64,000 nt of DNA, from the NCBI GenBank assembly GCA_024403795.1, contig JAKSRD010000002.1, forward strand, positions 1 to 64,000. The letters are read 5' to 3'. The notes beneath the pieces were generated by a model. It had not been told where the DNA came from, did no database searches, and worked only from the letters and a program-made list of their open reading frames with translations. Positions 1-64,000 of this stretch are shown here, in pieces. The DNA is from Saccharofermentans sp. GTDB lineage: Bacteria; Bacillota; Clostridia; Saccharofermentanales; Saccharofermentanaceae. Position 1 is the first letter of the stretch, and the number at the start of each line of letters is the position of its first letter. Both the position numbers and the translations under genes were made by a program.

Positions 1-9
1 GGAAATCCT

Positions 10-50
10 TATTCACTTGATGAGGTCCTGAGTTCTGGGGACTGTGAATA
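10..50. repeat. Inverted repeat downstream of deoBC
   Basis: A 7-bp perfect inverted repeat (positions 10-16 and 44-50) encloses a second short stem (25-29 with 38-42). It lies just past the stop of the minus-strand deoBC gene and could be a transcription terminator or part of a feature cut by the window edge. There is no clear run of T on either side, so termination is only a guess. Confidence 0.3.
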
Positions 51-83
51 GTAACGGAAAACGAACAAAATTTTGCTTGCGGA

Positions 84-1919
84 TCAGTTGCCCAATCTGG
101 AAGCTCCGATCCTGACGGCACCGTTAGAGATCATCTCCTGTGCGGCTTCTTCTGTTCTGATCCCGCCGGCAGCTTTGATCCTTACATCAGGGCTGATGTT
201 GTTCTTCATGAGAACTATATCTTCTGTCTTGGCGCCTGCAGACGAGAAACCCGTGGATGTCTTGATGAAATCGGCATGAGCATCGCTTACCATCTTGCAG
301 AGAAGGACCTTCTCTTCTTCGGTAAGGTCACATGTCTCGATGATGACCTTGAGTATCGCACCCTTTGCGTGAACGGCTTCCGCCAACAGCTTTATCTCTT
401 CAAAAACCTCATCGTATCTGCCGGCTTTTACGAAGCAGATGTTGATGACCATGTCGATCTCAGATGCTCCGTTATCACATGCATCCTTTGCCTCGAAAAG
501 CTTGGCCGCAGTGGTGTGATAGCCGTTGGGAAATCCGATCACGGTACATACTGCGACTCTGCCATTTGCATATCTGACAGCGTCTTTAACGTAACACGGC
601 TGAATGCAGACGGAAGCAGTCTTAAGAGCGATCGCTCTGTCTATGAGGGCTTCAATGTCTTTCTCGGTAGCCGTAGTCTTAAGATTGGTAAGGTCGACAT
701 AGCTCATGATGTTGTTTGCATCCGGCTTGTTGGTGTCAGCGGCCGGACTGAAAGATCTTTTGTAATCGCGTGACATCAGAGCGGACAGAACAATGTTTGA
801 GATGTTGTTGAAGCCTGTGAGCTCACCCAGATTGCAGGGTACATTATATCCGTCACCGTAGATCAGGAGAGGAATGCATTCTCTTGAATGATCCGTTGAA
901 GGAGTCGAAGGATCACAACCGTGGTCTGCCGTAATGATGAGGAGATCGTCCTCTTTCAGTTTTGACAGTATTACGCCGAGTGCATCATCGAATTCATGCA
1001 TTGCCGTGGCATAACCCTGAATATCATTCCTGTGACCGTAGGACATGTCAAAATCGACGAGGTTAACGAAGCACAGTCCGTTAAAGTCACGGTCCATCAT
1101 AGCTATGGTCTTGTTGATGCCGTCGGTATTGCTCTTGGTAGGATTGGATTCGGTAAGTCCCTTTCCTGCAAAGAGGTCATAGATCTTGCCGACGGAGATA
1201 ACATCGTAGCCTTCGCTCTTCAGAAGATCCAACATCGTGGAAGACGGAGCGGTAAGGGAGAAGTCGTGGCGGTTCGCAGTTCTTGTGAAGTTGCCCGGCT
1301 CGCCTATGAAAGGACGTGCGATGACTCTTCCGACAGCGTCATCACCGGACATGATCTCTCTGGCCTTTGCGCAGATGTCGTACAGTTCTTCAAGCGGAAC
1401 GACTTCTTCGTGCGCTGCGATCTGGAGCACGCTGTCTGCAGAAGTGTATATGATGAGCTTGCCGGTCTTTACATGCTCTTCGCCGAAGTCTCTGATGGCA
1501 TCGGTGCCGCTGTATGGCTTGTTGCAAAGAAAACCTCTGCCCGTGGCTTTCTCGAGCTTGGCAATGATCTCATCTGAAAATCCGTCCGGATATGTGGGCT
1601 GGGGCTTGTCGGAGATGATCCCCGCGATCTCCCAATGACCGATCGTAGAATCCTTGCCGGCAGAAATCTCTCTCACTCTTGCATAGGAACCGATAGGAGA
1701 GGGAAGTTCAGGCCTGGCGTTCTTGTAGCTGATGATACGCGGATCGTCTTCGCCGTCGATCGACAGGAGTCCCATTTTCGAGAGATTCGGATAAGGCTCA
1801 TCGGAGAACGAGAGGACTGCTCCCAAAGTATTGCTGCCTGCATCTCCGAACTTGTCGGCATCAGGCGCGCCTCCTATTCCGAAACTGTCCAATACTATCA
1901 GAAAAACTCTTTTTGCCAT
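84..1919 (-). CDS. deoB-deoC: Fused phosphopentomutase / deoxyribose-phosphate aldolase (DeoB-DeoC)
   Basis: One continuous 611-residue frame joins two consecutive enzymes of nucleoside breakdown. Residues 1 to about 395 are phosphopentomutase: the N-terminal metal-binding motif VLDSFGIGGAPDA, the phosphorylated-Thr region KDSTIGHWE, and ITADHGCDP with TDHSRE. Residues 405-611 are a full-length class I deoxyribose-phosphate aldolase: EIDMVIN, KVIIET, the Schiff-base lysine in IKTSTGF, and KAAGGIRT. A short polar linker (about 392-404) joins them. The first half makes deoxyribose 5-phosphate from the 1-phosphate and the second cleaves it to acetaldehyde and glyceraldehyde 3-phosphate in the cytoplasm. 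The start is the ATG before KRVFLIVLDSFG, with a GAGGTG ribosome site. No stop or frameshift separates the halves, so both look active. Each half has the usual length of the separate enzyme. Confidence 0.93.
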   Translation of the reverse strand: MAKRVFLIVLDSFGIGGAPDADKFGDAGSNTLGAVLSFSDEPYPNLSKMGLLSIDGEDDPRIISYKNARPELPSPIGSYARVREISAGKDSTIGHWEIAGIISDKPQPTYPDGFSDEIIAKLEKATGRGFLCNKPYSGTDAIRDFGEEHVKTGKLIIYTSADSVLQIAAHEEVVPLEELYDICAKAREIMSGDDAVGRVIARPFIGEPGNFTRTANRHDFSLTAPSSTMLDLLKSEGYDVISVGKIYDLFAGKGLTESNPTKSNTDGINKTIAMMDRDFNGLCFVNLVDFDMSYGHRNDIQGYATAMHEFDDALGVILSKLKEDDLLIITADHGCDPSTPSTDHSRECIPLLIYGDGYNVPCNLGELTGFNNISNIVLSALMSRDYKRSFSPAADTNKPDANNIMSYVDLTNLKTTATEKDIEALIDRAIALKTASVCIQPCYVKDAVRYANGRVAVCTVIGFPNGYHTTAAKLFEAKDACDNGASEIDMVINICFVKAGRYDEVFEEIKLLAEAVHAKGAILKVIIETCDLTEEEKVLLCKMVSDAHADFIKTSTGFSSAGAKTEDIVLMKNNISPDVRIKAAGGIRTEEAAQEMISNGAVRIGASRLGN

Positions 1920-1969
1920 AAGTTAACACCTCTGTTTAGTCTGTTATAGGAAATATGATAATACAAACG

Positions 1970-2248
1970 CTAAGCGATTATCTCGGCCTGTGAAAAGTAA
2001 GGTTGCGGGTGGCATACATGAACACTATAAACAAGATAAACATTCCCGTAACCGACATCGCTTATTGCGATCCGGGGCTCTGTGAGATGAACTTCGGCAT
2101 ATTTCCAGGAGTTTTCTTCCGCCTTTTTGATTCCGGGAATTATATAGAAAAAGTAGGAACAAACAGCGGTAATAACCGTAAAAACATATATCAGTACTGC
2201 TTTGAGTATCGTCAGTGAGTCTTTCTTCTTTCTAGTGTGATAGGCCAT
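1970..2248 (-). CDS. Small membrane protein of unknown function
   Basis: A 92-residue frame whose start (MAYHTRKKK) follows a strong GGAGG ribosome site with 6-base spacing, which is the main reason to believe it. It has a basic N-terminus, one hydrophobic segment (about residues 14-38) and a short outside tail. The frame stays open further upstream, but that extension has no ribosome site and looks random. No family recognised. It lies directly upstream of deoBC on the same strand, 50 bases away, and might share its transcript. Confidence 0.45.
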   Translation of the reverse strand: MAYHTRKKKDSLTILKAVLIYVFTVITAVCSYFFYIIPGIKKAEENSWKYAEVHLTEPRIAISDVGYGNVYLVYSVHVCHPQPYFSQAEIIA

Positions 2249-2382
2249 TTTTTCCTCCGTTATGTTAATAGGTATACCAAAGGGGAAGAGAAATTGCCAT
2301 ATAAGAAGTGTTGAATAGACTGACGAGCATTTATTATTCATCAGTTCCGGATACACTGAAATCTGACACTGCTCCAACTTCC

Positions 2383-2411
2383 TTGCAATTGACTATTGTG
2401 CATGTTAGTAT
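2383..2411 (+). promoter_or_regulatory. Putative sigma-A promoter for the caspase-like surface protein
   Basis: TTGCAA at 2383-2388 and TAGTAT at 2406-2411 are separated by 17 bases. The start codon at 2450 and a GAGGAG ribosome site at 2433-2438 follow. Only reasonable matches to the consensus, so moderate confidence. Confidence 0.5.
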
Positions 2412-2449
2412 TTGCCCGTCTGAAAATTCTTTGAGGAGTAAAAGAATAT

Positions 2450-5400
2450 ATGAGTTGTTCAAGAGGAGTTAAGACGGTGGCGGGTGTATTATGTGCCGGA
2501 ATGGTACTAGCTGTTTTACCCCCCTTACCAAACAAGCATGAAATAGTCAATGCAGATGAGTTGATCTCATACGAGCCGGAATTGCCCGGTAAAGTGTTCA
2601 GAAGTGTTGAAAATCATGAGTATTCAGTTGCGAATAACTTATTAACACAGTGGTCCGAACACGCTAACATAGAATTCACATTCGAGAATACAGGAAGTGA
2701 GACAATTCACGACTGGAACTTTACTTTTGATTTCAATTACAGCATAGAGAATCCCTATAACTGCTATATCATTGAACATGAAGACAATCTATATACAATC
2801 GGGAATAATGATTGGAATCAGGACATTTGTCCGGGTAGTTCAGTAACAATCGGATTCACGGCAGCATCTGATGACGGCAATGATATTACAGATATGCCAT
2901 CATTCTATCTGTTGAATACAGAGACAGAATCATCATCCGAGATCTCATACAGATATGAAGAGTACTCTAATTGGGGTTCAGGCTTCAGCGGAGCGATCAT
3001 ATTCACGAATGATTCAGACTCACAACTCAGAGATTGGAATGTTACTTTCAGTTCAAACAAATCAATAACTCAGGCTGATTCGTGTGTTTTCTCTATAAAT
3101 GATGACGGTACGTATACTGTTGCTAATGATGGCAATAACCAAAACTTAGGAAGCAATCAAGAATATCGGATTGGAATACAGGGCGGAGAGAATGATCCTG
3201 AATCATCACTTGAACTATCAAGCATATCAGCTACTAGAACTGTGTTGGCAATCGAGCTTAATGAGGATAGCGATGACAATGGTGTATTGGATGTCCTTGA
3301 GACTGATTTTGAAGGAACGATAGAAGCTCCTGTTACACCTACGGCAACTCCTGAGGTAACGGATACTCCTACACCTACGGCTACAGAGACTCCTACTGCA
3401 ACAGCAACACCTGAAGCAACGGATATGCCTACACCTACAGAGGTTCCTACAGTAACAGCAACACCTACGGCTACAGAGACTCCTACTGCAACAGCAACAC
3501 CTGAAGCAACGGATATGCCTACACCTACAGAGGTTCCTACAGTAACAGCAACACCTACGGCAACAGCAACGCCTACACCGGTGATATCGGTTACTCCGAC
3601 AAACACTGCAACTGTTACTCCTACAGCTATGCCTACTGACTATCCTGAAGATATCGATTGGGAGACAGATTCTGATTCAGACGGATTGCCTGATGATCTT
3701 GAAGATTACTATGGAACCGATAAGAATGATAAAGATTCTGACGATGATGGTGTTAGTGATCTATATGAAATAATGTTTGAAACAGATCCGCTTATACCTG
3801 ACGATAACGGTAAAGCTGATTTGGATTCAGACGGTTTAACTAATGCCAAAGAATCTGAGCTTGGAACAAATCCTTTGTCTAAGGACTCTGATTTTGATGA
3901 TCTTTCTGACGGTGAAGAAGTAAATGTCTATGGTACTGATCCCACGAAGTATGACACTGATGAGGATGGAATAAGTGATTACTATGAGTTGCAGTTAGGG
4001 AGCAATCCTATAATTGCTGATAGTGAAGAAAGAAGATATCAATCACTTGAATTGGTTCCTGATAGTGATTCAGATTTGTCCGGTGTAACCAAAGTCACCG
4101 TAAGCGGATACATAGATGGTTGTATGTCTGAGAATACCGAGATAACTGACATATATGGTAAAGATCTACACACCTCATCTATCGAAGCTCTTGTAGGAGA
4201 TCCTATAAGTATCGAATCTACCGGTTCGTTCAGTTCGATGACGATCACCTTCTATTACTCTGATGATGTTAATGAAGATAAGTTGAGAATAATGTGGTAT
4301 GACGAAGCAAATGGTTCATATGTAATTTTGAGTAACAGCAGAATCAACAAATCAAGCAATACCATAAGTGTTTCAACAACCCATTTCTCAAAGTATATGT
4401 TAATTGACGAAGAAGTATGGATACGCACATGGGCAAAAGGTATGAGTACCGCCCGTTTGAGTTGCTCTGAAACTAGATATGCATCAGATGAAATATATGT
4501 TAGTGCCTATAAAAGTAAGTATGCAAAAATGCCAGATAGAGATGAAGACGGACTGGCAGATGTGCTCGAGGAACAAGGAATGCTTGATAATATTGGTCAT
4601 GTAGTCTTCACGGATCCGGATAATCCTGACACTGATGGCGATGGCATAAATGATGGTATCGAGATGGGTGAATTAGATGTTACTGCGAATGTTTTTTCGT
4701 ACTATACGTTCATATCATATTATTCGATGTGGTATGCTGAATACGGTTGGGGACCGGATGAACGTATGTACTTCAAACCGAAAACGGATCCGACATTATT
4801 TAGCTCTGATTCCGATGAAGTCGGTGATGGTGAAGACGCAATTCCGAACGACGAGAACGGAGATATTAACTATATTTTGGTTGGCAAGGATAATCCAGAT
4901 AACGATGCAATATCAGAATTAAAAGACATATATTTGAATGCGTTTAAGAAGTTGGGCGAAAAAGTAGTGGTTTTAGAGTGCTACGAGGGAACTGAATTCT
5001 TCAATAAAACAGTAGATTTACTAGAAAGAGTCGTTCCAGATGAATTGGGGCATACACCTGAGAATGTGGCAAGCGTATCATTTTCTATTTTGAATAGAGA
5101 CTTAGAAGCAGAGACTATCGAAGATAAGCGAGCTTACTCTGGTGTTGACAAAATGATTATTCTTGCTCATGGGCGCTCAGGCTTTATTCAATTTGTGGAT
5201 GAACCTGGTGGCTTTCTTTCCGTTGAACAAGTTATGGAAATAAATCCTTGCTGTCATATTAATATACTAGATATACAAGCATGCTATTGTGGCGGTTCTT
5301 ACTCTTATTTAGGTACAGCTGATTATGGAAAGAAACAATGTATAGCTAGTGCTTTTGCTCTTAAATCGAATATTGAAAAAGTGTACGCCTATACTGGAAG

Positions 5401-5533
5401 TTCATGGAATGCTTTTGGGGTTAATTTGTGCCTTGATGGAGCTTATGTAGTATGGTGGTCAGAAGATGGAGAAAAAGCAAAGTGGAGATTCACATTGCAT
5501 AGTAATCAGATTTTGCCTTTAGTATATTTGTAA
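2450..5533 (+). CDS. Secreted multidomain protein: CBM2-like modules, calcium-binding repeats, C-terminal caspase-like domain
   Basis: A 1027-residue exported protein. A signal-peptide-like N-terminus is followed by two beta-sandwich modules (about residues 45-145 and 150-260) with the Trp-rich pattern of family 2 carbohydrate-binding modules, a Thr/Pro-rich linker (about 292-400), and a run of Asp-rich thrombospondin type 3-like calcium-binding repeats (401-525; another set around 690-730). A beta domain ending in [10 protein letters not shown] (about 530-650) follows. The last 200 residues have no stalk character: a hydrophobic strand ending in AHG (His907), then after 38 residues [10 protein letters not shown] (Cys945). 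That His-Gly ... Gln-Ala-Cys spacing is the catalytic dyad pattern of caspase-fold (clan CD) cysteine peptidases. Function is inferred: a cell-surface or secreted calcium-dependent peptidase that binds polysaccharide. A two-helix membrane protein follows 14 bases later. The region looks more AT-rich than its flanks. Confidence 0.8.
3371..3560 (+). repeat. Two exact 90-bp tandem repeats in the Thr/Pro linker
   Basis: Bases 3371-3460 are repeated without change at 3461-3550, and the first ten bases begin again at 3551. The unit keeps the frame and encodes 30 residues of Thr/Pro/Glu-rich linker. Exact identity means a recent duplication, so linker length probably varies between strains. Confidence 0.95.
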
Positions 5534-5547
5534 TCAGGAGAAATACA

Positions 5548-6282
5548 ATGCAAAGAATTCAGCTCACACTATTTAAAGTTATAGCTACTATTACACTTGT
5601 GGCAATATGGGCTATCGCACTATTTTTCTCGTTCCTGAGACCGACTATAATTCAGTATAGGAATTGTTCTTATATCGGAGTGAAAGTTCAGCTTGAAGAA
5701 AGTTTGATAGGTCTAAATGGCATAAATTCATACGATACTGCTTCAAGTGAATTAGTCTGGAATGAAATTAATGAAGTAATGGTTAATTATTTGGAAGACG
5801 AGAATATTATCCTTGGCAACGAGTACCAAGCTTATGTTGTATTCGATAAGACCGAATTGAGAGATGTGTCTTCTGGCAGCGAACGATTATTATCTGAAGC
5901 TGAAGTAAAGAGTGTCTTAGAGGAGGTTTGTGTAGGCAAGGCATCTTATTTTGATACGGTAGAAGTACCAGAATTCGCGTTGGGAATTATTTCGGATGTT
6001 TTTTCTGTTGATGTTACAGGCAAATACGAGGGAAGTATTGCATTGGAGAGACATCCAGCATATCCTGTTGCAAAGACCAATCTAAATGAAGTTTGGAATC
6101 GGGATGAAATTATTCCTTGGATCAATGTGATAGAGTGTTTGATCTTTGTCGTGATTTATGGTGTGGTTGTCAGTATTGCTTTGTGGAAGACCAAGAATGT
6201 CAAAAGAACTGTGATTATCATGTTAGTCGTTTTGGCTTGTATGATTTGTCTGTCTACAGCCGTGTTGAACAGATTTCATTGA
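5548..6282 (+). CDS. Membrane protein of unknown function, partner of the caspase-like protein
   Basis: A 244-residue protein with one N-terminal membrane segment (about residues 8-30), an external domain of about 150 residues, and two closely spaced hydrophobic segments at the C-terminus (about 190-212 and 219-238). A CAGGAG ribosome site precedes the ATG, and the gene starts 14 bases after the caspase-like gene, so the two are probably cotranscribed. No family was recognised. Its size and topology would allow it to be a membrane receptor, inhibitor or processing partner of the upstream protein, but that is only an inference from position. Its base composition is AT-rich like the neighbour's. 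Confidence 0.75.
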   Translation: MQRIQLTLFKVIATITLVAIWAIALFFSFLRPTIIQYRNCSYIGVKVQLEESLIGLNGINSYDTASSELVWNEINEVMVNYLEDENIILGNEYQAYVVFDKTELRDVSSGSERLLSEAEVKSVLEEVCVGKASYFDTVEVPEFALGIISDVFSVDVTGKYEGSIALERHPAYPVAKTNLNEVWNRDEIIPWINVIECLIFVVIYGVVVSIALWKTKNVKRTVIIMLVVLACMICLSTAVLNRFH

Positions 6283-6340
6283 TGTAATTGATATCTGCAA
6301 GTTAGGTTCATATACTGGATTGGAGTTATGCAAAGGTCAT

Positions 6341-6469
6341 ATGCTCCTTTATCGTATTCCTGATTTATATAAGCACATTGTAATGATAGAGGAAACATTT
6401 GATGTTTGTGTAATTCTGCTTGTTGGAATACCTCTTATTATTCTTGCAATATGCTATTTCATTGGGTAG
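6341..6469 (+). CDS. Possible 42-residue hydrophobic micropeptide
   Basis: An ATG frame ending in a hydrophobic stretch (ILLVGIPLIILAICYFIG) that would form one membrane helix. A GGAG lies about 13 bases upstream of the ATG; a second in-frame ATG at 6383 would give 28 residues. The frame is open further upstream into the end of the previous gene, so it could instead be the decayed end of another membrane protein gene. No family recognised. Confidence 0.25.
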   Translation: MLLYRIPDLYKHIVMIEETFDVCVILLVGIPLIILAICYFIG

Positions 6470-6557
6470 AGACTATGGAGAATAACGGTTAATAGAAGCG
6501 TTGTATTTGTCGCTTGGTTTCATTCGTTTGTAATTCCTACAAAAATAGAAGTTTCTG

Positions 6558-6566
6558 TGGTATAGT
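6558..6566 (+). promoter_or_regulatory. Possible extended -10 promoter for the DEAD-box helicase
   Basis: TGG followed by TATAGT forms an extended -10 element 32 bases before the helicase start codon. No convincing -35 hexamer is seen, as is common with extended -10 promoters. Confidence 0.4.
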
Positions 6567-6597
6567 TGGCGAGATAAATTGAAATGAGATAAGGATA

Positions 6598-7716
6598 ATG
6601 AACGAAGAGATAACATTTGCAGATCTTGATCTGTCACCTGAGGTTATGGATGCCCTGAAGAAGATGGGCGTGAAGAGACCTACGACCATTCAGCAGAAAG
6701 CGATCCCGCTCATGATGGATAACATCAGCGTAATAGCGAAGGCGCCGACCGGAACGGGCAAGACATTTGCATTTGGCATCCCGATCCTTGAATACATCAA
6801 TCTTGATGCCAAGTTTGTTCAGGCTCTCATCCTCTGTCCGACAAGAGAACTTGCTCTTCAGATAACGACAGAGATCAAAGGTCTTGCAAGATTTATCAAG
6901 GGCTTCAGGATAGCAGCGCTTATCGGCGGCCAGAGCATGCGTCTTCAGGCAGAGAAGGTCGAGAAGAAGCCGCAGGTCATCGTCGCCACACCGGGCCGTC
7001 TCATTGACATGGTCCAGCGTAAACTGGTCGATATCTCCAACATATATACGCTCGTTCTGGATGAAGCTGACGAGATGCTCAAGATGGGCTTCATTAACGA
7101 TATCAGAAAAGTTATGGCACTGACTCCGAAGGATAAGCAGATAGCTTTGTTCTCCGCTACGATGCCCAGAGAGATCCAGGATATTACCTGGCAGTTCATG
7201 AAGGACAGCGCCGAGATCGATGTCATGCCGAAGGCGGAGGATCATCCTGACATAGAACAGTTCATTGTCGAATGCCCGGAGAAGGATAAGCTCAAGAACG
7301 TTGTTCAGATAATGGCGAAGGAAGATCTGAGGAAGACCATAGTTTTCTGTAATACAAAAGCACAGACCTCAAAGGTCGGACAGATGCTCGCAACGGCAGG
7401 CGTCTCCACGAGGGTGCTTCACGGTGATATCAGCCAGAGTCAGCGTAATAAGGTAATGGATCTGTACAGAGCTGACAAATTCGATGTCCTCGTAGCAACG
7501 GATGTTGTTGCCAGAGGAATCGATGTAGATGATATTGAAGCCGTTTTTAACTACGACATTCCTAAAGAGAATGAACTCTATCTTCACAGGATCGGCCGTA
7601 CGGCAAGAGCTGGAAAGTCGGGAAAGGCGTTCTCGCTCGTGGCATATCTTGACCGTCCCAGAATGGAAGAGATAATCAGATATACCAAGATAGATCCCGC
7701 TCCGTACGAGGTCTGA
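6598..7716 (+). CDS. DEAD-box ATP-dependent RNA helicase, minimal core
   Basis: A 372-residue RNA helicase that unwinds RNA duplexes with ATP. All core motifs are present: the Q motif (KRPTTIQQKAIP), Walker A APTGTGKT, PTRELA, TPGRL, DEAD in VLDEADEML, SAT, and in the second RecA domain ARGIDV and HRIGRTARAG. The protein stops about 30 residues after motif VI, so it lacks the basic C-terminal extension that gives larger relatives such as CshA/DeaD RNA-target specificity. The likely roles are ribosome assembly or mRNA turnover. Single gene, convergent with trkH; an AAGGA ribosome site precedes the ATG. Confidence 0.93.
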   Translation: MNEEITFADLDLSPEVMDALKKMGVKRPTTIQQKAIPLMMDNISVIAKAPTGTGKTFAFGIPILEYINLDAKFVQALILCPTRELALQITTEIKGLARFIKGFRIAALIGGQSMRLQAEKVEKKPQVIVATPGRLIDMVQRKLVDISNIYTLVLDEADEMLKMGFINDIRKVMALTPKDKQIALFSATMPREIQDITWQFMKDSAEIDVMPKAEDHPDIEQFIVECPEKDKLKNVVQIMAKEDLRKTIVFCNTKAQTSKVGQMLATAGVSTRVLHGDISQSQRNKVMDLYRADKFDVLVATDVVARGIDVDDIEAVFNYDIPKENELYLHRIGRTARAGKSGKAFSLVAYLDRPRMEEIIRYTKIDPAPYEV

Positions 7717-7740
7717 ATCGGTTCAGGTAAGCAGGAAATA

Positions 7741-9201
7741 TCAGCTTCTTACGGACTTCTTTAAGATTCCTCTGTATGTGGTCGGTGTAAGGAATACGAT
7801 TATCGGCAGCAATTCGAGTCTTCCTGCAAGCATATCGAAAATCATTACCCACTTGGACAGATTCGAGAAGAACCCGTAGTTGCAGGTAGGTCCGACGAGT
7901 GACAGACCCGGTCCGATATTATTAAGCGTAGCTGCAACGGAAGTGAATACCGTAACAAGATCGTGGCCCTCTATCGCGACGATGAACATCGAGACAACGA
8001 ATATTACCAGGTAAATGAAGAAGTAGAGAGCAACCGAGTGTTCGACATCGGAACCTACGGCTTTGCCGTCAATGGTAATCGTCTTAACGGTTCTCGGATG
8101 AATGTAAGACTGGATCTCTCTCTTGATCGTCTTGAACATGATCTGGAATCTTGAGACCTTTATTCCGCCGCCCGTTGAACCGGCGCAGGCACCGACGAAC
8201 ATAAGAACAACAAGGATATACTTAGCGATTGTCGGCCAGAGGTCGAAGTCGGTCGTAGCGAATCCCGTTGTTGTTATGACTGTAGCTACCTGGAACAGTG
8301 AGTGTCTTAAGGATTCTTCAAGACCGCCGTAAATACTGTAGATCGAAGTGCAGATTATTCCGGTGGAAACGGCTACGATGATCCAATAACACTTAACCTC
8401 GCTGATCTTGAAGGCTTTGGACTTCTGCCTTGTTGTAAGGTAATAGTAGAAGTTGAAGTTAACTCCGAACAAAAGCATGAATACGGCTACTATCCACTGA
8501 TGGATGGGCGCATAAGAAGCAAAGCTGTCATTCTTGATGCCGAAGCCTCCCGTGCCGGCAGTTCCGAATCCCGTACAGATACTGTCAAAGATCGGCATTC
8601 CGGTTACGGCCAGTATGACCATCTCAAGGACGGTTATTACAAGGTAGATGTAGTAGAGCAGTTTTGCCGTTGTTCTGACCTTAGGTACGATCTTGCCGAC
8701 AGAAGGCCCGGGGCTCTCAGCCCTCATGAGATTCATGTTGGAGCCGCCCGCCATTGGGACAACTGCGAGTAGGAATACAAGTACTCCCATGCCGCCGATC
8801 CAGTGTGTTAATGAACGCCAGAGAATTGATGTATGTGATAAGCCTTCAACATTTGAAAGAATGCTCGCACCTGTCGTGGTAAAGCCTGAGACTGTCTCGA
8901 ACATTGCATCCGTAAAAGAGGGAATCTCTTTAGTAAGGATAAAAGGGAGACATCCGCAGATACTTAACTGGATCCATGAGAGCGCAGTGGCAACACAACC
9001 GTCCTTAATGAAGATGGTCATGTTCTTCGGCTTCTTAAGCGAGATCAGGAATCCGGCAACAATATAGAGTGCTGCCATCAAAACATATACCACGACCTGA
9101 CTCTCGGCATAGTAAAGTCCGCAGACAACGGGCAAAAGCATAAGAACGCCTTCTATAAGGAGGACTTTGCCCAGGATGTAGATAAGCATTTTCAGATTCA
9201 T
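7741..9201 (-). CDS. trkH: TrkH-type potassium uptake channel subunit
   Basis: A 486-residue polytopic membrane protein of the TrkH/KtrB family, the ion-conducting subunit of Trk potassium uptake. Selectivity-filter loops can be seen: VSGFTTTGAS, the GFGTAGTGGFG segment, the TTTGFATTDF loop and the last loop NNIGPGLSLVG. These four Gly-containing pore loops are the hallmark of the family. The start codon overlaps the trkA stop by 4 bases (ATGA), so translation is coupled to the regulatory subunit. Length is typical. Confidence 0.95.
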   Translation of the reverse strand: MNLKMLIYILGKVLLIEGVLMLLPVVCGLYYAESQVVVYVLMAALYIVAGFLISLKKPKNMTIFIKDGCVATALSWIQLSICGCLPFILTKEIPSFTDAMFETVSGFTTTGASILSNVEGLSHTSILWRSLTHWIGGMGVLVFLLAVVPMAGGSNMNLMRAESPGPSVGKIVPKVRTTAKLLYYIYLVITVLEMVILAVTGMPIFDSICTGFGTAGTGGFGIKNDSFASYAPIHQWIVAVFMLLFGVNFNFYYYLTTRQKSKAFKISEVKCYWIIVAVSTGIICTSIYSIYGGLEESLRHSLFQVATVITTTGFATTDFDLWPTIAKYILVVLMFVGACAGSTGGGIKVSRFQIMFKTIKREIQSYIHPRTVKTITIDGKAVGSDVEHSVALYFFIYLVIFVVSMFIVAIEGHDLVTVFTSVAATLNNIGPGLSLVGPTCNYGFFSNLSKWVMIFDMLAGRLELLPIIVFLTPTTYRGILKKSVRS

Positions 9202-10574
9202 CTTATTATGTCAGTTAAAGCTGTAAAGCCTTTGTTCTTAGTTACGATCATGACTCTGTCGCCGACCTCGATGGTGTCGTTACCTTTAGGAATGATTATC
9301 TTTCCCGAACGATTGATAAATGAGACGAGTGTATTCGGCTTGAGTTTCAGATCCTTGAGTTGTTTGCCTGTGACGGAAGACTGTTCCATTACTTTGAATT
9401 CGACAGCCTCTGCTTTCTCGTCGAAGAGATGGTACATGATTTCAACATTGCTTCCGATCGAAGCTTGCTTTGCACGGGCATATGAGATTATTGCCTCGGA
9501 GGTAATCAGCTTGGGATAGATAACGCTTCCGAGATCCAGACGGTTGATAACATCGGTAAAGCCGATCTTATTGATCTTGGTAACGGATTTTATGCCGCGT
9601 GAGATCTCTCTGGCGAACAAAGAGAGCATTATGTTCTCTTCGTCGATCCCCGTGAGTGCGACAACGGAATCGACTTCTCTGATTCCGGTCTCTTCAAGAA
9701 GAGCTTCGTTAATGCCGTCACCGTTGATTATCTCGGCGCGCGGGAGAAGCTCGCTTAATTCGGAACATCTGTCGGCATCCTTCTCGATAACGGTTACGTC
9801 GATTCCGGATTTGATAAGCTGATCGGCAAGATAGTATGCCGATTTACCGCCGCCGATGATGATGGTGCTCTTTACGGAATTGGTCTTGAAGCCGATGGAC
9901 TTAAGGAAGGAGTTGCATACTTTTCGAGTTGCCACGAAAGAGATGTTATCGCCTGACGAGAGCTCGAAAGAACCGTTAGGTATCGTAATCTCATCTCCTC
10001 GCTCAACACCTACGATGACAAGGTCATTCGTGTAATTGCTGCCAAGGTAAGCGACGGTCTTGCCGTCCAGCACATTGCCTTCAGGTATCTTTATCTTTAC
10101 CAGCTCTGCAGTTCCGTGAGCAAAAGTGTTGATCATGATGGCTGCAGGCAAATACAGGATACGGGCAGCTTCGATCGCAGCCTCGTACTCCGGGTTAATG
10201 ATCATCTCGAGACTGAGCTTGGAACGGAGATATGGAATCTCTTTGCCGTAGTCAGGATTTCTTACGCGTGCAATGGTAGAAAGCTCGTTGTTGAATTGCT
10301 TGGCAATGGTGCAGCACAGGAGATTGACTTCATCAGAGTCTGTTACGCAGATGAACAGGTCTGCTGAAGCTACATCAGCTTCTTCAAGTGCTTCGTGGCT
10401 GGCACCGTTGCCGATGACACCCATGCAGTCGTAAAGTGTGGCAAGTTCCGTCAGACGTTCTTCGTTCTTATCGATGATAACGATGTCATGTCCTTCTTCC
10501 GCAAGTCTCTCTACGAGTGTATAGCCGACTTTACCGGCACCTACTACGATTACTTTAAGTCCTTTTTTTGCCAT
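9198..10574 (-). CDS. trkA: TrkA potassium uptake regulatory protein
   Basis: A 458-residue cytoplasmic regulator of TrkH with the usual duplicated layout: a Rossmann RCK domain (VGAGKVGYTLVERL near residue 11), a TrkA-C domain, a second Rossmann domain (TIIIGGGKSAYYLA near residue 237) and a second TrkA-C domain. The first glycine-rich loop is canonical for NAD(H) binding; the second is less so. It starts 3 bases after the stop of the upstream G3E GTPase gene, without a clear ribosome site of its own, so it depends on that transcript and probably on coupled translation. Confidence 0.95.
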   Translation of the reverse strand: MAKKGLKVIVVGAGKVGYTLVERLAEEGHDIVIIDKNEERLTELATLYDCMGVIGNGASHEALEEADVASADLFICVTDSDEVNLLCCTIAKQFNNELSTIARVRNPDYGKEIPYLRSKLSLEMIINPEYEAAIEAARILYLPAAIMINTFAHGTAELVKIKIPEGNVLDGKTVAYLGSNYTNDLVIVGVERGDEITIPNGSFELSSGDNISFVATRKVCNSFLKSIGFKTNSVKSTIIIGGGKSAYYLADQLIKSGIDVTVIEKDADRCSELSELLPRAEIINGDGINEALLEETGIREVDSVVALTGIDEENIMLSLFAREISRGIKSVTKINKIGFTDVINRLDLGSVIYPKLITSEAIISYARAKQASIGSNVEIMYHLFDEKAEAVEFKVMEQSSVTGKQLKDLKLKPNTLVSFINRSGKIIIPKGNDTIEVGDRVMIVTKNKGFTALTDIIR

Positions 10575-10577
10575 AGA

Positions 10578-11678
10578 TCAGATTCCGAACAATTCCTTGA
10601 TAGCGTCTTTCTTAACTTCGGCACCGATAACAACGATCTTCCCGGTAACATCGGATGCGCCGGTTCTGACTTCGGATTCTTCAGGTACATAGTCGAAGTG
10701 GATCCATGTGCCGTCTTCTCCTGCAACGATTCCCTTGGAACGGAGGATCGTGCCGTACTTCTCGTTATCATCCAAAGCCTTGAGAGCTTCTTCGATCTGA
10801 GCTTTTGTGAAGCGCTTGGATGTCTCGAATCCGATGGAATCGAAAACTTCATCGGCATGATGATGGTGATGGTGGTGTTCATGATGATGCTCATCGTGGT
10901 CGTCATCATCGTCGTCATCGTGATGGTGGTGATGCTCATGCTCATCGTGGTCGTCATCATCGTCGTCGTCGTGATGGTGATGATGCTCATGCTCGTCGTG
11001 GTCGTCATCATCGTCGTCGTGATGGTGGTGATGATGCTCTGCTTCATGCTGCTCTCCTTCGAGAAGCGCTGCTGCCATGTCAGCTGCCGTAAGAGGCTCC
11101 TCGATGGCCTTAAGTATCTGTACACCTGAGAGGTCATCCCAAGGTGTTGTAATGATCTGTGAATGATCGTTGATCTCGCGGATGAGTGCGATAGCCTGAT
11201 CGAGCTTCTCCTGAGAGATGTTGCCCGTACGACTGAGAATGATGGTGCCGGCATACTTGATCTGATTCTCATAGAATTCCTTGAAGTTCTTGAGATAGAT
11301 CTTGCACTTGGAGGCATCGATAACCGTAACTGTTCCGCAGATCTCAGTGCCTTCAACGCGCTTAACGGCAGCTACTACATCTGAGAGCTTGCCTACGCCG
11401 GAAGGTTCGATGAGGATCCTCTCGGGTGAGAACTGATCGATAACGTCCTTGAGGGCTGAACCGAAGTCACCAACGAGGCTGCAGCAGATGCAGCCGGAAT
11501 TCATCTCGGTAATCTCAATGCCGGACTCCTTGAGGAAACCGCCGTCGATACCGATCTGGCCGAATTCGTTCTCGATAAGTACGAGCTTAATGCCGTTGTA
11601 ACCGTCAGCAATAAGCTTCTTGATAAGTGTTGTTTTGCCTGCTCCCAGAAATCCTGAGAAGATGTCAACTTTAGTCAT
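10578..11678 (-). CDS. G3E-family (CobW/YjiA-type) GTPase with a His/Asp-rich metal-binding loop
   Basis: A 366-residue putative metallochaperone. N-terminal Walker A GFLGAGKTT (residues 9-17), the conserved metal site CICC (63-66) and the G3E motif EPSG (91-94) are all present. Residues 211-274 are an extreme His/Asp/Glu loop made of three near-identical units of a His run, an Asp run and HDEHEH; such loops store or hand over zinc, nickel or cobalt. The usual NKxD base-specificity motif is replaced by SRTG (149-152), so nucleotide preference may differ. A short CobW C-terminal domain follows. It is the second gene of a four-gene operon (GTPase, GTPase, trkA, trkH). Zinc is the best guess for the metal because of the Zur-like site upstream. 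Confidence 0.88.
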   Translation of the reverse strand: MTKVDIFSGFLGAGKTTLIKKLIADGYNGIKLVLIENEFGQIGIDGGFLKESGIEITEMNSGCICCSLVGDFGSALKDVIDQFSPERILIEPSGVGKLSDVVAAVKRVEGTEICGTVTVIDASKCKIYLKNFKEFYENQIKYAGTIILSRTGNISQEKLDQAIALIREINDHSQIITTPWDDLSGVQILKAIEEPLTAADMAAALLEGEQHEAEHHHHHHDDDDDDHDEHEHHHHHDDDDDDDHDEHEHHHHHDDDDDDDHDEHHHEHHHHHHHADEVFDSIGFETSKRFTKAQIEEALKALDDNEKYGTILRSKGIVAGEDGTWIHFDYVPEESEVRTGASDVTGKIVVIGAEVKKDAIKELFGI

Positions 11679-11702
11679 GAAAATGCCTCTTTTCTGTATA
11701 TG

Positions 11703-12653
11703 TCAGTTGAAATAGATAACTTCGTTTTCGGGTTTGCTCGTTAATGCATAAGTCTCGACCTGAATGCTCGGAACGTTGATCTTTCCGCCTTCGCCGTCAT
11801 CATCTTCAAAATATCTGACGGTTCCCGTGGCCTTGATCCATTGACCGTTGGGGAAATTCGACTTGCATTCGTAGAAACAGAGCAATCCCATCGGCTGAAG
11901 GTCTGCCGCACAGCAGGTGTAAGCCTGTCTCTGAAGCACAAAAGCCTTACCGCGGAACTCTCGAAGGACTACGGCCTGACCGATGAGGCTTACGCGCTTT
12001 CCGTTATAACGGCCTTCGTTCTCGAAGGCGTCAGTGTAGAACAGACCGAAGTCTTCTGCTGCGATATTGCAGGGGTCCTGCTTGAGATCAAAGGGAAGAT
12101 GGTCCTCGATCTTTACGACTTTGTTGTTACTGTCGAAGAAATGAACGCTTGCACCCGGATTAACGGCCTTAACGGAGGCTCTGAGCTTGGGAATGTTATC
12201 GTTCTCTTCGTCAACACGATTGAACAGTACCGTATCGCAGTATCTGAAGTAGTCGGCGAACATGGTCTGCATGTTCTTGAGATACATGCCGTATGTCGAT
12301 GCGTCGACGGTTACGATCGCTGCAGCCAATGCCCAACGCTCCGGTACATCGACTTCATCAAAGAAGTCTGTGGGCTTTACGGAACCGTTCCACTCAATAA
12401 ATACGACACCGGGCTTGTACTTCTCTTCGATATCGAAAGTCATCTCTTTGGTGACTTCGTCAGTCTCACAATTAATGATTACAGGGTTAGCACCCTCATA
12501 ATTCTCCTGAACGTATTCCTTTTCACCTTCTTCGGTGTTGATGACTACGACCTTGCGATTTTTGAAATTCTCGCTGCCGAGCCAGTCACAGATGACCGAA
12601 GTCTTTCCGCTGTCCAGAAATCCGGTGAAAAAGTAAACCAGACAATCTTCCAT
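11703..12653 (-). CDS. G3E-like GTPase fused to a YcgQ (TIGR03943)-like C-terminal domain
   Basis: A 316-residue protein with two parts. Residues 1 to about 190 follow the G3E GTPase fold: Walker A GFLDSGKTS (11-19), an EWNG in place of the usual ExSG (87-90) and NRVD (145-148) in place of NKxD. The CxCC metal motif of the family is missing; only one Cys (62) lies in that place. Residues 205-316 contain YTCCAADLQPMGL and QWIKATGTV, which resemble the C-terminal domain of the YcgQ/DUF1980 family encoded next to zinc-starvation permeases in Bacillus. The two Cys of CCAAD (247-248) could hold a metal. First gene of the operon, with an AGAGGTG ribosome site. Domain assignment of the C-terminus is by pattern only. 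Confidence 0.75.
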   Translation of the reverse strand: MEDCLVYFFTGFLDSGKTSVICDWLGSENFKNRKVVVINTEEGEKEYVQENYEGANPVIINCETDEVTKEMTFDIEEKYKPGVVFIEWNGSVKPTDFFDEVDVPERWALAAAIVTVDASTYGMYLKNMQTMFADYFRYCDTVLFNRVDEENDNIPKLRASVKAVNPGASVHFFDSNNKVVKIEDHLPFDLKQDPCNIAAEDFGLFYTDAFENEGRYNGKRVSLIGQAVVLREFRGKAFVLQRQAYTCCAADLQPMGLLCFYECKSNFPNGQWIKATGTVRYFEDDDGEGGKINVPSIQVETYALTSKPENEVIYFN

Positions 12654-12672
12654 AATTTTGCACCTCTTTAAC

Positions 12673-12706
12673 AGATACTATTTTGTCTCGTAATTGTTAT
12701 TATTTC
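12673..12706 (-). promoter_or_regulatory. Promoter of the metal GTPase / trk operon with a Zur-box-like site
   Basis: Read on the minus strand, TTGAAA and CAAAAT are 17 bases apart in front of the 12653 start codon. The spacer contains TAATAAC-A-ATTACGA (12688-12702). The right half matches the Bacillus Zur box half-site ATTACGA exactly and the left half matches at 4 of 7 positions. A repressor bound between -35 and -10 would block transcription when zinc is plentiful. The call is inference from sequence and from the metal-related genes downstream. Confidence 0.5.
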
Positions 12707-12733
12707 AAGCAAAGAAAAGATATAAAATCTATT

Positions 12734-12750
12734 ATCGGCTTTCTGCCGAT
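12734..12750 (+). repeat. Small hairpin in front of dus
   Basis: ATCGGC and GCCGAT form a perfect 6-bp stem with a 5-base loop in the leader of dus, ending 4 bases before its AGGAG ribosome site. It may modulate translation or mRNA stability. A weak -10-like TATAAA lies at 12721. Confidence 0.4.
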
Positions 12751-12764
12751 TATTAGGAGTATTA

Positions 12765-13766
12765 ATGAAAACGGTAAAAATAGGCGGTATTGAGATATCA
12801 AAACCTATCGTTTTAAGCCCCATGGCAGGGGTCAGTTGCCTGCCGTTCAGAATAATCTGCAATGAGATGGGTGCCGCTTACAGCCCCACGGAACTTGTCA
12901 GTGCGAGATCGATCCGTTATAACGGCGTCGAAAAGAGTATGTGTTACTTAAGGATCTCGCCGGAAGAAGAGGGAATAACCGCAATACAGCTTTTCGGGAG
13001 CGAACCTGAAGACTTCGAAGCGGCCATTGAGACGATAATGGAAACTCCCGTATTAAAAGAAGTTACTATCATAGATATAAATATGGGCTGTCCTGTTCCG
13101 AAGGTAATTAAAACGGGCGCGGGAAGCGCACTGATGGCCGATCCGACTAAGGCATCCGCAATTGTTAAGACCTGCAAGAGCACGTTGGAGCGGTTGGGAA
13201 CAGATGTTCCGGTAACGGTTAAGACCAGGATCGGATTCAAAGCAGATGAGATGGGAAGACCTGATTTTGCAAGGGCTTTGGCAGACGGCGGCTGCGACAT
13301 GATTTGTGTACACGGAAGGACCGGAGCCCAGATGTATCACGGCGAGAGTTCAAACGAAGCGATCGCCGTCATGAGAGAAGCTGTAAGAAGTTACAAGATC
13401 CCGTTTTTTGCAAACGGTGATATCTGCGATGCCGATTCAGCAAAGAAAGTGTTCGAACAGACCGGCTGTGACGGGATCATGATCGGCAGGGCCTCACGAG
13501 GTAATCCTTGGGTTTTCGAGCAGGTCCTTGCGGGCCTTGAAGGAAGAGCATTGCCGGAATGTCCTGATGAAGCAGCACGCAAGAAGATGCTGATCCGTGA
13601 ACTTCAGGGGAGACTGAAATATCTTCCGGAGGATGTTGCAGTAAGAGAATTCAGAAGTGTAATGCCCTTTTATATTAAGGGCTTTCCGGGTTCGGCACAG
13701 ACCAAGGTCAAACTCGTGAATGCGTCAACCTATAAAGAGGTAAAGGAGATTTTGGAAATTGGCTGA
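12765..13766 (+). CDS. dus: tRNA-dihydrouridine synthase
   Basis: A 333-residue flavin enzyme that reduces uridines in the D-loop of tRNA. Family motifs: SPMAGVS near the N-terminus, IDINMGCPVPKV with the catalytic cysteine (about residue 109), TVKTRIGF, HGRTGAQMY, FANGDI and GIMIGRASRGNPW for FMN phosphate binding. Length and motifs match the DusB type common in Firmicutes. AGGAG ribosome site. The next gene starts inside its last codons. Confidence 0.95.
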   Translation: MKTVKIGGIEISKPIVLSPMAGVSCLPFRIICNEMGAAYSPTELVSARSIRYNGVEKSMCYLRISPEEEGITAIQLFGSEPEDFEAAIETIMETPVLKEVTIIDINMGCPVPKVIKTGAGSALMADPTKASAIVKTCKSTLERLGTDVPVTVKTRIGFKADEMGRPDFARALADGGCDMICVHGRTGAQMYHGESSNEAIAVMREAVRSYKIPFFANGDICDADSAKKVFEQTGCDGIMIGRASRGNPWVFEQVLAGLEGRALPECPDEAARKKMLIRELQGRLKYLPEDVAVREFRSVMPFYIKGFPGSAQTKVKLVNASTYKEVKEILEIG

Positions 13767-14391
13767 GATCATCATTACGATCCTGACGATAGTCGGCGGC
13801 AGTCTTTTGTGCTTTGAAGGATACAAGCTTTTCAGAATGTGCCTCGGGATCATCGGTGGAGTTGCAGGGTTTGCTTTGGGCAATGTGATCCTCTCTCTTA
13901 TCGAATCCGGCGGCGCTGAGGTAAACGGAACTGTCAGAATGGTAGTGATCGCACTGTTTACGATCGGACTTGCCGTTACGGCTTTCTCATTATACATGAA
14001 GGCTTTGATCGCCATATCCACGGTTGTCTGCGGATACTGGTTCTACGAGGACTTTGATTTCCTTTATGAGCGGATGACCGACGAAGGACTTCGTATCGCC
14101 GTTACGATCGGATCGGGAATAATCGCAGGTTTTCTCATCGGTGTAATCGTTTACTATGCCCAAAGATGGACAATAAGTCTGTTTACGGCTTTTATCGGTG
14201 CCAGGATGATATCCGGAGTGCTCTCTCCGGTGCTCTGGTCTTGTGCATCTTCGAATGAATATGTGGGAATTTTGGGGCAAAAAGCACTCGGCGACAGTGT
14301 CGGCTTCAATTATCCTTCCGTTCAATTGCTTGTGGTTGTCGCATTCTGCGTTGCCGGTTATGTAATTCAACTAAAAACTAAACGAAAATAG
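13759..14391 (+). CDS. Polytopic membrane protein, DUF4203-like
   Basis: A 210-residue protein with about seven hydrophobic segments separated by very short loops, and Gly-rich helices (GVAGFALGNV, GSGIIAGFLIGVIVYY) like those of the DUF4203/TMEM198 family, whose role is unknown. Translation starts at a TTG, overlapping the end of dus by 8 bases, with AAAGGAG 10 bases upstream. It is cotranscribed with dus. Family assignment is tentative. Confidence 0.75.
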   Translation: MAEIIITILTIVGGSLLCFEGYKLFRMCLGIIGGVAGFALGNVILSLIESGGAEVNGTVRMVVIALFTIGLAVTAFSLYMKALIAISTVVCGYWFYEDFDFLYERMTDEGLRIAVTIGSGIIAGFLIGVIVYYAQRWTISLFTAFIGARMISGVLSPVLWSCASSNEYVGILGQKALGDSVGFNYPSVQLLVVVAFCVAGYVIQLKTKRK

Positions 14392-14404
14392 CAACAAAAT
14401 TTGT

Positions 14405-14433
14405 TTGACCTAAATCGTTAGTCTTGATAAAAT
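14405..14433 (+). promoter_or_regulatory. Near-consensus sigma-A promoter in front of a candidate RNA
   Basis: TTGACC (14405-14410) and TAAAAT (14428-14433) are separated by exactly 17 bases. It is one of the best promoter matches in the window, yet the next start codon is 300 bases away, so the immediate product is a long untranslated RNA with predicted start near 14440. Confidence 0.75.
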
Positions 14434-14439
14434 CTACGT

Positions 14440-14560
14440 GAGCACATCGATAAGGGAATGTGCTTTGGAATATTTAATTAGTCATTTTTCTTAATCTATC
14501 CCTTATTCCATGTCGAGGGCATTCCGATTTAACGGGATGCCCTCGGCGTGTTTATGGGGA
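14440..14560 (+). ncRNA. Candidate structured non-coding RNA or cis-regulatory leader
   Basis: Starting at the predicted transcription start, bases 14441-14447 pair with 14458-14464 (7 bp). The 10-base loop of this hairpin contains ATAAGGGA (14450-14457), perfectly complementary to TCCCTTAT at 14499-14506, giving a potential 8-bp pseudoknot. A competing pairing joins 14466-14471 with 14505-14510. A strong 13-bp hairpin (14514-14526 with 14533-14545) closes the element. Mutually exclusive folds suggest a switch, but no known riboswitch, 6S or SRP RNA consensus was recognised. It could be a small RNA or the leader of the 14734 gene. Confidence 0.45.
14514..14545. terminator. Strong 13-bp hairpin, possible terminator
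   Basis: A GC-rich inverted repeat with a 6-base loop and one G-T pair. Only a weak T-rich tail (GTGTTTA) follows, then a T6 run about 15 bases downstream. It may end the dus operon transcript or the candidate RNA. Confidence 0.45.
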
Positions 14561-14733
14561 TTTTTTCCCGCAGTGACCGTTAGCGTCAATAATACAAATT
14601 TCTCTAACAATTTTATTGCATGCTTTTTGTGCAAATGATAATTTTAAGCCTTAAAAATAAAATATATTTGAGAGGTAGCGCTGCCGGCTGTTTTATGGCT
14701 ATAAAATATCAGTCGCATGCCGTAACGTAGTTT

Positions 14734-17700
14734 ATGAGAAAATTGGCTTTGGTTTTGTCTTCGTTCCTTATTGTGGCATTCCTTGCACCCTGCGTTGTTT
14801 TTGCGGATGACATCAAGGTCTACCACATTTACAAAGAAACTGATATGCTCCATCCTGACGACGTCTCGTTGTATCTGCTGGAAAATGACATAACATTTGA
14901 ATCCGCCTGGGCAGTCACTGGCAACATTACTATCGATCTGCAGGGACATAATATTCAGGGTGCAAGCGAAGGATATATGGAGTTGTTTGTGGTACGAGAC
15001 GGAGGTTCGCTTACGATCAAAAATTCAACAGACAGAGATCGTGGAACCTTATATGTTACTAAGCTTTACGAATTCTATGAGCAACTTATCCGTGTTGAAA
15101 AAGGCGGCAGCTTTTTTTTGGAGGGCGGTACGCTTAAGGGAAACGCTGATGAGGATTGCCGTCTGGTTACGGTTAACGGCGGACACTTTGCCATGCACGG
15201 CGGAAAGCTCTGTCAAAATAAGTTCGACGGCAAGGGCGGTGCAGTTTACGTTACAGACAGCGGATCGTTCTCTATGCGCGGCGGTACGATCTCAGATATC
15301 GATGCTACAGACGGTAGAGGCGCAGTATACATCAACGGAAGCACTTTTAACCTGTATGACGGACGGATCACAAAGAATACTTCTGAAGGACCCGCGGCAG
15401 GCGTCGTCATCAACGACTCGAAAAGTAAATTTTATATGTCGGGCGGAGAGATCAGCCACAATACAAACACTTCGAGTTCAAACGATGGCATGCATGCAGG
15501 CGGTGTTGCCGTAGATGAAGGAGAATTCAAGATGACCGGCGGATCCATTACCGGGAATTCAACTAACGCCTATGGCGGCGGTGTGTATCTTGACGGATCT
15601 TCTGATTATCCGCTTGCTATGGATGATGGTCTCATTACGGATAACAAAGCCCGCAAGGGCGGCGGACTCTATCTGTCTGATGGTTATGCTTCGCTTAACG
15701 GAGGCGAGATCAGCGGAAATACTGCAGAAGAAGGCGGCGGTGTTTATGTTCAATCCGGTTTTTGGGGCGGCTTTGACGGCGGAACTTTCGGCGGCAATCT
15801 TGTCATTACGGCAAATAAAGCAAACAGTCTTGGCGGCGGAGTTTATCTCGATACTTCCGTCAGTATGTACGATATAAAATTGGGCGGAAGAGTGCGCATC
15901 AGCGATAACAGCGGGATGGACTGCTACTACAATACTGAACCGGGAGGAACATCCCAGGGCCTCTCCATACAGGATGACCTTGATACTTCAGCCGAAAATC
16001 ACGCATGGATCGGAATCTGTTCGTTGCCGAGTAAATTTGAGGGTTCGTCAAAAGGAGCCACATTTATAAAGACTGATAAAGCGGAGAACTATTCCGTTTG
16101 TTTCTTCGGAACGAACGGATTCGAGATACCGGTCAGAACGGCGGATCACAATTTTGAACTCAGATATAAGCAAAATCTGACGTGCATGACTTTGAATACC
16201 GACGCCTTGAAGGATACGAAGGGCGAGATCCTCAGCGCAGATGATTACGAGTGTTCTTATGACAAACAGAATTATACTTATACTGTCAGGATCTCCCACG
16301 ATAAAGACATTAATGTAGATGAGGATGGAATATATGTGAAAGCCGACAGCTCCCTGACGGCTGAAGCTAACGAGATAACTCTGAAAAAATCGACCTCATC
16401 ACATAACGATGAAGACAAAGAGAAAATATACACCTTTGAATATGTTTGCAATAATGCTCGGAATATCAACGGAACCGATCTGACTCACAGAACAGTCTAC
16501 ACCGTGAATATTATAGTATCTGACCATGAGGTAGTATTCCACGTGAATGATCCGGCTTACAGTTCAAAGGAGATTCCGTCTCAGATCGTGCCCGATAAGG
16601 GGAAGATACAAAAACCCGAGTATCTTGAGGACGGAGAATGGATGATAGGTTGGTTTGATGCCGAAGACCCCATTGATGAGTTCGATTTTGAGACACCGAT
16701 CATGAAAGATACTTTGCTTCTAGGTATATGGATCCCGAAAATAACATCGACCCCGACGGCAACACCAACAGTAACGGCTACTCCTACAGCTACTGCTACA
16801 CCTACCGTAACAGCTGCTCCCACAGCAACTGCTACTCCTACGATAACGGTTACGCCCTCGGCAACTGCAACAACCACCCCGACTCCCGACACGGAGCCGA
16901 CGGAACAGGTGACACCTACAGTAACACCCACTTCAACACCCGAACCGAGTGAGGACATTACGGAGGTGCCGGATAATGAACCGACATCAGTTCCTGAACC
17001 GACCGCGGCAGTAACAGAAGAACCTACATTGACACCTACATCCACGCCCGAGCCGGAAGAGGAGATAACGGATACACCTTCTTTGACACCGACTTCCGAA
17101 CCGAAGCCGACGGTTGAAGTAACAGATACGCCGGCAATTAGTCCGACTGTTGTGCCGGATGATCCGGAGCCGACTGTGACGCCAACAGCGATACCTACGG
17201 AAAAAACGGGTTTTGGAATGACAGCAGTCCATCCGGGCAGACCGACTGCAACGCCTGTTCCTACGGAAGAGCCATCTGTCGATCCGGATTTTGTTCCCGA
17301 TAAAACACCTGATCACGAGGAAGTTCCTGCGAATGGAGCGGATCTCGGATTGACTTCCGGACAAATGCTCTATATAGCTCCTGAACCTATTCAGTACAAG
17401 ATGCTTGACGGAGAAAACTGTTCCTGGACAAAGGGAGATGCTGACCCGCTTGTGTTCAGATCGGAAGCATCTTATGACATATTCGTAAGCGTTAAGATCG
17501 ACGGCGCCGAGATCGACAGCTCTGATTACACTTCTGAAGAGGGTTCAACTGTCATTAAGCTCTTGCCGTCTTATCTTGAGACTTTGGACATAGCTGAACA
17601 TACCATTGAGATTCTCTCGAAAGACGGAAGTGCAAGGACTAGATTCTTGATCAAAGCGAAAACAGAACCCGCACCTGATAAGCCGAATACGCCTCAAACG

Positions 17701-17805
17701 GGTGATAACGGCAGGATCTTCCTGTGGTCCGGTGTCCTGATTATCAGTGCTGCAGCGATCGGCGGCCTAACGATTGGCAGTAAGAAGAAAAAGAGAAAAG
17801 ACTAA
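14734..17805 (+). CDS. Sortase-anchored surface protein with right-handed beta-helix repeats
   Basis: A 1023-residue cell-wall protein. The N-terminus is a classic signal peptide (MRKLALVLSS, hydrophobic core, cleavage near VFA-DD). Residues about 60-400 carry many short repeats of the GGSITGN / GGGVYL type, typical of a right-handed parallel beta-helix as in pectate-lyase-like and adhesin proteins. A middle domain (about 480-670) with an InlB-like HVNDP / WFDAE segment precedes a Thr/Pro/Glu linker (about 670-845). A final globular domain follows, then the anchor: TPQTG (986-990), a hydrophobic helix and a KKKKRKD tail, a variant of the LPxTG sortase signal. It is probably an adhesin or surface glycan-binding protein; no catalytic residues were identified. 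No clear ribosome site precedes the ATG. Confidence 0.85.
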   Translation: MRKLALVLSSFLIVAFLAPCVVFADDIKVYHIYKETDMLHPDDVSLYLLENDITFESAWAVTGNITIDLQGHNIQGASEGYMELFVVRDGGSLTIKNSTDRDRGTLYVTKLYEFYEQLIRVEKGGSFFLEGGTLKGNADEDCRLVTVNGGHFAMHGGKLCQNKFDGKGGAVYVTDSGSFSMRGGTISDIDATDGRGAVYINGSTFNLYDGRITKNTSEGPAAGVVINDSKSKFYMSGGEISHNTNTSSSNDGMHAGGVAVDEGEFKMTGGSITGNSTNAYGGGVYLDGSSDYPLAMDDGLITDNKARKGGGLYLSDGYASLNGGEISGNTAEEGGGVYVQSGFWGGFDGGTFGGNLVITANKANSLGGGVYLDTSVSMYDIKLGGRVRISDNSGMDCYYNTEPGGTSQGLSIQDDLDTSAENHAWIGICSLPSKFEGSSKGATFIKTDKAENYSVCFFGTNGFEIPVRTADHNFELRYKQNLTCMTLNTDALKDTKGEILSADDYECSYDKQNYTYTVRISHDKDINVDEDGIYVKADSSLTAEANEITLKKSTSSHNDEDKEKIYTFEYVCNNARNINGTDLTHRTVYTVNIIVSDHEVVFHVNDPAYSSKEIPSQIVPDKGKIQKPEYLEDGEWMIGWFDAEDPIDEFDFETPIMKDTLLLGIWIPKITSTPTATPTVTATPTATATPTVTAAPTATATPTITVTPSATATTTPTPDTEPTEQVTPTVTPTSTPEPSEDITEVPDNEPTSVPEPTAAVTEEPTLTPTSTPEPEEEITDTPSLTPTSEPKPTVEVTDTPAISPTVVPDDPEPTVTPTAIPTEKTGFGMTAVHPGRPTATPVPTEEPSVDPDFVPDKTPDHEEVPANGADLGLTSGQMLYIAPEPIQYKMLDGENCSWTKGDADPLVFRSEASYDIFVSVKIDGAEIDSSDYTSEEGSTVIKLLPSYLETLDIAEHTIEILSKDGSARTRFLIKAKTEPAPDKPNTPQTGDNGRIFLWSGVLIISAAAIGGLTIGSKKKKRKD

Positions 17806-17815
17806 AAGTGCGCCG

Positions 17816-18790
17816 TCACTTTGATACTACGTTTCTCTCTTCGCCGTTCATGAATGCTTTAAGATTCTCTGCAGCCATATCTATCAGCCTGATCCTTGTC
17901 TCAACGGGAGTCCAGGCGATGTGCGGCGTGATCACGCAGTTAGGCGCGCCGAGAAGAGGGTTGGTCTCGAGCATGGGTTCAACGCAGACAACGTCTGTGC
18001 CGTAGCCTCCGAGAAGGCCGCTGTCCAGAGCTTCTCTTACGGCTGTCTCATTTACGACGGGACCTCTTGCACAGTTTATAAGGAAGGTGCCCTTCTTGAA
18101 GTGCTTCAGAGTGTCTTCGTTGATGATCTCCTTTGTATCGTCCGTGAGCGGGCAGTGGAGTGAGACGACGTCGGCGTTTTCGATGCCTTCAAAAAGCGAA
18201 GTGCATCTTACGGTCGCTATTCCGGTCTCGATCGAAGTGCCGATAAGCGATGTGTCATGAGGCGTTGCGGTGATGTTCATACCAAAGGCTGAGGCCATCT
18301 GAGCCACGCGCTTGCCGATCTTGCCGAGACCGATTATGTGAAGTGTCTTGCCGCAGAGCTCTGTGAGCGGAGCCTTGAAATAGCAGAACTGCTTCGATCT
18401 GCACCAGTCGCCGTTCATGACGGAATCTGAGTGGAGTCCGACCAGATTAGTAAGTTCAAGAAGGAGAGCCATTGTATTCTGAGCCGTTGCAAAGGTGGCA
18501 TATTCAGGAACATTGGTAACGGTGACGCCGTGCTTTTGGGCGGCCTTGATATCGACAACATTGTAGCCCGTCGCGAGAACGCCTATGTATTTGAGGTCAG
18601 GAAGCTTCTCGAAAACCTCTTCCGTAAATGCGGTCTTGTTAGTAATCGCACATTCTGCACCTTGAAGTCTCTCGATGAGCTGATCGGGTGAAGTGATGTC
18701 GTATGCCGTGACTTCGCCGAGTGCTTCAAGAGCGTCCCACGTGATGTCACCGGGATTGGCTGCAGAACCGTCAAGGATTACTATTCTCAT
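17816..18790 (-). CDS. D-2-hydroxyacid dehydrogenase (hydroxypyruvate/glycerate dehydrogenase-like)
   Basis: A 324-residue NAD-dependent enzyme. The Rossmann fingerprint GLGKIGKRVA, the catalytic arginine in NCARGPVVNE and the catalytic histidine in PHIAWTP are all in place; ATGYNVVD and AQNTMALLLEL mark the substrate domain. The closest match by pattern is the glycerate dehydrogenase group (HprA-like), but lactate or other 2-hydroxyacids are possible. The start chosen is the ATG before RIVILDG because GGAGG lies 7 bases upstream; an earlier ATG adds 13 poorly conserved residues. It converges with the beta-helix gene, the stops being 10 bases apart. Confidence 0.9.
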   Translation of the reverse strand: MRIVILDGSAANPGDITWDALEALGEVTAYDITSPDQLIERLQGAECAITNKTAFTEEVFEKLPDLKYIGVLATGYNVVDIKAAQKHGVTVTNVPEYATFATAQNTMALLLELTNLVGLHSDSVMNGDWCRSKQFCYFKAPLTELCGKTLHIIGLGKIGKRVAQMASAFGMNITATPHDTSLIGTSIETGIATVRCTSLFEGIENADVVSLHCPLTDDTKEIINEDTLKHFKKGTFLINCARGPVVNETAVREALDSGLLGGYGTDVVCVEPMLETNPLLGAPNCVITPHIAWTPVETRIRLIDMAAENLKAFMNGEERNVVSK

Positions 18791-18881
18791 ATTGATCTCC
18801 TCCAAATAACTTTGAGAAGATTTTAACAAAAAAGTGGTAATGTTATATCAGATTTTGAGGCTCAAAAGGCGGTAAATAGAT

Positions 18882-19952
18882 ATGTATGTTGTTTGCTACG
18901 GTAAGTCATCCGACGCCATGACGATCGGAAAGAAACTGATCGAAGAGATCGGCGGAAGACATATTACGGGAACGGAACTCATTACGGGCAGTTTTGTGAT
19001 CGCGGAAGGCGAGACGAATTGTGCGATCGTCATGATCCTGCCGTTGGAACTTGCGATCAAGTCAATGGAAGAGACCATAACCGATAAGACCCGTGATCTT
19101 CCGGTCATTGCAGTATCCCCTGAAGGAAGATACGCTGCGGTTATCAGATCCGGAGCAAAGCCTTACAGCCAAGGCATAAGCGCTGTTTATGCCGCTGTGG
19201 TAAGAGCACTCGGAGATTCCTGTTTCTCAGGCTTTGAGGATAAGACGGGGATCACTTGTGATCTTACGAGTCTTGTATCGCGCTACAACATGTCGGTTAA
19301 CGACGAAGCACTTCTCGAGAAGGTGAACGGCAAGATCAGGAACGGTGAGAAGATCGATGTTTATACGGATCTTCCGATCGTATTTGCCGATCCGGTCATA
19401 GATCCGATGGTTTATTCGCTCCACGGTTATCCGTATGATCTCAGAGAAGAATTCATCAAGCAGTATAAGGCTGCCAAGTCCGGAAAGGTCGAGCCTGCAG
19501 TATTCATCACATGCACTTATCTTGGCGAGGAAGCTGACGACAGCAATCTGATCCTTGTGCCGAAGCTCCTTAATCTCGGAATAGAGATCAAGACTAAGAC
19601 GGATCCGGGCTATTGCCGCCCTGCGATCAGGAAGTCTCTTATCAATCATCTTCTGAATCCGGAAGCTGTCTCCACGGTCGCGTCGTCTTATTCTGCGAGA
19701 GAAAGCGAGATCATGACGGGCATTGCCGAAGAACTGGGCGCAGAGGTGATGTCTTTTGATTCTGATGCCATCTCCAAGACTAAGGTTCCTTTGCAGATGA
19801 CATTCTCTCCTGACCGTAAGAATGACACAGCAACGGCACTTTCCATTCTTGCGGGAAAGAACGGTACATTGATCGTGAGAAGATCAACTTCTACCAGAGG
19901 CCTGGTATTCTCGGTATCTGTAGACAGAGAAAGCATAATTCTGCCTGAATAA
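18882..19952 (+). CDS. Orphan CbiG-like protein
   Basis: A 356-residue protein whose whole length follows the layout of CbiG (cobalt-precorrin 5A hydrolase of anaerobic B12 synthesis). The N-terminal half has the DK..DLPVIAVSPEGRYAAVIRSG block that corresponds to the CbiG N-domain, and the C-terminal half has ILVPKLLNLGIEIKT..., an IRKSLINHLL helix and VSTVASSYSARESEIMTGIAEELG, equivalent to the CbiG C-domain. The conserved core LSGHxGGAN is degraded to RSGAKPYSQG, and the RRGTP and DLK motifs are changed. No other cobalamin gene is nearby. It may have lost catalysis or work on another tetrapyrrole or metal ligand. The identification is by pattern and remains tentative in function. Confidence 0.65.
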   Translation: MYVVCYGKSSDAMTIGKKLIEEIGGRHITGTELITGSFVIAEGETNCAIVMILPLELAIKSMEETITDKTRDLPVIAVSPEGRYAAVIRSGAKPYSQGISAVYAAVVRALGDSCFSGFEDKTGITCDLTSLVSRYNMSVNDEALLEKVNGKIRNGEKIDVYTDLPIVFADPVIDPMVYSLHGYPYDLREEFIKQYKAAKSGKVEPAVFITCTYLGEEADDSNLILVPKLLNLGIEIKTKTDPGYCRPAIRKSLINHLLNPEAVSTVASSYSARESEIMTGIAEELGAEVMSFDSDAISKTKVPLQMTFSPDRKNDTATALSILAGKNGTLIVRRSTSTRGLVFSVSVDRESIILPE

Positions 19953-20064
19953 TCACAAAGAATAAAAACAAAGTAGGTTATAATGGTAATGATGGCCTCA
20001 TGTCATCGCAGATATGGGAATCAGAGTAAATTAAATATTGAATAAGGTTTGGAGGTAATTTGAG

Positions 20065-21198
20065 ATGAGCAAGATCAAAGGAAACAAATTAGTTGCTTTA
20101 TTGATTTCGGCAGGAATGACGACATCGATTCTGGCAGCTTGTTCTATTGATGCCGAAGGCTTCAGAGAAGGCATGAACGAACTCGGTGAAGCACTTACTA
20201 CACAGACTGAAGCTGCAACGACAACGAATGTAGATACACCGGACGAGACTACGGAGGCATCTGCTGAGACAACAGAGCCTGAAGAGACGACACCGGCACC
20301 TACGGCTACGCCGACTCCCTCTCCGACGCCGGTTCCCGAGCGTGTTGATTTCTCCGATTATACGGAGGACAAGCTTCTTTCCGAATTTACCGTTACGGTA
20401 GAGACATTCGAGGAGAGCACACATTCCACGGATAAGGATGATGTTGTTCTTGCAACATTTGCCGGTGAGAGAATGATCATTACCAATGCTCCTTCAGAGA
20501 ATATCAGAGATTCGATCAATCTCGTTGTTGACGGTTTCTATTCTGAAGCTGAGGGCATTTACAAGAGAGTTGCATCCGGAGCTCAGTATGAGTACAACAT
20601 GAAGAAGTCGATCGAGAACCCTTATGCGGTTAATGTTGATTTCGATTATTCCACAAACGGCCGCGCTCTGAGCGTCATCATGATCTACAGCGTAACCGGT
20701 GATACGGAAGACGAAGCAACTGTCATCGACTATGCATGCTTTGATCTTTTGTCAGGTCAGTACATCACATTGAATTCCGTATCCAATGACCCTGCAGCAT
20801 TTGAGCAGGCTCTCAGGAAAGACATCAAGGATCCTTTTGTAAAGGTCTATCCCGCAGAGGTAACACCTGAGGCAACAACTGCTCCGGAGGTTACGCCCAC
20901 ACCTGAAGCTACTCCTGCACCTTCCGGCATTCCGGCTGCCACAGGTACACCCGTTCCCACGGAGACACCGGCACCTACGGCAACACCTGAGCCGACTGTT
21001 GTTCCCGGACCTTCTGCTGATAAATATGAGCAGATCTTCCTGGTACCCGGTGCAGTTGAGGGCGACGTCTACTATGCAACCTTATACGGGATCAAGGACG
21101 GCGAGCTCTATGCGGCAAAGATCGCGATCGGCGATTATGCTCAGTATCTCAACCGTTACGGCAACACAGTATTCTTCTACAAGGTTGAAGAGGCTTAA
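20065..21198 (+). CDS. Lipoprotein with Thr/Pro linkers, DUF3298-like domain
   Basis: A 377-residue lipoprotein: a signal peptide with lipobox ILAAC (Cys about residue 26), a Thr/Glu/Pro-rich stalk (about 50-92), a globular domain (about 95-270) and a second Thr/Pro linker before a short C-terminal domain. The middle contains YACFDLLSGQYITLNSVSND, which resembles the DLxTGkxltLxDlF pattern of DUF3298 domains seen in extracellular sensor proteins such as RsiV; this is a weak similarity. GGAGG ribosome site. It is followed after 3 bases by a second lipoprotein gene, so the two form an operon. Confidence 0.75.
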   Translation: MSKIKGNKLVALLISAGMTTSILAACSIDAEGFREGMNELGEALTTQTEAATTTNVDTPDETTEASAETTEPEETTPAPTATPTPSPTPVPERVDFSDYTEDKLLSEFTVTVETFEESTHSTDKDDVVLATFAGERMIITNAPSENIRDSINLVVDGFYSEAEGIYKRVASGAQYEYNMKKSIENPYAVNVDFDYSTNGRALSVIMIYSVTGDTEDEATVIDYACFDLLSGQYITLNSVSNDPAAFEQALRKDIKDPFVKVYPAEVTPEATTAPEVTPTPEATPAPSGIPAATGTPVPTETPAPTATPEPTVVPGPSADKYEQIFLVPGAVEGDVYYATLYGIKDGELYAAKIAIGDYAQYLNRYGNTVFFYKVEEA

Positions 21199-21201
21199 TA
21201 T

Positions 21202-22575
21202 ATGCTGAGAAGAAGACCGTTAGCTGTACTGATGTCATCTGCCATGATCCTCAGTGCAGTTACGGCTTGCAATGATACCGGTACTAAGACAAGTGAAGTC
21301 ACGGATACTGTTGCCGTACCGACAGTTACGGCAACATCTGCCGGACCCGGTACCGACCGTGAGTCAGGCGCGGATGTTAAGGATGCTGAAGACGGCAAAC
21401 TGATCATCTACGGTTTTAATTCAGAGTTCACGACACTTGCCGAGAAATATGCCGGGATCAGTGAAGACGACTATGAATTCGTGGAAGTCACGGATCTTGA
21501 TGAATATCAGGAGAAGCTTGATGCAGCACTTGCTGACGGTGAAGATGCTCCTGATATCTTCATTTGTGATGCTTCTTTTGCGAAGAAATATCTGATGTCA
21601 GATGATACGATCCCTCTTAAGGACATCGGGATCACAGATGAAGAACTGGACGATATGTTCGATTATTATCTTCAGTTCGGAAGTTGTGACGGTTCCGTCA
21701 AAGGTCTTGCGTGGGCGGTTGCCCCCTGCGGAGTTTTTTATGAGAGAGAACTGGCGGAGAAATATCTCGGAACGTCCGATCCCGATGAGCTTGCGCTCTA
21801 TTTCTCGAACTGGGATGCGGTAAAGGCTTCCTCCAGGAAGGTCAGCAGCGCTTCGGGTTCTACGGTCAAGCTCTTTGCGGGTTTTACGGAGACATACGAT
21901 GCTTATCTTGCTGCGAGAAGCACCGGATGGGAAGTGAACGGTAAGATAAATTACGATGCTCAGGCGACAAGTTATTATGACTTCGCCAAGTCGCTCTGTT
22001 CTTCAGATCTGACTTTCCGTGCGGAACGCTGGTCGGCCTCCTGGAAAGAAAGAATGTCTGATAAGACGGTAGTGACTTATTGGGGTTCTCTGGATTTTGC
22101 AAAGTATCAGCTTGCTTTGGCGCCGGGCGAAGGCATGCCGGTCAATTCCACTACGGGTGATTGGGGCGTTACTTCAGCCCCCGTAGGATATTGTGACGGC
22201 GGCACTTACATAATGGTATCGAAGCATTGCGACATGAAGGCAACGGCAGCTGATATCATCAGAGCCGTTTGTGTCGATGAAGAGAATCTTGAGGAGATGA
22301 TCGGTAACGGCGAATTCGTCAACAACGTAAAGCTCATGACTCAGGCTTCAGAGGACGATAAGTTTGCTTTTGAATGGCTCGGAGGTCAGAATCCGTATGC
22401 GGTCCTTTTGGACAGTTGTCTGAAGGCTGACGCTTCGATCGCCACGGCAGACGATAAGCTGTATAACCGAATGTTCCTTGCGACAGTCGGTGCATACAGT
22501 GAAGGGGCATTCGAGTCCGTGAAGGATGCGAAGAGTGCATTCGAGAAGAGCATCGAAGAAGAACGGACGAGCTGA
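21202..22575 (+). CDS. Extracellular solute-binding lipoprotein (family 1, sugar ABC transporter type)
   Basis: A 457-residue lipoprotein with lipobox SAVTAC and a body typical of family 1 solute-binding proteins: an early strand KLIIYGFNSEF, the acidic APDIFICDASFAKKYL segment that marks the hinge side, GLAWAVAPCGVFYERELAEKYLG, and a VTYWGSLDF segment. It probably captures a sugar or oligosaccharide for an ABC importer. No permease or ATPase lies next to it, so the partner membrane components must be elsewhere. The following gene is cellobiose phosphorylase, which makes cello-oligosaccharide a reasonable but unproven ligand. A good terminator follows. Confidence 0.82.
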   Translation: MLRRRPLAVLMSSAMILSAVTACNDTGTKTSEVTDTVAVPTVTATSAGPGTDRESGADVKDAEDGKLIIYGFNSEFTTLAEKYAGISEDDYEFVEVTDLDEYQEKLDAALADGEDAPDIFICDASFAKKYLMSDDTIPLKDIGITDEELDDMFDYYLQFGSCDGSVKGLAWAVAPCGVFYERELAEKYLGTSDPDELALYFSNWDAVKASSRKVSSASGSTVKLFAGFTETYDAYLAARSTGWEVNGKINYDAQATSYYDFAKSLCSSDLTFRAERWSASWKERMSDKTVVTYWGSLDFAKYQLALAPGEGMPVNSTTGDWGVTSAPVGYCDGGTYIMVSKHCDMKATAADIIRAVCVDEENLEEMIGNGEFVNNVKLMTQASEDDKFAFEWLGGQNPYAVLLDSCLKADASIATADDKLYNRMFLATVGAYSEGAFESVKDAKSAFEKSIEEERTS

Positions 22576-22601
22576 ATCCGATGTGATCTTGTAAGTGATA
22601 C

Positions 22602-22646
22602 GGCTGCCTTGCGAATGCGAATGCAACGGCGGCCTTTTCTTTTTTC
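22602..22646 (+). terminator. Rho-independent terminator after the solute-binding protein
   Basis: A GC-rich stem (22602-22612 with 22623-22634, one bulge and one G-T pair) is followed at once by TTTTCTTTTTT. This is a typical intrinsic terminator and separates the lipoprotein operon from the phosphorylase genes. Confidence 0.8.
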
Positions 22647-22711
22647 GGGAAAGCCCGCGAAAACAACACAAAAAATCTGACATAAGAGATAGATAAATCA
22701 TATCCGCTTCG

Positions 22712-22740
22712 TTTCAAAGCAAATGGCGATAGTGTAAAAT
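22712..22740 (+). promoter_or_regulatory. Putative sigma-A promoter for cellobiose phosphorylase
   Basis: TTTCAA (22712-22717) and TAAAAT (22735-22740) are 17 bases apart, 39 bases before the start codon. No clear catabolite-responsive element was seen beside it. Confidence 0.5.
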
Positions 22741-22778
22741 TAGTAGGTCTTTATTTATATGATTCGGAGGCTATCACC

Positions 22779-25268
22779 ATGAAATTCGGATATTTCGATG
22801 ATTCAAGAAAAGAGTATGTAATCAACACACCCAAGACTCCCTATCCCTGGATCAATTACCTCGGTAATCAGGGATTTTTCTCACTCATCTCAAATACAGC
22901 AGGCGGATATAGTTTTTATATGGACGCCAGACTCAGAAGAATCACTCGTTACCGTTACAACAACGTACCTCTCGACATGGGCGGTCGTTACTTCTACATT
23001 AACGACAACGGTACTATCTGGAATCCGGGTTGGTCTCCCGTAAAGACTGAACTTGATGAATACGAGTGCCGTCACGGCATGGGTTACACCATCATCAAAG
23101 GTAAGAAGAACGGCCTTAAGGCTGAAGTTACATTCTTCGTTCCTCAGAATTATGACGGAGAAGTTCAGCAGGTAGTCCTTACGAACGAAGGAACATCCGC
23201 AAAGGAATTCGCACTTTTCTCAATGGCTGAATGGTGCCTCTGGGATGCACAGGATGACTGCACAAACTTCCAGAGAAATTTCTCCACGGGTCGTGTCGAG
23301 ATCGAAGGTTCTACGATCTACCACGTAACGGAATACAGAGACAGACGTAATCACTACGCTTTCTATACAGTAAACGATAAGATCGACGGCTACGACACAG
23401 ACCGTGACGCTTTCCTCGGAAGCATCTACAACGGCTGGGAGAATCCCGAGACTGTTAAGGCAGGCAAGGCTTCCGATTCATTCGCAGACGGTTGGTCACC
23501 CATCGCTTCACACTACAAGAAGATCACTCTCGCACCCGGTGAGAGCAAGACTCTCATCTACATCTTAGGTTATGCAGAGAATCCCCAGGATAAGAAGTTC
23601 GCTTCAGAGAAGCCGGCAGATCTCCTCACAAGAGAGGAATGGGTCCTCAACAAGGAGAAGGCTTATGCGATGATCGACAAGTACAACACACCTGAGAAGG
23701 TTGCTGCCGGACTTGACGAACTCCGCAAGACATGGGAAGACCTCCTCAGCATCTATACCGTTGATACACCTGATGACAAGGTCAACCGCATGGTAAATAT
23801 CTGGAACCAGTATCAGTGCATGGTTACATTCAACCTCTCACGTTCTGCTTCCTACTTTGAGTCCGGTATCGGCCGTGGTATGGGCTTCAGAGATTCCAAC
23901 CAGGATATCCTCGGATTTGTTCACCAGATCCCTGACCGTGCAAGAGCAAGACTTATCGATATCGCTTCAACACAGCTTTCAGACGGCGGATGCTATCACC
24001 AGTATCAGCCTCTCACAAAGAAGGGTAATGCGGATATCGGCGGAGACTTCTCCGATGACCCGCTCTGGATGATCCTTTCCGTTGCAGCTTACATTAAGGA
24101 GACAGGTGACTGGGGAATCCTTGACGCCAACGTTCCGTTCGACGATGATCCGGAAGGCAAGCATACAATGCTCGAGCACCTGAACGTATCCTTCTATCAC
24201 ATCGTAAACAATCTCGGACCTCACGGTTTGCCTCTCGCAATGCGTGCTGACTGGAATGACTGTATTAACCTCTCATGCTTCTCAGACACACCCGGTGAGA
24301 GCTTCCAGACATATACGAACCCCAAGTTCAAGGCTGAGGGCGGCTATTCAAAGATCGCAGAATCCGTATTCGTTGCAGCACTCTTCACATACACAGGTCC
24401 TGCTTATGTCGGCATTCTCGAGCATCTCGGAAAGACAGACGAGGCAGCTAAGGCTCAGGCTGAGATCGACAAGATGAAGAAGAACACAATGGAATCCGCA
24501 TTCGACGGCGAGTGGTTCCTCAGAGCTTACGATGCAAACGGTGAGAAGATGGGTTCTCACGAGTGTGCAGAAGGTAAGATCTTCATCGAACCTCAGGGCT
24601 TCGCTGTTATGTCAGAGATCGGTAAGGATGTCGGTGCTGACATTAAGACTTTGAATTCCATCGATAAGTATCTCAACTGTGAGTACGGACTCGTTCTTAA
24701 CAATCCTGCTTTCACAAAGTACTATGTTCAGTACGGCGAGATCTCCACATATCCGGGCGGATACAAGGAGAACGCAGGTATCTTCACACATAACAATGCA
24801 TGGATCATCTGTGCAGAGGCCTATGCGGGAAGAGGAGAGAAGGCCTTCGAGTATTACTCAAAGATCGCACCTGCATTTACGGAAGAGACATCTGACATCC
24901 ATAAGACAGAGCCTTATGTTTACGGTCAGATGATCGGCGGTAAGGATGCTAAGAACTTCGGTCAGGGTAAGAACTCATGGCTTACGGGTACGGCTGCTTG
25001 GAACATGGTCGCCATCTCACAGTACATTCTCGGCATCAAGCCTGAATTCGACGGACTCAGTGTTGATCCTTCGATCCCTTCTGCCTGGGACGGCTTCAAG
25101 GCTGTTCGTAAGTTCAGAGGCGATGTCTATGAGATCGAGATCAAGAATCCCGACCATATCTGCAAGGGCGTTAAGAAGCTCACGGTTGACGGCAATGACG
25201 TTGACGGCTGCGTAATCCCCGTTGCAGGTGACGGAAAGACACATAAGGTTGAGGTATTGCTCGGATAA
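22779..25268 (+). CDS. Cellobiose phosphorylase (glycoside hydrolase family 94)
   Basis: An 829-residue cytoplasmic enzyme that splits cellobiose with phosphate into glucose 1-phosphate and glucose, saving ATP. The N-terminal [33 protein letters not shown] and RYRYNNVP are hallmarks of GH94 cellobiose phosphorylases, as is [22 protein letters not shown] holds the catalytic general acid (Asp491). [13 protein letters not shown] near the C-terminus belongs to the phosphate-binding side. Length matches the family (about 810-830). A GGAGG-type ribosome site precedes the ATG. The gene is followed by a second GH94 enzyme specific for longer chains. Codon use is strongly biased like that of a highly expressed gene. 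Confidence 0.95.
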
Positions 25269-25280
25269 GTTCCGGCTGCT

Positions 25281-25308
25281 TTGACTGCTCATTAGAATTA
25301 AATACAAT
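25281..25308 (+). promoter_or_regulatory. Putative separate promoter for the second phosphorylase
   Basis: TTGACT (25281-25286) and TACAAT (25303-25308) are 16 bases apart in the short gap between the two phosphorylase genes. This would let the cellodextrin enzyme be made independently of the first. Confidence 0.6.
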
Positions 25309-25313
25309 ACAAG

Positions 25314-25341
25314 ACCCCGCCGGCTTAAAGTCCAGTGGGGT
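25314..25341 (+). terminator. Hairpin between the two phosphorylase genes
   Basis: A 10-position stem (25314-25323 with 25332-25341, one mismatch, one G-T pair) is followed by TTCCTTGTT. It could be a weak terminator for cellobiose phosphorylase. Because the predicted start of the internal promoter falls at its base, it could equally be a 5'-end stabilising hairpin of the downstream mRNA. Confidence 0.45.
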
Positions 25342-25379
25342 TCCTTGTTAGAATAAGAATCTGTATCTCGGAGGGTTTT

Positions 25380-28370
25380 ATGGGTTTTATCAGTGAAAAG
25401 GCAAGAGGAGAGAGATGCTCCGCTTCAGCGCTTCTTAAGCAGAAGTTCGGCGAAGCTAACGTTAAGAACGGCGTCTCTGCCCAGTATGTCCGTTTTGGCA
25501 AAGAACCTGTTGTATTAGGTGTTTCCGGACTGAAGTACGACAGTATGGCCGTTAACATTCTTGCATCCGACGAAGCTGTTTTCGAGCAGTTTGCGAAAGC
25601 ATTCAATGAAGGCATCAGCATTCTTCTCATCAAGAACGGTGAGGGGATCAGCGCTTTGACGGAGAAGAACGGGAACGTCACCGAAGCAGCTTTTGACGGT
25701 GCAGTCATCAACAGATGCAATGAGCTTATTTCAGGCACTGAGTCATGGGGCGGAATCCTTAACGAGAAGGGCGAGCTTATCTTCGATCCTTCCACACCTT
25801 CTCCCGGACCTCACTATTACACAAACATGCTCATTGGTAACCGCATCGGCTTCGATAAGCCTTTGCAGTCAACTCCGAAGAGCTCGGTAGACCGTCTCGG
25901 CGGCGGCTCCTTCAGATCGCACGCTGACACACAGGTCCTTGCAACAAGATGGGATTACCTTCCTGAAGAGAACGGATTCCCCGCAAACAGACAGTTCTAC
26001 CTTGTCGAGAACGGAAAGCAGATCTTCTGGTCCGGTAATGCCATTGCTGACGGACTCACAAAGATCGAGACAGTTCATTCACAGAACAGAACAGTGATCA
26101 GCTATGAGCTCTCCTGCGGTCTTAAGATCAAGAGGACCATCTTCATCGTTCCTCAGAGAGAAGGACTTCCCGTTGCAGTTGAAGCACAGCTCATCGATGT
26201 CGAGAATACGACTTCCGAAGATAAGGATCTCAGGATCGTATGCACCGGAATGTTCGGTACAAGGCAGACACATGCTTTGTCCGAGGATGTCATCTTCACT
26301 ACGGTAGTATCCGAATCACAGGTCTTCTTCAACGAAGATAACGAGATCCGTGCCGTAAGCTCAGATCCTAACGTTAAGTGGACAAAGGGCGACATCTGCT
26401 TCAATGAGACAGTCGTACACTCTGATGACGGAGATGTATTTGCAGACCAGTACTGCGTCAGATATCCCGATTTTGTAGGTTCCGGAAGTCTCGAAAAGCC
26501 GGAGTTCATCTATCCTTTGGCTTCACGTCCTTCCAGAAAGGGACCGGGTTTCTTTGCTACATCCACACCGTTTACGGTCAAGGCGAACGGCAAGGTCCGT
26601 GTCGACAACGTTACTTGTCTTTCTTCCGATTGCGTTAACGAGGAATATGTGGTCGATAAGACCCCCGCTCTTGAAGTCGAGGCAGTTGCAGATTACATCA
26701 AGGATCCTGCTAACCTTGCAAGAGATCTTCAGGATGTCATCGACTTTGCCGGCAAGTATTCGAACTACATGAAGATCTCTCATGACGATAAGGATTTTGA
26801 GGCCTACGTTAATAACAACCTTCCTTTCCAGGTATTCTATCAGACATTCGTATCCAGATCTTTGGATTGGACACAGAAGGGTTACCGTGAGATAGGTTTC
26901 AGAGAGATCCAGGACATATACGCTTCCATGTACTATTTTGCAGGCATGGGAAGAACGGACTTCGTTAAGGACATGCTCGCCGGATGGATCGAGAATGTTT
27001 ACGAAGACGGATATACCAACCATAACTTCTACTGGATCGGTAAGGAACCGGGCTGGTGGTCAGATGACGGACTCTGGCTTCTTCAGGCTCTGGACAGATA
27101 TCTCAGTCTTACGGACGATTATGCTTTCCTCGAAGAAGAATTCGTCATGGCAGGCACAAAAGAGAAGAAGACCGATGCAGGCATTAAGCGTAAGCTCAAG
27201 GATACGATCAAGGCGATTATCTTCTACAGCGGCAAGGTATCTCTCGGTAAGCACGGAATTCCGCTTATCGACCGTGCTGACTGGAATGACTGTCTCAGAG
27301 TAGATCCCGACTGTATCTCAGGTAAGGATAAGATCGCAGCATATAAGGAACAGCTCGCGGCAAGCGGCAAGGCTTACGGAGAAGTTCCGTACGAATCCGA
27401 GTATTCGGAATCAGTAATGAACGGCTTCTTGCTTAAGGTTGCCGTAGACTGCGCCGAGAATATGTTCAAGAAGATCGGTGATGCGGCTGCAGCAGAGGAT
27501 ATGAGTGCTCTCTCATCCAAGCTGGAAGCTAACCTCCGTGACAACTGCTGGAAGGGTGATTTCTACGCAAGAGTTCTCTTCAACAGATCAGGCAGAACGG
27601 ATATCTCATATCTGGGTGCTCAGGGAGACGGACTTGCCGTCGAAGAGGGACACCCCGGTGTTTACTTCCTCAACAGCTTCTCATGGTCACTTCTCTCCAA
27701 GGTGGCTTCCGAGGAAGAGATCTCCACGATGCTCGATTCACTCGATAAGTATCTTAAGACACCTTACGGCTTCAGACTCTGCTCAACGGCAGATTATCCG
27801 AAGATCGCGCCTAAGATCGATGTTGCTCTTTATTATCCGGGCGACCGTGAGAACGGCGGTGTATTCAAGCATGCGAACATGATGGCATGCTCAGCCATGC
27901 TCGGTGCCGCAAAGAGAGTTAACGATAAGGCCCTTGCTTCAAGACTTGCCGACACGGCTTACTGGATCATTGACAAGATCTTACCGTTCGCAACATTGAA
28001 GTCACCTTTTGTTACATGCGGTAACCCCAGATGGTGCACACAGTACAATAACAGTCAGACAGGCGAGAATATCGGACCTACGCTTTCCGGAACATCGACA
28101 TGGCTCCTTTTGTGCCTTTTCCAGTGCTTCGGTGTTGAAGTTACGAGCGAAGGTCTCAGGGTTGAGCCTATCCTCAGACAGTCTGATACGAGACTTGAGG
28201 TAAAGGTTACGATATCCGGAACCACTTATGACATTAACATTCAGAAGCCGGAAGGATTCATTCGTGCTCAGGATGGTATCAAGGTTAAGCTTGACGGCGA
28301 GATTACGGAAGGAACACTGCTACCTGTCGCAAATGATGGTAAGATACATAAGGTAGATATTGAGTTCTGA
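25380..28370 (+). CDS. Cellodextrin phosphorylase (glycoside hydrolase family 94)
   Basis: A 996-residue GH94 enzyme, longer than cellobiose phosphorylase as expected for cellodextrin phosphorylases (about 980-1000), which remove glucose 1-phosphate from cellotriose and longer chains. Motifs: STPSPGPHYYTNMLIGNRIGF near the N-terminus, RSLDWTQKGYREIGFREIQD, and the catalytic IDRADWNDCLRVDPDC (general acid Asp634). GNPRWCTQYNNSQTGENIGPTLSGTSTW lies at the C-terminal phosphate-binding side. The start is the ATG at 25380 with GGAGGG just upstream; a longer reading from 25335 has no ribosome site. Together with the preceding gene it handles cellulose-derived oligosaccharides inside the cell. Confidence 0.92.
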   Translation: MGFISEKARGERCSASALLKQKFGEANVKNGVSAQYVRFGKEPVVLGVSGLKYDSMAVNILASDEAVFEQFAKAFNEGISILLIKNGEGISALTEKNGNVTEAAFDGAVINRCNELISGTESWGGILNEKGELIFDPSTPSPGPHYYTNMLIGNRIGFDKPLQSTPKSSVDRLGGGSFRSHADTQVLATRWDYLPEENGFPANRQFYLVENGKQIFWSGNAIADGLTKIETVHSQNRTVISYELSCGLKIKRTIFIVPQREGLPVAVEAQLIDVENTTSEDKDLRIVCTGMFGTRQTHALSEDVIFTTVVSESQVFFNEDNEIRAVSSDPNVKWTKGDICFNETVVHSDDGDVFADQYCVRYPDFVGSGSLEKPEFIYPLASRPSRKGPGFFATSTPFTVKANGKVRVDNVTCLSSDCVNEEYVVDKTPALEVEAVADYIKDPANLARDLQDVIDFAGKYSNYMKISHDDKDFEAYVNNNLPFQVFYQTFVSRSLDWTQKGYREIGFREIQDIYASMYYFAGMGRTDFVKDMLAGWIENVYEDGYTNHNFYWIGKEPGWWSDDGLWLLQALDRYLSLTDDYAFLEEEFVMAGTKEKKTDAGIKRKLKDTIKAIIFYSGKVSLGKHGIPLIDRADWNDCLRVDPDCISGKDKIAAYKEQLAASGKAYGEVPYESEYSESVMNGFLLKVAVDCAENMFKKIGDAAAAEDMSALSSKLEANLRDNCWKGDFYARVLFNRSGRTDISYLGAQGDGLAVEEGHPGVYFLNSFSWSLLSKVASEEEISTMLDSLDKYLKTPYGFRLCSTADYPKIAPKIDVALYYPGDRENGGVFKHANMMACSAMLGAAKRVNDKALASRLADTAYWIIDKILPFATLKSPFVTCGNPRWCTQYNNSQTGENIGPTLSGTSTWLLLCLFQCFGVEVTSEGLRVEPILRQSDTRLEVKVTISGTTYDINIQKPEGFIRAQDGIKVKLDGEITEGTLLPVANDGKIHKVDIEF

Positions 28371-28397
28371 TCAGAATAATGGAGGTCGCAAATCAAA

Positions 28398-29330
28398 ATG
28401 CCTTTCTCGAGTGTCTTTCTTTCAGAGATCGTTAAAGCATATAACCTTGAGGTTGTATATGATTCCGGTGACATAGATTCAAGAAGGATCTGTGTTGCGG
28501 ATGTAACAAGACCCGGTCTTCAGCTTGCCGGATATTACGATCACTTCGGTCCGGACAGAATCCAGATGATCGGTAACATGGAGCATGCGTATCTCGACAA
28601 TCTGTCTCCTGAGGACAGAGCAAAGTCGGTATCAGCACTCTTTGAGAAGAATATTCCTGCTCTTATCGTTACCCGTGACCATAAGGTCCACAAGGAGATT
28701 CTTGATGCGGCAAGAGAGTACCAGACTCCCGTATTGAGGACTTCCCAGGCAACATCTGATTTCTCGGCTGAGCTCATCAAATACCTCAAGATGGAGCTTG
28801 CTCCCCGTGTATCGATGCACGGCGTTCTTGTCGAGGTTAACGGTGAAGGTATCCTGATCTTAGGTGAGTCCGGTGTAGGTAAATCCGAGACTGCGCTCGA
28901 GATCGTTAAGAGAGGTCACAGACTTATTGCGGATGACCAGATCGAGATCCGCAAGGTATCTGAGACGACACTTTTGGGACGTGCTCCCGATGTTATCAAG
29001 CATCTCATCGAGATCCGCGGCATAGGCATTCTCGACGTTAAGGAACTCTACGGTGTATCTGCCGTTAAGCAGCAGGAGAATATCGATTTTGTAATCAATC
29101 TCGAACTTTGGGACGAGAAGAAGACATATGACAGACTGGGACTTACGGAAGAGACTACGGATATCCTGGGTATTAAGGTCCCGTCAGTTACTATTCCCGT
29201 AGGACCCGGACGTAACCTTGCGATAATCGTTGAGGCGGCTGCGATCAACTACAGAGTCAAGAAGATGGGCTATAATGCCGCCCAGGATCTTGTCTCGAGA
29301 GTATTCCCCGGAAAGTCACTTGATGGCTGA
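28398..29330 (+). CDS. hprK: HPr kinase/phosphorylase
   Basis: A 310-residue bifunctional enzyme that phosphorylates and dephosphorylates HPr on Ser46, the switch for carbon catabolite control in Firmicutes. It has the N-terminal regulatory domain, Walker A GESGVGKSE, RLIADDQIEI with the catalytic aspartate, and the HprK signature EIRGIGILDVKELYG. Length is standard. GGAGG lies 12 bases upstream. It directly follows the phosphorylase genes and overlaps murB, a position that ties sugar control to cell-wall synthesis genes. Confidence 0.96.
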   Translation: MPFSSVFLSEIVKAYNLEVVYDSGDIDSRRICVADVTRPGLQLAGYYDHFGPDRIQMIGNMEHAYLDNLSPEDRAKSVSALFEKNIPALIVTRDHKVHKEILDAAREYQTPVLRTSQATSDFSAELIKYLKMELAPRVSMHGVLVEVNGEGILILGESGVGKSETALEIVKRGHRLIADDQIEIRKVSETTLLGRAPDVIKHLIEIRGIGILDVKELYGVSAVKQQENIDFVINLELWDEKKTYDRLGLTEETTDILGIKVPSVTIPVGPGRNLAIIVEAAAINYRVKKMGYNAAQDLVSRVFPGKSLDG

Positions 29331-30240
29331 TATCCGGATACTTGAAAACGTCCCGCTTGCGGGGTATTCAACTTTCAGATGCGGAGGCCCTGCTAAGTAT
29401 TTTGCAGAGCCTTCTGACGGCAATGAGGTTGCAAAACTGTTCCGATGGGCCGGAGAAACGGGACTTGATGTCTTCGTTCTCGGTAACGGTTCCAATTGCC
29501 TGATATCAGATAACGGTTTTGACGGATTGGTCATAAAGATCGGCCGTAATATGAGTGAACTTTCTTCAGAGGAACTTAGTGACGGCAGAGTAAAGATCAA
29601 GGCCGGTGCCGGTCTTTTGCTGTCGAGATTCGGCAATTACTGCACGGAACTCTCACTTACGGGTGCTGAGTTTGCCTGCGGAATACCCGGTTCCTGCGGC
29701 GGCGCCGTATTCATGAATGCGGGAGCTTACGGAGGACAGGTCGAAGACTTTATTACCAAGGTTATTTATTGGAACGGAGAACGTGTTCTTGAGGCAAGTG
29801 CCGATGAGTGCGAATTCGGATACAGAAGAAGTCTTTTTGCCCGTCTTGAAGCAGAAAGAAAAGATGTTGTGATCTTAAGCTTTGAAGCAGTTCTCTCAAA
29901 GGGTAATAAGGATGAGATCGTTAAGCTTACCGAAGAGCTTCGTGCAAAAAGAACTGCCAGTCAGCCTTTGGATGTTCCTTCGGCAGGTTCCACATTCAAG
30001 AGGCCGGAAGGCTATTTTGCGGCAAAACTTATCGAAGAGGCAGGACTGAAGGGATTTGCACTTGATGATTCCGGTGCACAGGTATCACCCAAGCACGCGG
30101 GATTTGTTGTTAATAACGGCGGCAGAGCCAAGGCTTCTGATGTTAAGAAGCTGATAGATCATGTTGCTGAGAAGGTTTATGAGAACTCAGGCGTCAGACT
30201 AGAGACGGAAGTCAGACTGATAGGCGAATTCGAGAGGTAA
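29323..30240 (+). CDS. murB: UDP-N-acetylenolpyruvoylglucosamine reductase
   Basis: A 305-residue FAD enzyme for the second committed step of peptidoglycan precursor synthesis. Visible motifs: NVPLAGYSTFRCGGPA at the N-terminus, LGNGSN, GIPGSCGGAVFMNAGAYG for FAD binding, YRRSLF, and SAGSTFKRPEG with the catalytic serine. It is the short type IIb form of Firmicutes. The ATG at 29323 overlaps the last codons of hprK by 8 bases. An earlier in-frame start would overlap hprK by 100 bases and lacks similarity, so it was not used. Confidence 0.95.
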   Translation: MADIRILENVPLAGYSTFRCGGPAKYFAEPSDGNEVAKLFRWAGETGLDVFVLGNGSNCLISDNGFDGLVIKIGRNMSELSSEELSDGRVKIKAGAGLLLSRFGNYCTELSLTGAEFACGIPGSCGGAVFMNAGAYGGQVEDFITKVIYWNGERVLEASADECEFGYRRSLFARLEAERKDVVILSFEAVLSKGNKDEIVKLTEELRAKRTASQPLDVPSAGSTFKRPEGYFAAKLIEEAGLKGFALDDSGAQVSPKHAGFVVNNGGRAKASDVKKLIDHVAEKVYENSGVRLETEVRLIGEFER

Positions 30241-30243
30241 TAT

Positions 30244-31149
30244 ATGGAGATTCTGTTTCTGACCGGTATGAGCGGCGCAGGCAAAAGTGCCGCAGTAAGA
30301 TATCTTGAAGATTGCGGATATTTCTGCATGGATAATGTTCCTCCGTATGTGCTTCCGGACCTTATCAAGAGCTTCCTCAGAGGAAGGAACGGTGAAGGCT
30401 TCTCGGCACCCAAACTCGCATTTGTTGTCGATATCAGATCCCAGGAATATCTGGACGGATTTGACGAAGCATTGGCACAGATAGAAGATGAGCTGGGATG
30501 CCCCTATAAGGTTATTTTCCTTGAGGCATCTGATGCCGTGCTCATCAGCAGATACCAGCAGACCAGGCGTAAGCACCCTCTTGCAAAAAAGAAGGGTTCT
30601 CTAACCACGGCGCTTGCTGTCGAGAGAGCCATGCTCGAGGATATCCGAGGAATGGCGACGGTAGTAGTAGATACTTCCGTGATGACCAACAAAGAACTCT
30701 GCAAGACTATCGGAGAGATCATCAGCAATGAAGAGGACCAGAGCATTCTGATAATAGTGGAATCATTCGGATTCAAGTACGGATTGCCCGTAGATTGTGA
30801 TTATGTATTTGATACGAGATTTCTCCCGAACCCGTTTTATATTCCTGAATTAAAGAATCTGACGGGAAAAGACGAAGAGATCCGGACGTATCTTGACGGC
30901 TTTAAGGAGACGGGAGAGTTCAACGAGAAGGTTGCCGATCTCCTCAAGTTCATAATCCCTTCTTTTGTCAAGGAAGATAAGGGAAGTGTTCATATCGGAA
31001 TCGGATGCACCGGCGGCAGACACAGATCGGTATATTGTGCCGAGACAGTCGCAAGGAAGCTCACAGAAAGCGGGATCCAGTGTATCGTAAGTCACAGAGA
31101 CGTAGATAAAGAACCGTTAAGATATTCCAAGAAGGCGGACGAGACCTGA
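30244..31149 (+). CDS. rapZ: RapZ/YvcJ nucleotide-binding protein
   Basis: A 301-residue P-loop protein. Walker A TGMSGAGKSAA lies at residues 6-16, followed by the family mark CGYFCMDNVPP. The C-terminal domain carries GIGCTGGRHRSVYCAE and SHRDVDKE, the strongly conserved RapZ signature. In Gram-negatives it guides RNase E to small RNAs that control amino sugar synthesis; in Firmicutes the homologue YvcJ is a GTP/ATP-binding protein of less clear role. It sits 3 bases after murB, overlaps whiA by one base and is part of one operon. Confidence 0.95.
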   Translation: MEILFLTGMSGAGKSAAVRYLEDCGYFCMDNVPPYVLPDLIKSFLRGRNGEGFSAPKLAFVVDIRSQEYLDGFDEALAQIEDELGCPYKVIFLEASDAVLISRYQQTRRKHPLAKKKGSLTTALAVERAMLEDIRGMATVVVDTSVMTNKELCKTIGEIISNEEDQSILIIVESFGFKYGLPVDCDYVFDTRFLPNPFYIPELKNLTGKDEEIRTYLDGFKETGEFNEKVADLLKFIIPSFVKEDKGSVHIGIGCTGGRHRSVYCAETVARKLTESGIQCIVSHRDVDKEPLRYSKKADET

Positions 31150-32015
31150 TGGAAGACAGCTTTTCTGTCAGAGTCAAGGTTGAGGTTGCGACCAAGGCCG
31201 TGAAAAAGCAGGCAAACGGACAGACAGCACTTTGCGGTCTGTTGCTTTGTCAGAGCGGCGGAACTCTCGATGAACCGGTAGAGGAGATCAGGATCCCCGA
31301 GAGGATTGCGGATCTGACGGTCCAGCTTTTCGAGAATGAGAAGATCGAATCCTCATATTCGAAAGGTAAACTGACATTCGGAAATTTGGAAGATTCGGCT
31401 CTTTGGAAGCGTTGCGGCGAGCTTTTGCGCGATTTTGAGAATAGCCGACTCACGGCTGAGGAGGCCAGACGATTTCTGAGAGGTGCGTTCTGGGGCTTCG
31501 GATATTGCTCGGATCCCTTGAAGAATTACCGCATAGAGTTCGTTGTTCAGAAGGAGAGGGCTGCATCTCTCATATCTTCGGCTCTTTATGTGCTCTCGAT
31601 AAAGCATATCTGCACGGTCAGGGAAGGTTCTTTTGCCGTATACTTCAAGAACGGTGACGATGTATCGGATTTCCTTAGCTATATCGGAAGTTCTTCTGCG
31701 ATGATGGAATTCGAGAATGTACGTGCAGGCAAAGATGTCAACGGAAAGGTCGTCAGAGCCGTTAATTGCGACGAGGGCAATACAAAACGCCAGGCGGAAG
31801 CCGCTGCTGCAAGGAATGAACAGATTACGAGACTGGTCAATTCCGGGATGATCAACAAGCTTGCCCCCGAGCTTCGTGAGGCGGCCCTGGCACAGATGGA
31901 GAATCCCGGTGCATCTTTGGCTGAACTGGGTGCCATGATGGATCCTCCGATAGGCAAATCAGGTATGCGCCACCGCCTTGATAAGATTGCCGATATCGCG
32001 AAAAAACTGGATTAA
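31149..32015 (+). CDS. whiA: DNA-binding protein WhiA
   Basis: A 288-residue protein with the WhiA layout: an N-terminal domain related to LAGLIDADG nucleases without the catalytic residues (FLRGAFWGFG, YRIEFVVQKE), then NCDEGNTKRQAEAA, and a C-terminal helix-turn-helix ending in GASLAELGAMMDPPIGKSGMRHR (about residues 255-277). It acts in cell division and chromosome segregation in Firmicutes and in sporulation in Actinobacteria. The start ATG overlaps the rapZ stop by one base. In many Firmicutes yvcK sits between rapZ and whiA; it is absent here. Confidence 0.94.
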   Translation: MEDSFSVRVKVEVATKAVKKQANGQTALCGLLLCQSGGTLDEPVEEIRIPERIADLTVQLFENEKIESSYSKGKLTFGNLEDSALWKRCGELLRDFENSRLTAEEARRFLRGAFWGFGYCSDPLKNYRIEFVVQKERAASLISSALYVLSIKHICTVREGSFAVYFKNGDDVSDFLSYIGSSSAMMEFENVRAGKDVNGKVVRAVNCDEGNTKRQAEAAAARNEQITRLVNSGMINKLAPELREAALAQMENPGASLAELGAMMDPPIGKSGMRHRLDKIADIAKKLD

Positions 32016-32073
32016 ACGGTGTTTTTTTCAGCAAATTCGGCAAAATCCCCAAAATGAAATCAAGCTCTTATGT

Positions 32074-32102
32074 TTGAGTAAATATTACAGCCGTGTTACA
32101 AT
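32074..32102 (+). promoter_or_regulatory. Sigma-A promoter for the beta-propeller protein
   Basis: TTGAGT (32074-32079) and TACAAT (32097-32102) are 17 bases apart, 44 bases before the 32146 start codon. Good match to the consensus. Confidence 0.7.
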
Positions 32103-32145
32103 AGGCGTTATCTTTTTGAGTAAGGAACGTTAAAGAGGGGCAAAT

Positions 32146-34038
32146 ATGAGTCGGGGCGAGCAATACATCGAACCGGATAACAGTTTTTACAGGCCTTCAA
32201 GGGACCCGAACGAAGGAACCATGATTCTAGTAGTCGTGATTACGTTCCTGTTTGTTTGTCTAACCGGAGTTCTGGCTGTCGTATATTTTAAGAAGGTAAA
32301 TCCCAAAGAGACTTCGGCCGAGATCGGCACGAATCCTTCCGGTTTTATTTCTGTTGCTTCTCCGACTCCCACACCGATACCGCCTATTACCGATTATCAG
32401 AATCCCATTCTTTATCCCGGTCTGGCATCAGTTGTTTTCAACCCCGCCGATTATGCGATAGTTGATGAATGCGTTCCTTCGGCACGTAATATCAATCAGT
32501 CAGTAATGGTAGACGGAACTCCGGTTGAAGGTGATTATTCGAGACAAAACCCGATCTATATGAGAGATCCGGTATTCTACGGCTCCATTCCTGGTATTTT
32601 CACTTACAGGGGTAATAATTTCAGAAATTGTGCTTCCTTCGGATATACCAATATCTACAGAGGTTCCCTGACACAGAGATGGGAATTCAACGGTATCGGA
32701 ACACTTTTGGCATCTACACAGAACTTTGAGTGGTCTGGTGTCAGGTGGACGGGTCAGCCCCTCGTTGCAGAGTGGCCTGCCGAGCTCCGTCAGCACATGA
32801 ACATGTATGACAGTGCCAAGCAGCAGCAGTCTCTGACGGAAGTGATCGTTGCTGCTCTTGACGGCAAGATCTATTTCTTCAATATTCAGAGCGGCGAACA
32901 GACAAGAGATCCCATTAATGTCGGAGCTTCCATCAAGGGTACACCGGCATTGGATCCGAGAGGTTATCCCCTTATTTATGTAGGTCAGACCGATAACAAC
33001 GGCGGTAAGGTATTCGGAATGTATGTATATTCCCTTATCGACGGTGCTCTGCTTTACACATATGACGGTTCAGATGACGGCGCTTACAGAAGTAACTGGA
33101 ATGCGTTTGACTCTTCTCCTATCGTTAACGGGGAGACAGATACCCTTATCTGGCCCTGCGAGAACGGATACATCTATACCTTCGATCTGAATACTTCTTA
33201 TAATGCAGGTGCCAATACCATATCGGTTGCACCTCATGTTACGGGTTATAAGTACATGTTCGACGATAATGCGGCTTCTCACATGGGTGTTGAGAGTTCC
33301 ATTGCCATTTATGGTAACTACGGTTATTACATGGACAATACGATGAATCTTTGCTGCCTTGACCTCAATACATTTAAGATGGTCTGGACAAAGGCTTTGG
33401 GTGATGATTCAGACGTTACTCCGGTCATAGATGAAGAGAACGGTATTCCGTATGTTTATATCGGAACGGAAGTTGATAATCAGGGCGGAACGGGTCAATA
33501 CTGCGGTGCTGCCTATATCTATAAGATAAACGGACTTACAGGTCATACGGAATGGCAGTCTTCAGAGCCTTGTTACACTTATAATGCCGAAGTCTCGGAT
33601 TCCGATCAGAGCGGCGGATGCTTCGGTAACCCCATCATCGGAAAAGGAAAGATCTCCAACCTCATCATATTCTCATTTAGTATGACAAAAGGTCTGGCCA
33701 GCGGTAATAAACTTGTTGCATATGACAAGGATTTGGGTACGGTAGTTTGGGAATATAATATGAACATCTATTCGTACAGTTCACCTGTTGATTTCTACGA
33801 TTCAGAAGGACATGCATATCTGATAATCTGCGATTCCATCGGACAGATCCATATGATCGACCCTGAAGCTACGGACGATAATGACAGGAGAATGGTAGTT
33901 TTGCAGACAAAAAAGAACCTCGGTCAGTCTTCGGAGACTTCTTCCGGAATCTGTATTGAAGCTTCGCCTATCGTATATGAAGGTATGCTCATAGTCGGAA
34001 CTACTTCCGGTAGTGTTTTCGGCATCGCGGTTGAATAA
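32146..34038 (+). CDS. Membrane-anchored PQQ-like beta-propeller protein
   Basis: A 630-residue protein with one N-terminal membrane helix (about residues 25-49), a short Pro/Thr stalk (SPTPTPIPP) and a large external domain. The domain contains repeated blades of the type DGKIYFFNIQSGEQT, GYIYTFDLNT, MNLCCLDLNTFKMVW, AAYIYKINGLTGHTEWQSS, VAYDKDLGTVVWEYN and GSVFGIAVE, the pattern of PQQ-type (BamB-like) beta-propellers. There are no obvious quinone-binding or catalytic residues, so a binding or scaffold role on the cell surface is more likely than a dehydrogenase. It starts a transcript that probably includes the next small gene. Confidence 0.82.
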   Translation: MSRGEQYIEPDNSFYRPSRDPNEGTMILVVVITFLFVCLTGVLAVVYFKKVNPKETSAEIGTNPSGFISVASPTPTPIPPITDYQNPILYPGLASVVFNPADYAIVDECVPSARNINQSVMVDGTPVEGDYSRQNPIYMRDPVFYGSIPGIFTYRGNNFRNCASFGYTNIYRGSLTQRWEFNGIGTLLASTQNFEWSGVRWTGQPLVAEWPAELRQHMNMYDSAKQQQSLTEVIVAALDGKIYFFNIQSGEQTRDPINVGASIKGTPALDPRGYPLIYVGQTDNNGGKVFGMYVYSLIDGALLYTYDGSDDGAYRSNWNAFDSSPIVNGETDTLIWPCENGYIYTFDLNTSYNAGANTISVAPHVTGYKYMFDDNAASHMGVESSIAIYGNYGYYMDNTMNLCCLDLNTFKMVWTKALGDDSDVTPVIDEENGIPYVYIGTEVDNQGGTGQYCGAAYIYKINGLTGHTEWQSSEPCYTYNAEVSDSDQSGGCFGNPIIGKGKISNLIIFSFSMTKGLASGNKLVAYDKDLGTVVWEYNMNIYSYSSPVDFYDSEGHAYLIICDSIGQIHMIDPEATDDNDRRMVVLQTKKNLGQSSETSSGICIEASPIVYEGMLIVGTTSGSVFGIAVE

Positions 34039-34047
34039 GGAGTAATA

Positions 34048-34458
34048 ATGGATTTTGAGGAAGCATACGGCACTATAACTCTTTTGGAGGTCGAGATCAG
34101 GACCTTCGCTGATGAAGGTTATGCGGTGAAGTATGATTTTGGTCGAAGAGTAATCTCCTGGCGCGATAATTATATGTGGAATAACAATTTCACGAAGTCC
34201 ATAAGCGATGATAAGTTTAACATGCTGCAGGAAAAGCTTCCGACAACGGGAATGCTTGAGTGGATGAAGGGCTATAATCTCGGATTGGAAGATGAATACG
34301 GAGACAAGACTTCAATTCCCGGCGAGTGGAATATAAAGGTTGAATTCAGTGATAAGTCATCTCTTAAGGCAGGCGCTGAGCAAAATTTTCCCAAAAAGTG
34401 GAAGAATCTTAAGAACTTGATCGAACAGACAGCAGGTTGCAGTTTTATATTGAGATAA
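34048..34458 (+). CDS. Hypothetical protein, 136 residues
   Basis: A soluble, charged protein rich in Trp, Tyr and Lys with no signal peptide or membrane segment. A GGAG ribosome site precedes the ATG, and the gene starts 9 bases after the beta-propeller gene. Pattern of strands and a final helix suggest a small alpha/beta fold (for example WNIKVEFSD near residue 94). No family recognised. A clear terminator follows, so it closes this transcript. Confidence 0.7.
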   Translation: MDFEEAYGTITLLEVEIRTFADEGYAVKYDFGRRVISWRDNYMWNNNFTKSISDDKFNMLQEKLPTTGMLEWMKGYNLGLEDEYGDKTSIPGEWNIKVEFSDKSSLKAGAEQNFPKKWKNLKNLIEQTAGCSFILR

Positions 34459-34484
34459 GGGATGGTCGACATATGCGACAGGGC

Positions 34485-34510
34485 AGCAGGCAGAGGGCCT
34501 GCTTTTTTTA
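34485..34510 (+). terminator. Rho-independent terminator
   Basis: AGCAGGC (34485-34491) and GCCTGCT (34497-34503) form a perfect 7-bp stem with a 5-base loop, running into TTTTTTT. It ends the beta-propeller transcript. Confidence 0.9.
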
Positions 34511-34600
34511 TTTGTAGTCTCATTTGTTCTTATGTGGTAAAATTCTGTAATATGTCCGAGACTATGGTTTTGGAAATATGGTTTACTAAGGAGTATTGAT

Positions 34601-35209
34601 TTGGATTATCTTGAAGGCCTTTTACTTGGAAGACTGTGGAGTGACACGGATTACGAGAACCGTAAGCATTTTGGTTTGTTCGTACTGTATGGTCTGCTTG
34701 TTGATGCGATAGTCCTGTACAGATATATACTCGGTCGCGGACTTATTGGATTTGGCAGCATCGGTCCGATCCATATCGCCGTATTTACTTTGCTTTCAAT
34801 AGCAAATCCTTTTATCTGCTTCAGATACTATCGAATGCCCATTTGGGGCAAGATTGGTATTTTATTGGTAAAGATATTCAAAGTGTATCTGCTTATAAGC
34901 TATACGGTCAGTTTGCTCCTTCCGAGATTGACGGTAAAGGTCGACGATCTCCAGGATTTTCTGGTCGGATATCTTAACAGTACGCTTGAGAAATATACAG
35001 AGAAGTTCCAGGCCAGTGCAGGTTCGTTCTCAACGGTGTTGGGCGTTCTTGCCGGCGGAGTCAGCGTTGTAGTCAGGGTTTTGCTTCTGTTACTTGCAGC
35101 GATCGTAATCCCGAGCCTTATATTCCTTCTTGTAAAGTTGGTTCAGTATGCTTGGGATTGGCTCATTAATACATTGGTTATAAAGAGATTTTTCCCTCAG
35201 AGAAGATAA
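34601..35209 (+). CDS. Membrane protein of unknown function
   Basis: A 202-residue protein starting at a TTG with AAGGAG 8 bases upstream. Four or five hydrophobic segments are seen: about residues 25-45, 55-70, 82-108 and 148-185. The segment between (about 110-145) is amphipathic. No family recognised. It is 16 bases ahead of the uridine kinase-like gene and may lead that operon. A TGGTAAAAT extended -10-like element lies in the upstream gap. Confidence 0.65.
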   Translation: MDYLEGLLLGRLWSDTDYENRKHFGLFVLYGLLVDAIVLYRYILGRGLIGFGSIGPIHIAVFTLLSIANPFICFRYYRMPIWGKIGILLVKIFKVYLLISYTVSLLLPRLTVKVDDLQDFLVGYLNSTLEKYTEKFQASAGSFSTVLGVLAGGVSVVVRVLLLLLAAIVIPSLIFLLVKLVQYAWDWLINTLVIKRFFPQRR

Positions 35210-35225
35210 TGCTTAAGGAGGCTAT

Positions 35226-36239
35226 ATGGCAGAGCTTAGAGACAGAATGGACATTACGGTTGAAGAGCTCGAGGAATCCCTCGGTGCTGTCAGACTTCCG
35301 AGATTTATTGCCGACTCCGAATCGTTATTTGTAGGCAGGATAGATGCCATCTGTGATGAGATCTGTTCAGATACCAACAAAAGAGCGGTATTTGTCTCCG
35401 GTCCTACCTCTTCGGGAAAGACAACTTTTACCATAAGATTGTCGAATACGATCAATAAGAAAGGCCGCAAGGCGGTTCATTTGTCTCTCGACGATTATTA
35501 CAACATTAAGGAATTGAAGTTTGACAGAGACGGAAGGCCTGACTTTGAGTCTATCGATACGCTTGATGTCGCAAGAATACGCCGTGATATCGCAGCACTT
35601 CTTGCAGGCGAGACGGTTGTCTCTCCCTTCTTTGATTTTATAGAGCGCAAACAGCACGAAGGCGATCCGGCAAATGCGATCTGTCTGGGCGATGACGGCG
35701 TGCTCGTCGTTGAAGGTCTTCACGGCTTATCACCCGAGATATCCGGCGTATGTCCTCCGGATCAGTGCTCTAAGGTATTCATAATGCCTTACGGCAATGT
35801 TTATTGTGACAACAAGCTTTTGGACAGTAACGATATCAGACTTATCCGAAGGATAATCAGAGACTATCGTCACAGAAGTGCTCATGCATTGTCAACGATC
35901 GACTACTGGCCGATGATCCGGAAGTCCGAAGAGAAGTACTATGAGGAATACCTTACAAATGCAGACTTCCATGTCAATTCGTTCCTTGCCTATGAGAGCT
36001 TGATCGTAGCGCCCATGGCAATGCGTGATATTGCAGAATCTTTGGCAAGTGTCGAGAAGGGTTCCATCGAACCGAGCGTGTTCATGGAGAAGTCTCCTAC
36101 GGGTAAGCCTTTTGCAAATCTGGCTACCGCACTCGCTACTGCGGACAGATTGGTGGGACAGCTGGGCAAGATACCGGTGATCAGTCCCGATCAGGTGCCG
36201 GAAGAATCCATTCTCAATGAGTTCATTGCAGCACACTGA
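35226..36239 (+). CDS. Uridine kinase-like P-loop nucleoside kinase
   Basis: A 337-residue kinase of the uridine kinase/phosphoribulokinase superfamily. Walker A GPTSSGKTT (about residues 59-67), the lid-side LSLDDYYNI with catalytic Asp, and VVEGLHGLSPE are all present, as is RIIRDYRHRSAHALSTIDYW, common in the longer Clostridial relatives. Substrate is probably uridine or cytidine. Residues 1-50 form an extra N-terminal helical segment absent from short uridine kinases. GGAGG-type ribosome site. It is 27 bases ahead of metA. Confidence 0.85.
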   Translation: MAELRDRMDITVEELEESLGAVRLPRFIADSESLFVGRIDAICDEICSDTNKRAVFVSGPTSSGKTTFTIRLSNTINKKGRKAVHLSLDDYYNIKELKFDRDGRPDFESIDTLDVARIRRDIAALLAGETVVSPFFDFIERKQHEGDPANAICLGDDGVLVVEGLHGLSPEISGVCPPDQCSKVFIMPYGNVYCDNKLLDSNDIRLIRRIIRDYRHRSAHALSTIDYWPMIRKSEEKYYEEYLTNADFHVNSFLAYESLIVAPMAMRDIAESLASVEKGSIEPSVFMEKSPTGKPFANLATALATADRLVGQLGKIPVISPDQVPEESILNEFIAAH

Positions 36240-36266
36240 TCTCACAAATGATAAAGGAGGCATATA

Positions 36267-37241
36267 ATGCCTATCAGAATAGCAGATAATCTTCCTGCGA
36301 GACATATCCTTGAACAGGAGAGGATCTTCGTTATGGAAGAGAATAGGGCGCTGACTCAGGATATTCGTCCGATAAGGATCGTTATCCTCAATCTCATGCC
36401 CGATAAATTAGTTACCGAGACTCAGCTCTTGAGAGCTCTGTCCAATTCGCCGATACAGGTTGACGTCGAGTTGCTGTTTACGATGACTCACCAGTCAACA
36501 CACACGCCGGCAGATCACCTTACGAAGTATTACAGAACCTTCCCGGAAATCAAGGAGGAATTCTTTGACGGCATGATAATTACCGGCGCACCGGTCGAGA
36601 AGATGCCTTTTGAGGAAGTTGACTACTGGCCGGAATTGGTCGAGATCATGGAGTGGAGCAAGACTCACGTGTATTCGACACTTCATCTGTGCTGGGGTGC
36701 TTTTGCCGGTCTCTATTACCATTACGGGATCCAAAAGACGGTCCTGGACAAGAAAGTATTCGGTGTTTTCGAGCATTATAAGTCATGGAGCAGGCCGGTC
36801 AAGCTCTTCAGAGGATTTGACGACGTGTTCTATGTTCCTCATTCACGCCATGCGGAAGTAAGACGTGAAGAAGTGGAGAAGAGAAAAGAACTCAGGATCC
36901 TCTCTGAATCCGAAGAGTGCGGGATCTATGCGATCTCCGATCTTCACGGCAGACAGTTCTTCATCATGGGGCATTCCGAGTACGACAGAGACACTCTGGA
37001 CAAAGAGTACAAGAGAGATCTGGCGGCAGGACTTACCGATGTCGATATTCCGAAGAATTACTATATAGACGACGATCCTGCAAACGGACCTCTTCTGAAG
37101 TGGAGATCTTCAGCAACTTTGATGTATACAAACTGGCTCAATTATTACGTATATCAGGAGACGCCGTTCGATATCAGTTCCATCAAGTCCATTCGCAACG
37201 AAGACCTGATACCTGACAGAGACGTGGACAGAAATGATTGA
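36267..37241 (+). CDS. metA: Homoserine O-acetyltransferase (MetA family)
   Basis: A 324-residue enzyme of methionine synthesis that activates the hydroxyl of homoserine. Motifs: the N-terminal [36 protein letters not shown] with the catalytic cysteine (about 142), VPHSRHAEV, and [11 protein letters not shown] with the catalytic histidine. Residue 111 is Glu in the segment TGAPVEKM. From published work on Bacillus cereus and Escherichia coli MetA, Glu111 goes with acetyl-CoA use and Gly111 with succinyl-CoA, so this protein is called an acetyltransferase. GGAGG ribosome site. Its end overlaps nnrD by 8 bases. Confidence 0.94.
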
Positions 37242-38127
37242 TATCAGGGTGATCGACAGAGAATTGATATCGGAGTTCAAGCCCCGGAGACCCGAGACTG
37301 GTCACAAAAATACATTCGGGACCGCGCTTATCTGCGCCGGCTCAAGATATATGACAGGTGCTGCCGTCATGGCGGTCGGCTCGGCTTTGAGATCGGGTGC
37401 CGGTCTTGTTAAGATCTTTTCTGAAGAAAGGACCCTCAACGCAGTAAGCTCGCTTGAACCCTGTGCCATACTGGAGGAGCGTCCCGACAAGACAGCAGAT
37501 CTTTTAAGGAAGACGGCAAGCCTGTGCAAGACATCTGATTCTGTTCTCATAGGTTCAGGCATTCCGCGTGATTATACGGATATGGAAGTTCTTACGACTG
37601 TTATCCTGAAGGAAGCTAAAAGCGTTGTTATGGATGCCGGAGCCTTATCCGGAGAGCCTGACTGTCAGAACAGGTTGGAGGAATGCCTGAAAGCACGTGA
37701 AGTTCCGGCTGTCCTGACTCCGCATGTCGGGGAGTTCGCGAGAATGATCGGAATTGCTTCTTCGGAGGTGTCCGGGAATGCAGATGAGCTTGTTTTGGAT
37801 TTTGCTTCAAGGAACAACTGTGTTACTGTTCTAAAGAGCTATAAGACTTTGATCGCCACACCGGACGGGAAGCTCTATCTGCACGATGCCTCTAACAGCG
37901 GTCTTGCAAAGGGCGGCTCCGGTGATGTTCTAGCAGGTCTTATCGCAGGATTACTTGCGCAGGGCATGGAGCCTCATAAGGCGGCATGTTCTGCCGTATA
38001 TATTCATTCGAAAGCAGGAGAAGCAGCCGCAGAAGATATCGGTAAGCGTGCCATGCTTCCGTCAGATCTTGCATTGTATCTGGCGGACGGATATCAGAGT
38101 GCGGGATGGAGTGAAGACAATGAATGA
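37234..38127 (+). CDS. nnrD: ADP-dependent (S)-NAD(P)H-hydrate dehydratase
   Basis: A 297-residue ribokinase-fold repair enzyme that dehydrates damaged NADH and NADPH hydrates. Motifs: [45 protein letters not shown], and the anion-hole [22 protein letters not shown]. The epimerase domain (NnrE) that is often fused at the N-terminus is missing, so this is the dehydratase alone. It overlaps metA by 8 bases upstream and alr by 8 bases downstream, showing a tight operon. Confidence 0.93.
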
Positions 38128-39268
38128 GAACATGAGTTACGCGAACAGCGTTTTCGATCGTTCATGCGTCGAGATCGATCTTGATGCATTGAAGCACAAT
38201 TTTGAAGAGATAAAGAAGGCTACAACCGACGGCGTCGGCATCCTTGCAGTCGTCAAGGCGGATGCTTATGGTCACGGTGCTCTTGAGATCGCGAAAACCT
38301 TGATCGACAGCGGCGCTGCGGGATTATGTCTGGCTACCATCGATGAGGCAGTGGAGCTTCGCAAGCACGGAATAACCGTTCCCATGATGACTCTCGGATT
38401 CACTGATTCCTCAAGATTCGAGGATGCAGTCAAGTACGATGTCGAACAGTCGGTCTATTCATATGAGATAACGAAGGCGTTGTCGGACGAAGCAGTAAAG
38501 CAAGGCAAGACGATCAAGATCCACGTTAAGCTCGATACCGGAATGGGAAGGATCGGCTTCAAGACAGACGGAAGTGAGACGGAAGAGATAGTAAAGGCTT
38601 GCTCATTGCCCGGAATTGAACCCTATGGCGTTTTCTCTCATTTTGCAGTCGCCGATACCAATGATGATGAATACACAAGAGAACAGTACGCGCGCTTCAT
38701 GAAGCAGATAGAAGAACTGAAGGGCAGAGGGATCAGCTTCGTAAAGAGACATATCTGCAACAGTGCGGGAATACTGAGATTCCCTGAGATGCATCTTGAT
38801 ATGGTCAGAGCCGGGATCATCCTCTACGGACTCATGCCGCCCGGATGCCCGGAACCGATATGTGATGTCGATCTTAAGCCGGTCATGAACTGGTATGCAA
38901 AGGTCATTCATGTTAAGACGGTACCTGTGGGTACCACTGTCAGTTACGGAAGACATTTTACCGCAGAACGTCCTACGGAAGTCACGACGGTGGGAATCGG
39001 TTATGCTGACGGCCTTTCCAGAAGACTCTCGAACGGTTTTGAACTGCTTATCGGAGGCAGGAAATGCCCGATAATCGGCAATATCTGCATGGACATGTGC
39101 ATGGTTGATACGACCGATCTCGAAGAGAGACCCAAGGTCGGCGACAGAGTAACCGTATTCGGCAGCGACAGATCTGCCGATGAATTGGCGGAGGCTCTTG
39201 ATACGATCAACTATGAGATTACCTGTGACGTTGGAAAGAGAGTCAGAAGGCTCTATGTCGGAGGCTGA
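38120..39268 (+). CDS. alr: Alanine racemase
   Basis: A 382-residue PLP enzyme that makes D-alanine for peptidoglycan. The PLP lysine lies in LAVVKADAYGHGA, with HVKLDTGMGRIGF, the catalytic tyrosine in GTTVSYGRHF, GIGYADGLSRRLSNG and NICMDMCMVD. The start used is the ATG at 38120, inside the end of nnrD; upstream in-frame codons overlap nnrD deeply and have no similarity. Length is typical. Confidence 0.95.
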   Translation: MNENMSYANSVFDRSCVEIDLDALKHNFEEIKKATTDGVGILAVVKADAYGHGALEIAKTLIDSGAAGLCLATIDEAVELRKHGITVPMMTLGFTDSSRFEDAVKYDVEQSVYSYEITKALSDEAVKQGKTIKIHVKLDTGMGRIGFKTDGSETEEIVKACSLPGIEPYGVFSHFAVADTNDDEYTREQYARFMKQIEELKGRGISFVKRHICNSAGILRFPEMHLDMVRAGIILYGLMPPGCPEPICDVDLKPVMNWYAKVIHVKTVPVGTTVSYGRHFTAERPTEVTTVGIGYADGLSRRLSNGFELLIGGRKCPIIGNICMDMCMVDTTDLEERPKVGDRVTVFGSDRSADELAEALDTINYEITCDVGKRVRRLYVGG

Positions 39269-39309
39269 TTTTCCATAAATCCATATATTAAAAGATACTC
39301 GGTGAAAAA

Positions 39310-39330
39310 AGCGCAGATATGCGCTATAAT
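39310..39330 (+). promoter_or_regulatory. secY promoter -10 with overlapping palindrome
   Basis: A perfect TATAAT (39325-39330) lies 40 bases before the secY start. Directly against it is the inverted repeat AGCGCA-GATA-TGCGCT (39310-39325). A protein bound there would cover the spacer. The -35 hexamer is weak. Regulator unknown. Confidence 0.5.
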
Positions 39331-39369
39331 ACATACGCTTTATTTATATACCAAGGAGACTGTGAATAA

Positions 39370-40677
39370 ATGGATACTTTGCGTGATAGCCTGAAGAACC
39401 CGGAGACAAAGAAGAAGATATTATTCAGCTTCCTTATTGTTTCCGTTCTTTGTCTGCTCACGATCGTTCCGATTCCGGGTCTTGTTCATTCTGCCGCAAT
39501 GGCGAAGATCGAAGGATGGGGAAGCACGGGCTCGGTACTTGATATTCTTACCTGCGGTGCACTTTCCAATGCATCGATCACAAGCCTTGGTATCTATCCG
39601 TTCCTTATTGCATCTATCGTTGTACAGATAGTAGCAATTTGTGTTCCTAAGCTCAGACAGCTTTCCGAACTTGGTGACGAAGGAACAAAGATCATCTCCA
39701 AGCTTACAAGAATAGCTGCTCTCATCGGATCTGTGGTATACGCCGTTCTCTTCTGCGTAGGTATGAGAGATGCTGTAGTTCCCACGATCAATTTCTGGGT
39801 TGCCATTGTTCTTTGCGGAGTCTCTGTCGCTGTCGGAAGTGCGTTCTGCGGGTGGTGTGTCGAGCTCCTCAACAAAAAAGGAATCGGTAACGGACTTACG
39901 ATAATTATCCTTGCGGGTGTTATTCACAATGTACCCCGTGATCTGCTTACTCCTTTCTTTGATGCTTCAATTCTCGGAGTAGTTCCCGCGCTCCTCTATA
40001 TGATCGCAGGAATCCTCTGCATGATCGGTATGCTCATCCTCGTTCTCATTGTCAACATGGGTGAGAAGAAGCTCAGGATCCTCTTCCAGAAGAGGACTGT
40101 GGGCATGAGACAGTACGGAATGCCCAATCAGGTGCTTCCTCTCAAGGTTGCCCAGGCCGGTGTTACTCCGATCATCTATGCAATGGCGTTTGCAACATTG
40201 ATCTCAGTAATCGTTGCAATGGTCGCTCCCGGTTCAGAGAACTACTGGCTTAAGGGCTTCATTAATTTCCCTACCAGTGTTCTCTTTATCTTTGTTTACA
40301 TTATTTTATTGGTATTCTTTACTACCATATTCACGATGATGCAGTTCAATCCGATGGATATGTCGAATCAGCTTAAGCAGAACGGCGGTTACATTCAGGG
40401 TCTCCGTCCCGGAAAGCAGACATCACAGTATTTGTTGAACCTGTCCAGCAACCTTAACAGCTTTGACTGCTTCTACATGATATTCGTTTGCATTATCCCC
40501 ATGGCTTTGCATTTTATCCCTACACTCAATAATATTGCTTTCTGCGGTGTGGGTCTTATCCTTTTGGGCGGTGGCTTTATCGAGATTAAGACGCTGCTTG
40601 ATAATGACCTCAAGGCTCAGGAAGAGAAGGCAAAGCAGGCCGGTAAAGAAAAGAAGCGTAAAGGCTATAACAAGTAA
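39370..40677 (+). CDS. secY: Preprotein translocase subunit SecY
   Basis: A 435-residue protein with ten membrane helices forming the protein-conducting channel of the Sec system. Conserved parts: the N-terminal KKILFSFLIVSVLCLLTIVPIPG, the GIYPFLIASIVVQI plug/lateral gate region, KLTRIAALIGSV, GIGNGLTIIILAG, and PLKVAQAGVTPIIYAMAF. It opens the secY-adk-map-infA group. It lacks the usual upstream rplO in this window, but has its own promoter, so the rest of the spc operon may be elsewhere or upstream genes are separated in this genome. Confidence 0.96.
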   Translation: MDTLRDSLKNPETKKKILFSFLIVSVLCLLTIVPIPGLVHSAAMAKIEGWGSTGSVLDILTCGALSNASITSLGIYPFLIASIVVQIVAICVPKLRQLSELGDEGTKIISKLTRIAALIGSVVYAVLFCVGMRDAVVPTINFWVAIVLCGVSVAVGSAFCGWCVELLNKKGIGNGLTIIILAGVIHNVPRDLLTPFFDASILGVVPALLYMIAGILCMIGMLILVLIVNMGEKKLRILFQKRTVGMRQYGMPNQVLPLKVAQAGVTPIIYAMAFATLISVIVAMVAPGSENYWLKGFINFPTSVLFIFVYIILLVFFTTIFTMMQFNPMDMSNQLKQNGGYIQGLRPGKQTSQYLLNLSSNLNSFDCFYMIFVCIIPMALHFIPTLNNIAFCGVGLILLGGGFIEIKTLLDNDLKAQEEKAKQAGKEKKRKGYNK

Positions 40678-40692
40678 TTTGGAGGCAATATA

Positions 40693-41346
40693 ATGAATCT
40701 TATTATTCTCGGAGCACCCGGTTCAGGTAAAGGAACATCAGCTACAGTATTGAGAGAGAAGTACAATCTCGCTCATATTTCTACAGGTGATCTGTTCAGA
40801 TACAACCTCAAAGAGAACACACCTCTCGGAATTGAAGCTAAGGCATATATGGACAAGGGAGCACTTGTTCCTGATGACGTAACCATCAGAATGGTTGAGG
40901 ATCGTCTTAATCAGCCTGATTGTGAGAAGGGTTATATCCTTGACGGTTTCCCGAGAAATATTGCTCAGGCAGAGGCACTGGATAAGATCCTTGCTTCAAA
41001 GGGCGCTAAGATCGATGCAGTTGTATATGTTATCTGTGACGACGAAGTTATCATGGACAGAGTTACAACAAGACGTGTCTGCGAGAAGTGCGGTGCAAGC
41101 TTTAACGTAAAGTATATGCCTACCAAGGTTGAAGGTGTTTGTGATGTCTGCGGCGGTAAGGTATATCAGAGATCAGATGATAATGCTGAGACGGTTGCAA
41201 AGAGACTTGATACATACAGAGAGAACACAAAGCCTCTTATCGATTTCTATAATGCAAGAGGAATCATTGTTGAAGGCAATAATAATGTTGATTCAGATAC
41301 GTGCATCGCTTCCATCGAAGCCGGCCTCAAGGCTTTGAGCCTTTAA
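40693..41346 (+). CDS. adk: Adenylate kinase
   Basis: A 217-residue enzyme converting ATP and AMP to two ADP. Walker A GAPGSGKGT at residues 7-15, STGDLFR, GYILDGFPRN with AMP contacts, and a long lid that holds zinc: CEKCGAS with CDVCGG. The four-Cys lid is typical of Gram-positives. GGAGG ribosome site, 15 bases after secY. Confidence 0.97.
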   Translation: MNLIILGAPGSGKGTSATVLREKYNLAHISTGDLFRYNLKENTPLGIEAKAYMDKGALVPDDVTIRMVEDRLNQPDCEKGYILDGFPRNIAQAEALDKILASKGAKIDAVVYVICDDEVIMDRVTTRRVCEKCGASFNVKYMPTKVEGVCDVCGGKVYQRSDDNAETVAKRLDTYRENTKPLIDFYNARGIIVEGNNNVDSDTCIASIEAGLKALSL

Positions 41347-41365
41347 CGGATAAGAAGGTTTTCAT

Positions 41366-42136
41366 ATGGTTGAGATCCTTACCGATGAAGAGTTTGAATT
41401 GATGAAGGCAGCAGGCAAGATCTTGCAGCATGTCTTCAAAGCATGCCGTGACGAGATCAAGCCGGGCATCTCAACACATGATGTTGACAAGCTCTGCTAT
41501 GACATTATCAGAAGTTATGATGCCATCCCGTCTTTCCTGAATTACGGCAAGCCGCCGTTCCCGGGAACGATCTGCGCTTCAGTTAATGATGAGGTAGTTC
41601 ACGGAATCCCTAAGAAATCCAGGATCCTTCAAGACGGCGATATCCTTTCCGTAGATGTCGGAGCAATACTTAACGGATATCAGTCGGATGCTTGCAGAAC
41701 CTATCTTGTAGGAGATGTCGCACCTGAAGTCAGAGACTTGGTTGAGCGCACGGAGAAGTCATTCTGGGAAGGACTTAAGTATGCGAAGCCCGGAATGAGA
41801 ACCGGTGATATCGGTCATGCTGTTCAGGAATATTGTGAAGGCTTCGGTTACGGAGTAGTCAGAGAACTTACCGGTCACGGGATCGGAACCACCATGCATC
41901 AGGATCCCGATGTTCCCAATTACGGAAAGCCGGGCCACGGATTTAAGCTCAAAAAAGGTATGGCAATCTGCATTGAACCGATGATAACATTAGGAACACG
42001 CGAGATTGAACTTTTGGGTGATCAGTGGACGATCGTAACGGCAGACGGAAAACCGGCAAGTCATTATGAGAATACGATATTAATTACGGATAACGGTCCG
42101 TATCTTACAACCTATGATTATGAGGAGGGTTATTAA
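41366..42136 (+). CDS. map: Methionine aminopeptidase type I
   Basis: A 256-residue metalloenzyme that removes N-terminal Met from new proteins. The five metal ligands sit in [17 protein letters not shown] (two Asp), LTGHGIGT (His), IEPMI (Glu) and [14 protein letters not shown] (Glu). NDEVVHGIP carries the substrate-binding histidine. Its stop overlaps the infA start by one base. Confidence 0.96.
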
Positions 42137-42369
42137 TGGCGAAGGAAGATGTTATTGAAGTACTGGGAGTAGTTGATGAGGCATTGCCTAATGCAACATT
42201 CAAGGTAAAACTCGACAGCGGACACATTGTTCTTGCGCATTTGTCAGGAAAGCTCAGACAGAATTACATCAAGATTCTTCCGGGCGACAAGGTAACGATG
42301 GAGATCTCGCCATATGATCTTTCACGCGGAAGGATTACTTGGAGAGGCGAGAAGAAACCTAAGGCATAA
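42136..42369 (+). CDS. infA: Translation initiation factor IF-1
   Basis: A 77-residue OB-fold protein with the family pattern [22 protein letters not shown], the [17 protein letters not shown] core and [15 protein letters not shown] few extra basic residues extend the C-terminus compared with the usual 72. A terminator follows, so it ends the secY transcript. Confidence 0.95.
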
Positions 42370-42390
42370 GCCGTTTTAACACGTTTTTGC

Positions 42391-42430
42391 AGGCACTCTG
42401 AATTTTTTCGGGGTGCCTTAAAATTTTCTG
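42391..42430 (+). terminator. Terminator after infA
   Basis: AGGCACTC (42391-42398) pairs with GGGTGCCT (42411-42418), one G-T pair, followed by TAAAATTTT. The loop itself is T-rich. It separates the secY and rpmJ transcripts. Confidence 0.55.
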
Positions 42431-42458
42431 TTGAAAACTGTATAAATTTTGCTATAAT
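42431..42458 (+). promoter_or_regulatory. Sigma-A promoter for rpmJ and the alpha operon
   Basis: TTGAAA (42431-42436) and a perfect TATAAT (42453-42458) are 16 bases apart. Predicted start near 42465. The leader contains CCTG and CAGG segments that could pair over the rpmJ ribosome site. Confidence 0.75.
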
Positions 42459-42526
42459 TGTTTAGCATGCGCTCAAAAGGCGCCTGTATTTGTTGTGGAA
42501 ATATATCAGCAACAGGAGGTACTAGT

Positions 42527-42640
42527 ATGAAAGTACGACCGTCAGTAAAGCCGATGTGCGAGAAGTGCAAGATCATTCGTCGCAACGGTAAGGTTATGGT
42601 CATTTGCTCAGACCCCAAGCATAAGCAGAGACAGGGTTAA
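42527..42640 (+). CDS. rpmJ: Ribosomal protein L36 (bL36)
   Basis: A 37-residue large-subunit protein: [27 protein letters not shown] and a basic tail. The zinc-binding Cys-x2-Cys, a later Cys and a His are kept, so it is the zinc (C+) form. CAGGAGG ribosome site 7 bases upstream. Confidence 0.97.
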
Positions 42641-42854
42641 GTAAATTGACGGGCTTTCGAATTGTACGGAATTAGCCCCGTACGCCAAAAGAAAGCCGCG
42701 GGATATAAGCTCCTTCCCGCAAAGAACACATTTTGAAGGAGTAATCATATTTATCACCGTGACCGAGAGGGCGGCTGCTCCCAAAAGGAGTTCCTTGACT
42801 TACGCGTGTCAAATAGCGATTAATACCACTTTATCCAGTATGGAGGTACATTAA
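42641..42854 (+). promoter_or_regulatory. Structured leader between rpmJ and rpsM, candidate ribosomal protein control site
   Basis: A 214-base gap in an otherwise tight operon. GGCTTTC (42652-42658) pairs with GAAAGCC (42691-42697) around an inner perfect stem (42664-42669 with 42678-42683). A second perfect 6-bp hairpin follows (42698-42703 with 42715-42720). Part of its loop and stem, CTCCTT (42710-42715), is complementary to AAGGAG at 42736-42741, a possible pseudoknot. A short TTGAC/GTCAA hairpin lies at 42795-42812. The S4 gene, whose product controls this operon by a leader pseudoknot in Escherichia coli, is downstream. That S4 binds here is inference. Confidence 0.5.
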
Positions 42855-43223
42855 ATGGCTCGTATAGCCGGCGTAGATTTACCGAATGATAAGAGAGTTC
42901 AGATTGCTCTTACGTACATTTACGGAATCGGAAGAACAAGTGCAGACGAGATTATTGCTGTTACAGGCATAAATCCCGACACACGCGTAAAGGATTTGAC
43001 AGAGGATGAGGTTGCGAAGATTCGTGACCAGATCGAGAACAATTACAAGGTAGAAGGTGACCTCAAGCGTGAGATTCAGTCTAACATCAAGAGACTTACA
43101 GATATCGGTTGCCTTCGTGGACGTCGCCACAGACTGGGACTCCCTGTAAGAGGCCAGCGTACAAAGACTAATGCTCGTACTCGTAAGGGTCCTAAGCATA
43201 CAGTTGCTGGTAAGAAGAAGTAA
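42855..43223 (+). CDS. rpsM: Ribosomal protein S13
   Basis: A 122-residue small-subunit head protein: [53 protein letters not shown] and a basic tail contact tRNA and 16S rRNA. A TGGAGG ribosome site precedes the ATG. First gene after the structured leader. Confidence 0.97.
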
Positions 43224-43239
43224 GGTGAGGTGAGTCAAT

Positions 43240-43632
43240 ATGGCAGCAAATAAAAAAAGCTTAAGACCGAGAAGAAGTGAGCGTAAGAACGTCGTTGACG
43301 GTCAGGCTCACATCCATGCTACATTCAACAATACAATCATTACCATCACTGATAAGCAGGGTAACACAATTTCCTGGGCATCAGCAGGTATGGACGCCAA
43401 GGGTTCACGTAAGGGCACGAGCTATGCAGCTCAGGTTGCTTCCGAGAAGGCTGCAAAGACAGCTTGTGATCATGGCATGAAGACTGTAGACGTTTACGTT
43501 AAGGGTCCCGGATCCGGACGTGAGTCAGCAGTAAGAGCACTCGAGACAGCTGGTCTCAGAGTTACCATGATCAAGGATGTAACACCGGTTCCGCACAACG
43601 GATGCCGCCCTCCTAAGCGCAGAAGAGTTTAA
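43240..43632 (+). CDS. rpsK: Ribosomal protein S11
   Basis: A 130-residue small-subunit platform protein: [50 protein letters not shown] and the C-terminal [18 protein letters not shown] are all typical. 16 bases after rpsM. Confidence 0.97.
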
Positions 43633-43673
43633 TCTTCTGTCGGCAGAATTAACTAGAAAAGAGGAATATAGCA

Positions 43674-44273
43674 ATGGCTAGAGATATGACACCTGTCCTT
43701 AAGAAGTGCAGAGCCCTCGGTATTGAGCCTGCTTTCTTAGGAGTAGAGAAGAAAGAATCCAAAAAGCACGGTGCATCCAGACCTCGTAAGATGAGCGAGT
43801 ACGGTATGCAGCTTAAGGAAAAGCAGAAGGCAAAGTTTATTTATGGCGTTCTTGAGAAGCCTTTCAGAAACTATTTTGAGAAGGCTCAGAAGCTCAAGTA
43901 TGGTACAACCGGTGAAAACCTCATGATCCTTCTTGAGACAAGACTTGATAACGTTATTTTCAGAATGGGTCTCGCTCGTACAAGAGACGAAGCTAGACAG
44001 ATCGTAAGCCACAGAGAAGTTAAGGTTAACGGCAAGTTCGTTAATATCCCTTCTTATGCGGTAAAGGTTGGCGATGTTGTTGAGATCAAGGATAAGGCTA
44101 AGAGCTCACAGAGATTCAAGGACATCATCGAAGTTACAGGTTCAAGAGCAAATCCTGCTTGGGTTGAGTCTGATAAGGAGAAGCTTTGCGGCAAGATCCT
44201 CGCAATGCCTACAAGAGATCAGATCGAAGTACCTGTTAACGAAGTCGCAATCGTCGAGTTGTATTCTAAGTAA
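43674..44273 (+). CDS. rpsD: Ribosomal protein S4
   Basis: A 199-residue primary 16S rRNA-binding protein with the S4 RNA-binding domain (LETRLDNVIFRMGLARTRDEARQIVSH). The N-terminal zinc-binding four-Cys cluster of some S4 proteins is absent; only one Cys is near the start, so this is the zinc-free form. In many bacteria it represses its own operon. Confidence 0.96.
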   Translation: MARDMTPVLKKCRALGIEPAFLGVEKKESKKHGASRPRKMSEYGMQLKEKQKAKFIYGVLEKPFRNYFEKAQKLKYGTTGENLMILLETRLDNVIFRMGLARTRDEARQIVSHREVKVNGKFVNIPSYAVKVGDVVEIKDKAKSSQRFKDIIEVTGSRANPAWVESDKEKLCGKILAMPTRDQIEVPVNEVAIVELYSK

Positions 44274-44318
44274 TAAAATCCGGATCGAAAGATTCAGAAT
44301 AATCTAGGAGGATTAAAC

Positions 44319-45269
44319 ATGATGGAAATAAGCCAGCCGACCGTTAAGTGCGTTGAGACCAACGAGGACAAGTCCTACGGCAAATATACCATCGCTCCGC
44401 TTGAGCGCGGATTTGGCACAACTTTGGGAAATTCCCTTCGCAGAGTGCTTTTATCTTCGCTTTCCGGCGCTGCGGTAACATCTATCAAGATCGAGAAGAT
44501 TAAGCATGAGTTCTCCACTGTTCCGGGTATTATTGAGGATATGACGGAGATTATCCTTAACATTAAGGGTATCCGCGCAAAGCTTCATAATGAGTCTAAT
44601 ATCGTAAGCATCAGCGTCGCTAAGGGCAGAACCGGCGAGCTGACTGCAGGCGATATCGTTCACGGACCTGAAGTTGAGATCATGAATCCTGATCACGTTA
44701 TTGCTCACCTCAACGGTGCAGATGATGTATTTATGGAATTCACACTCAGCAAGGGCCGCGGATATAACACAGCAGAGCAGAATAAGCCCGCTAAGCAGGT
44801 TATCGGTGTAATCCCGATCGATTCCATCTTCACACCTGTTAAGAAGGCTAACTATAAGGTTGAGAACACACGTGTAGGCGCCAGAACAGACTATGATGCC
44901 CTCACACTTGAAGTTTGGACCGATGGAACGATCGATGTTGACGAGGCTCTCTCTTCAGCAGCAAATTGCTTGATCGAGCACCTTAAGTTCTTCACAGCTC
45001 TTGCTGATACAGATTCAGCACCGAGCTTCAAGAATATCGAGGAGAGCGGTGAGCATGATTCAAAGCTCAGCGGTGTAATTGAGGATATGGATTTCTCAGT
45101 TCGTACATATAACTGTCTCAAGAGAGCGCAGATCAACACTGTCGGTGATCTTGTTGCTCGTTCAATGGACGAGATGATCAAGGTTAGAAACCTTGGTAAG
45201 AAGTCTCTTGAAGAGATCATTGAGAAGCTCGAAGAGATGGGTCTCCACTTGAGAGAACAGGAAGATTAA
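44319..45269 (+). CDS. rpoA: RNA polymerase alpha subunit
   Basis: A 316-residue subunit. The N-terminal assembly domain shows GRFGTTLGNSLRR-like PLERGFGTTLGNSLRRVLLSSL, and the C-terminal domain (about residues 245-316) the helix-hairpin-helix NCLKRAQINTVGDL and NLGKKSLEEI used for UP elements and activators. Two ATG codons stand together; the first is given. AGGAGG ribosome site. Confidence 0.97.
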   Translation: MMEISQPTVKCVETNEDKSYGKYTIAPLERGFGTTLGNSLRRVLLSSLSGAAVTSIKIEKIKHEFSTVPGIIEDMTEIILNIKGIRAKLHNESNIVSISVAKGRTGELTAGDIVHGPEVEIMNPDHVIAHLNGADDVFMEFTLSKGRGYNTAEQNKPAKQVIGVIPIDSIFTPVKKANYKVENTRVGARTDYDALTLEVWTDGTIDVDEALSSAANCLIEHLKFFTALADTDSAPSFKNIEESGEHDSKLSGVIEDMDFSVRTYNCLKRAQINTVGDLVARSMDEMIKVRNLGKKSLEEIIEKLEEMGLHLREQED

Positions 45270-45296
45270 GCTTTTTTAAGCAGGAGGATATTATAA

Positions 45297-45818
45297 ATGC
45301 CTAATAGGAAATTCGGCCGTGCTTCAGATCAGCGTGCTGCAATTCTGAAGAATCAGGTCACAACATTAATAATCAACGGCAAACTTGAGACAACAGTTGC
45401 TCGTGCTAAGGATATCAGCGCTATCGTTGAGAAGCTTGTTGCTTCTGCAATTAAGGAACAGGATAACTACACAACAAAGGAGATCACTGTTTCTGCTGCT
45501 AAGCTCGACGGTAAGGGCAAGAAGGTCTTAAAGACAAAGGAATCAAAGAGCGGCGCTAAGTACGAAGTAGTTGATCGTGAAGTCAAGACAAAGACAGTTC
45601 AGGTTGACAATCCTTCACGTCTCGCAGCTAGAAAAGCCATGATCAAGTGGGTCAACAAGAGCCACGACGAAGACGGCAACATCATCAATCCCGTTAACAA
45701 GGTATTCGATGAGATCGCACCTAAGTATGCAGGCAGAAACGGTGGTTACACAAGAATCATCCGTTTGGGCGCAAGACGTGGTGACGGTGCCGAGATGGCT
45801 ATCCTGGAGTTCGTATAA
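45297..45818 (+). CDS. rplQ: Ribosomal protein L17 with an internal extension
   Basis: A 173-residue large-subunit protein. The core [23 protein letters not shown] and the C-terminal [30 protein letters not shown] are typical. Most L17 proteins have about 115-130 residues; here residues about 60-115 form a Lys-rich insertion. A terminator follows, ending the alpha operon. Confidence 0.95.
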
Positions 45819-45858
45819 TTTAGCTAACTTCAGTCGTTAATTTAATAATTAATCAGTT

Positions 45859-45896
45859 ACGGGGAAAGGTTTACATCTTTCCCCGTTCTCTTTAAA
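45859..45896 (+). terminator. Terminator of the alpha operon
   Basis: ACGGGGAAAG (45859-45868) and CTTTCCCCGT (45877-45886) form a perfect 10-bp stem with an 8-base loop, followed by TCTCTTT. Confidence 0.85.
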
Positions 45897-45934
45897 ATGT
45901 TGCTACTAAAGCTTTCACACGGGGATAATGCAAT

Positions 45935-47743
45935 TTGCCGGAAGAACTGAACACAATTGAATTACAGGATGTAACCTTCTCCTATGATGATACGGACGAG
46001 GTATCTGACAAGTCGGCAAGAAAAGCTCTGGACGGCATCTCTGTCCGCATTGAACGCGGTTCTTATACTGCAATACTCGGCAGTAACGGTTCGGGCAAAT
46101 CAACTCTTGCAAAGATCATAGACATACTCGAGGTTCCTGACAGCGGAAAAGTCATTTTCTTCGGTAAAGATGCTTCTGATGATGAACTGTTCTGGGATAT
46201 CAGGGCTAACTGCTGTTGTGTCTTCCAGAATCCTGACAATCAGATCGTGGGAACGATAGTAGAAGAGGATGTCGCATTCGGACCGGAGAATCTCGGAGTA
46301 CCGAATCCCGAATTAAGAGAGCGCGTTGATCAGGCATTGAAAGATGTCGGACTATATAAATACAGACACAGAGAGATTACGGCACTTTCCGGAGGACAGA
46401 AGCAGAAGCTTGCGATCGCGGGAGCTTTGGCGATGCGTCCGGATGTTTTGATACTTGATGAAGCTACTGCCATGCTTGATCCTTCAAGCAGGGATGATTT
46501 CCTTAAGCTTGTAGAGAGTGTCAGACTGAGAAAGAAACTCACACTGATCACCATTACTCATGATATGACTGAAGCACTCAGGTGTGACAGGATCATAATT
46601 ATGAACAAGGGTAAGGTTGCAGTCGAAGGACGTCCTGAAGAGATATTCCTCAGAGAAGACCTTTGGCAATATGGTCTCAAGAGACCGGTAAAGTTCAATT
46701 TTGCATTCGAGATAGCAAGACTTACGGGTGAAGCACTTAGAGAAGAAGATCTTAAGTCAGATGAAGTGCTCATATCGCGTCTTACGGAGATGCTGAGAAA
46801 ACCGGGCATAAAGGCTCCGGAGATAAACAGAATAACAAACAAGAAATCGGCTGATCAAGAGCCGATAATGACGATCAAGGACCTCTCATATACTTATGAC
46901 GGAGGAGATGCCAAAGCAATCGAGAATGTTAATCTTGAGATACGGAAGGGCGAAGTCCTTGGAATAGTAGGTGAGAGCGGTTGCGGAAAGACGACACTGA
47001 TCTCACACCTTAACGCCATATTCAGACCCATGGAAGGCGATGTCATCATTCATACCAAAGACGGTAACTTATTCTGCAGTAACAAAAAGGATACGGTAAA
47101 GATCAGACAGAAGGTCGGTCTGGTATTTCAGTATCCCGAGTATCAGCTCTTTGAAGAGACAGTCTACAAGGATATTGCATACGGCCTGAAGATGATGAAG
47201 GTCAGAAAAGAAGAGCAGGATAAACTCGTCAGAGAAGCTGCAAGCAGTGTGGGTTTGACGGACAAGGAATTAGATGCCAGCCCCTTTGAGCTCTCAGGAG
47301 GTCAGAAGAGACGCGTTGCAATGGCGGGAGTACTTGCCATGAAGCCGGAGATTCTCGTCCTGGATGAACCGGCCAGCGGTCTTGATCCCAGAGGAAGACA
47401 GGAGATGTTCAAGATAATCAAGGGATTATCGGAGAACGGAACGACAATAGTACTTGTCTCTCATAATATGGACGAGGCGGCGGTAAATTGTGATCGCATA
47501 TGCTTGATCGAGAGCGGAAAAGTAAAGTGTGCAGGAACACCCGAAGAAGTTTTCGAGCAGGGAAATGCCGAGAGAATGGGAATACAGCGTCCGAGGATCG
47601 CAAGATTCTCAGCTTTGTTAAGAACAGAACTTAAGAGGAGTATTCCGGAAATCAGATTCGAAAATGTCGAGTTCGTACCCGAGTCGGAAGCTGCAGCGAT
47701 TGTAAGGGCAGTAAGTAAAGCAGGTGTCACCGATGCTGAGTAA
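45935..47743 (+). CDS. ecfA: Fused energy-coupling factor ATPase EcfA1-EcfA2
   Basis: A 602-residue protein that joins both ATPases of the ECF vitamin/metal transporter in one chain. The first half has Walker A GSNGSGKST (49-57), the EcfA1-type FQNPDNQ Q-loop, LSGGQKQ and LILDEATAMLD. The second half (from about 312) has GESGCGKTT, the EcfA2-type VFQYPEYQLFEET, LSGGQKRR and LVLDEPASGLD. All catalytic motifs are present in both halves. In most Firmicutes these are two adjacent genes. Start is a TTG at 45935, because no in-frame ATG lies near; the ribosome site is weak. The transmembrane EcfT follows. Confidence 0.92.
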   Translation: MPEELNTIELQDVTFSYDDTDEVSDKSARKALDGISVRIERGSYTAILGSNGSGKSTLAKIIDILEVPDSGKVIFFGKDASDDELFWDIRANCCCVFQNPDNQIVGTIVEEDVAFGPENLGVPNPELRERVDQALKDVGLYKYRHREITALSGGQKQKLAIAGALAMRPDVLILDEATAMLDPSSRDDFLKLVESVRLRKKLTLITITHDMTEALRCDRIIIMNKGKVAVEGRPEEIFLREDLWQYGLKRPVKFNFAFEIARLTGEALREEDLKSDEVLISRLTEMLRKPGIKAPEINRITNKKSADQEPIMTIKDLSYTYDGGDAKAIENVNLEIRKGEVLGIVGESGCGKTTLISHLNAIFRPMEGDVIIHTKDGNLFCSNKKDTVKIRQKVGLVFQYPEYQLFEETVYKDIAYGLKMMKVRKEEQDKLVREAASSVGLTDKELDASPFELSGGQKRRVAMAGVLAMKPEILVLDEPASGLDPRGRQEMFKIIKGLSENGTTIVLVSHNMDEAAVNCDRICLIESGKVKCAGTPEEVFEQGNAERMGIQRPRIARFSALLRTELKRSIPEIRFENVEFVPESEAAAIVRAVSKAGVTDAE

Positions 47744-48542
47744 GATAAGTCTCGGAAGGTACTATCCTGCACATTCTTTCCTTCACGATACGGATCCGAG
47801 GGTTAAGACAATCCTTTATTTTGCTTATCTGGTGGCGATATTCATAATCAAGGAGCCGATAGCGATCGGTGTTCTCGGAGCGATAATCATCCTGCAGCTG
47901 ATACTTGCTAAGATAACTCCGGGAATCTTATGGTCAACGGTAAAGCCGATGATGCCGCTTGCACTGTTCATCTTCGTAATTAATGTATTCACCATAACGG
48001 AAGGCGATGTTATATTCTCCTGGAGGTTCATTTCCATAACCGAATACGGGATCAGTCGCGCGGTAATAATGGCGATAAGGCTGATACTGTTGATAATCTC
48101 GACCAGCATACTGCTTACTTTGACAACAACACCATTGAAAATGAGTGACGCTTTGGAGAAGCTTTTCGCGCCGTTACAGATAATAAAGGTTCCGGTACAC
48201 GAGATGGCCATGATGATGTCGATTGCGTTGAGATTCATTCCCACACTGACAGGCGAGACAGACAAGATCATGAAAGCACAGCAATCCAGGGGTGCCAATT
48301 ACGATACCGGAAGTTTTATCAACAAGATCAAGGGATACATAACGGTATTGATCCCGTTGTTTGTCTCAAGCTTCAGACGTGCCGATGAGTTGGCGGTTGC
48401 CATGGATGCCAGATGCTACAGAGGCGGCAAGGGAAGAACGAAGCTCAATCCGTTACGTCTGACATTGAGGGATGTGCTTGCGGGCATTATGTTTTTCCTG
48501 CTTGCCGTGCTTGTAGTAGTTATTGATTTCTCTTTGAGATGA
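47733..48542 (+). CDS. ecfT: Energy-coupling factor transmembrane protein EcfT
   Basis: A 269-residue membrane protein with five or six helices that links the ATPases to exchangeable substrate-binding S-components. The two Ala-Arg-Gly type coupling signatures are visible as QQSRGAN and MDARCYRGG near the C-terminal part, and the N-terminal SFLHDTDPRVK is typical. The ATG at 47733 is used; a GTG at 47724 in the same frame is possible. It overlaps the ATPase gene by 11 bases. No S-component gene is in the window. Confidence 0.93.
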   Translation: MLSKISLGRYYPAHSFLHDTDPRVKTILYFAYLVAIFIIKEPIAIGVLGAIIILQLILAKITPGILWSTVKPMMPLALFIFVINVFTITEGDVIFSWRFISITEYGISRAVIMAIRLILLIISTSILLTLTTTPLKMSDALEKLFAPLQIIKVPVHEMAMMMSIALRFIPTLTGETDKIMKAQQSRGANYDTGSFINKIKGYITVLIPLFVSSFRRADELAVAMDARCYRGGKGRTKLNPLRLTLRDVLAGIMFFLLAVLVVVIDFSLR

Positions 48543-48600
48543 TGAGCATGCTGTGATAGAATGCTAGTTGCTTATTAAAGCGAAAGGTTGGTTTTTTTGA

Positions 48601-49578
48601 ATGGGATACTACTGTGGAATCGACTTAGGCGGCACCAACATCAAAGCCGGAATCGTTGATGAAGAAGGTAAGCTTCTTAACAAACTGTCGATCAAGACAA
48701 GAGCCGAGAGAAAGATGGAGGAGATCATCCATGATATGGGTCAGCTTGCAGTTGATGCCATTAAGGATGCCGGACTCGAAGTAAAGGATATCGAAGCTAT
48801 CGGTATCGGTTCTCCGGGAACACCTGATAATGAAGAAGGCCTCTTGGTATATTCGAGCAACCTTCCGTTCAATAAGGCTCCGATGAGAAAGCTTATCAGG
48901 GAAGTCGTAGATCTTCCTGTCTATATTGATAACGATGCCAACTGTGCAGCCATGGCTGAAGCAGTTGCAGGTGCAGCAAAAGGCACAAAGGATTCTGTTA
49001 CCATCACTTTGGGTACAGGTGTCGGAGCAGGTGTCATAATCGACGGAAGAATATATTCAGGATTTAATCAGGCCGGTTCGGAATTCGGCCATACCGTTCT
49101 GGTATCAGGCGGAGTTCAGTGTGGTTGCGGCAGAAAGGGATGTTTTGAGCAATATGCTTCGGCATCTGCTTTGGCGCGAATGACAAAGGAAGCAGCCGAA
49201 GCTAATCCGGATTCATTACTTAATGAAGTTAAGGAAGAGCAGGGCGAGTGGAATGCCTGCGTAGCATTTGTTGCAATGCGCAAGGGTGACAAGGTTGCCA
49301 AAGAAGTCGTAGACAGCTACACCTCTTATCTTGCCGACGGATTGGCAAATGCCATCAACACATTTATGCCTGAGGTGCTTGTAGTCGGCGGCGGTGTATG
49401 CAATGAAGGCGATCCGCTCCTCATTCCCATGCGCGAGAAGACCATGTCACGTCCTTACTTCGGTCCCGGAGTTCCCAAGACACGCATCGAGCTTGCACAG
49501 ATGGGTAACGATGCCGGAATAGTGGGAGCTGCCATGATGGGCAAGTCCTGCGTTGATGACGGTAAGAACGGTAAGTGA
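48601..49578 (+). CDS. glcK: ROK-family glucokinase
   Basis: A 325-residue sugar kinase. The N-terminal phosphate loop GIDLGGTNIKAGIVD, the catalytic aspartate in YIDNDANCAAMAEA, ITLGTGVGAGVI, and the ROK zinc motif with CGCGRKGCFEQYAS are all present. It lacks a DNA-binding domain, so it is an enzyme rather than a ROK repressor. It would phosphorylate the free glucose released by the phosphorylases. Six bases before truA. Confidence 0.93.
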   Translation: MGYYCGIDLGGTNIKAGIVDEEGKLLNKLSIKTRAERKMEEIIHDMGQLAVDAIKDAGLEVKDIEAIGIGSPGTPDNEEGLLVYSSNLPFNKAPMRKLIREVVDLPVYIDNDANCAAMAEAVAGAAKGTKDSVTITLGTGVGAGVIIDGRIYSGFNQAGSEFGHTVLVSGGVQCGCGRKGCFEQYASASALARMTKEAAEANPDSLLNEVKEEQGEWNACVAFVAMRKGDKVAKEVVDSYTSYLADGLANAINTFMPEVLVVGGGVCNEGDPLLIPMREKTMSRPYFGPGVPKTRIELAQMGNDAGIVGAAMMGKSCVDDGKNGK

Positions 49579-49584
49579 TCCGTT

Positions 49585-50328
49585 ATGCCCAGAATAGCCT
49601 TTATTACTGAGTTTGACGGTACGGATTTTGCCGGTTTCCAGTCACAGCAGAATGCAAGGGCTGTTCAGGATGTGCTCGAGAGAGCTCTCGAAGAACTATA
49701 TAAAACACAGATCAGATTAACGGGATGTTCTCGTACTGACGCAGGTGTGCATGCAAGGTGTCACCTGAGTCATGCGGATGTCCCGTTTGTTATTCCCGAA
49801 GATAAGTTCCCTCTTGCGATGAACGCTTTGTTACCGGATGATGTGGCGGTAAAGAAGTCTTTTTATGTAAAAGATGATTTCTCGGCCAGATTTGATATTA
49901 AGGGGAAGCGCTATATCTATAGGATCTATTCCTCGCCGGCCAGAAGTCCTCTTCATGACAGGAACGCTTACTATTGTCCGGTCATGCCGGATATCTCGAA
50001 AATGATATCCGCAGCAGAGCATTTTGCAGGTGAACATGATTTTGCCGCTTTCTGCGCGGCGGGCGGAAGTCAGAAGACTACTGTCAGAAGGTTGTTCGGA
50101 GTTAAAGTTAAGGCAGAAGGTGAAGACCCGTGTCTTATAGAGATCGAGGTGTCCGGAGAGGCATTTCTTTATAACATGGTGAGGATAATTGCAGGTACTC
50201 TCCTTTATGTCGGACAGGGTAAGATCGAACCGGAAGAGATTCCCGCGATCATTGCAAACTGCGACAGAAGCCGTGCGGGAAAGACACTCCCGGCCAAGGG
50301 TCTTACGCTGGAAGAGGTATTCATCTGA
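49585..50328 (+). CDS. truA: tRNA pseudouridine synthase A
   Basis: A 247-residue enzyme modifying tRNA positions 38-40. The catalytic aspartate lies in GCSRTDAGVHAR; ARFDIKGKRYIYRIY and FLYNMVRIIAGTLLYVGQGK are family blocks. Translation is likely coupled to the upstream glucokinase. Confidence 0.95.
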   Translation: MPRIAFITEFDGTDFAGFQSQQNARAVQDVLERALEELYKTQIRLTGCSRTDAGVHARCHLSHADVPFVIPEDKFPLAMNALLPDDVAVKKSFYVKDDFSARFDIKGKRYIYRIYSSPARSPLHDRNAYYCPVMPDISKMISAAEHFAGEHDFAAFCAAGGSQKTTVRRLFGVKVKAEGEDPCLIEIEVSGEAFLYNMVRIIAGTLLYVGQGKIEPEEIPAIIANCDRSRAGKTLPAKGLTLEEVFI

Positions 50329-50382
50329 CACCTCGATTTTGAGGACAACAGCCTTCCAAATATCAACAAAATTTGCCAGAGA

Positions 50383-50391
50383 TGGTATAAT
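50383..50391 (+). promoter_or_regulatory. Extended -10 promoter for the NfeD/SPFH pair
   Basis: TGG followed by a perfect TATAAT (50386-50391), 52 bases before the NfeD start. The -35 region is weak, as expected for an extended -10 promoter. Confidence 0.6.
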
Positions 50392-50442
50392 TATCTAACG
50401 CGGGCCGGAATACCCGCACAGTACAGAAGGGAGGATTAAGTC

Positions 50443-50892
50443 ATGAATATCAGCTTGTGGGTCATATGGCTCATCATTGCCGTCTTTATGTTGATCATAG
50501 AGCTGGCAACGACGAACCTGGTAACGATTTGGTTTACAGTCGGTGCACTGGTTGCGATGGTCATGGATATCTGCGGAGCTTCCACAGCTGCACAGATTAT
50601 TACAATGGCCGTTATATCCCTGGTTTGCTTCGTTCTATGTATGCTTTTGATCAGGCCGAAGCTTGAGTCTTTGCGTAAGAAGAACATGCAACGCACTAAT
50701 GCAGACAGGTTGATAGGCAGAGAGGGTACGGTAATAGTGCCGCTCAATGCCATGGAAGGCAAAGGTCAGGTCAAGGTCGACGGACAGATTTGGAGTGCCA
50801 AGGCAGACTCTGACATTGCAGAAGGAATCAAAGTTATTATCAAATCAATTGAAGGTGTTAAGCTCGTAGTCGAGATCGCACCGGAAACCTAA
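50443..50892 (+). CDS. NfeD-family membrane protein
   Basis: A 149-residue protein with two or three N-terminal membrane segments (about residues 4-65) and a C-terminal OB-fold (GREGTVIVPLNAMEGKGQVKVDGQIWSAKAD). Short NfeD proteins act with the SPFH protein encoded beside them in membrane microdomains. GGGAGG ribosome site. The SPFH gene starts 12 bases later. Confidence 0.9.
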   Translation: MNISLWVIWLIIAVFMLIIELATTNLVTIWFTVGALVAMVMDICGASTAAQIITMAVISLVCFVLCMLLIRPKLESLRKKNMQRTNADRLIGREGTVIVPLNAMEGKGQVKVDGQIWSAKADSDIAEGIKVIIKSIEGVKLVVEIAPET

Positions 50893-50904
50893 GGAGGGTA
50901 TCTT

Positions 50905-51816
50905 ATGTCAATCGTAGCAGTTTCAACAGGCGGAGTAGTAGCAATCGCAGTAGCAATCGCCATCATTCTTATTCTTATCATTCCGAACATCAAGATCGTT
51001 CCCCAGGCTTGCACATTTATCATCGAGCGTTTGGGAACATACAGAACAACATGGGAGACCGGTATCCATATGAAGGTGCCCTTCATCGACCGTGTAGCAA
51101 AGAAGATCTCACTTAAGGAGAAGGTTGCAGACTTTGCTCCGCAGGCGGTTATCACAAAGGATAACGTTACAATGCAGATCGACACCGTTTTGTTCTATCA
51201 GATCGTTGATCCTAAGCTCTATACATACGGAATCGAGCGCCCGATCGTAGCAATCGAGAATCTCTCGGCTACTACACTTCGTAACATCATCGGTGATCTC
51301 GAACTCGACCAGACTCTTACATCAAGAGACATCATCAATACAAGAATGAGAGAGATTCTTGATGAAGCTACAGATCCTTGGGGAATAAAGGTTAACCGCG
51401 TTGAGCTTAAGAACATCATTCCTCCTAAGGAGATTCAGGCTGCAATGGAGAAGCAGATGAAGGCTGAGCGTGAGAAGAGAGAGAAGATCCTCATCGCAGA
51501 AGGTGAGAAGGAATCCGCCATCAGAGTTGCAGAAGGTGAGAAGGAAGCTGCCATCTTGAGAGCTGAGGCTAAGAAGGAATCAGCCATCAGAGAAGCAGAA
51601 GGTCAGGCACAGGCTATTCTTGCAGTTCAGGAAGCTACGGCCAAGGGTCTTGAGATGATCAAGAACGTCGGCGCAGATGACGGGCTTATCGCCATCAAGG
51701 GTCTGGAAGCCCTCGAGAAGGTAGGCCAGGGTGCCTCCACAAAGATCATCATTCCTTCAGATCTTCAGGGAATCGCCGGTCTTACAACAACGATTAAAGA
51801 GGTTGCAAAATCTTAA
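50905..51816 (+). CDS. SPFH/stomatin-like membrane protein
   Basis: A 303-residue protein: one N-terminal membrane helix, then an SPFH (band 7) domain (QACTFIIERLGTYRTTWETGIH, DVTMQIDTVLFYQI-like segment, RNIIGDLELDQTLTSRDIIN) and a long charged coiled coil (about residues 170-245) with three repeats of the EGEKE(S/A)AI type. It is of the QmcA/stomatin class, which forms membrane scaffolds. AAGGAGG ribosome site; partner of the NfeD gene upstream. Confidence 0.93.
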   Translation: MSIVAVSTGGVVAIAVAIAIILILIIPNIKIVPQACTFIIERLGTYRTTWETGIHMKVPFIDRVAKKISLKEKVADFAPQAVITKDNVTMQIDTVLFYQIVDPKLYTYGIERPIVAIENLSATTLRNIIGDLELDQTLTSRDIINTRMREILDEATDPWGIKVNRVELKNIIPPKEIQAAMEKQMKAEREKREKILIAEGEKESAIRVAEGEKEAAILRAEAKKESAIREAEGQAQAILAVQEATAKGLEMIKNVGADDGLIAIKGLEALEKVGQGASTKIIIPSDLQGIAGLTTTIKEVAKS

Positions 51817-51841
51817 TTTATAAGTCTTTGAGGTGAATTGC

Positions 51842-53305
51842 ATGGATTACGGCATGTGGAGTGACAGAACCAACATGAGTATGCTCACGGATTTTTACGA
51901 GCTTACTATGGCAAACGGTTATCTGGACAGCGGTAACAGAGACAAGATCGTTTATTTTGACATGTTCTTCAGGAATATTCCGGAGAACGGCGGATTTGCC
52001 GTCATGGCAGGTCTTGAGCAGGTAATCGACTATCTCTCCAGCCTGAAATTCTCAGAAGATGATCTGGAGTTCCTGAAGAACAACTATCACTTTAACGATA
52101 CATTCATCGAGTATCTGAGAGCATTTGAGTTTACTTGCGACGTTTGGGCCATCCCGGAAGGAACGGTAGTATTCCCCAAAGAGCCGCTTGTTAAGGTAAG
52201 AGGCCCGGTCATTCAGGCGCAGCTCCTTGAGACAGCTCTTCTGTGCACGATCAACCATCAGACATTGATCGCCACCAAGACGGCACGAATTGTCAGATCT
52301 GCCGAAGGCAGACCTGTCATGGAATTCGGTGCACGCCGTGCACAGGGTTATGATGCATCCGTTTTGGGTGCGAGAGCTGCTTATATTGCCGGAGCGGCAG
52401 GCACTTCCTGCACGATCTGCGGTCAGCAGTTCAACATTCCGCTCTCAGGCACAATGGCTCACTCTTGGGTAATGCTTTTTGACAATGAGTATGAAGCGTT
52501 CAAGGCTTATGCACTTACATACCCCGACGGAGCCCTTTTGCTCGTAGATACTTACGATGTTCTTCGTTCCGGTATCCCCAATGCAATCAAGTGTGCTCAT
52601 GAGGTTCTTGAACCGATGGGCAAGAGACTCAAGGGAATCAGGATCGATTCCGGTGACCTTACATATATGACACAGCGTGCCCGCAAGATGCTTGATGAGG
52701 CAGGACTTACGGATTGTAAGATCACCGTATCCAATGCTCTTGATGAATACATCATCAGAGAGCTTATCAGCCAGGGCGCTTGCATTGATTCATTCGGTGT
52801 CGGTGAGAGACTCATTACTTCCAAGGCTGAGCCTGTTTTCGGCGGTGTCTATAAGATTGCTGCAGTTGAGGAAGCAGACGGTACGATCATTCCGAAGATG
52901 AAGATCTCAGACAGTATCGGCAAGGTAACGAATCCCTGCAGCAAGAAGATCGTCAGATTTTATGACAATGCTACAGGTAAGGCTTTGGCAGACGTTGTAA
53001 TGATCGCCGATGAAGAGATCCCTAACGGCGAACCTTATGAGATCTTTGACCCTGAGGCTACCTGGAAGTCGAAGGTTCTTGAGAACTACACGGCGAAGGA
53101 GATCATGGTTAAGATTTTCGAGAACGGTAAACTGATATATAATAAGCCGACCATCGGCGAGATCAGAGCTAATTGCACGAAGGAGATCGATTCGCTGTGG
53201 GATTCCATCAAGAGATTTGAGAATCCGCACGCTTATTATGTTGACCTTTCACCTAAGCTTTGGAAGATCAAGGATGATATTTTGAGATCATATAAACGCA
53301 GATAA
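51842..53305 (+). CDS. pncB: Nicotinate phosphoribosyltransferase
   Basis: A 487-residue enzyme that starts NAD salvage from nicotinic acid. Blocks: TDFYELTMANGYL, EFGARRAQGYDASVLGARAAYIAG, SGTMAHSWVMLF with the phosphorylated histidine, and IRIDSGDLTYM. The ATG at 51842 has a GAGGTG site 7 bases upstream; a GTG three codons earlier is possible. Length fits the long Gram-positive form. Confidence 0.94.
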   Translation: MDYGMWSDRTNMSMLTDFYELTMANGYLDSGNRDKIVYFDMFFRNIPENGGFAVMAGLEQVIDYLSSLKFSEDDLEFLKNNYHFNDTFIEYLRAFEFTCDVWAIPEGTVVFPKEPLVKVRGPVIQAQLLETALLCTINHQTLIATKTARIVRSAEGRPVMEFGARRAQGYDASVLGARAAYIAGAAGTSCTICGQQFNIPLSGTMAHSWVMLFDNEYEAFKAYALTYPDGALLLVDTYDVLRSGIPNAIKCAHEVLEPMGKRLKGIRIDSGDLTYMTQRARKMLDEAGLTDCKITVSNALDEYIIRELISQGACIDSFGVGERLITSKAEPVFGGVYKIAAVEEADGTIIPKMKISDSIGKVTNPCSKKIVRFYDNATGKALADVVMIADEEIPNGEPYEIFDPEATWKSKVLENYTAKEIMVKIFENGKLIYNKPTIGEIRANCTKEIDSLWDSIKRFENPHAYYVDLSPKLWKIKDDILRSYKRR

Positions 53306-53319
53306 GGAGAGATTTACAA

Positions 53320-53805
53320 ATGGCAAATCCGATTATTACGATTCAGATGAAGAATGGCGGCGTTATGAAGGCCGAGCTTTATCCCGATATTGCACCTGAG
53401 ACAGTTAAGAATTTTGTCGATCTTGCTTCAAAGGGTTTCTACAACGGACTTATCTTCCACAGAGTCATTCCCGGATTCATGATCCAGGGCGGAGATCCTG
53501 AAGGTACAGGCATGGGTGGTCCCGGATATACGATCAAGGGTGAGTTCTCAGGCAACGGTTTTAAGAATGACCTGAAACATACAAGAGGCGTTCTTTCCAT
53601 GGCACGTGCTTATGATCCTAATTCGGCCGGATCACAGTTTTTCATCATGCATGAGGACAGCCCGCACCTTGACGGTCAGTATGCGGCTTTCGGAAAGGTT
53701 ATTGAGGGTATCGAGGTCGTGGATCAGATCTGTTCAGTAAGAACAGATTACAATGACAGACCTTTGGAGACGCAGCAGATCGAATTCATGACTGTTCAGC
53801 TCTGA
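53320..53805 (+). CDS. Cyclophilin-type peptidyl-prolyl isomerase
   Basis: A 161-residue protein without a signal peptide, so cytoplasmic. The active-site block FHRVIPGFMIQGGDPEGTGMGGPGY and the GVLSMARAYDPNSAGSQFFIM segment are conserved. It assists protein folding by proline isomerisation. AAGGAGA ribosome site, 14 bases after pncB. Confidence 0.95.
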   Translation: MANPIITIQMKNGGVMKAELYPDIAPETVKNFVDLASKGFYNGLIFHRVIPGFMIQGGDPEGTGMGGPGYTIKGEFSGNGFKNDLKHTRGVLSMARAYDPNSAGSQFFIMHEDSPHLDGQYAAFGKVIEGIEVVDQICSVRTDYNDRPLETQQIEFMTVQL

Positions 53806-53853
53806 TACGCACTTGATTTAGAGTTATATAGGCAGCGCGTAGTTTAGGAAGAG

Positions 53854-55488
53854 ATGATGAAGGAAGTTAAACAGCTGGAAGAAGCTTCAAGAGTTAAGAA
53901 AGGATCGGGGAGCCCCGATCGGAATACTGCTTCAGAGGCTAAGAGCGTTACAATTCCTTTTGCGTGGCTTTACGCCTCTGCACTTCTCTTCCTGACATTA
54001 CCGCTGTTTATGTTTTTTATTGGGTATTTGCGCCTTGCTGTCGGCATTCCGCTTACCTTGGCATTTTTGGCAATCCTGTTCTATGCCATCTCAGATTGTC
54101 TTAATGATCCGAACGGGGTTAAGCTGTCTGACAGGAGCAAGGAGATCGAGATCCCGCTGTCGTATCTCATCGGTTGTGCCGTTACGGCACTTCTCATCTC
54201 TTTTGTAACCGGTGTCGGCGAGTATATCTTTACTCTTCAGGATCATCAGTACAGACGCGCGATAATGCGGGATCTGGTTAACTATGATTGGCCGGTAATA
54301 TATAATTATTCGACTCAGCAGAATCAAGAAGTAAGGGAGATCTTCGGCATAGCTTCCGGAGAGCGCGCATTCTCGTACTACTTTCTATATTGGATGCCGG
54401 CTGCTTTGGCAGGCAAGATCTTCGGCTTTGAATTCGGCAATTTTGTATTACTGCTATGGAACTCACTGGGAATTTTCCTCTGTTTTCTCGTCTCGAGTGC
54501 GGCAATCAGGAAGTATTCGCCGTGGGTCCCTTTTATGTTTGTATTTTTCTCCGGTCTTGATGCCATACCGAACGTAGTGCACTTATTTACACAATACAGC
54601 AGTTGGAGATGGTTTGAAGGTTTTGTGCCGGTAATGACCTATGTAAGCAATTTCAGAGAACTGGCATCTGTGTTCAATCAGATGGTTCCGTGCTTTTTGG
54701 TGGTAGGGCTCCTTCTCTTGTCCAATAATACAAGATCGACGGGTCTTACTGCCGGAATACTTTTCGCTTATTCACCATGGGCGGTATTCGGGATCATTCC
54801 GATCGTAGGTGCCGTACTCTTCGGGAAAAAGCATAGAGCAGAAACGATGGCCAAGACGCTTTTTAACACCTTCAGTCCCTCCAATATTACTTCAGCCGTA
54901 CTGCTTCTGGTCGTGTTGGGAAGTTATTACGGTGCAAATTCTTCAGCGACGGGAGTGAGAGGATTCGCGTGGACATATTTTGACAACCCCGTCTTGTTTA
55001 TTCCTGCGTATCTGGCCTTTGTTGCAATCGAAGTATTGCCTTTTGCTGTTATCCTCTATAAGAGTAAAAAGGATGACGCTTTATTCTGGGTGGCATTGAT
55101 CACGCTTCTCGTGATCCCGTTCTACAAGATAACCGATATGAACGATTTCTCGATGAGAGGCTCGATGCCGGCTCTATTCCTGCTTTGTATCTATATGAGT
55201 GATATTGTCGCAGAAGTAATGAACGAGAAGAATACTCCGACGACGAAGAAGGGATGGGCTAAATCAGCGGCAATAATGCTTACGGTTATTCTGATGATGG
55301 TCCCGGCTTTATTCAACGGTTTTATTATCTTCGGTTCTATAATAACGGGAGATCCCAGTGACAAAGAGGACATAGGATCATTCGGCAACATAAATAAAGC
55401 CGAATATGCTGAAGTAATCCAGGAACAGTTTTTTACCGAGGATTATAAGAACTGCTTCTTTTACAAGTACTTTGCCAAAAAGACCTGA
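53854..55488 (+). CDS. Polytopic membrane protein of unknown function, GT-C-like
   Basis: A 544-residue protein with a polar N-terminus (about 1-32) and roughly 11-13 membrane helices. The first external loop has the segment YDWPVIYNYST and downstream SGERAFSYYFLYWMPAALAG, the loop positions where GT-C glycosyltransferases carry acidic and aromatic residues. This and the neighbouring glycosyltransferase and YfhO genes make a polyprenyl-phosphate-sugar-dependent transferase plausible, but no family motif is firm. It ends exactly where the convergent GT2 gene ends. Confidence 0.7.
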   Translation: MMKEVKQLEEASRVKKGSGSPDRNTASEAKSVTIPFAWLYASALLFLTLPLFMFFIGYLRLAVGIPLTLAFLAILFYAISDCLNDPNGVKLSDRSKEIEIPLSYLIGCAVTALLISFVTGVGEYIFTLQDHQYRRAIMRDLVNYDWPVIYNYSTQQNQEVREIFGIASGERAFSYYFLYWMPAALAGKIFGFEFGNFVLLLWNSLGIFLCFLVSSAAIRKYSPWVPFMFVFFSGLDAIPNVVHLFTQYSSWRWFEGFVPVMTYVSNFRELASVFNQMVPCFLVVGLLLLSNNTRSTGLTAGILFAYSPWAVFGIIPIVGAVLFGKKHRAETMAKTLFNTFSPSNITSAVLLLVVLGSYYGANSSATGVRGFAWTYFDNPVLFIPAYLAFVAIEVLPFAVILYKSKKDDALFWVALITLLVIPFYKITDMNDFSMRGSMPALFLLCIYMSDIVAEVMNEKNTPTTKKGWAKSAAIMLTVILMMVPALFNGFIIFGSIITGDPSDKEDIGSFGNINKAEYAEVIQEQFFTEDYKNCFFYKYFAKKT

Positions 55489-56430
55489 TCAGTCTTTGGA
55501 TTCATCGGAAGGGATATAGATGGGTCTTCCCTTTGATTCGATATATGTTCTTCCGATATATTCACCGAGAATTCCGAGACACATAAGGATCAATCCGCCG
55601 ATAAAAAGTATGAAGCACAAGAGGGAAGGATAACCGGGAACCTCATTGTAGATCCTCAGGATTATCGCCCTGATGAAGTAATAGATCAAATAAATGAATC
55701 CGGCGCAGGCGAATCCGAAGCCGGAGAATGTAGCAAGCCTGAGAGGCGCGGTGGTAAACGCAACAATGCCGTCGATTGCATATTTGAAGAGCTTCCAGAA
55801 GCTCCATTTTGTCTCGCCGGCAACACGTTCAACGTTCTCATGTTCAACCCATTTTGTTCTGAAGCCTACCCACGCGAAAATACCCTTTGAAAAACGCTGG
55901 CGTTCGGAGAGACTCAGTATCGCATCAACAACTTCGCGCTTCATGAGTCTGAAATCTCTGGCACCGTCGGCAATCTCAACATCGCACATGCGGTTGATAA
56001 GCTTATAGAAGCGTCTTGCAAAAAAACTCCTGATCTTCGGTTCGCCTTTGCGAGTAACGCGTCTTGCCGCTACGATGTCATATTCGCCTGAATCAAGGAC
56101 CTTGATCATATCCGGAATGAGTGACGGAGGATCCTGCATGTCAGCATCAAGGATCGCCACATAATCGCCCTTTGCTTTTTGCATGCCGGCATACATGGCT
56201 GCTTCTTTGCCGAAATTACGCGAGAAGAAGACATATTTTACGTCCGGATCCTTCTCGGAAAGCTCTTTTATGATGGAGGAAGTCTTATCGCGGCTTCCGT
56301 CATTTATAAAAATGAATTCAAAATGCCTCTCCTCTGTTGATTCGGATGTGCGGACGGCACATAACGCTTCATACAGGATCGGAAGGGATCCTTCTTCGTT
56401 ATAGCAAGGAATGATAAGGCTTACCAGCAT
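55489..56430 (-). CDS. GT2 polyprenyl-phosphate glycosyltransferase (GtrB/CsbB-like)
   Basis: A 313-residue enzyme that loads a sugar onto a lipid carrier. It has the GT2 domain (SLIIPCYNEEGSLP, FINDGSRDKT, the metal site AILDADMQDPP, DGARDFRLM) and two membrane helices at the C-terminus (about 230-255 and 265-290), the layout of DPM1/GtrB/CsbB. The start is the ATG with AAGGAG 8 bases upstream. It is divergent from the YfhO gene, with 122 bases between. Confidence 0.92.
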   Translation of the reverse strand: MLVSLIIPCYNEEGSLPILYEALCAVRTSESTEERHFEFIFINDGSRDKTSSIIKELSEKDPDVKYVFFSRNFGKEAAMYAGMQKAKGDYVAILDADMQDPPSLIPDMIKVLDSGEYDIVAARRVTRKGEPKIRSFFARRFYKLINRMCDVEIADGARDFRLMKREVVDAILSLSERQRFSKGIFAWVGFRTKWVEHENVERVAGETKWSFWKLFKYAIDGIVAFTTAPLRLATFSGFGFACAGFIYLIYYFIRAIILRIYNEVPGYPSLLCFILFIGGLILMCLGILGEYIGRTYIESKGRPIYIPSDESKD

Positions 56431-56470
56431 GAGCGACTCCTTCCGGAAAGAGAACATGATCAAGGCGTAT

Positions 56471-56500
56471 TTGAAACGCTTATTTAAAATGTATTATAAT
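56471..56500 (+). promoter_or_regulatory. Promoter of the YfhO gene, possibly bidirectional
   Basis: TTGAAA (56471-56476) and TATAAT (56495-56500) are 18 bases apart. The -10 is part of ATTATAAT (56493-56500), which reads the same on the other strand, so it could also serve the divergent GT2 gene, although the minus-strand -35 is poor. Confidence 0.55.
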
Positions 56501-56552
56501 CAAAAAATACAGGTCATGACAACAGACCAGCCGAAGAAAGGGCACACGGAAA

Positions 56553-59459
56553 ATGAAAGAACTTACAAGTCTGCAAGGTGCTTCGAGAATCAAGAGCAAC
56601 CAATCTTCTCCCAAACCTGCTTTATTAGAGAAGGGCAAACATGATTTTCGTCCACTGTATGCATTCCTTATTACTTTAGTCCTCTATGTAGTGGCTTTGC
56701 TGGTATGCAATAAGTATCCGTTCGGGAAATATTCTTTCCTCCTGAGTGATCTTCAGGCGCAGTATGCTCCCTTTCTGGCCTTACTGAGAAGCAAACTTGC
56801 AGAGATAGGTTCGGTATCAGACGGTCATTTGCTGTCATTCCTCTCATATTCGTTCAAGTTGGGACTTGGTAAGAATTTTATGGGATCTTACGGATATTAC
56901 ATGGCAAGCCCCTTCAACTTTATATACCTTCTGTTTAATGAGGCACAGATAGATGCTGCGGTTATTGCTATAGTTGTCGCGAAGCTCAGTCTTTCTTCGG
57001 CATTCATGTGTCTCTTCCTCGGCAGTAAAACTGATAACAAGAAAACTCTTTGGCCTGTGCTTCTCGGAATCATGTATGCCTTTTCATTGTATTCACAAGC
57101 CTTCTTATTTCAAATCATGTGGCTTGACGGATATATGCTTCTTCCGTTGATCCTGTATTTTACCGAGAGATTTATCAAGAAGCAGAAATATGCGGGACTT
57201 GTATTGTCACTGCTGGTACTCTTCATTGCCAATTACTATATTGCGTATATGGTTGGAATTGCGTCCTTTCTTTACCTTTGCATCAGATTGTTCGAAGAGA
57301 GGCTTAAGATCAAGGAGGCTCTTGGCATCGGTCTGAGATTTGTCCTGACAGCAGGCTTTACGGGCCTCGTGACGGCAGTCATGCTAGTGCCTGTAGGTAT
57401 TGATACCATAAAAAATGCCGACCGTACCATCGTGAATAACAGTAACTCGCTCATCACTTATTCGCCCATCACTTTGATAAACATGATGCTTTTGGGCGAT
57501 TCCGGTGATTTTGCTGATGTTCTCTCATCCAATTATCCGTTTTTGTTTATTTGTCTGCCGGTAACGATCCTGATGATTCTGTACTTTATCAGCCCTGTTT
57601 TCAAAGGCAGAGAGAGACGTATACACGGAGTTTGTGTTGCCGGTGCGATACTTTCGACGTTACTGTATCCTCTGGATAAGGCATGGCAGGTTTTCGACGA
57701 TCCCAACTGGTTCTATCACAGACAGTCATTTGTTTTCCTTCCTATATTTCTGATCATCGCTTTGAAGGTTCTTCCAAAACTGAAAATAGTAGCACGCAAA
57801 GATATAGTCAAGGTAATACTTGTAATGGTAGCACTTACGGTAATCGATTACTCATTCGGAGATATGAAGGATAAGTCCACGACTTTTATCCTGAACATTT
57901 CCCTCTCTGTTGCCTACTGTTTGATCATGATGGGATACGGATTCGAGAACTGGCACGATCAGCTTCGAGATATGCCTAAGCTACTGTCGCCGATTATGTC
58001 ATTTTTTATCGTTTTCGAGTTGATAGGTGCTGGACTTATGATGTCTTCCGGCATTGTGACTCTGACTAATTACGGAGGCTCCGCGGAAGAATACAGCGAC
58101 TCTATCAGAGCCGAAGCGGAATTCGGTGATTATTCCAAAGCACAGAACGCCGGCAGCGGAGCTTTCAGAGCAGAAGGTGAGCATACGCCGGAATATACGA
58201 CAAAGTACTATGCTCAGGAGGGAGAGTCCTTCTACGGCAATTACAACGGTCTGTCGTTTTTCAATTCCAATTCCAATAAGAGCATGCAGCATTTCATAAA
58301 GCAGCTGGGATACCCGACGAACTATAATTACTTTGCCGTTAATCACTCGTTTGCTTGTCCTTCGACGGATGCTTTTCTGTCGATCGGTTCGATGTCAACG
58401 AGAAGAGAATTGGCTTTTTACCGCTTGGAAGGTCAGGATTCTTACGGTTCAGGCATGAATTTCTATGCCAACGACGACGTAATGCCTCTGGCTTTTGCTG
58501 CAGATAAGGGAGCAATGGATTTCGATTTCTACAGGCTGGAGAAGGATGCCGTGGAGAAAAACTACTTTGCTTTCCAGAATGACTGGTATCATTCATTATA
58601 TCCGAATGAGTTTAACGAAGGTTTCTTCAACGAGATCGATGCCGGAGTTTTAGGCGAACCTGTGATAACCAATGCCTCATCGTTTGACAAGAGTGCATAC
58701 ATTACCCACGAAGAGTACCTGAACAAGATATCCGGCGAGTCTTCTGCGTCTTCGGGTGTGAACAGTGATCCTCTCGGACTTGAGGCTTCGGTCAGCAAAG
58801 AGCTTGCCGATAACATAACGGTCTTGTACAGAAATAATGAGAATATCCCGATTGCGGTTGAGTATGAATTCCGGGCTCCCAATTCGGATGAGATTTATTG
58901 TTCTGTTGTCGGAGGAAGGATCCTGGATGAGACGAATGTATATGTTAACGGAATCCTTACCTCTGAATGTTCCGGCAATACCTATTATTCACAGATATTC
59001 AGAGTGGGAAGCTTTCAGCCCGGCGAGAATGTTAAGGTTACCTTCCTCTCGGATTCAGACAGTTGGTCTTATCTGAACATCAGATTTGCAAGCTTTGATT
59101 ATGCTGCTTTCAGAACACAGTTTGAGAATATAGACAAGACGAAGGTTGATGTTGTTGAAGTATCTGACGGATATGCCAAATTCAACATTAACGGACTTGA
59201 TGCCGAAGATACCGTTATCACAACGATTCCGGAGGAGGCAGGTTGGCAGCTCTTCATTGACGGTGCTCCGGTTGAACACAACGTGTATCAGAAGGCTTTT
59301 ATCGCATTTGATGTTCCTTCCGGCAGTCACACGGCAGAGCTCGTCTTTACGGCACCGGGATTGAAGTTTGGCGCCGTAGTATCGTGTGTCGGCATAGTTT
59401 GTCTTGCAGCATTTATCGTTATTGATAAAAATCGCTCGAAAATGAAAGAGAATAATTAA
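56553..59459 (+). CDS. YfhO-family membrane glycosyltransferase
   Basis: A 968-residue protein. After a polar N-terminus come about 12-13 membrane helices (about residues 35-510), then a large external domain (about 515-940) and a final membrane helix before a basic tail. The block FLLSDLQAQYAPFLALLRSKL and the MGSYGYYMASPFNFIYLLF loop are typical of the YfhO family. In Bacillus and Listeria such proteins move a sugar from lipid carrier to lipoteichoic or wall polymers on the outside, working with a CsbB-type enzyme. Start has only a weak GGAAA site. Confidence 0.88.
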   Translation: MKELTSLQGASRIKSNQSSPKPALLEKGKHDFRPLYAFLITLVLYVVALLVCNKYPFGKYSFLLSDLQAQYAPFLALLRSKLAEIGSVSDGHLLSFLSYSFKLGLGKNFMGSYGYYMASPFNFIYLLFNEAQIDAAVIAIVVAKLSLSSAFMCLFLGSKTDNKKTLWPVLLGIMYAFSLYSQAFLFQIMWLDGYMLLPLILYFTERFIKKQKYAGLVLSLLVLFIANYYIAYMVGIASFLYLCIRLFEERLKIKEALGIGLRFVLTAGFTGLVTAVMLVPVGIDTIKNADRTIVNNSNSLITYSPITLINMMLLGDSGDFADVLSSNYPFLFICLPVTILMILYFISPVFKGRERRIHGVCVAGAILSTLLYPLDKAWQVFDDPNWFYHRQSFVFLPIFLIIALKVLPKLKIVARKDIVKVILVMVALTVIDYSFGDMKDKSTTFILNISLSVAYCLIMMGYGFENWHDQLRDMPKLLSPIMSFFIVFELIGAGLMMSSGIVTLTNYGGSAEEYSDSIRAEAEFGDYSKAQNAGSGAFRAEGEHTPEYTTKYYAQEGESFYGNYNGLSFFNSNSNKSMQHFIKQLGYPTNYNYFAVNHSFACPSTDAFLSIGSMSTRRELAFYRLEGQDSYGSGMNFYANDDVMPLAFAADKGAMDFDFYRLEKDAVEKNYFAFQNDWYHSLYPNEFNEGFFNEIDAGVLGEPVITNASSFDKSAYITHEEYLNKISGESSASSGVNSDPLGLEASVSKELADNITVLYRNNENIPIAVEYEFRAPNSDEIYCSVVGGRILDETNVYVNGILTSECSGNTYYSQIFRVGSFQPGENVKVTFLSDSDSWSYLNIRFASFDYAAFRTQFENIDKTKVDVVEVSDGYAKFNINGLDAEDTVITTIPEEAGWQLFIDGAPVEHNVYQKAFIAFDVPSGSHTAELVFTAPGLKFGAVVSCVGIVCLAAFIVIDKNRSKMKENN

Positions 59460-59512
59460 TATATCGGCTATCTTTATTATGATAAGAACTAATGCTTCGG
59501 AGGTTATGACAT

Positions 59513-61300
59513 ATGGATTATAAGAAAGAGTATGAATTGTGGTCAACAGATCCTTTCTTTGATGAGGGAACCCGTAATGAACTCATCTCGATCAAGGATG
59601 ACGAGAAAGAGATCGAAGACAGATTCTACAGGAATCTCGAGTTCGGTACTGCAGGCTTGAGAGGCGTTCTCGGTGCCGGCACGAACAGAATGAATGTTTA
59701 TACAGTTGCCAAGGCATCTGAAGGACTTGCAAAGTTTATCCTCTCGTGTGGCGATGAAGCTGTATCAAAGGGAGTAGTCATCTCTTACGACTCAAGACAT
59801 TTTTCACCGGAATTCGCTGAGATCACTGCCATGGTCCTTGCTGCTAACGGCATTCCTTCAAGACTCTCTGATGAATTAAGACCCGTTCCGGTACTCTCTT
59901 ATTCAGTCAGATATTTCAAGGCTTTTGCAGGCGTAATGATCACGGCTTCCCATAACCCTTCAAAGTACAACGGTTATAAGGTTTACGGTGAAGACGGCGG
60001 ACAAGTACCTCCTGAAGCAGCCAATGCCGTGCTCTCAAATATTGAAGCAATTACTGATATCAGAACCGTGAAGATGATGGATATCAATGAAGCGAAGGCT
60101 AAGGGTCTCGTGACCTCATTCGGTCCTGAGGTCGATAAGGCTTACACGGAGATGCTTACCAAGCTCGTGGTCGATCCTGCCGCCATTGCAAAGCAGGCAG
60201 ACATGAGCATCGTTTATACTCCTCTTCACGGTTCAGGCAATAAGCCCGTAAGAAGGATCCTTGATGCAGTAGGCTTTAAGAACATCCATATCGTAGCTGA
60301 ACAGGAATTACCTGATGGTGCCTTCCCGACAGTCAGCCTTCCGAACCCCGAGAATCCGGAAGCCCTTTCAATGGCGATCGAGCTTGCCAAGAAGACAGAT
60401 GCTTCCCTGGTATTCGGTACGGATCCTGACTCTGACAGGATCGGTGCTGCAGCGAAGATCATAGAGAACGGTGAGGTTAAGTACAAGTGCTTCTCCGGCA
60501 ATCAGATGGGACTCATGCTTCTGGACTATATCCTTGATGCAAAGCAGCAACAGGGTAATCTTCCTGATAAGTCTTTTGCCGTAACAACGATCGTATCATC
60601 CAAGCTCGTAAAGAACATCTGTGATTTTTACGGTGTTGAGCTTCAGGAGACTTTGACCGGATTTAAATTTATCGGTGAGAGGATCAAGATCGACGACGAA
60701 TTCGGTGATAAGCATTTCCAGTTCGGCTTCGAAGAGAGCTACGGTTATCTCTCGGGCGTTGACGTTCGTGATAAGGATGCCGTTGTAGCCGCAATGCTCA
60801 TCTGCAACATGGCAGCTGCTTCATTCGAGAAGGGCGAGACACTTGCTGACAGACTTGACCATTTGTATGAGAAGTACGGATATGGTTTTGAGCAGACGAT
60901 CAGCTGCACTCTTGAGGGCAAAGAGGGTATCGAGAAGATCGGTTCATGCATGAAGGAATTGAGAGCTGAGCTCTCTGCATGCAAGGACCTGAGCGGTGCC
61001 GGTAAGCTTCTCGGCGGAGCTACAGTCAAGGCTGTTCGCGACTATCAGGAATCCAAGCGTTATGAATTCACCGACGACGGTGTTAAGGTTACGGACATTA
61101 CTCTTCCCAAGTCAAATGTTCTGCTTTATGAGCTGGGCGGCGACAAGGGTATCGATTGGGCTTGTGCAAGACCTTCCGGTACAGAGCCTAAACTTAAGAT
61201 CTATCTGGGAGCTTATAATTCTTCAAAGGCAGATGCTGAAGCAGCCATGTCTTGCATCAAGGGACAGGTTGAGGGTTATGTAAAATCCAAGCTTGTATAA
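59513..61300 (+). CDS. pgcA: Phosphoglucomutase (alpha-D-phosphohexomutase family)
   Basis: A 595-residue mutase that would convert glucose 1-phosphate to glucose 6-phosphate. Motifs: the active-site serine in TASHNPSKYNGYKVYG, metal-binding GTDPDSDRIG, the sugar loop GFEESYGYLSG, and the phosphate-binding RPSGTEPKLKIY. N-terminal FGTAGLRGVLGAGTNRMN marks the PgcA type of Firmicutes. CGGAGG ribosome site. It supplies the step after the GH94 phosphorylases and before UDP-glucose synthesis. Confidence 0.93.
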   Translation: MDYKKEYELWSTDPFFDEGTRNELISIKDDEKEIEDRFYRNLEFGTAGLRGVLGAGTNRMNVYTVAKASEGLAKFILSCGDEAVSKGVVISYDSRHFSPEFAEITAMVLAANGIPSRLSDELRPVPVLSYSVRYFKAFAGVMITASHNPSKYNGYKVYGEDGGQVPPEAANAVLSNIEAITDIRTVKMMDINEAKAKGLVTSFGPEVDKAYTEMLTKLVVDPAAIAKQADMSIVYTPLHGSGNKPVRRILDAVGFKNIHIVAEQELPDGAFPTVSLPNPENPEALSMAIELAKKTDASLVFGTDPDSDRIGAAAKIIENGEVKYKCFSGNQMGLMLLDYILDAKQQQGNLPDKSFAVTTIVSSKLVKNICDFYGVELQETLTGFKFIGERIKIDDEFGDKHFQFGFEESYGYLSGVDVRDKDAVVAAMLICNMAAASFEKGETLADRLDHLYEKYGYGFEQTISCTLEGKEGIEKIGSCMKELRAELSACKDLSGAGKLLGGATVKAVRDYQESKRYEFTDDGVKVTDITLPKSNVLLYELGGDKGIDWACARPSGTEPKLKIYLGAYNSSKADAEAAMSCIKGQVEGYVKSKLV

Positions 61301-61302
61301 GC

Positions 61303-62145
61303 TTACATCTGTTCTGCTAACGGAATAACGTATTCATAGACAGCCTTGGCGAAGCCGAGGCTGTCATAATTTGCGGAGATATATGAGGCGGCTTTTTTCG
61401 CGCCATCCGTAGCATTTCCAACGGCAATGCCGTAGCGGGCAGCCGCGATCATGGAAACATCATTCTCATTGTCACCGATCGCGAAAGTCTTTGTCTGCGG
61501 AATGTTCAGATAAGACGCCAGATTTACCAGTGCATCTCCCTTTGTCGAGCCTTTGGGCATGATGTCATAGAGTCCCGGCCCGGAGTAGATTGCTTCAAGT
61601 TCAGGATCTGACGAGAGCATGGCGAGGATCTCATTATTCGGATTTTGCAGAAGGACTTTGTTGAAATGCGGAATTTGATCCTTGTCCGGAAAGCTGTTAT
61701 CAAAATCGATCATCGGCGCCTGCTCAGACGGCTTGAGTCCTTTGTTATAAGCATTAACAAAAGATTTACGGTTTGAGAAGGGCGCGAAAAAGATCCCCTC
61801 ATCCGAATAAAGGGTAACATCGGCATTGTTGTCCAACAGACAGCGCAACATACGCCTGAGCTTATCTTCCTTAAAATTCCTTGCTGCAAACTGTGTATTT
61901 GTCAGAGGATCAAAAAGTGTACCGCCGTTGCTCGTGATCAACGGGACGTCGAGTTCAAGGTCATCAACGTATCTTCCGACAAGAAAAGCGGATCTTCCGG
62001 TAGCGATCGTGAAGGCCACACCCGCTTTTTTAAGATCGCGTATAGCTACTTTGTTGCCCTCAAAAACGTCTTCGCCGGGTCTCAAAAGCGTATAGTCCAT
62101 GTCGGCTGCAAGAAGCGCCTTATACCTGTTATTCATATTTGCCAT
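61303..62145 (-). CDS. Cof-type HAD phosphatase
   Basis: A 280-residue hydrolase of the HAD superfamily, class IIB cap. Motif I is DMDYT (nucleophile Asp16 region), motif II TGRS, and motif III/IV GDNENDVSMIAAARYGIAVGNA. Substrate is probably a sugar phosphate or flavin phosphate but cannot be read from sequence. Two start codons (62145 and 62136) are possible; the first has GAGGT upstream. It converges with the phosphoglucomutase gene. Confidence 0.9.
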   Translation of the reverse strand: MANMNNRYKALLAADMDYTLLRPGEDVFEGNKVAIRDLKKAGVAFTIATGRSAFLVGRYVDDLELDVPLITSNGGTLFDPLTNTQFAARNFKEDKLRRMLRCLLDNNADVTLYSDEGIFFAPFSNRKSFVNAYNKGLKPSEQAPMIDFDNSFPDKDQIPHFNKVLLQNPNNEILAMLSSDPELEAIYSGPGLYDIMPKGSTKGDALVNLASYLNIPQTKTFAIGDNENDVSMIAAARYGIAVGNATDGAKKAASYISANYDSLGFAKAVYEYVIPLAEQM

Positions 62146-62231
62146 CCTTTTACCTCAGAAACATAAACGATTTTACAACAAGAGCGGATAAAATGAGTTC
62201 ATATTTTTGACATAATGCAATCACGTTTCGG

Positions 62232-62260
62232 TTGAATATTGCATACGGGATGTTTATTAT
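62232..62260 (+). promoter_or_regulatory. Putative sigma-A promoter for the VanW-family gene
   Basis: TTGAAT (62232-62237) and TATTAT (62255-62260) are 17 bases apart, 51 bases before the start codon at 62311. Confidence 0.55.
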
Positions 62261-62310
62261 TGTGTTGTGTTTCAACATTACATTTCAGTTTCTTTTAGGG
62301 GTTAGGTAAT

Positions 62311-64000
62311 ATGAAGAAGAAAGCCGGACAGCCGTCAGTAAGACATGAGGCTTCCGAGGTCAGAAGTAATCAGCTTGCTCCCGTTCCTGCGAACAGAAGC
62401 GTTGAGCCTTTACAGTTTGAAGAGGTTCCTGTTGAGACGGTTCTTTCTGACGAGGAGTTCTATAAGTCTTTGGCTTCATCAAAGCCGTCAAAGAGCAGCA
62501 GTAAGAGTCTTGCAGTAAGTACCGACAATAAGAAGCCGGTTGCTAAGGCAAGCTCGTCAAAGTCTTCAGGCAAGAGCTCCGCTGCATCAAAGAGCTCAAA
62601 GAGTTCAAAGAGTTCAAAGGGTTCCTCCAAGGGCGCCAAGAAGAATCCCACAGGTATTGTCATTGCCATCGTTGCAGCAGTCCTGCTTATCGGCGGCGGT
62701 GTTTTTGCGGGTTTGTACTACACGGGCTTTTTCAAGCCTGATATTGATGTTACCTTGGCAGATGGTACGGTCTCAACGATCAAAGCAGATCAGGCATTTG
62801 CCGAGCTTACTGCTGATAAGTTTTTCGCCGGCACAGTAGTTGACGGTGTTGATCTCGGCGGTAAGACAATGGAAGAGGCATATGCCGTTCTTTCAGCCAA
62901 CCAGACGGAATTACCCGTTACAATTGATGTAAAGCTCGACCTTGAGGGCAAGAAACTCAATCTTGATTTCTCGAATGCCGAGTTTGCTTATAACACACAG
63001 GAAGTCCTTAACGAAGCATTTGCCAAGTTCAGACCTGTTGATCCCGACGATCTTGTTGCACTTGTTGAATGTTACAACAATGTTCAGCAGCTTCAGAACG
63101 CGCCTCAGACATATGAGACAGCTTATACGATCCAGATTGACGGTGTCTCCGAGAAGGTTCATAAGGTACTTGATTTCTATATCGAGGATTATGCCGTTTG
63201 TCAGGATGCTGCGATAGTTGATTTTGATACTGATGCAAAGACATTTACCATTACACCCGAGAAGGTCGGTTATAAGATCGATGCGGATGCCACGGCAGCA
63301 GCCGTTAAGGCATTGTTCGATTCCAAGACATATGTCGGAGTCGTTAAGGTTCCCACAGAAGTCGAGCAGCCTAAGGTTACGGCTGAGATGATCAACAATG
63401 AATTCGGTCTGGTAGGCGAGTGTTCCACAAAATGCTCCAACAATTCCAACCGTAACAATAACATCAGCCAGGCATGCAAGAACATGAACGGCACGATCCT
63501 TCAGCCCGGTCAAGTTTTCTCATTCAACGATACTGTCGGAGAGAGAACATCAGAAAACGGCTTCAGGGAAGCCACGGTAATTCAGGGCGGTCAGTATGAG
63601 CAGGGCTTAGGCGGCGGTATCTGCCAGGCAAGTTCAACTTTGTATAACGCCGTTCTTAAGGCAAATCTCAAGGTCGTTGACCGTTCACATCACGCATGGC
63701 CTTCTGATTATGTACCCGTTGGTCTTGATGCTACAGTTGACTGGGGCAATCTTGACTTCAAGTTCGAGAATGACTCAGATTTCCAGGTAATCGTTGTTAC
63801 ATGGTTCGACTGGGACGAGAGCAGAGTACACGCTGAGATCTACGGCAAGAAGCTTCCTGACGGCAAGACGATCTCTCTTGAATCAGAGATCATCAGCACT
63901 TCAGGCTATGGCCCGACAGAATATGTTGAAGACAAGAGCCTTGCTACAGGTCAGAAGAAGACACTCAGACAGGCACATCAGGGTAAGACGGCAAGAGCTT
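62311..64000 (+). CDS. VanW-family membrane-anchored protein (partial)
   Basis: At least 563 residues; the frame is still open at the window end. A long Ser/Lys-rich cytoplasmic N-terminus (about 1-113) precedes one membrane helix (about 115-140). Outside there are peptidoglycan-binding-like repeats (about 165-365; DGVDLGGKTMEEAYAVL is typical of the YoaR/PG_binding_4 type) and a VanW domain (about 370-510) with LQPGQVFSFNDTVGERTSENGF, GGGICQASSTLYNAVLKA and RSHHAWPSDYVPVGLDATV. A G5 domain usually follows and may start near the window end. The role is unknown, but it is associated with the cell wall. GGGGTTAGG region before the ATG is a weak ribosome site. Confidence 0.9.
   Translation, partial: MKKKAGQPSVRHEASEVRSNQLAPVPANRSVEPLQFEEVPVETVLSDEEFYKSLASSKPSKSSSKSLAVSTDNKKPVAKASSSKSSGKSSAASKSSKSSKSSKGSSKGAKKNPTGIVIAIVAAVLLIGGGVFAGLYYTGFFKPDIDVTLADGTVSTIKADQAFAELTADKFFAGTVVDGVDLGGKTMEEAYAVLSANQTELPVTIDVKLDLEGKKLNLDFSNAEFAYNTQEVLNEAFAKFRPVDPDDLVALVECYNNVQQLQNAPQTYETAYTIQIDGVSEKVHKVLDFYIEDYAVCQDAAIVDFDTDAKTFTITPEKVGYKIDADATAAAVKALFDSKTYVGVVKVPTEVEQPKVTAEMINNEFGLVGECSTKCSNNSNRNNNISQACKNMNGTILQPGQVFSFNDTVGERTSENGFREATVIQGGQYEQGLGGGICQASSTLYNAVLKANLKVVDRSHHAWPSDYVPVGLDATVDWGNLDFKFENDSDFQVIVVTWFDWDESRVHAEIYGKKLPDGKTISLESEIISTSGYGPTEYVEDKSLATGQKKTLRQAHQGKTARA

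Follow-up and report, generated by a model that had tools for sequence, protein, structure and literature searches.

The question raised by this locus is what a G3E GTPase that lacks the CxCC motif might do when it is joined, in a single polypeptide, to the C-terminal domain of YcgQ. The gene lies at 11703..12653 on the minus strand of the window, by which we mean the whole 64,000-nucleotide stretch that was analysed, and encodes 316 amino acids. Its open reading frame is exactly as the original prediction described it, with a Walker A motif, no CxCC, and both YTCCAADLQPMGL and WIKATGTV. That prediction took the fusion to merge both parts of a zinc-starvation system, with the metal site of the GTPase moved to a CCAAD motif, and as a whole this interpretation is partly supported by the analysis that follows.

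The N-terminal half is a G3E GTPase domain (residues 1-175; 12129..12653, minus strand), matched by the Pfam cobW model (PF02492) over residues 6-171 with an E-value of 6.7e-14 (52.3 bits against a cut-off of 20.7). Within the Walker A motif GFLDSGKT (residues 11-18; 12600..12623, minus strand), G11, G16, K17 and T18 are invariant across 24 aligned fusions, as are E87, N89 and G90 of EWNG, a Walker-B-like ExNG motif at residues 87-90 (12384..12395, minus strand). CxCC is absent from the window protein and from all 24 of these aligned fusions, and Pfam finds no CobW_C domain (PF07683) in the protein. The C-terminal half (residues 185-314; 11712..12101, minus strand) is the DUF1980_C domain of YcgQ (PF21537, E 8.9e-19, 68 bits against a cut-off of 25.9), which bears out the YcgQ-like character that had been predicted for it. 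The TIGR03943 profile matches the complete protein (E 5.3e-20, model positions 97-219 of 221) and keeps its match when the C-terminal part is taken in isolation (E 5.2e-19). At 71.8 bits the fusion falls below the whole-protein equivalog cut-off of that model (88.8 bits) because the membrane part of YcgQ is missing: the N-terminal membrane segment found in canonical YcgQ (PF09323) gives no match in the fusion at E-values up to 10. A related fusion (L100) clears the same cut-off with 90.3 bits.

A search for the same architecture in relatives found matches in 107 of the 115 genomes of the family, and since about 104 of these 107 carry the fusion at full length it is neither a chance product nor an assembly artefact; the fusion of GTPase and DUF1980_C is confirmed as real. 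The other family matches consist of a fragment, of the G domain belonging to the partner described below, or of canonical YcgQ. Across the order the whole-length fusion occurs only in the window's family. A search of the class at an E-value of 1e-30 gave matches in 89 of 391 genomes, most of them with full-length fusions and about ten with fusions to a permease, which places the fusion clade in about a fifth of the class genomes sampled. Carriers in the GTDB collection include Butyrivibrio, Frisingicoccus caecimuris, Eubacterium xylanophilum, Holdemania filiformis and Saccharofermentans MAGs, and the nearest relatives that carry the fusion are bins from the rumen under the names Ruminococcaceae or Saccharofermentans, which makes a Saccharofermentans-like bacterium of rumen or gut the most likely source of the window. 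In a tree of G domains all DUF1980_C fusions fall into a single clade (SH-aLRT 97), which groups with the permease-fused GTPases, apart from the CxCC proteins, on a branch whose value of 94 is only indicative, the tree being a quick run and the branch not starred. Stand-alone GTPases of 214 residues at two loci (L109 and L110) were considered as an ancestral unfused form, which the tree did not confirm: their very long branch falls outside the fusion clade.

Searching the sequences of solved structures with the fusion as query gave nothing useful, the best G3E match being YjiA at an E-value of 0.73, and matches to Juno in the same search were put down to chance. An AF2 model of the fusion was obtained (pLDDT 88.3, pTM 0.69), with HypB (Z 14.2, rmsd 3.0 over 158 residues) and UreG (Z 13.6) among the closest solved structures to its G domain, YjiA at Z 12.2 (rmsd 3.4 over 172 residues) and the Ffh-FtsY pair at Z about 12. 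The C-terminal domain adopts an OB fold both in this model and when modelled separately (pLDDT 93.7), and resembles Ten1 (Z 11.1), the N-terminal domain of MCM, and SSB. When the C-terminal domains of 20 fusions were aligned with 21 DUF1980_C domains from outside fusions, R242, C248, D251 and W272 proved invariant in all 41, and residue 247 was cysteine in 37 and histidine in four. The exchange of cysteine for histidine is the pattern expected of a metal ligand, making CCAAD (residues 247-251; 11901..11915, minus strand) a candidate metal site. Every domain aligned has [C/H]CxxD, which typifies YcgQ C-terminal domains in general, and CCAAD is for that reason not a metal site relocated in the fusion.

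The CxCC motif is found instead in the adjoining gene. Separated from the fusion by a 24 bp gap and lying downstream of it, at 10578..11678 on the minus strand, is a CobW/COG0523 GTPase, also present beside the fusion in relatives, which carries GCICC (CICC at 11481..11492, minus strand), a CobW_C domain (PF07683, E 2.5e-08) and a His/Asp-rich linker of about 60 residues with imperfect repeats (10851-11039, minus strand). In its base-recognition motif, SRTG is found where NKxD is expected. Among 97 fusions with a CxCC partner inside the examined stretch, 96 have it on their own strand at a distance of no more than 150 bp, and the unique pairs comprise 60 with the fusion first and 61 with the CxCC gene first. 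Some repeats and genomes that are close relatives of one another contribute to these counts, which so do not represent independent events. That both gene orders occur indicates that adjacency has been maintained through rearrangement. One fusion (L101:4662-5597) has no adjoining CxCC partner, and the same genome holds a second, paired copy (L100). In the window the GTPase pair is followed, 3 bp behind the CxCC gene, by trkA and trkH (7741-10574, minus strand), an order kept at three other loci (L052, L054 and L055) and not at L050 or in the sister genus. As the CxCC GTPase is still a separate neighbour, and as the permease and the membrane part of YcgQ are absent, the view that the fusion merges both parts of the system does not hold.

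Elsewhere in the Clostridia, the CxCC-less GTPase is found fused to a different partner. In families f167, f188, f189 and f191 an N-terminal GTPase of this kind is joined to a C-terminal ArsP_1 permease in a protein of 524-537 residues. A gene for a canonical membrane YcgQ comes next, and a CxCC CobW lies alongside. The CxCC CobW adjoins the module at four of the five loci (L142-L146) and is divergent at L144; a FUR-family gene is divergent at L143, and L142 has a similar open reading frame in the equivalent place. These natural permease fusions with YcgQ downstream would merit a study of their own. No ArsP_1 permease lies beside the window gene and none was found elsewhere in its own genome, which is 64% complete. 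The link to the permease fails for the window copy because most genomes of the family are without one: it is present in 13 of 113, leaving about 90% that lack it.

A connection to zinc is seen in gene neighbourhoods. Every named metal gene found next to a DUF1980_C gene serves zinc uptake or encodes a regulator of the FUR family. A Pfam-checked locus (L109) reads ZnuA, permease, YcgQ, CxCC CobW and a CxCC-less GTPase of 214 residues, and others read permease, YcgQ and ZnuA (L092) or permease, YcgQ and FUR (L076). An ABC-3 gene stands beside the module at L144, ZnuA and ABC-3 genes at L116 are closely followed, on their downstream side, by a DUF1980_C match, and a znuABC cluster with ZnuA and ABC-3 (L114) itself contains a DUF1980_C protein. 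This last protein (L114:5239-5952), which begins like a lipoprotein, and another (L113:5088-5546) carry DUF1980_C with neither GTPase nor permease.

The same connection extends to regulation in a paralogous pair found in about ten sister genomes within the window's family, in which the product of the CxCC gene is ZigA-like (E 7.5e-91, under the model cut-off). Boxes resembling TGAnAAnnATTnTCA stand in nine of nine unique regions upstream of pairs of this type that have the CxCC gene first, and in the genomes searched a strict form, TGAnAATnATTnTCA, is also found upstream of a fur-znuC-znuB operon and of a ZinT-ZnuA gene. Judged from these sequences, the regulator that recognises the boxes is very likely Zur, and since they are shared with the zur-znuCB operon and the ZinT-ZnuA gene the paralogous copy is probably under Zur control. 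At L190:3244-4851 and L194:2713-4260 a box of the Zur type lies upstream of a gene for a ZinT-ZnuA fusion protein, and further Zur-type boxes at L189, L191 and L195 (genomes G065 and G064) lie near genes of no assigned role.

The window copy differs. Upstream of the fusion is a promoter-like TTGAAA-17-CAAAAT (12680..12708, minus strand), conserved across the genus and accompanied by neither a Zur-type box nor a dyad; a palindrome scan and inspection by eye of the 250 bp upstream found no Zur-type box and no 7-1-7 palindrome. The promoter spacer holds a solitary CAATTACGA that looks like one half of a Zur box from Bacillus; it was discarded as a candidate, most near relatives having CAATTCAGG or similar in its place. 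A strict box occurs once in the window's own genome (C12:88391), within a coding frame, and was taken as chance. Among 121 pairs of the same type as that of the window none has a TGA-type box, and other palindromes occur upstream of 13 of the 121. Given this box-free promoter, the window copy is probably the housekeeping, or constitutive, version. The predicted link to zinc therefore stands for the families, through their ZnuA, ZnuABC and FUR neighbours, the boxed paralogous pair and the binding of Zur next to an ArsP_1 permease gene in B. anthracis (PMC6336718), and falls for the window copy, for which control by zinc starvation finds no support in its promoter or in those of its counterparts.

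We propose, with a probability of roughly one half, that metal is handled here by a module of two GTPases, in which the fusion, with its OB-fold YcgQ domain, is the second and CxCC-less one beside the partner CobW. The partner, with its CxCC and His/Asp-rich linker, would carry a transition metal, for which zinc is the likeliest candidate; the fusion would bind GTP and pair with it in the manner of SIMIBI-class GTPases, and the OB domain, through its [C/H]CxxD site, would take over the metal or hand it on. GTP hydrolysis and metal transfer are putative activities of the fusion. In other Clostridia, where the CxCC-less GTPase rides on an ArsP-type permease and the OB domain on a membrane-bound YcgQ, the same arrangement may couple the permease to a cytosolic chaperone; the window lineage would have retained the soluble part alone, its copy probably serving housekeeping. 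Against the module stand the box-free promoter of the window copy, the lack of an ArsP_1 permease in most genomes of the family, the capacity of OB folds to bind nucleic acids, the trkA/trkH adjacency in part of the genus, the L101 fusion with no CxCC neighbour, the unstarred branch (94) that unites fusions and permease fusions, and the L109 and L110 proteins that fall outside the fusion group. More tentatively, and by analogy with the signal recognition particle and its receptor, the metal-loaded CxCC GTPase and the permease- or OB-bearing one might form a docking relay for zinc between transporter and cytosolic clients in Clostridia, with the window gene as a soluble version of the receptor-like GTPase; we hold this to be possible, though unlikely.

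The metal need not be zinc. HypB, UreG and CobW are G3E GTPases with roles in nickel and cobalt metabolism, and the likeness of the G domain to the first two, together with a weak match of the permease half at L143 to an NCBIfam copper/zinc efflux model (E 2e-12, far under the cut-off), would fit a two-GTPase module for another metal such as nickel, cobalt or iron, or one for metal tolerance rather than supply. We consider this unlikely, as the named metal genes beside DUF1980_C genes point to zinc uptake or FUR-family regulation. Zinc neighbourhoods and the boxes of the paralogous pair also speak for the original proposal of a Zur-repressed zinc-starvation protein whose GTPase metal site was exchanged for CCAAD, yet this is quite improbable for a gene whose type of pair and promoter are free of boxes, whose CCAAD is common to YcgQ, and whose neighbour still has the CxCC.

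OB folds also bind nucleic acids, and the matches to Ten1, MCM and SSB raise the idea of a regulatory GTPase that binds RNA or DNA and has no metal role, comparable in kind to the recruiter of a ribosome hibernation factor among the COG0523 GTPases. The NCBIfam model for that type of GTPase does give a weak match to the CxCC partner in the paralogous pair (E 6e-26, under the cut-off). The invariant cysteine, aspartate, arginine and tryptophan and the cysteine/histidine exchange form a metal-site pattern, however, and the domain also occurs in the lipoprotein-like protein of the znuABC cluster, hence outside the cytosol, so that a nucleic-acid role seems very unlikely. The two-GTPase metal module remains our preferred reading.

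The two alternative fusions connect YcgQ, the permease and the CxCC-less GTPase both with zinc genes and with a metallochaperone that has CxCC, giving these orphan proteins a testable role. They also suggest that G3E metal systems can include members without CxCC, so that annotation based on the motif misses partners. The fusion architecture is probably visible in domain databases, both domains being listed there; what appears to be undescribed in searchable papers is that the GTPases are paired, that the permease forms an alternative fusion and that the copies divide into those with a Zur box and those without. We found no paper on the function of DUF1980 or TIGR03943 in the open-licence literature, and the 2009 paper on COG0523 by Haas mentions neither YcgQ, COG3689 nor the fusions. 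Zur repression of ycgQ and a CobW gene in Bacillus, on which the prediction had drawn, is only partly borne out. In B. anthracis, where zinc depletion raises yciC, Zur binds between this gene and one for an ArsP_1 permease, but positive Zur control of the permease operon was inferred from the position of the box (PMC6336718), and ycgRQ of B. subtilis is reported to be under ECF sigma factors (PMC5584981). The orphan pair YcgR-YcgQ (ScfAB, SMU.746-747) is reported to contribute to acid tolerance in Streptococcus mutans and to infection fitness in group A Streptococcus (PMC5584981).

The fusion has features in common with several known systems. With YcgQ (TIGR03943, DUF1980; ScfB, SMU.747), a putative permease subunit together with YcgR, it has in common the DUF1980_C domain, the [C/H]CxxD site, the invariant arginine and tryptophan and a similar C-terminal tail, but it has no membrane N terminus, scores below the family cut-off, is fused to a GTPase and usually occurs in genomes without an ArsP_1 permease. 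It shares the G3E fold and Walker A with COG0523/CobW proteins such as YjiA, ZigA and YciC/ZagA and lacks their CxCC and CobW_C, both of which its adjacent partner possesses. HypB and UreG, its closest structural counterparts, belong to a class that delivers metal in a GTP-dependent manner, although identity to the fusion does not exceed 18%, no hydrogenase or urease link is known and the OB domain is an addition. The CobW-ArsP_1 fusions, whose GTPase groups with that of the window and likewise lies near a CxCC CobW, bear a permease in place of the YcgQ C-terminal domain, YcgQ being a separate membrane protein there. Finally, Ffh and FtsY, the signal recognition particle GTPase and its receptor, are engaged in protein targeting and handle no metal, and are offered as an analogy only; they share the SIMIBI fold and provide a precedent for a heterodimer of two related GTPases, as may be formed by the fusion and its CxCC neighbour.

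Follow-up and report, generated by a model that had tools for sequence, protein, structure and literature searches.

A structured RNA leader upstream of rpsM in the Saccharofermentans alpha operon: a class-wide GCGGCUG hairpin joined to a genus-specific 5' domain as a putative autogenous control element

Ribosomal protein S4 controls the alpha operon in Escherichia coli. Its leader there (Rfam RF00140, Alpha_RBS) lies before rpsM and forms a pseudoknot that takes in the ribosome binding site of this gene. This pseudoknot and a different rpsD leader in B. subtilis are described in the accessible text of PMC10931766, according to which Clostridia retain rpsD in the operon. The rpsD (S4) leader of Bacilli, that of Grundy and Henkin, carries a GUAA motif (described in the accessible parts of PMC7247131 and PMC10931766). 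Closest to the present case, Eckert and Weinberg (2020) predicted an S4 leader in Clostridia before rpsM-rpsK-rpsD-rpoA-rplQ, its 5' end bearing a conserved GAAA; going by the accessible text, S4 was presumed to be the ligand by argument, as the known ligand elsewhere (PMC7247131). The idea that an S4 leader precedes rpsM in Clostridia is therefore not new. The accessible parts of four further papers (PMC8040213, PMC2965389, PMC2864571, PMC6429828) make no mention of a leader before rpsM.

The window analysed here is a 64,000-nt stretch of a Saccharofermentans sp. contig (JAKSRD010000002.1), and the named organisms closest to it are Saccharofermentans and Ruminococcaceae bacteria, for the most part assemblies from rumen and gut. 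Its alpha operon region reads infA, rpmJ, a 214-nt gap, rpsM, rpsK, rpsD, rpoA and rplQ, every gene being identified by NCBIfam. The features of the locus are:

42431..42458, forward strand: sigma-70-like promoter TTGAAA-16-TATAAT with extended TG, before rpmJ (consensus scan, 11/12 matches)
42527..42640, forward strand: rpmJ (L36), the gene 5' of the leader (TIGR01022)
42842..42846, forward strand: rpsM Shine-Dalgarno sequence GGAGG (by sequence; kept in the family alignment)
42855..43223, forward strand: rpsM (S13), the first gene 3' of the leader (TIGR03631)
43674..44273, forward strand: rpsD (S4), the candidate ligand gene (NF003717, TIGR01017)

The original prediction placed a structured leader of 214 bases between rpmJ and rpsM, and this length is exact, the rpmJ stop lying at 42640 and the rpsM start at 42855. 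It also put the other gaps of the operon below 50 bases, which holds downstream (rpsM-rpsK 16, rpsK-rpsD 41, rpsD-rpoA 45 and rpoA-rplQ 27 nt) but not for infA-rpmJ, where the gap is 157 nt and holds the strong promoter-like site. Because of the position of this site, the operon probably begins at rpmJ, with the 214-nt gap as an internal leader, and the predicted promoter is probably the start of an rpmJ-rpsM-rpsK-rpsD-rpoA-rplQ transcript. A hairpin 3' of infA (42389-42425) with a weak T-rich tail looks by eye like a possible terminator, on which the terminator scan was silent. A coding role for the 214-nt gap was rejected, as no forward-strand ORF of at least 36 aa begins there.

At its cut-offs, Rfam 15 matched nothing in the window or in 20 relatives; relaxed thresholds brought up only weak Alpha_RBS and chance matches in the same set. 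RF00140 itself was rejected for the window, at 19.9 bits against a curated cut-off of 38 and with the aligned letters falling mostly on the start of rpsM; the best score among the 20 relatives was 33 bits (L099). Like the E. coli leader, that of the window precedes rpsM of the alpha operon, whereas its core hairpin ends at 42815, before the Shine-Dalgarno sequence at 42842. With the Bacilli leader, as described, it shares the Firmicutes and the link to S4 autogenous control; it differs in standing before rpsM rather than a stand-alone rpsD and in that GUAA is not conserved, being found in 6/66 class leaders on the 5' side and 21/66 on the 3' side. With the Clostridia motif it shares class, operon, position before rpsM, covariation and S4 as presumed ligand. 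However, only 18 of 66 class leaders have GAAA in the 60 nt that precede the bulge described below, and the accessible text of PMC7247131 names no GCGGCUG and does not describe the genus-specific 5' domain, so that the two elements are compared by description only. The independent Clostridial S4 or S13 control element of the original prediction thus survives as a conserved, widespread leader unlike the E. coli pseudoknot, but the idea was already in print in 2020 (accessible text of PMC7247131).

The 214-nt gap folds at −60.5 kcal/mol, compared with −49.5 kcal/mol for dinucleotide shuffles (z = −2.6; 2 of 200 shuffles as good), bearing out the claim of a structured leader. The 5' 87 nt alone are more extreme (z = −4.4; 0 of 200 shuffles as good), while the core hairpin of the window, taken alone, is little more stable than its shuffles (z = −1.3). 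The corresponding values in four relatives were −2.7 (L025), −1.25 (L144), −1.55 (L131) and −3.8 (L156). Support for the core hairpin in the window is thus comparative. From sequence comparison, we conclude that the leader is real, structured and conserved, and that it consists of two domains, a 5' part confined to the genus and a 3' part shared widely across the class. The 3' part has the following elements:

42748..42815, forward strand: core hairpin (R1 match, covariation in relatives, fold)
42748-42752/42811-42815, forward strand: outer pairs of the core
42755-42762/42800-42808, forward strand: core stem
42767-42770/42793-42796, forward strand: inner stem of the core
42771..42777, forward strand: bulge GCGGCUG, the proposed ligand-recognition site
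42778-42781/42787-42790, forward strand: apical stem of the core

Within the family, rpsM was matched in 91 of 98 genomes. We took 90 loci and removed two second copies of rpsM (L158, L159) and three duplicates, giving 85 distinct leaders; three genomes with an rpsM match were left out (G026, G095, G096). The rpmJ-rpsM gaps of these leaders range from 156 to 245 nt, and the bulge is invariant, as exact GCGGCTG, in 84 of the 85. The longest gap, that of L012 (G063:C1), lies at a contig end and has the start of rpsM partly duplicated in tandem, probably an assembly artefact. In the family leaders, nested helices (AUAU/GUAU, ACACG/CGUGU and GUAAGG/CCUUAC) lead up to the bulge, which faces two bases on the opposite strand and is followed by an apical hairpin. 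In the predicted fold of the window, two G-U pairs are possible at the loop edges, leaving a bulge of five bases.

RNAalifold applied to all 73 distinct family cores returned only four pairs, the window's subgroup having been wrongly aligned by MAFFT. Covariation and the model were therefore based on 36 family relatives of our choosing; since this subset excludes the window's subgroup, the window sequence itself is outside this test. In these 36, 90.8% of cells are paired (85.7% shuffled), the covariation score is 0.320 (0.218 shuffled; 0/500) and double changes occupy 65 cells (23.6 shuffled; 0/500). A model built from the 36 cores (R1) matches the window at 42747-42823 (25.8 bits, E = 0.005). 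In the order, it finds 92 of 188 genomes, in 7 of 30 genera. Scores for the window and its closest relatives are weak (21–31 bits), because the helices have drifted while the bulge and the inner and apical stems have been retained.

The wider distribution of the bulge was assessed in 100 further Clostridia loci, picked by us among the matches listed at about one or two per family. Of these, 80 have rpmJ-rpsM gaps of at least 70 nt, 19 have shorter gaps and one has no rpmJ match. Exact GCGGCTG occurs in 65 of the 80 long gaps (13,477 nt, where ∼0.8 occurrences are expected with equal bases), or in 61 of 76 when four loci chosen for their R1 match (L298–L301) are excluded, and in none of the 19 shorter gaps. 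Ranked by sharing among the long gaps, it is the second heptamer, directly behind the Shine-Dalgarno heptamer GGAGGTG (66/80). It was also found in 8 of 12 further non-family loci with a long gap and rpsD, three of them Alicyclobacillaceae. The helices around the heptamer diverge in sequence across the class, but the helix-GCGGCUG-helix design is retained, 53–233 nt before rpsM. Scored over the class loci plus 22 hand-picked earlier loci, this design reaches a median of 28, compared with 13.5 when the flanks are shuffled, and 71% of loci exceed the 95th percentile of the shuffles. In 21 of 65 loci every other position scores lower than that of the bulge, and the share of other positions that do as well has a median of 1.25%. 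R1 gave no match in 36 non-family loci, and it is therefore the heptamer, its architecture and its position that carry the link across the class. A phylum-wide pattern (GCGGCTG-GGAGG-ATGGC) was too unspecific to be used.

Other kinds of leader occur in the same gap. L255, L257, L276 and L292 have a type reading AGCAGGGUYAGGC ... GGGUGAAAUUCUGCUCC, with GAAA near its 3' end and without GCGGCUG. The leaders of L092, L099 and L218 are of a Butyricicoccus type, also without GCGGCUG; L092 and L099 (1429-1533) score 30–33 bits with Alpha_RBS, under its cut-off of 38.

The 5' domain (42652-42720) consists of a stem, a hairpin with the invariant loop AWUUAGCC and a second hairpin with AGCUC in its loop:

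42652-42658/42691-42697, forward strand: outer stem of the nested stem, which spans 42652..42697 (covariation, 29 genus leaders)
42664-42669/42678-42683, forward strand: inner hairpin, with octaloop AAUUAGCC at 42670-42677
42698-42703/42715-42720, forward strand: second hairpin (42698..42720), its loop with the conserved AGCUC

Among 29 leaders of the genus, 92.2% of cells in this domain are paired (80.7% shuffled), the covariation score is 0.327 (0.139 shuffled; 0/500) and 61 cells carry double changes (14.5 shuffled; 0/500). The second hairpin is paired in 93.4% of cells in alignment A3, mainly through invariant pairs. Searched against the order, a model of the domain (R2) matches 53 of 188 genomes, which all belong to a single genus out of 30; a further, weak match (G006:C19, E = 0.08) probably arose by chance. 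The nested stem and the second and third hairpins of the original prediction are thus all present. The first two covary in the 29 genus leaders, and the check it proposed, covariation in related Clostridia, comes out positive for the third hairpin, in the 36 family relatives (0/500, the window subgroup being absent). Its pairing of loop 2 with a downstream AAGGAG did not hold up and was dropped: among 26 leaders with GCUCC in loop 2, GGAG lies between hairpin 2 and the core in one, the window. By eye, loop 2 (CUYY) may pair with the rpsM Shine-Dalgarno sequence. The UAGCC of the first loop is able to form five pairs, one of them G-U, with GGCUG of the bulge; both are invariant, so that covariation is uninformative on this pairing.

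We propose, with a probability of roughly 0.6, that the 214-nt gap is a cis-acting autogenous feedback leader of the alpha operon, with S4 as the leading putative ligand. It has the general mark of a ribosomal protein leader, a conserved, covarying RNA consistently placed before one ribosomal-protein operon. A protein of the operon, most likely S4 but possibly S13 or S11, would bind the GCGGCUG hairpin when it exceeds 16S rRNA, and once bound would lower translation of rpsM and the genes coupled to it. As a feedback switch, the leader would most likely match ribosomal protein output to need. Translational control is favoured over attenuation because the terminator scan reported no terminator-like sites inside the 214-nt leader. 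The genus-specific domain would probably tune the core, by stabilising it, by blocking the bulge or as a second input, and could show how such leaders acquire parts. The choice of S4 as a first guess follows the E. coli precedent and the Clostridia prediction as presented in the accessible text of PMC7247131.

The gene for S4 lies in the operon in the window and in nearly all of the class sample. Among L057–L111, no gap exceeds 45 nt in any of the 13 operons without rpsD; 11 of these 13 are Synergistales, and relatives with rpsD (L063, L064, L098, L100) are short-gapped too, which confounds the correlation. In a sister family, the heptamer is present in 9 of 12 genomes, and rpsD is absent between rpsK and rpoA in 5. 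Three genera without rpsD (L304, L305, L306) keep the leader with the bulge intact, and a divergent, stand-alone rpsD is found in rpsD-less sister genomes (L303, L347, L350, L351, L352). These stand-alone S4 proteins form a clade separate from operon S4 (support 99), within a tree where the rpsD-less genera are not one clade and several nodes are weak (15–53). This suggests that, in the rpsD-less sister genera, a divergent S4 encoded elsewhere took the place of the native one. A leader retained without native S4 in cis implies either that S4 acts in trans or that the ligand is another protein of the operon, and its retention in three genera makes S4 a less convincing ligand in cis.

It is accordingly conceivable, if somewhat doubtful, that the leader is of the same kind but binds S13 or S11 (or L17) and tracks rpsM and rpsK instead of rpsD. 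Besides the intact bulges beside a replaced S4, this would fit the absence of GCGGCTG from the 400 nt before the stand-alone rpsD in four of the five cases; the fifth (L351) has the heptamer upstream and the near-identical L350 does not. Yet the leader is missing from the rpsD-less genus g18 (L310, L311), where it was lost, little remains of the apical stem in L306, and S4 could still act on the operon in trans. We also know of no S13 or S11 leader. Since the GCGGCUG hairpin persists where rpsD has been lost and replaced, the idea can be extended to a two-domain, two-state leader, in which the class-wide site would bind S13 or S11 rather than S4 and the UAGCC loop of the genus would gate the bulge, a combination we regard as unlikely. 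The sister family, with rpsD gone, S4 replaced and the leader kept, is a natural experiment in which S4 is testable against S13 or S11.

Two further explanations dispense with a ribosomal protein. The leader is part of a message whose start is probably upstream of rpmJ, and hairpins at such positions in a message can be nuclease or chaperone sites, so it might serve processing, stability or folding, for example by separating the expression of rpmJ and rpsM. This seems quite improbable given seven unpaired bases that are invariant class-wide before one operon, which is typical of a specific ligand site. Alternatively, free 16S rRNA might itself be sensed by pairing, GCGGCUG (42771-42777) being complementary at 7/7 positions to what we take to be CAGCCGC of the 16S 530 loop. 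We estimate, however, that ∼9% of random heptamers would be complementary to some stretch of 16S, and direct sensing of this kind is very improbable. The CGGAAUUA at 42667-42674 presumably resembles 16S at about 556-563; searches for a 16S copy came up empty in the window's genome and in 59 genomes of the genus, the window's own included. A seven-base bulge that recurs class-wide before one essential operon and is absent from Rfam 15 makes a clear target for binding experiments. At the distal end of the operon, L17 (45297-45818) is 173 aa long and was matched by its profile in two stretches, the better being residues 98-173, which suggests that the protein has an insertion.
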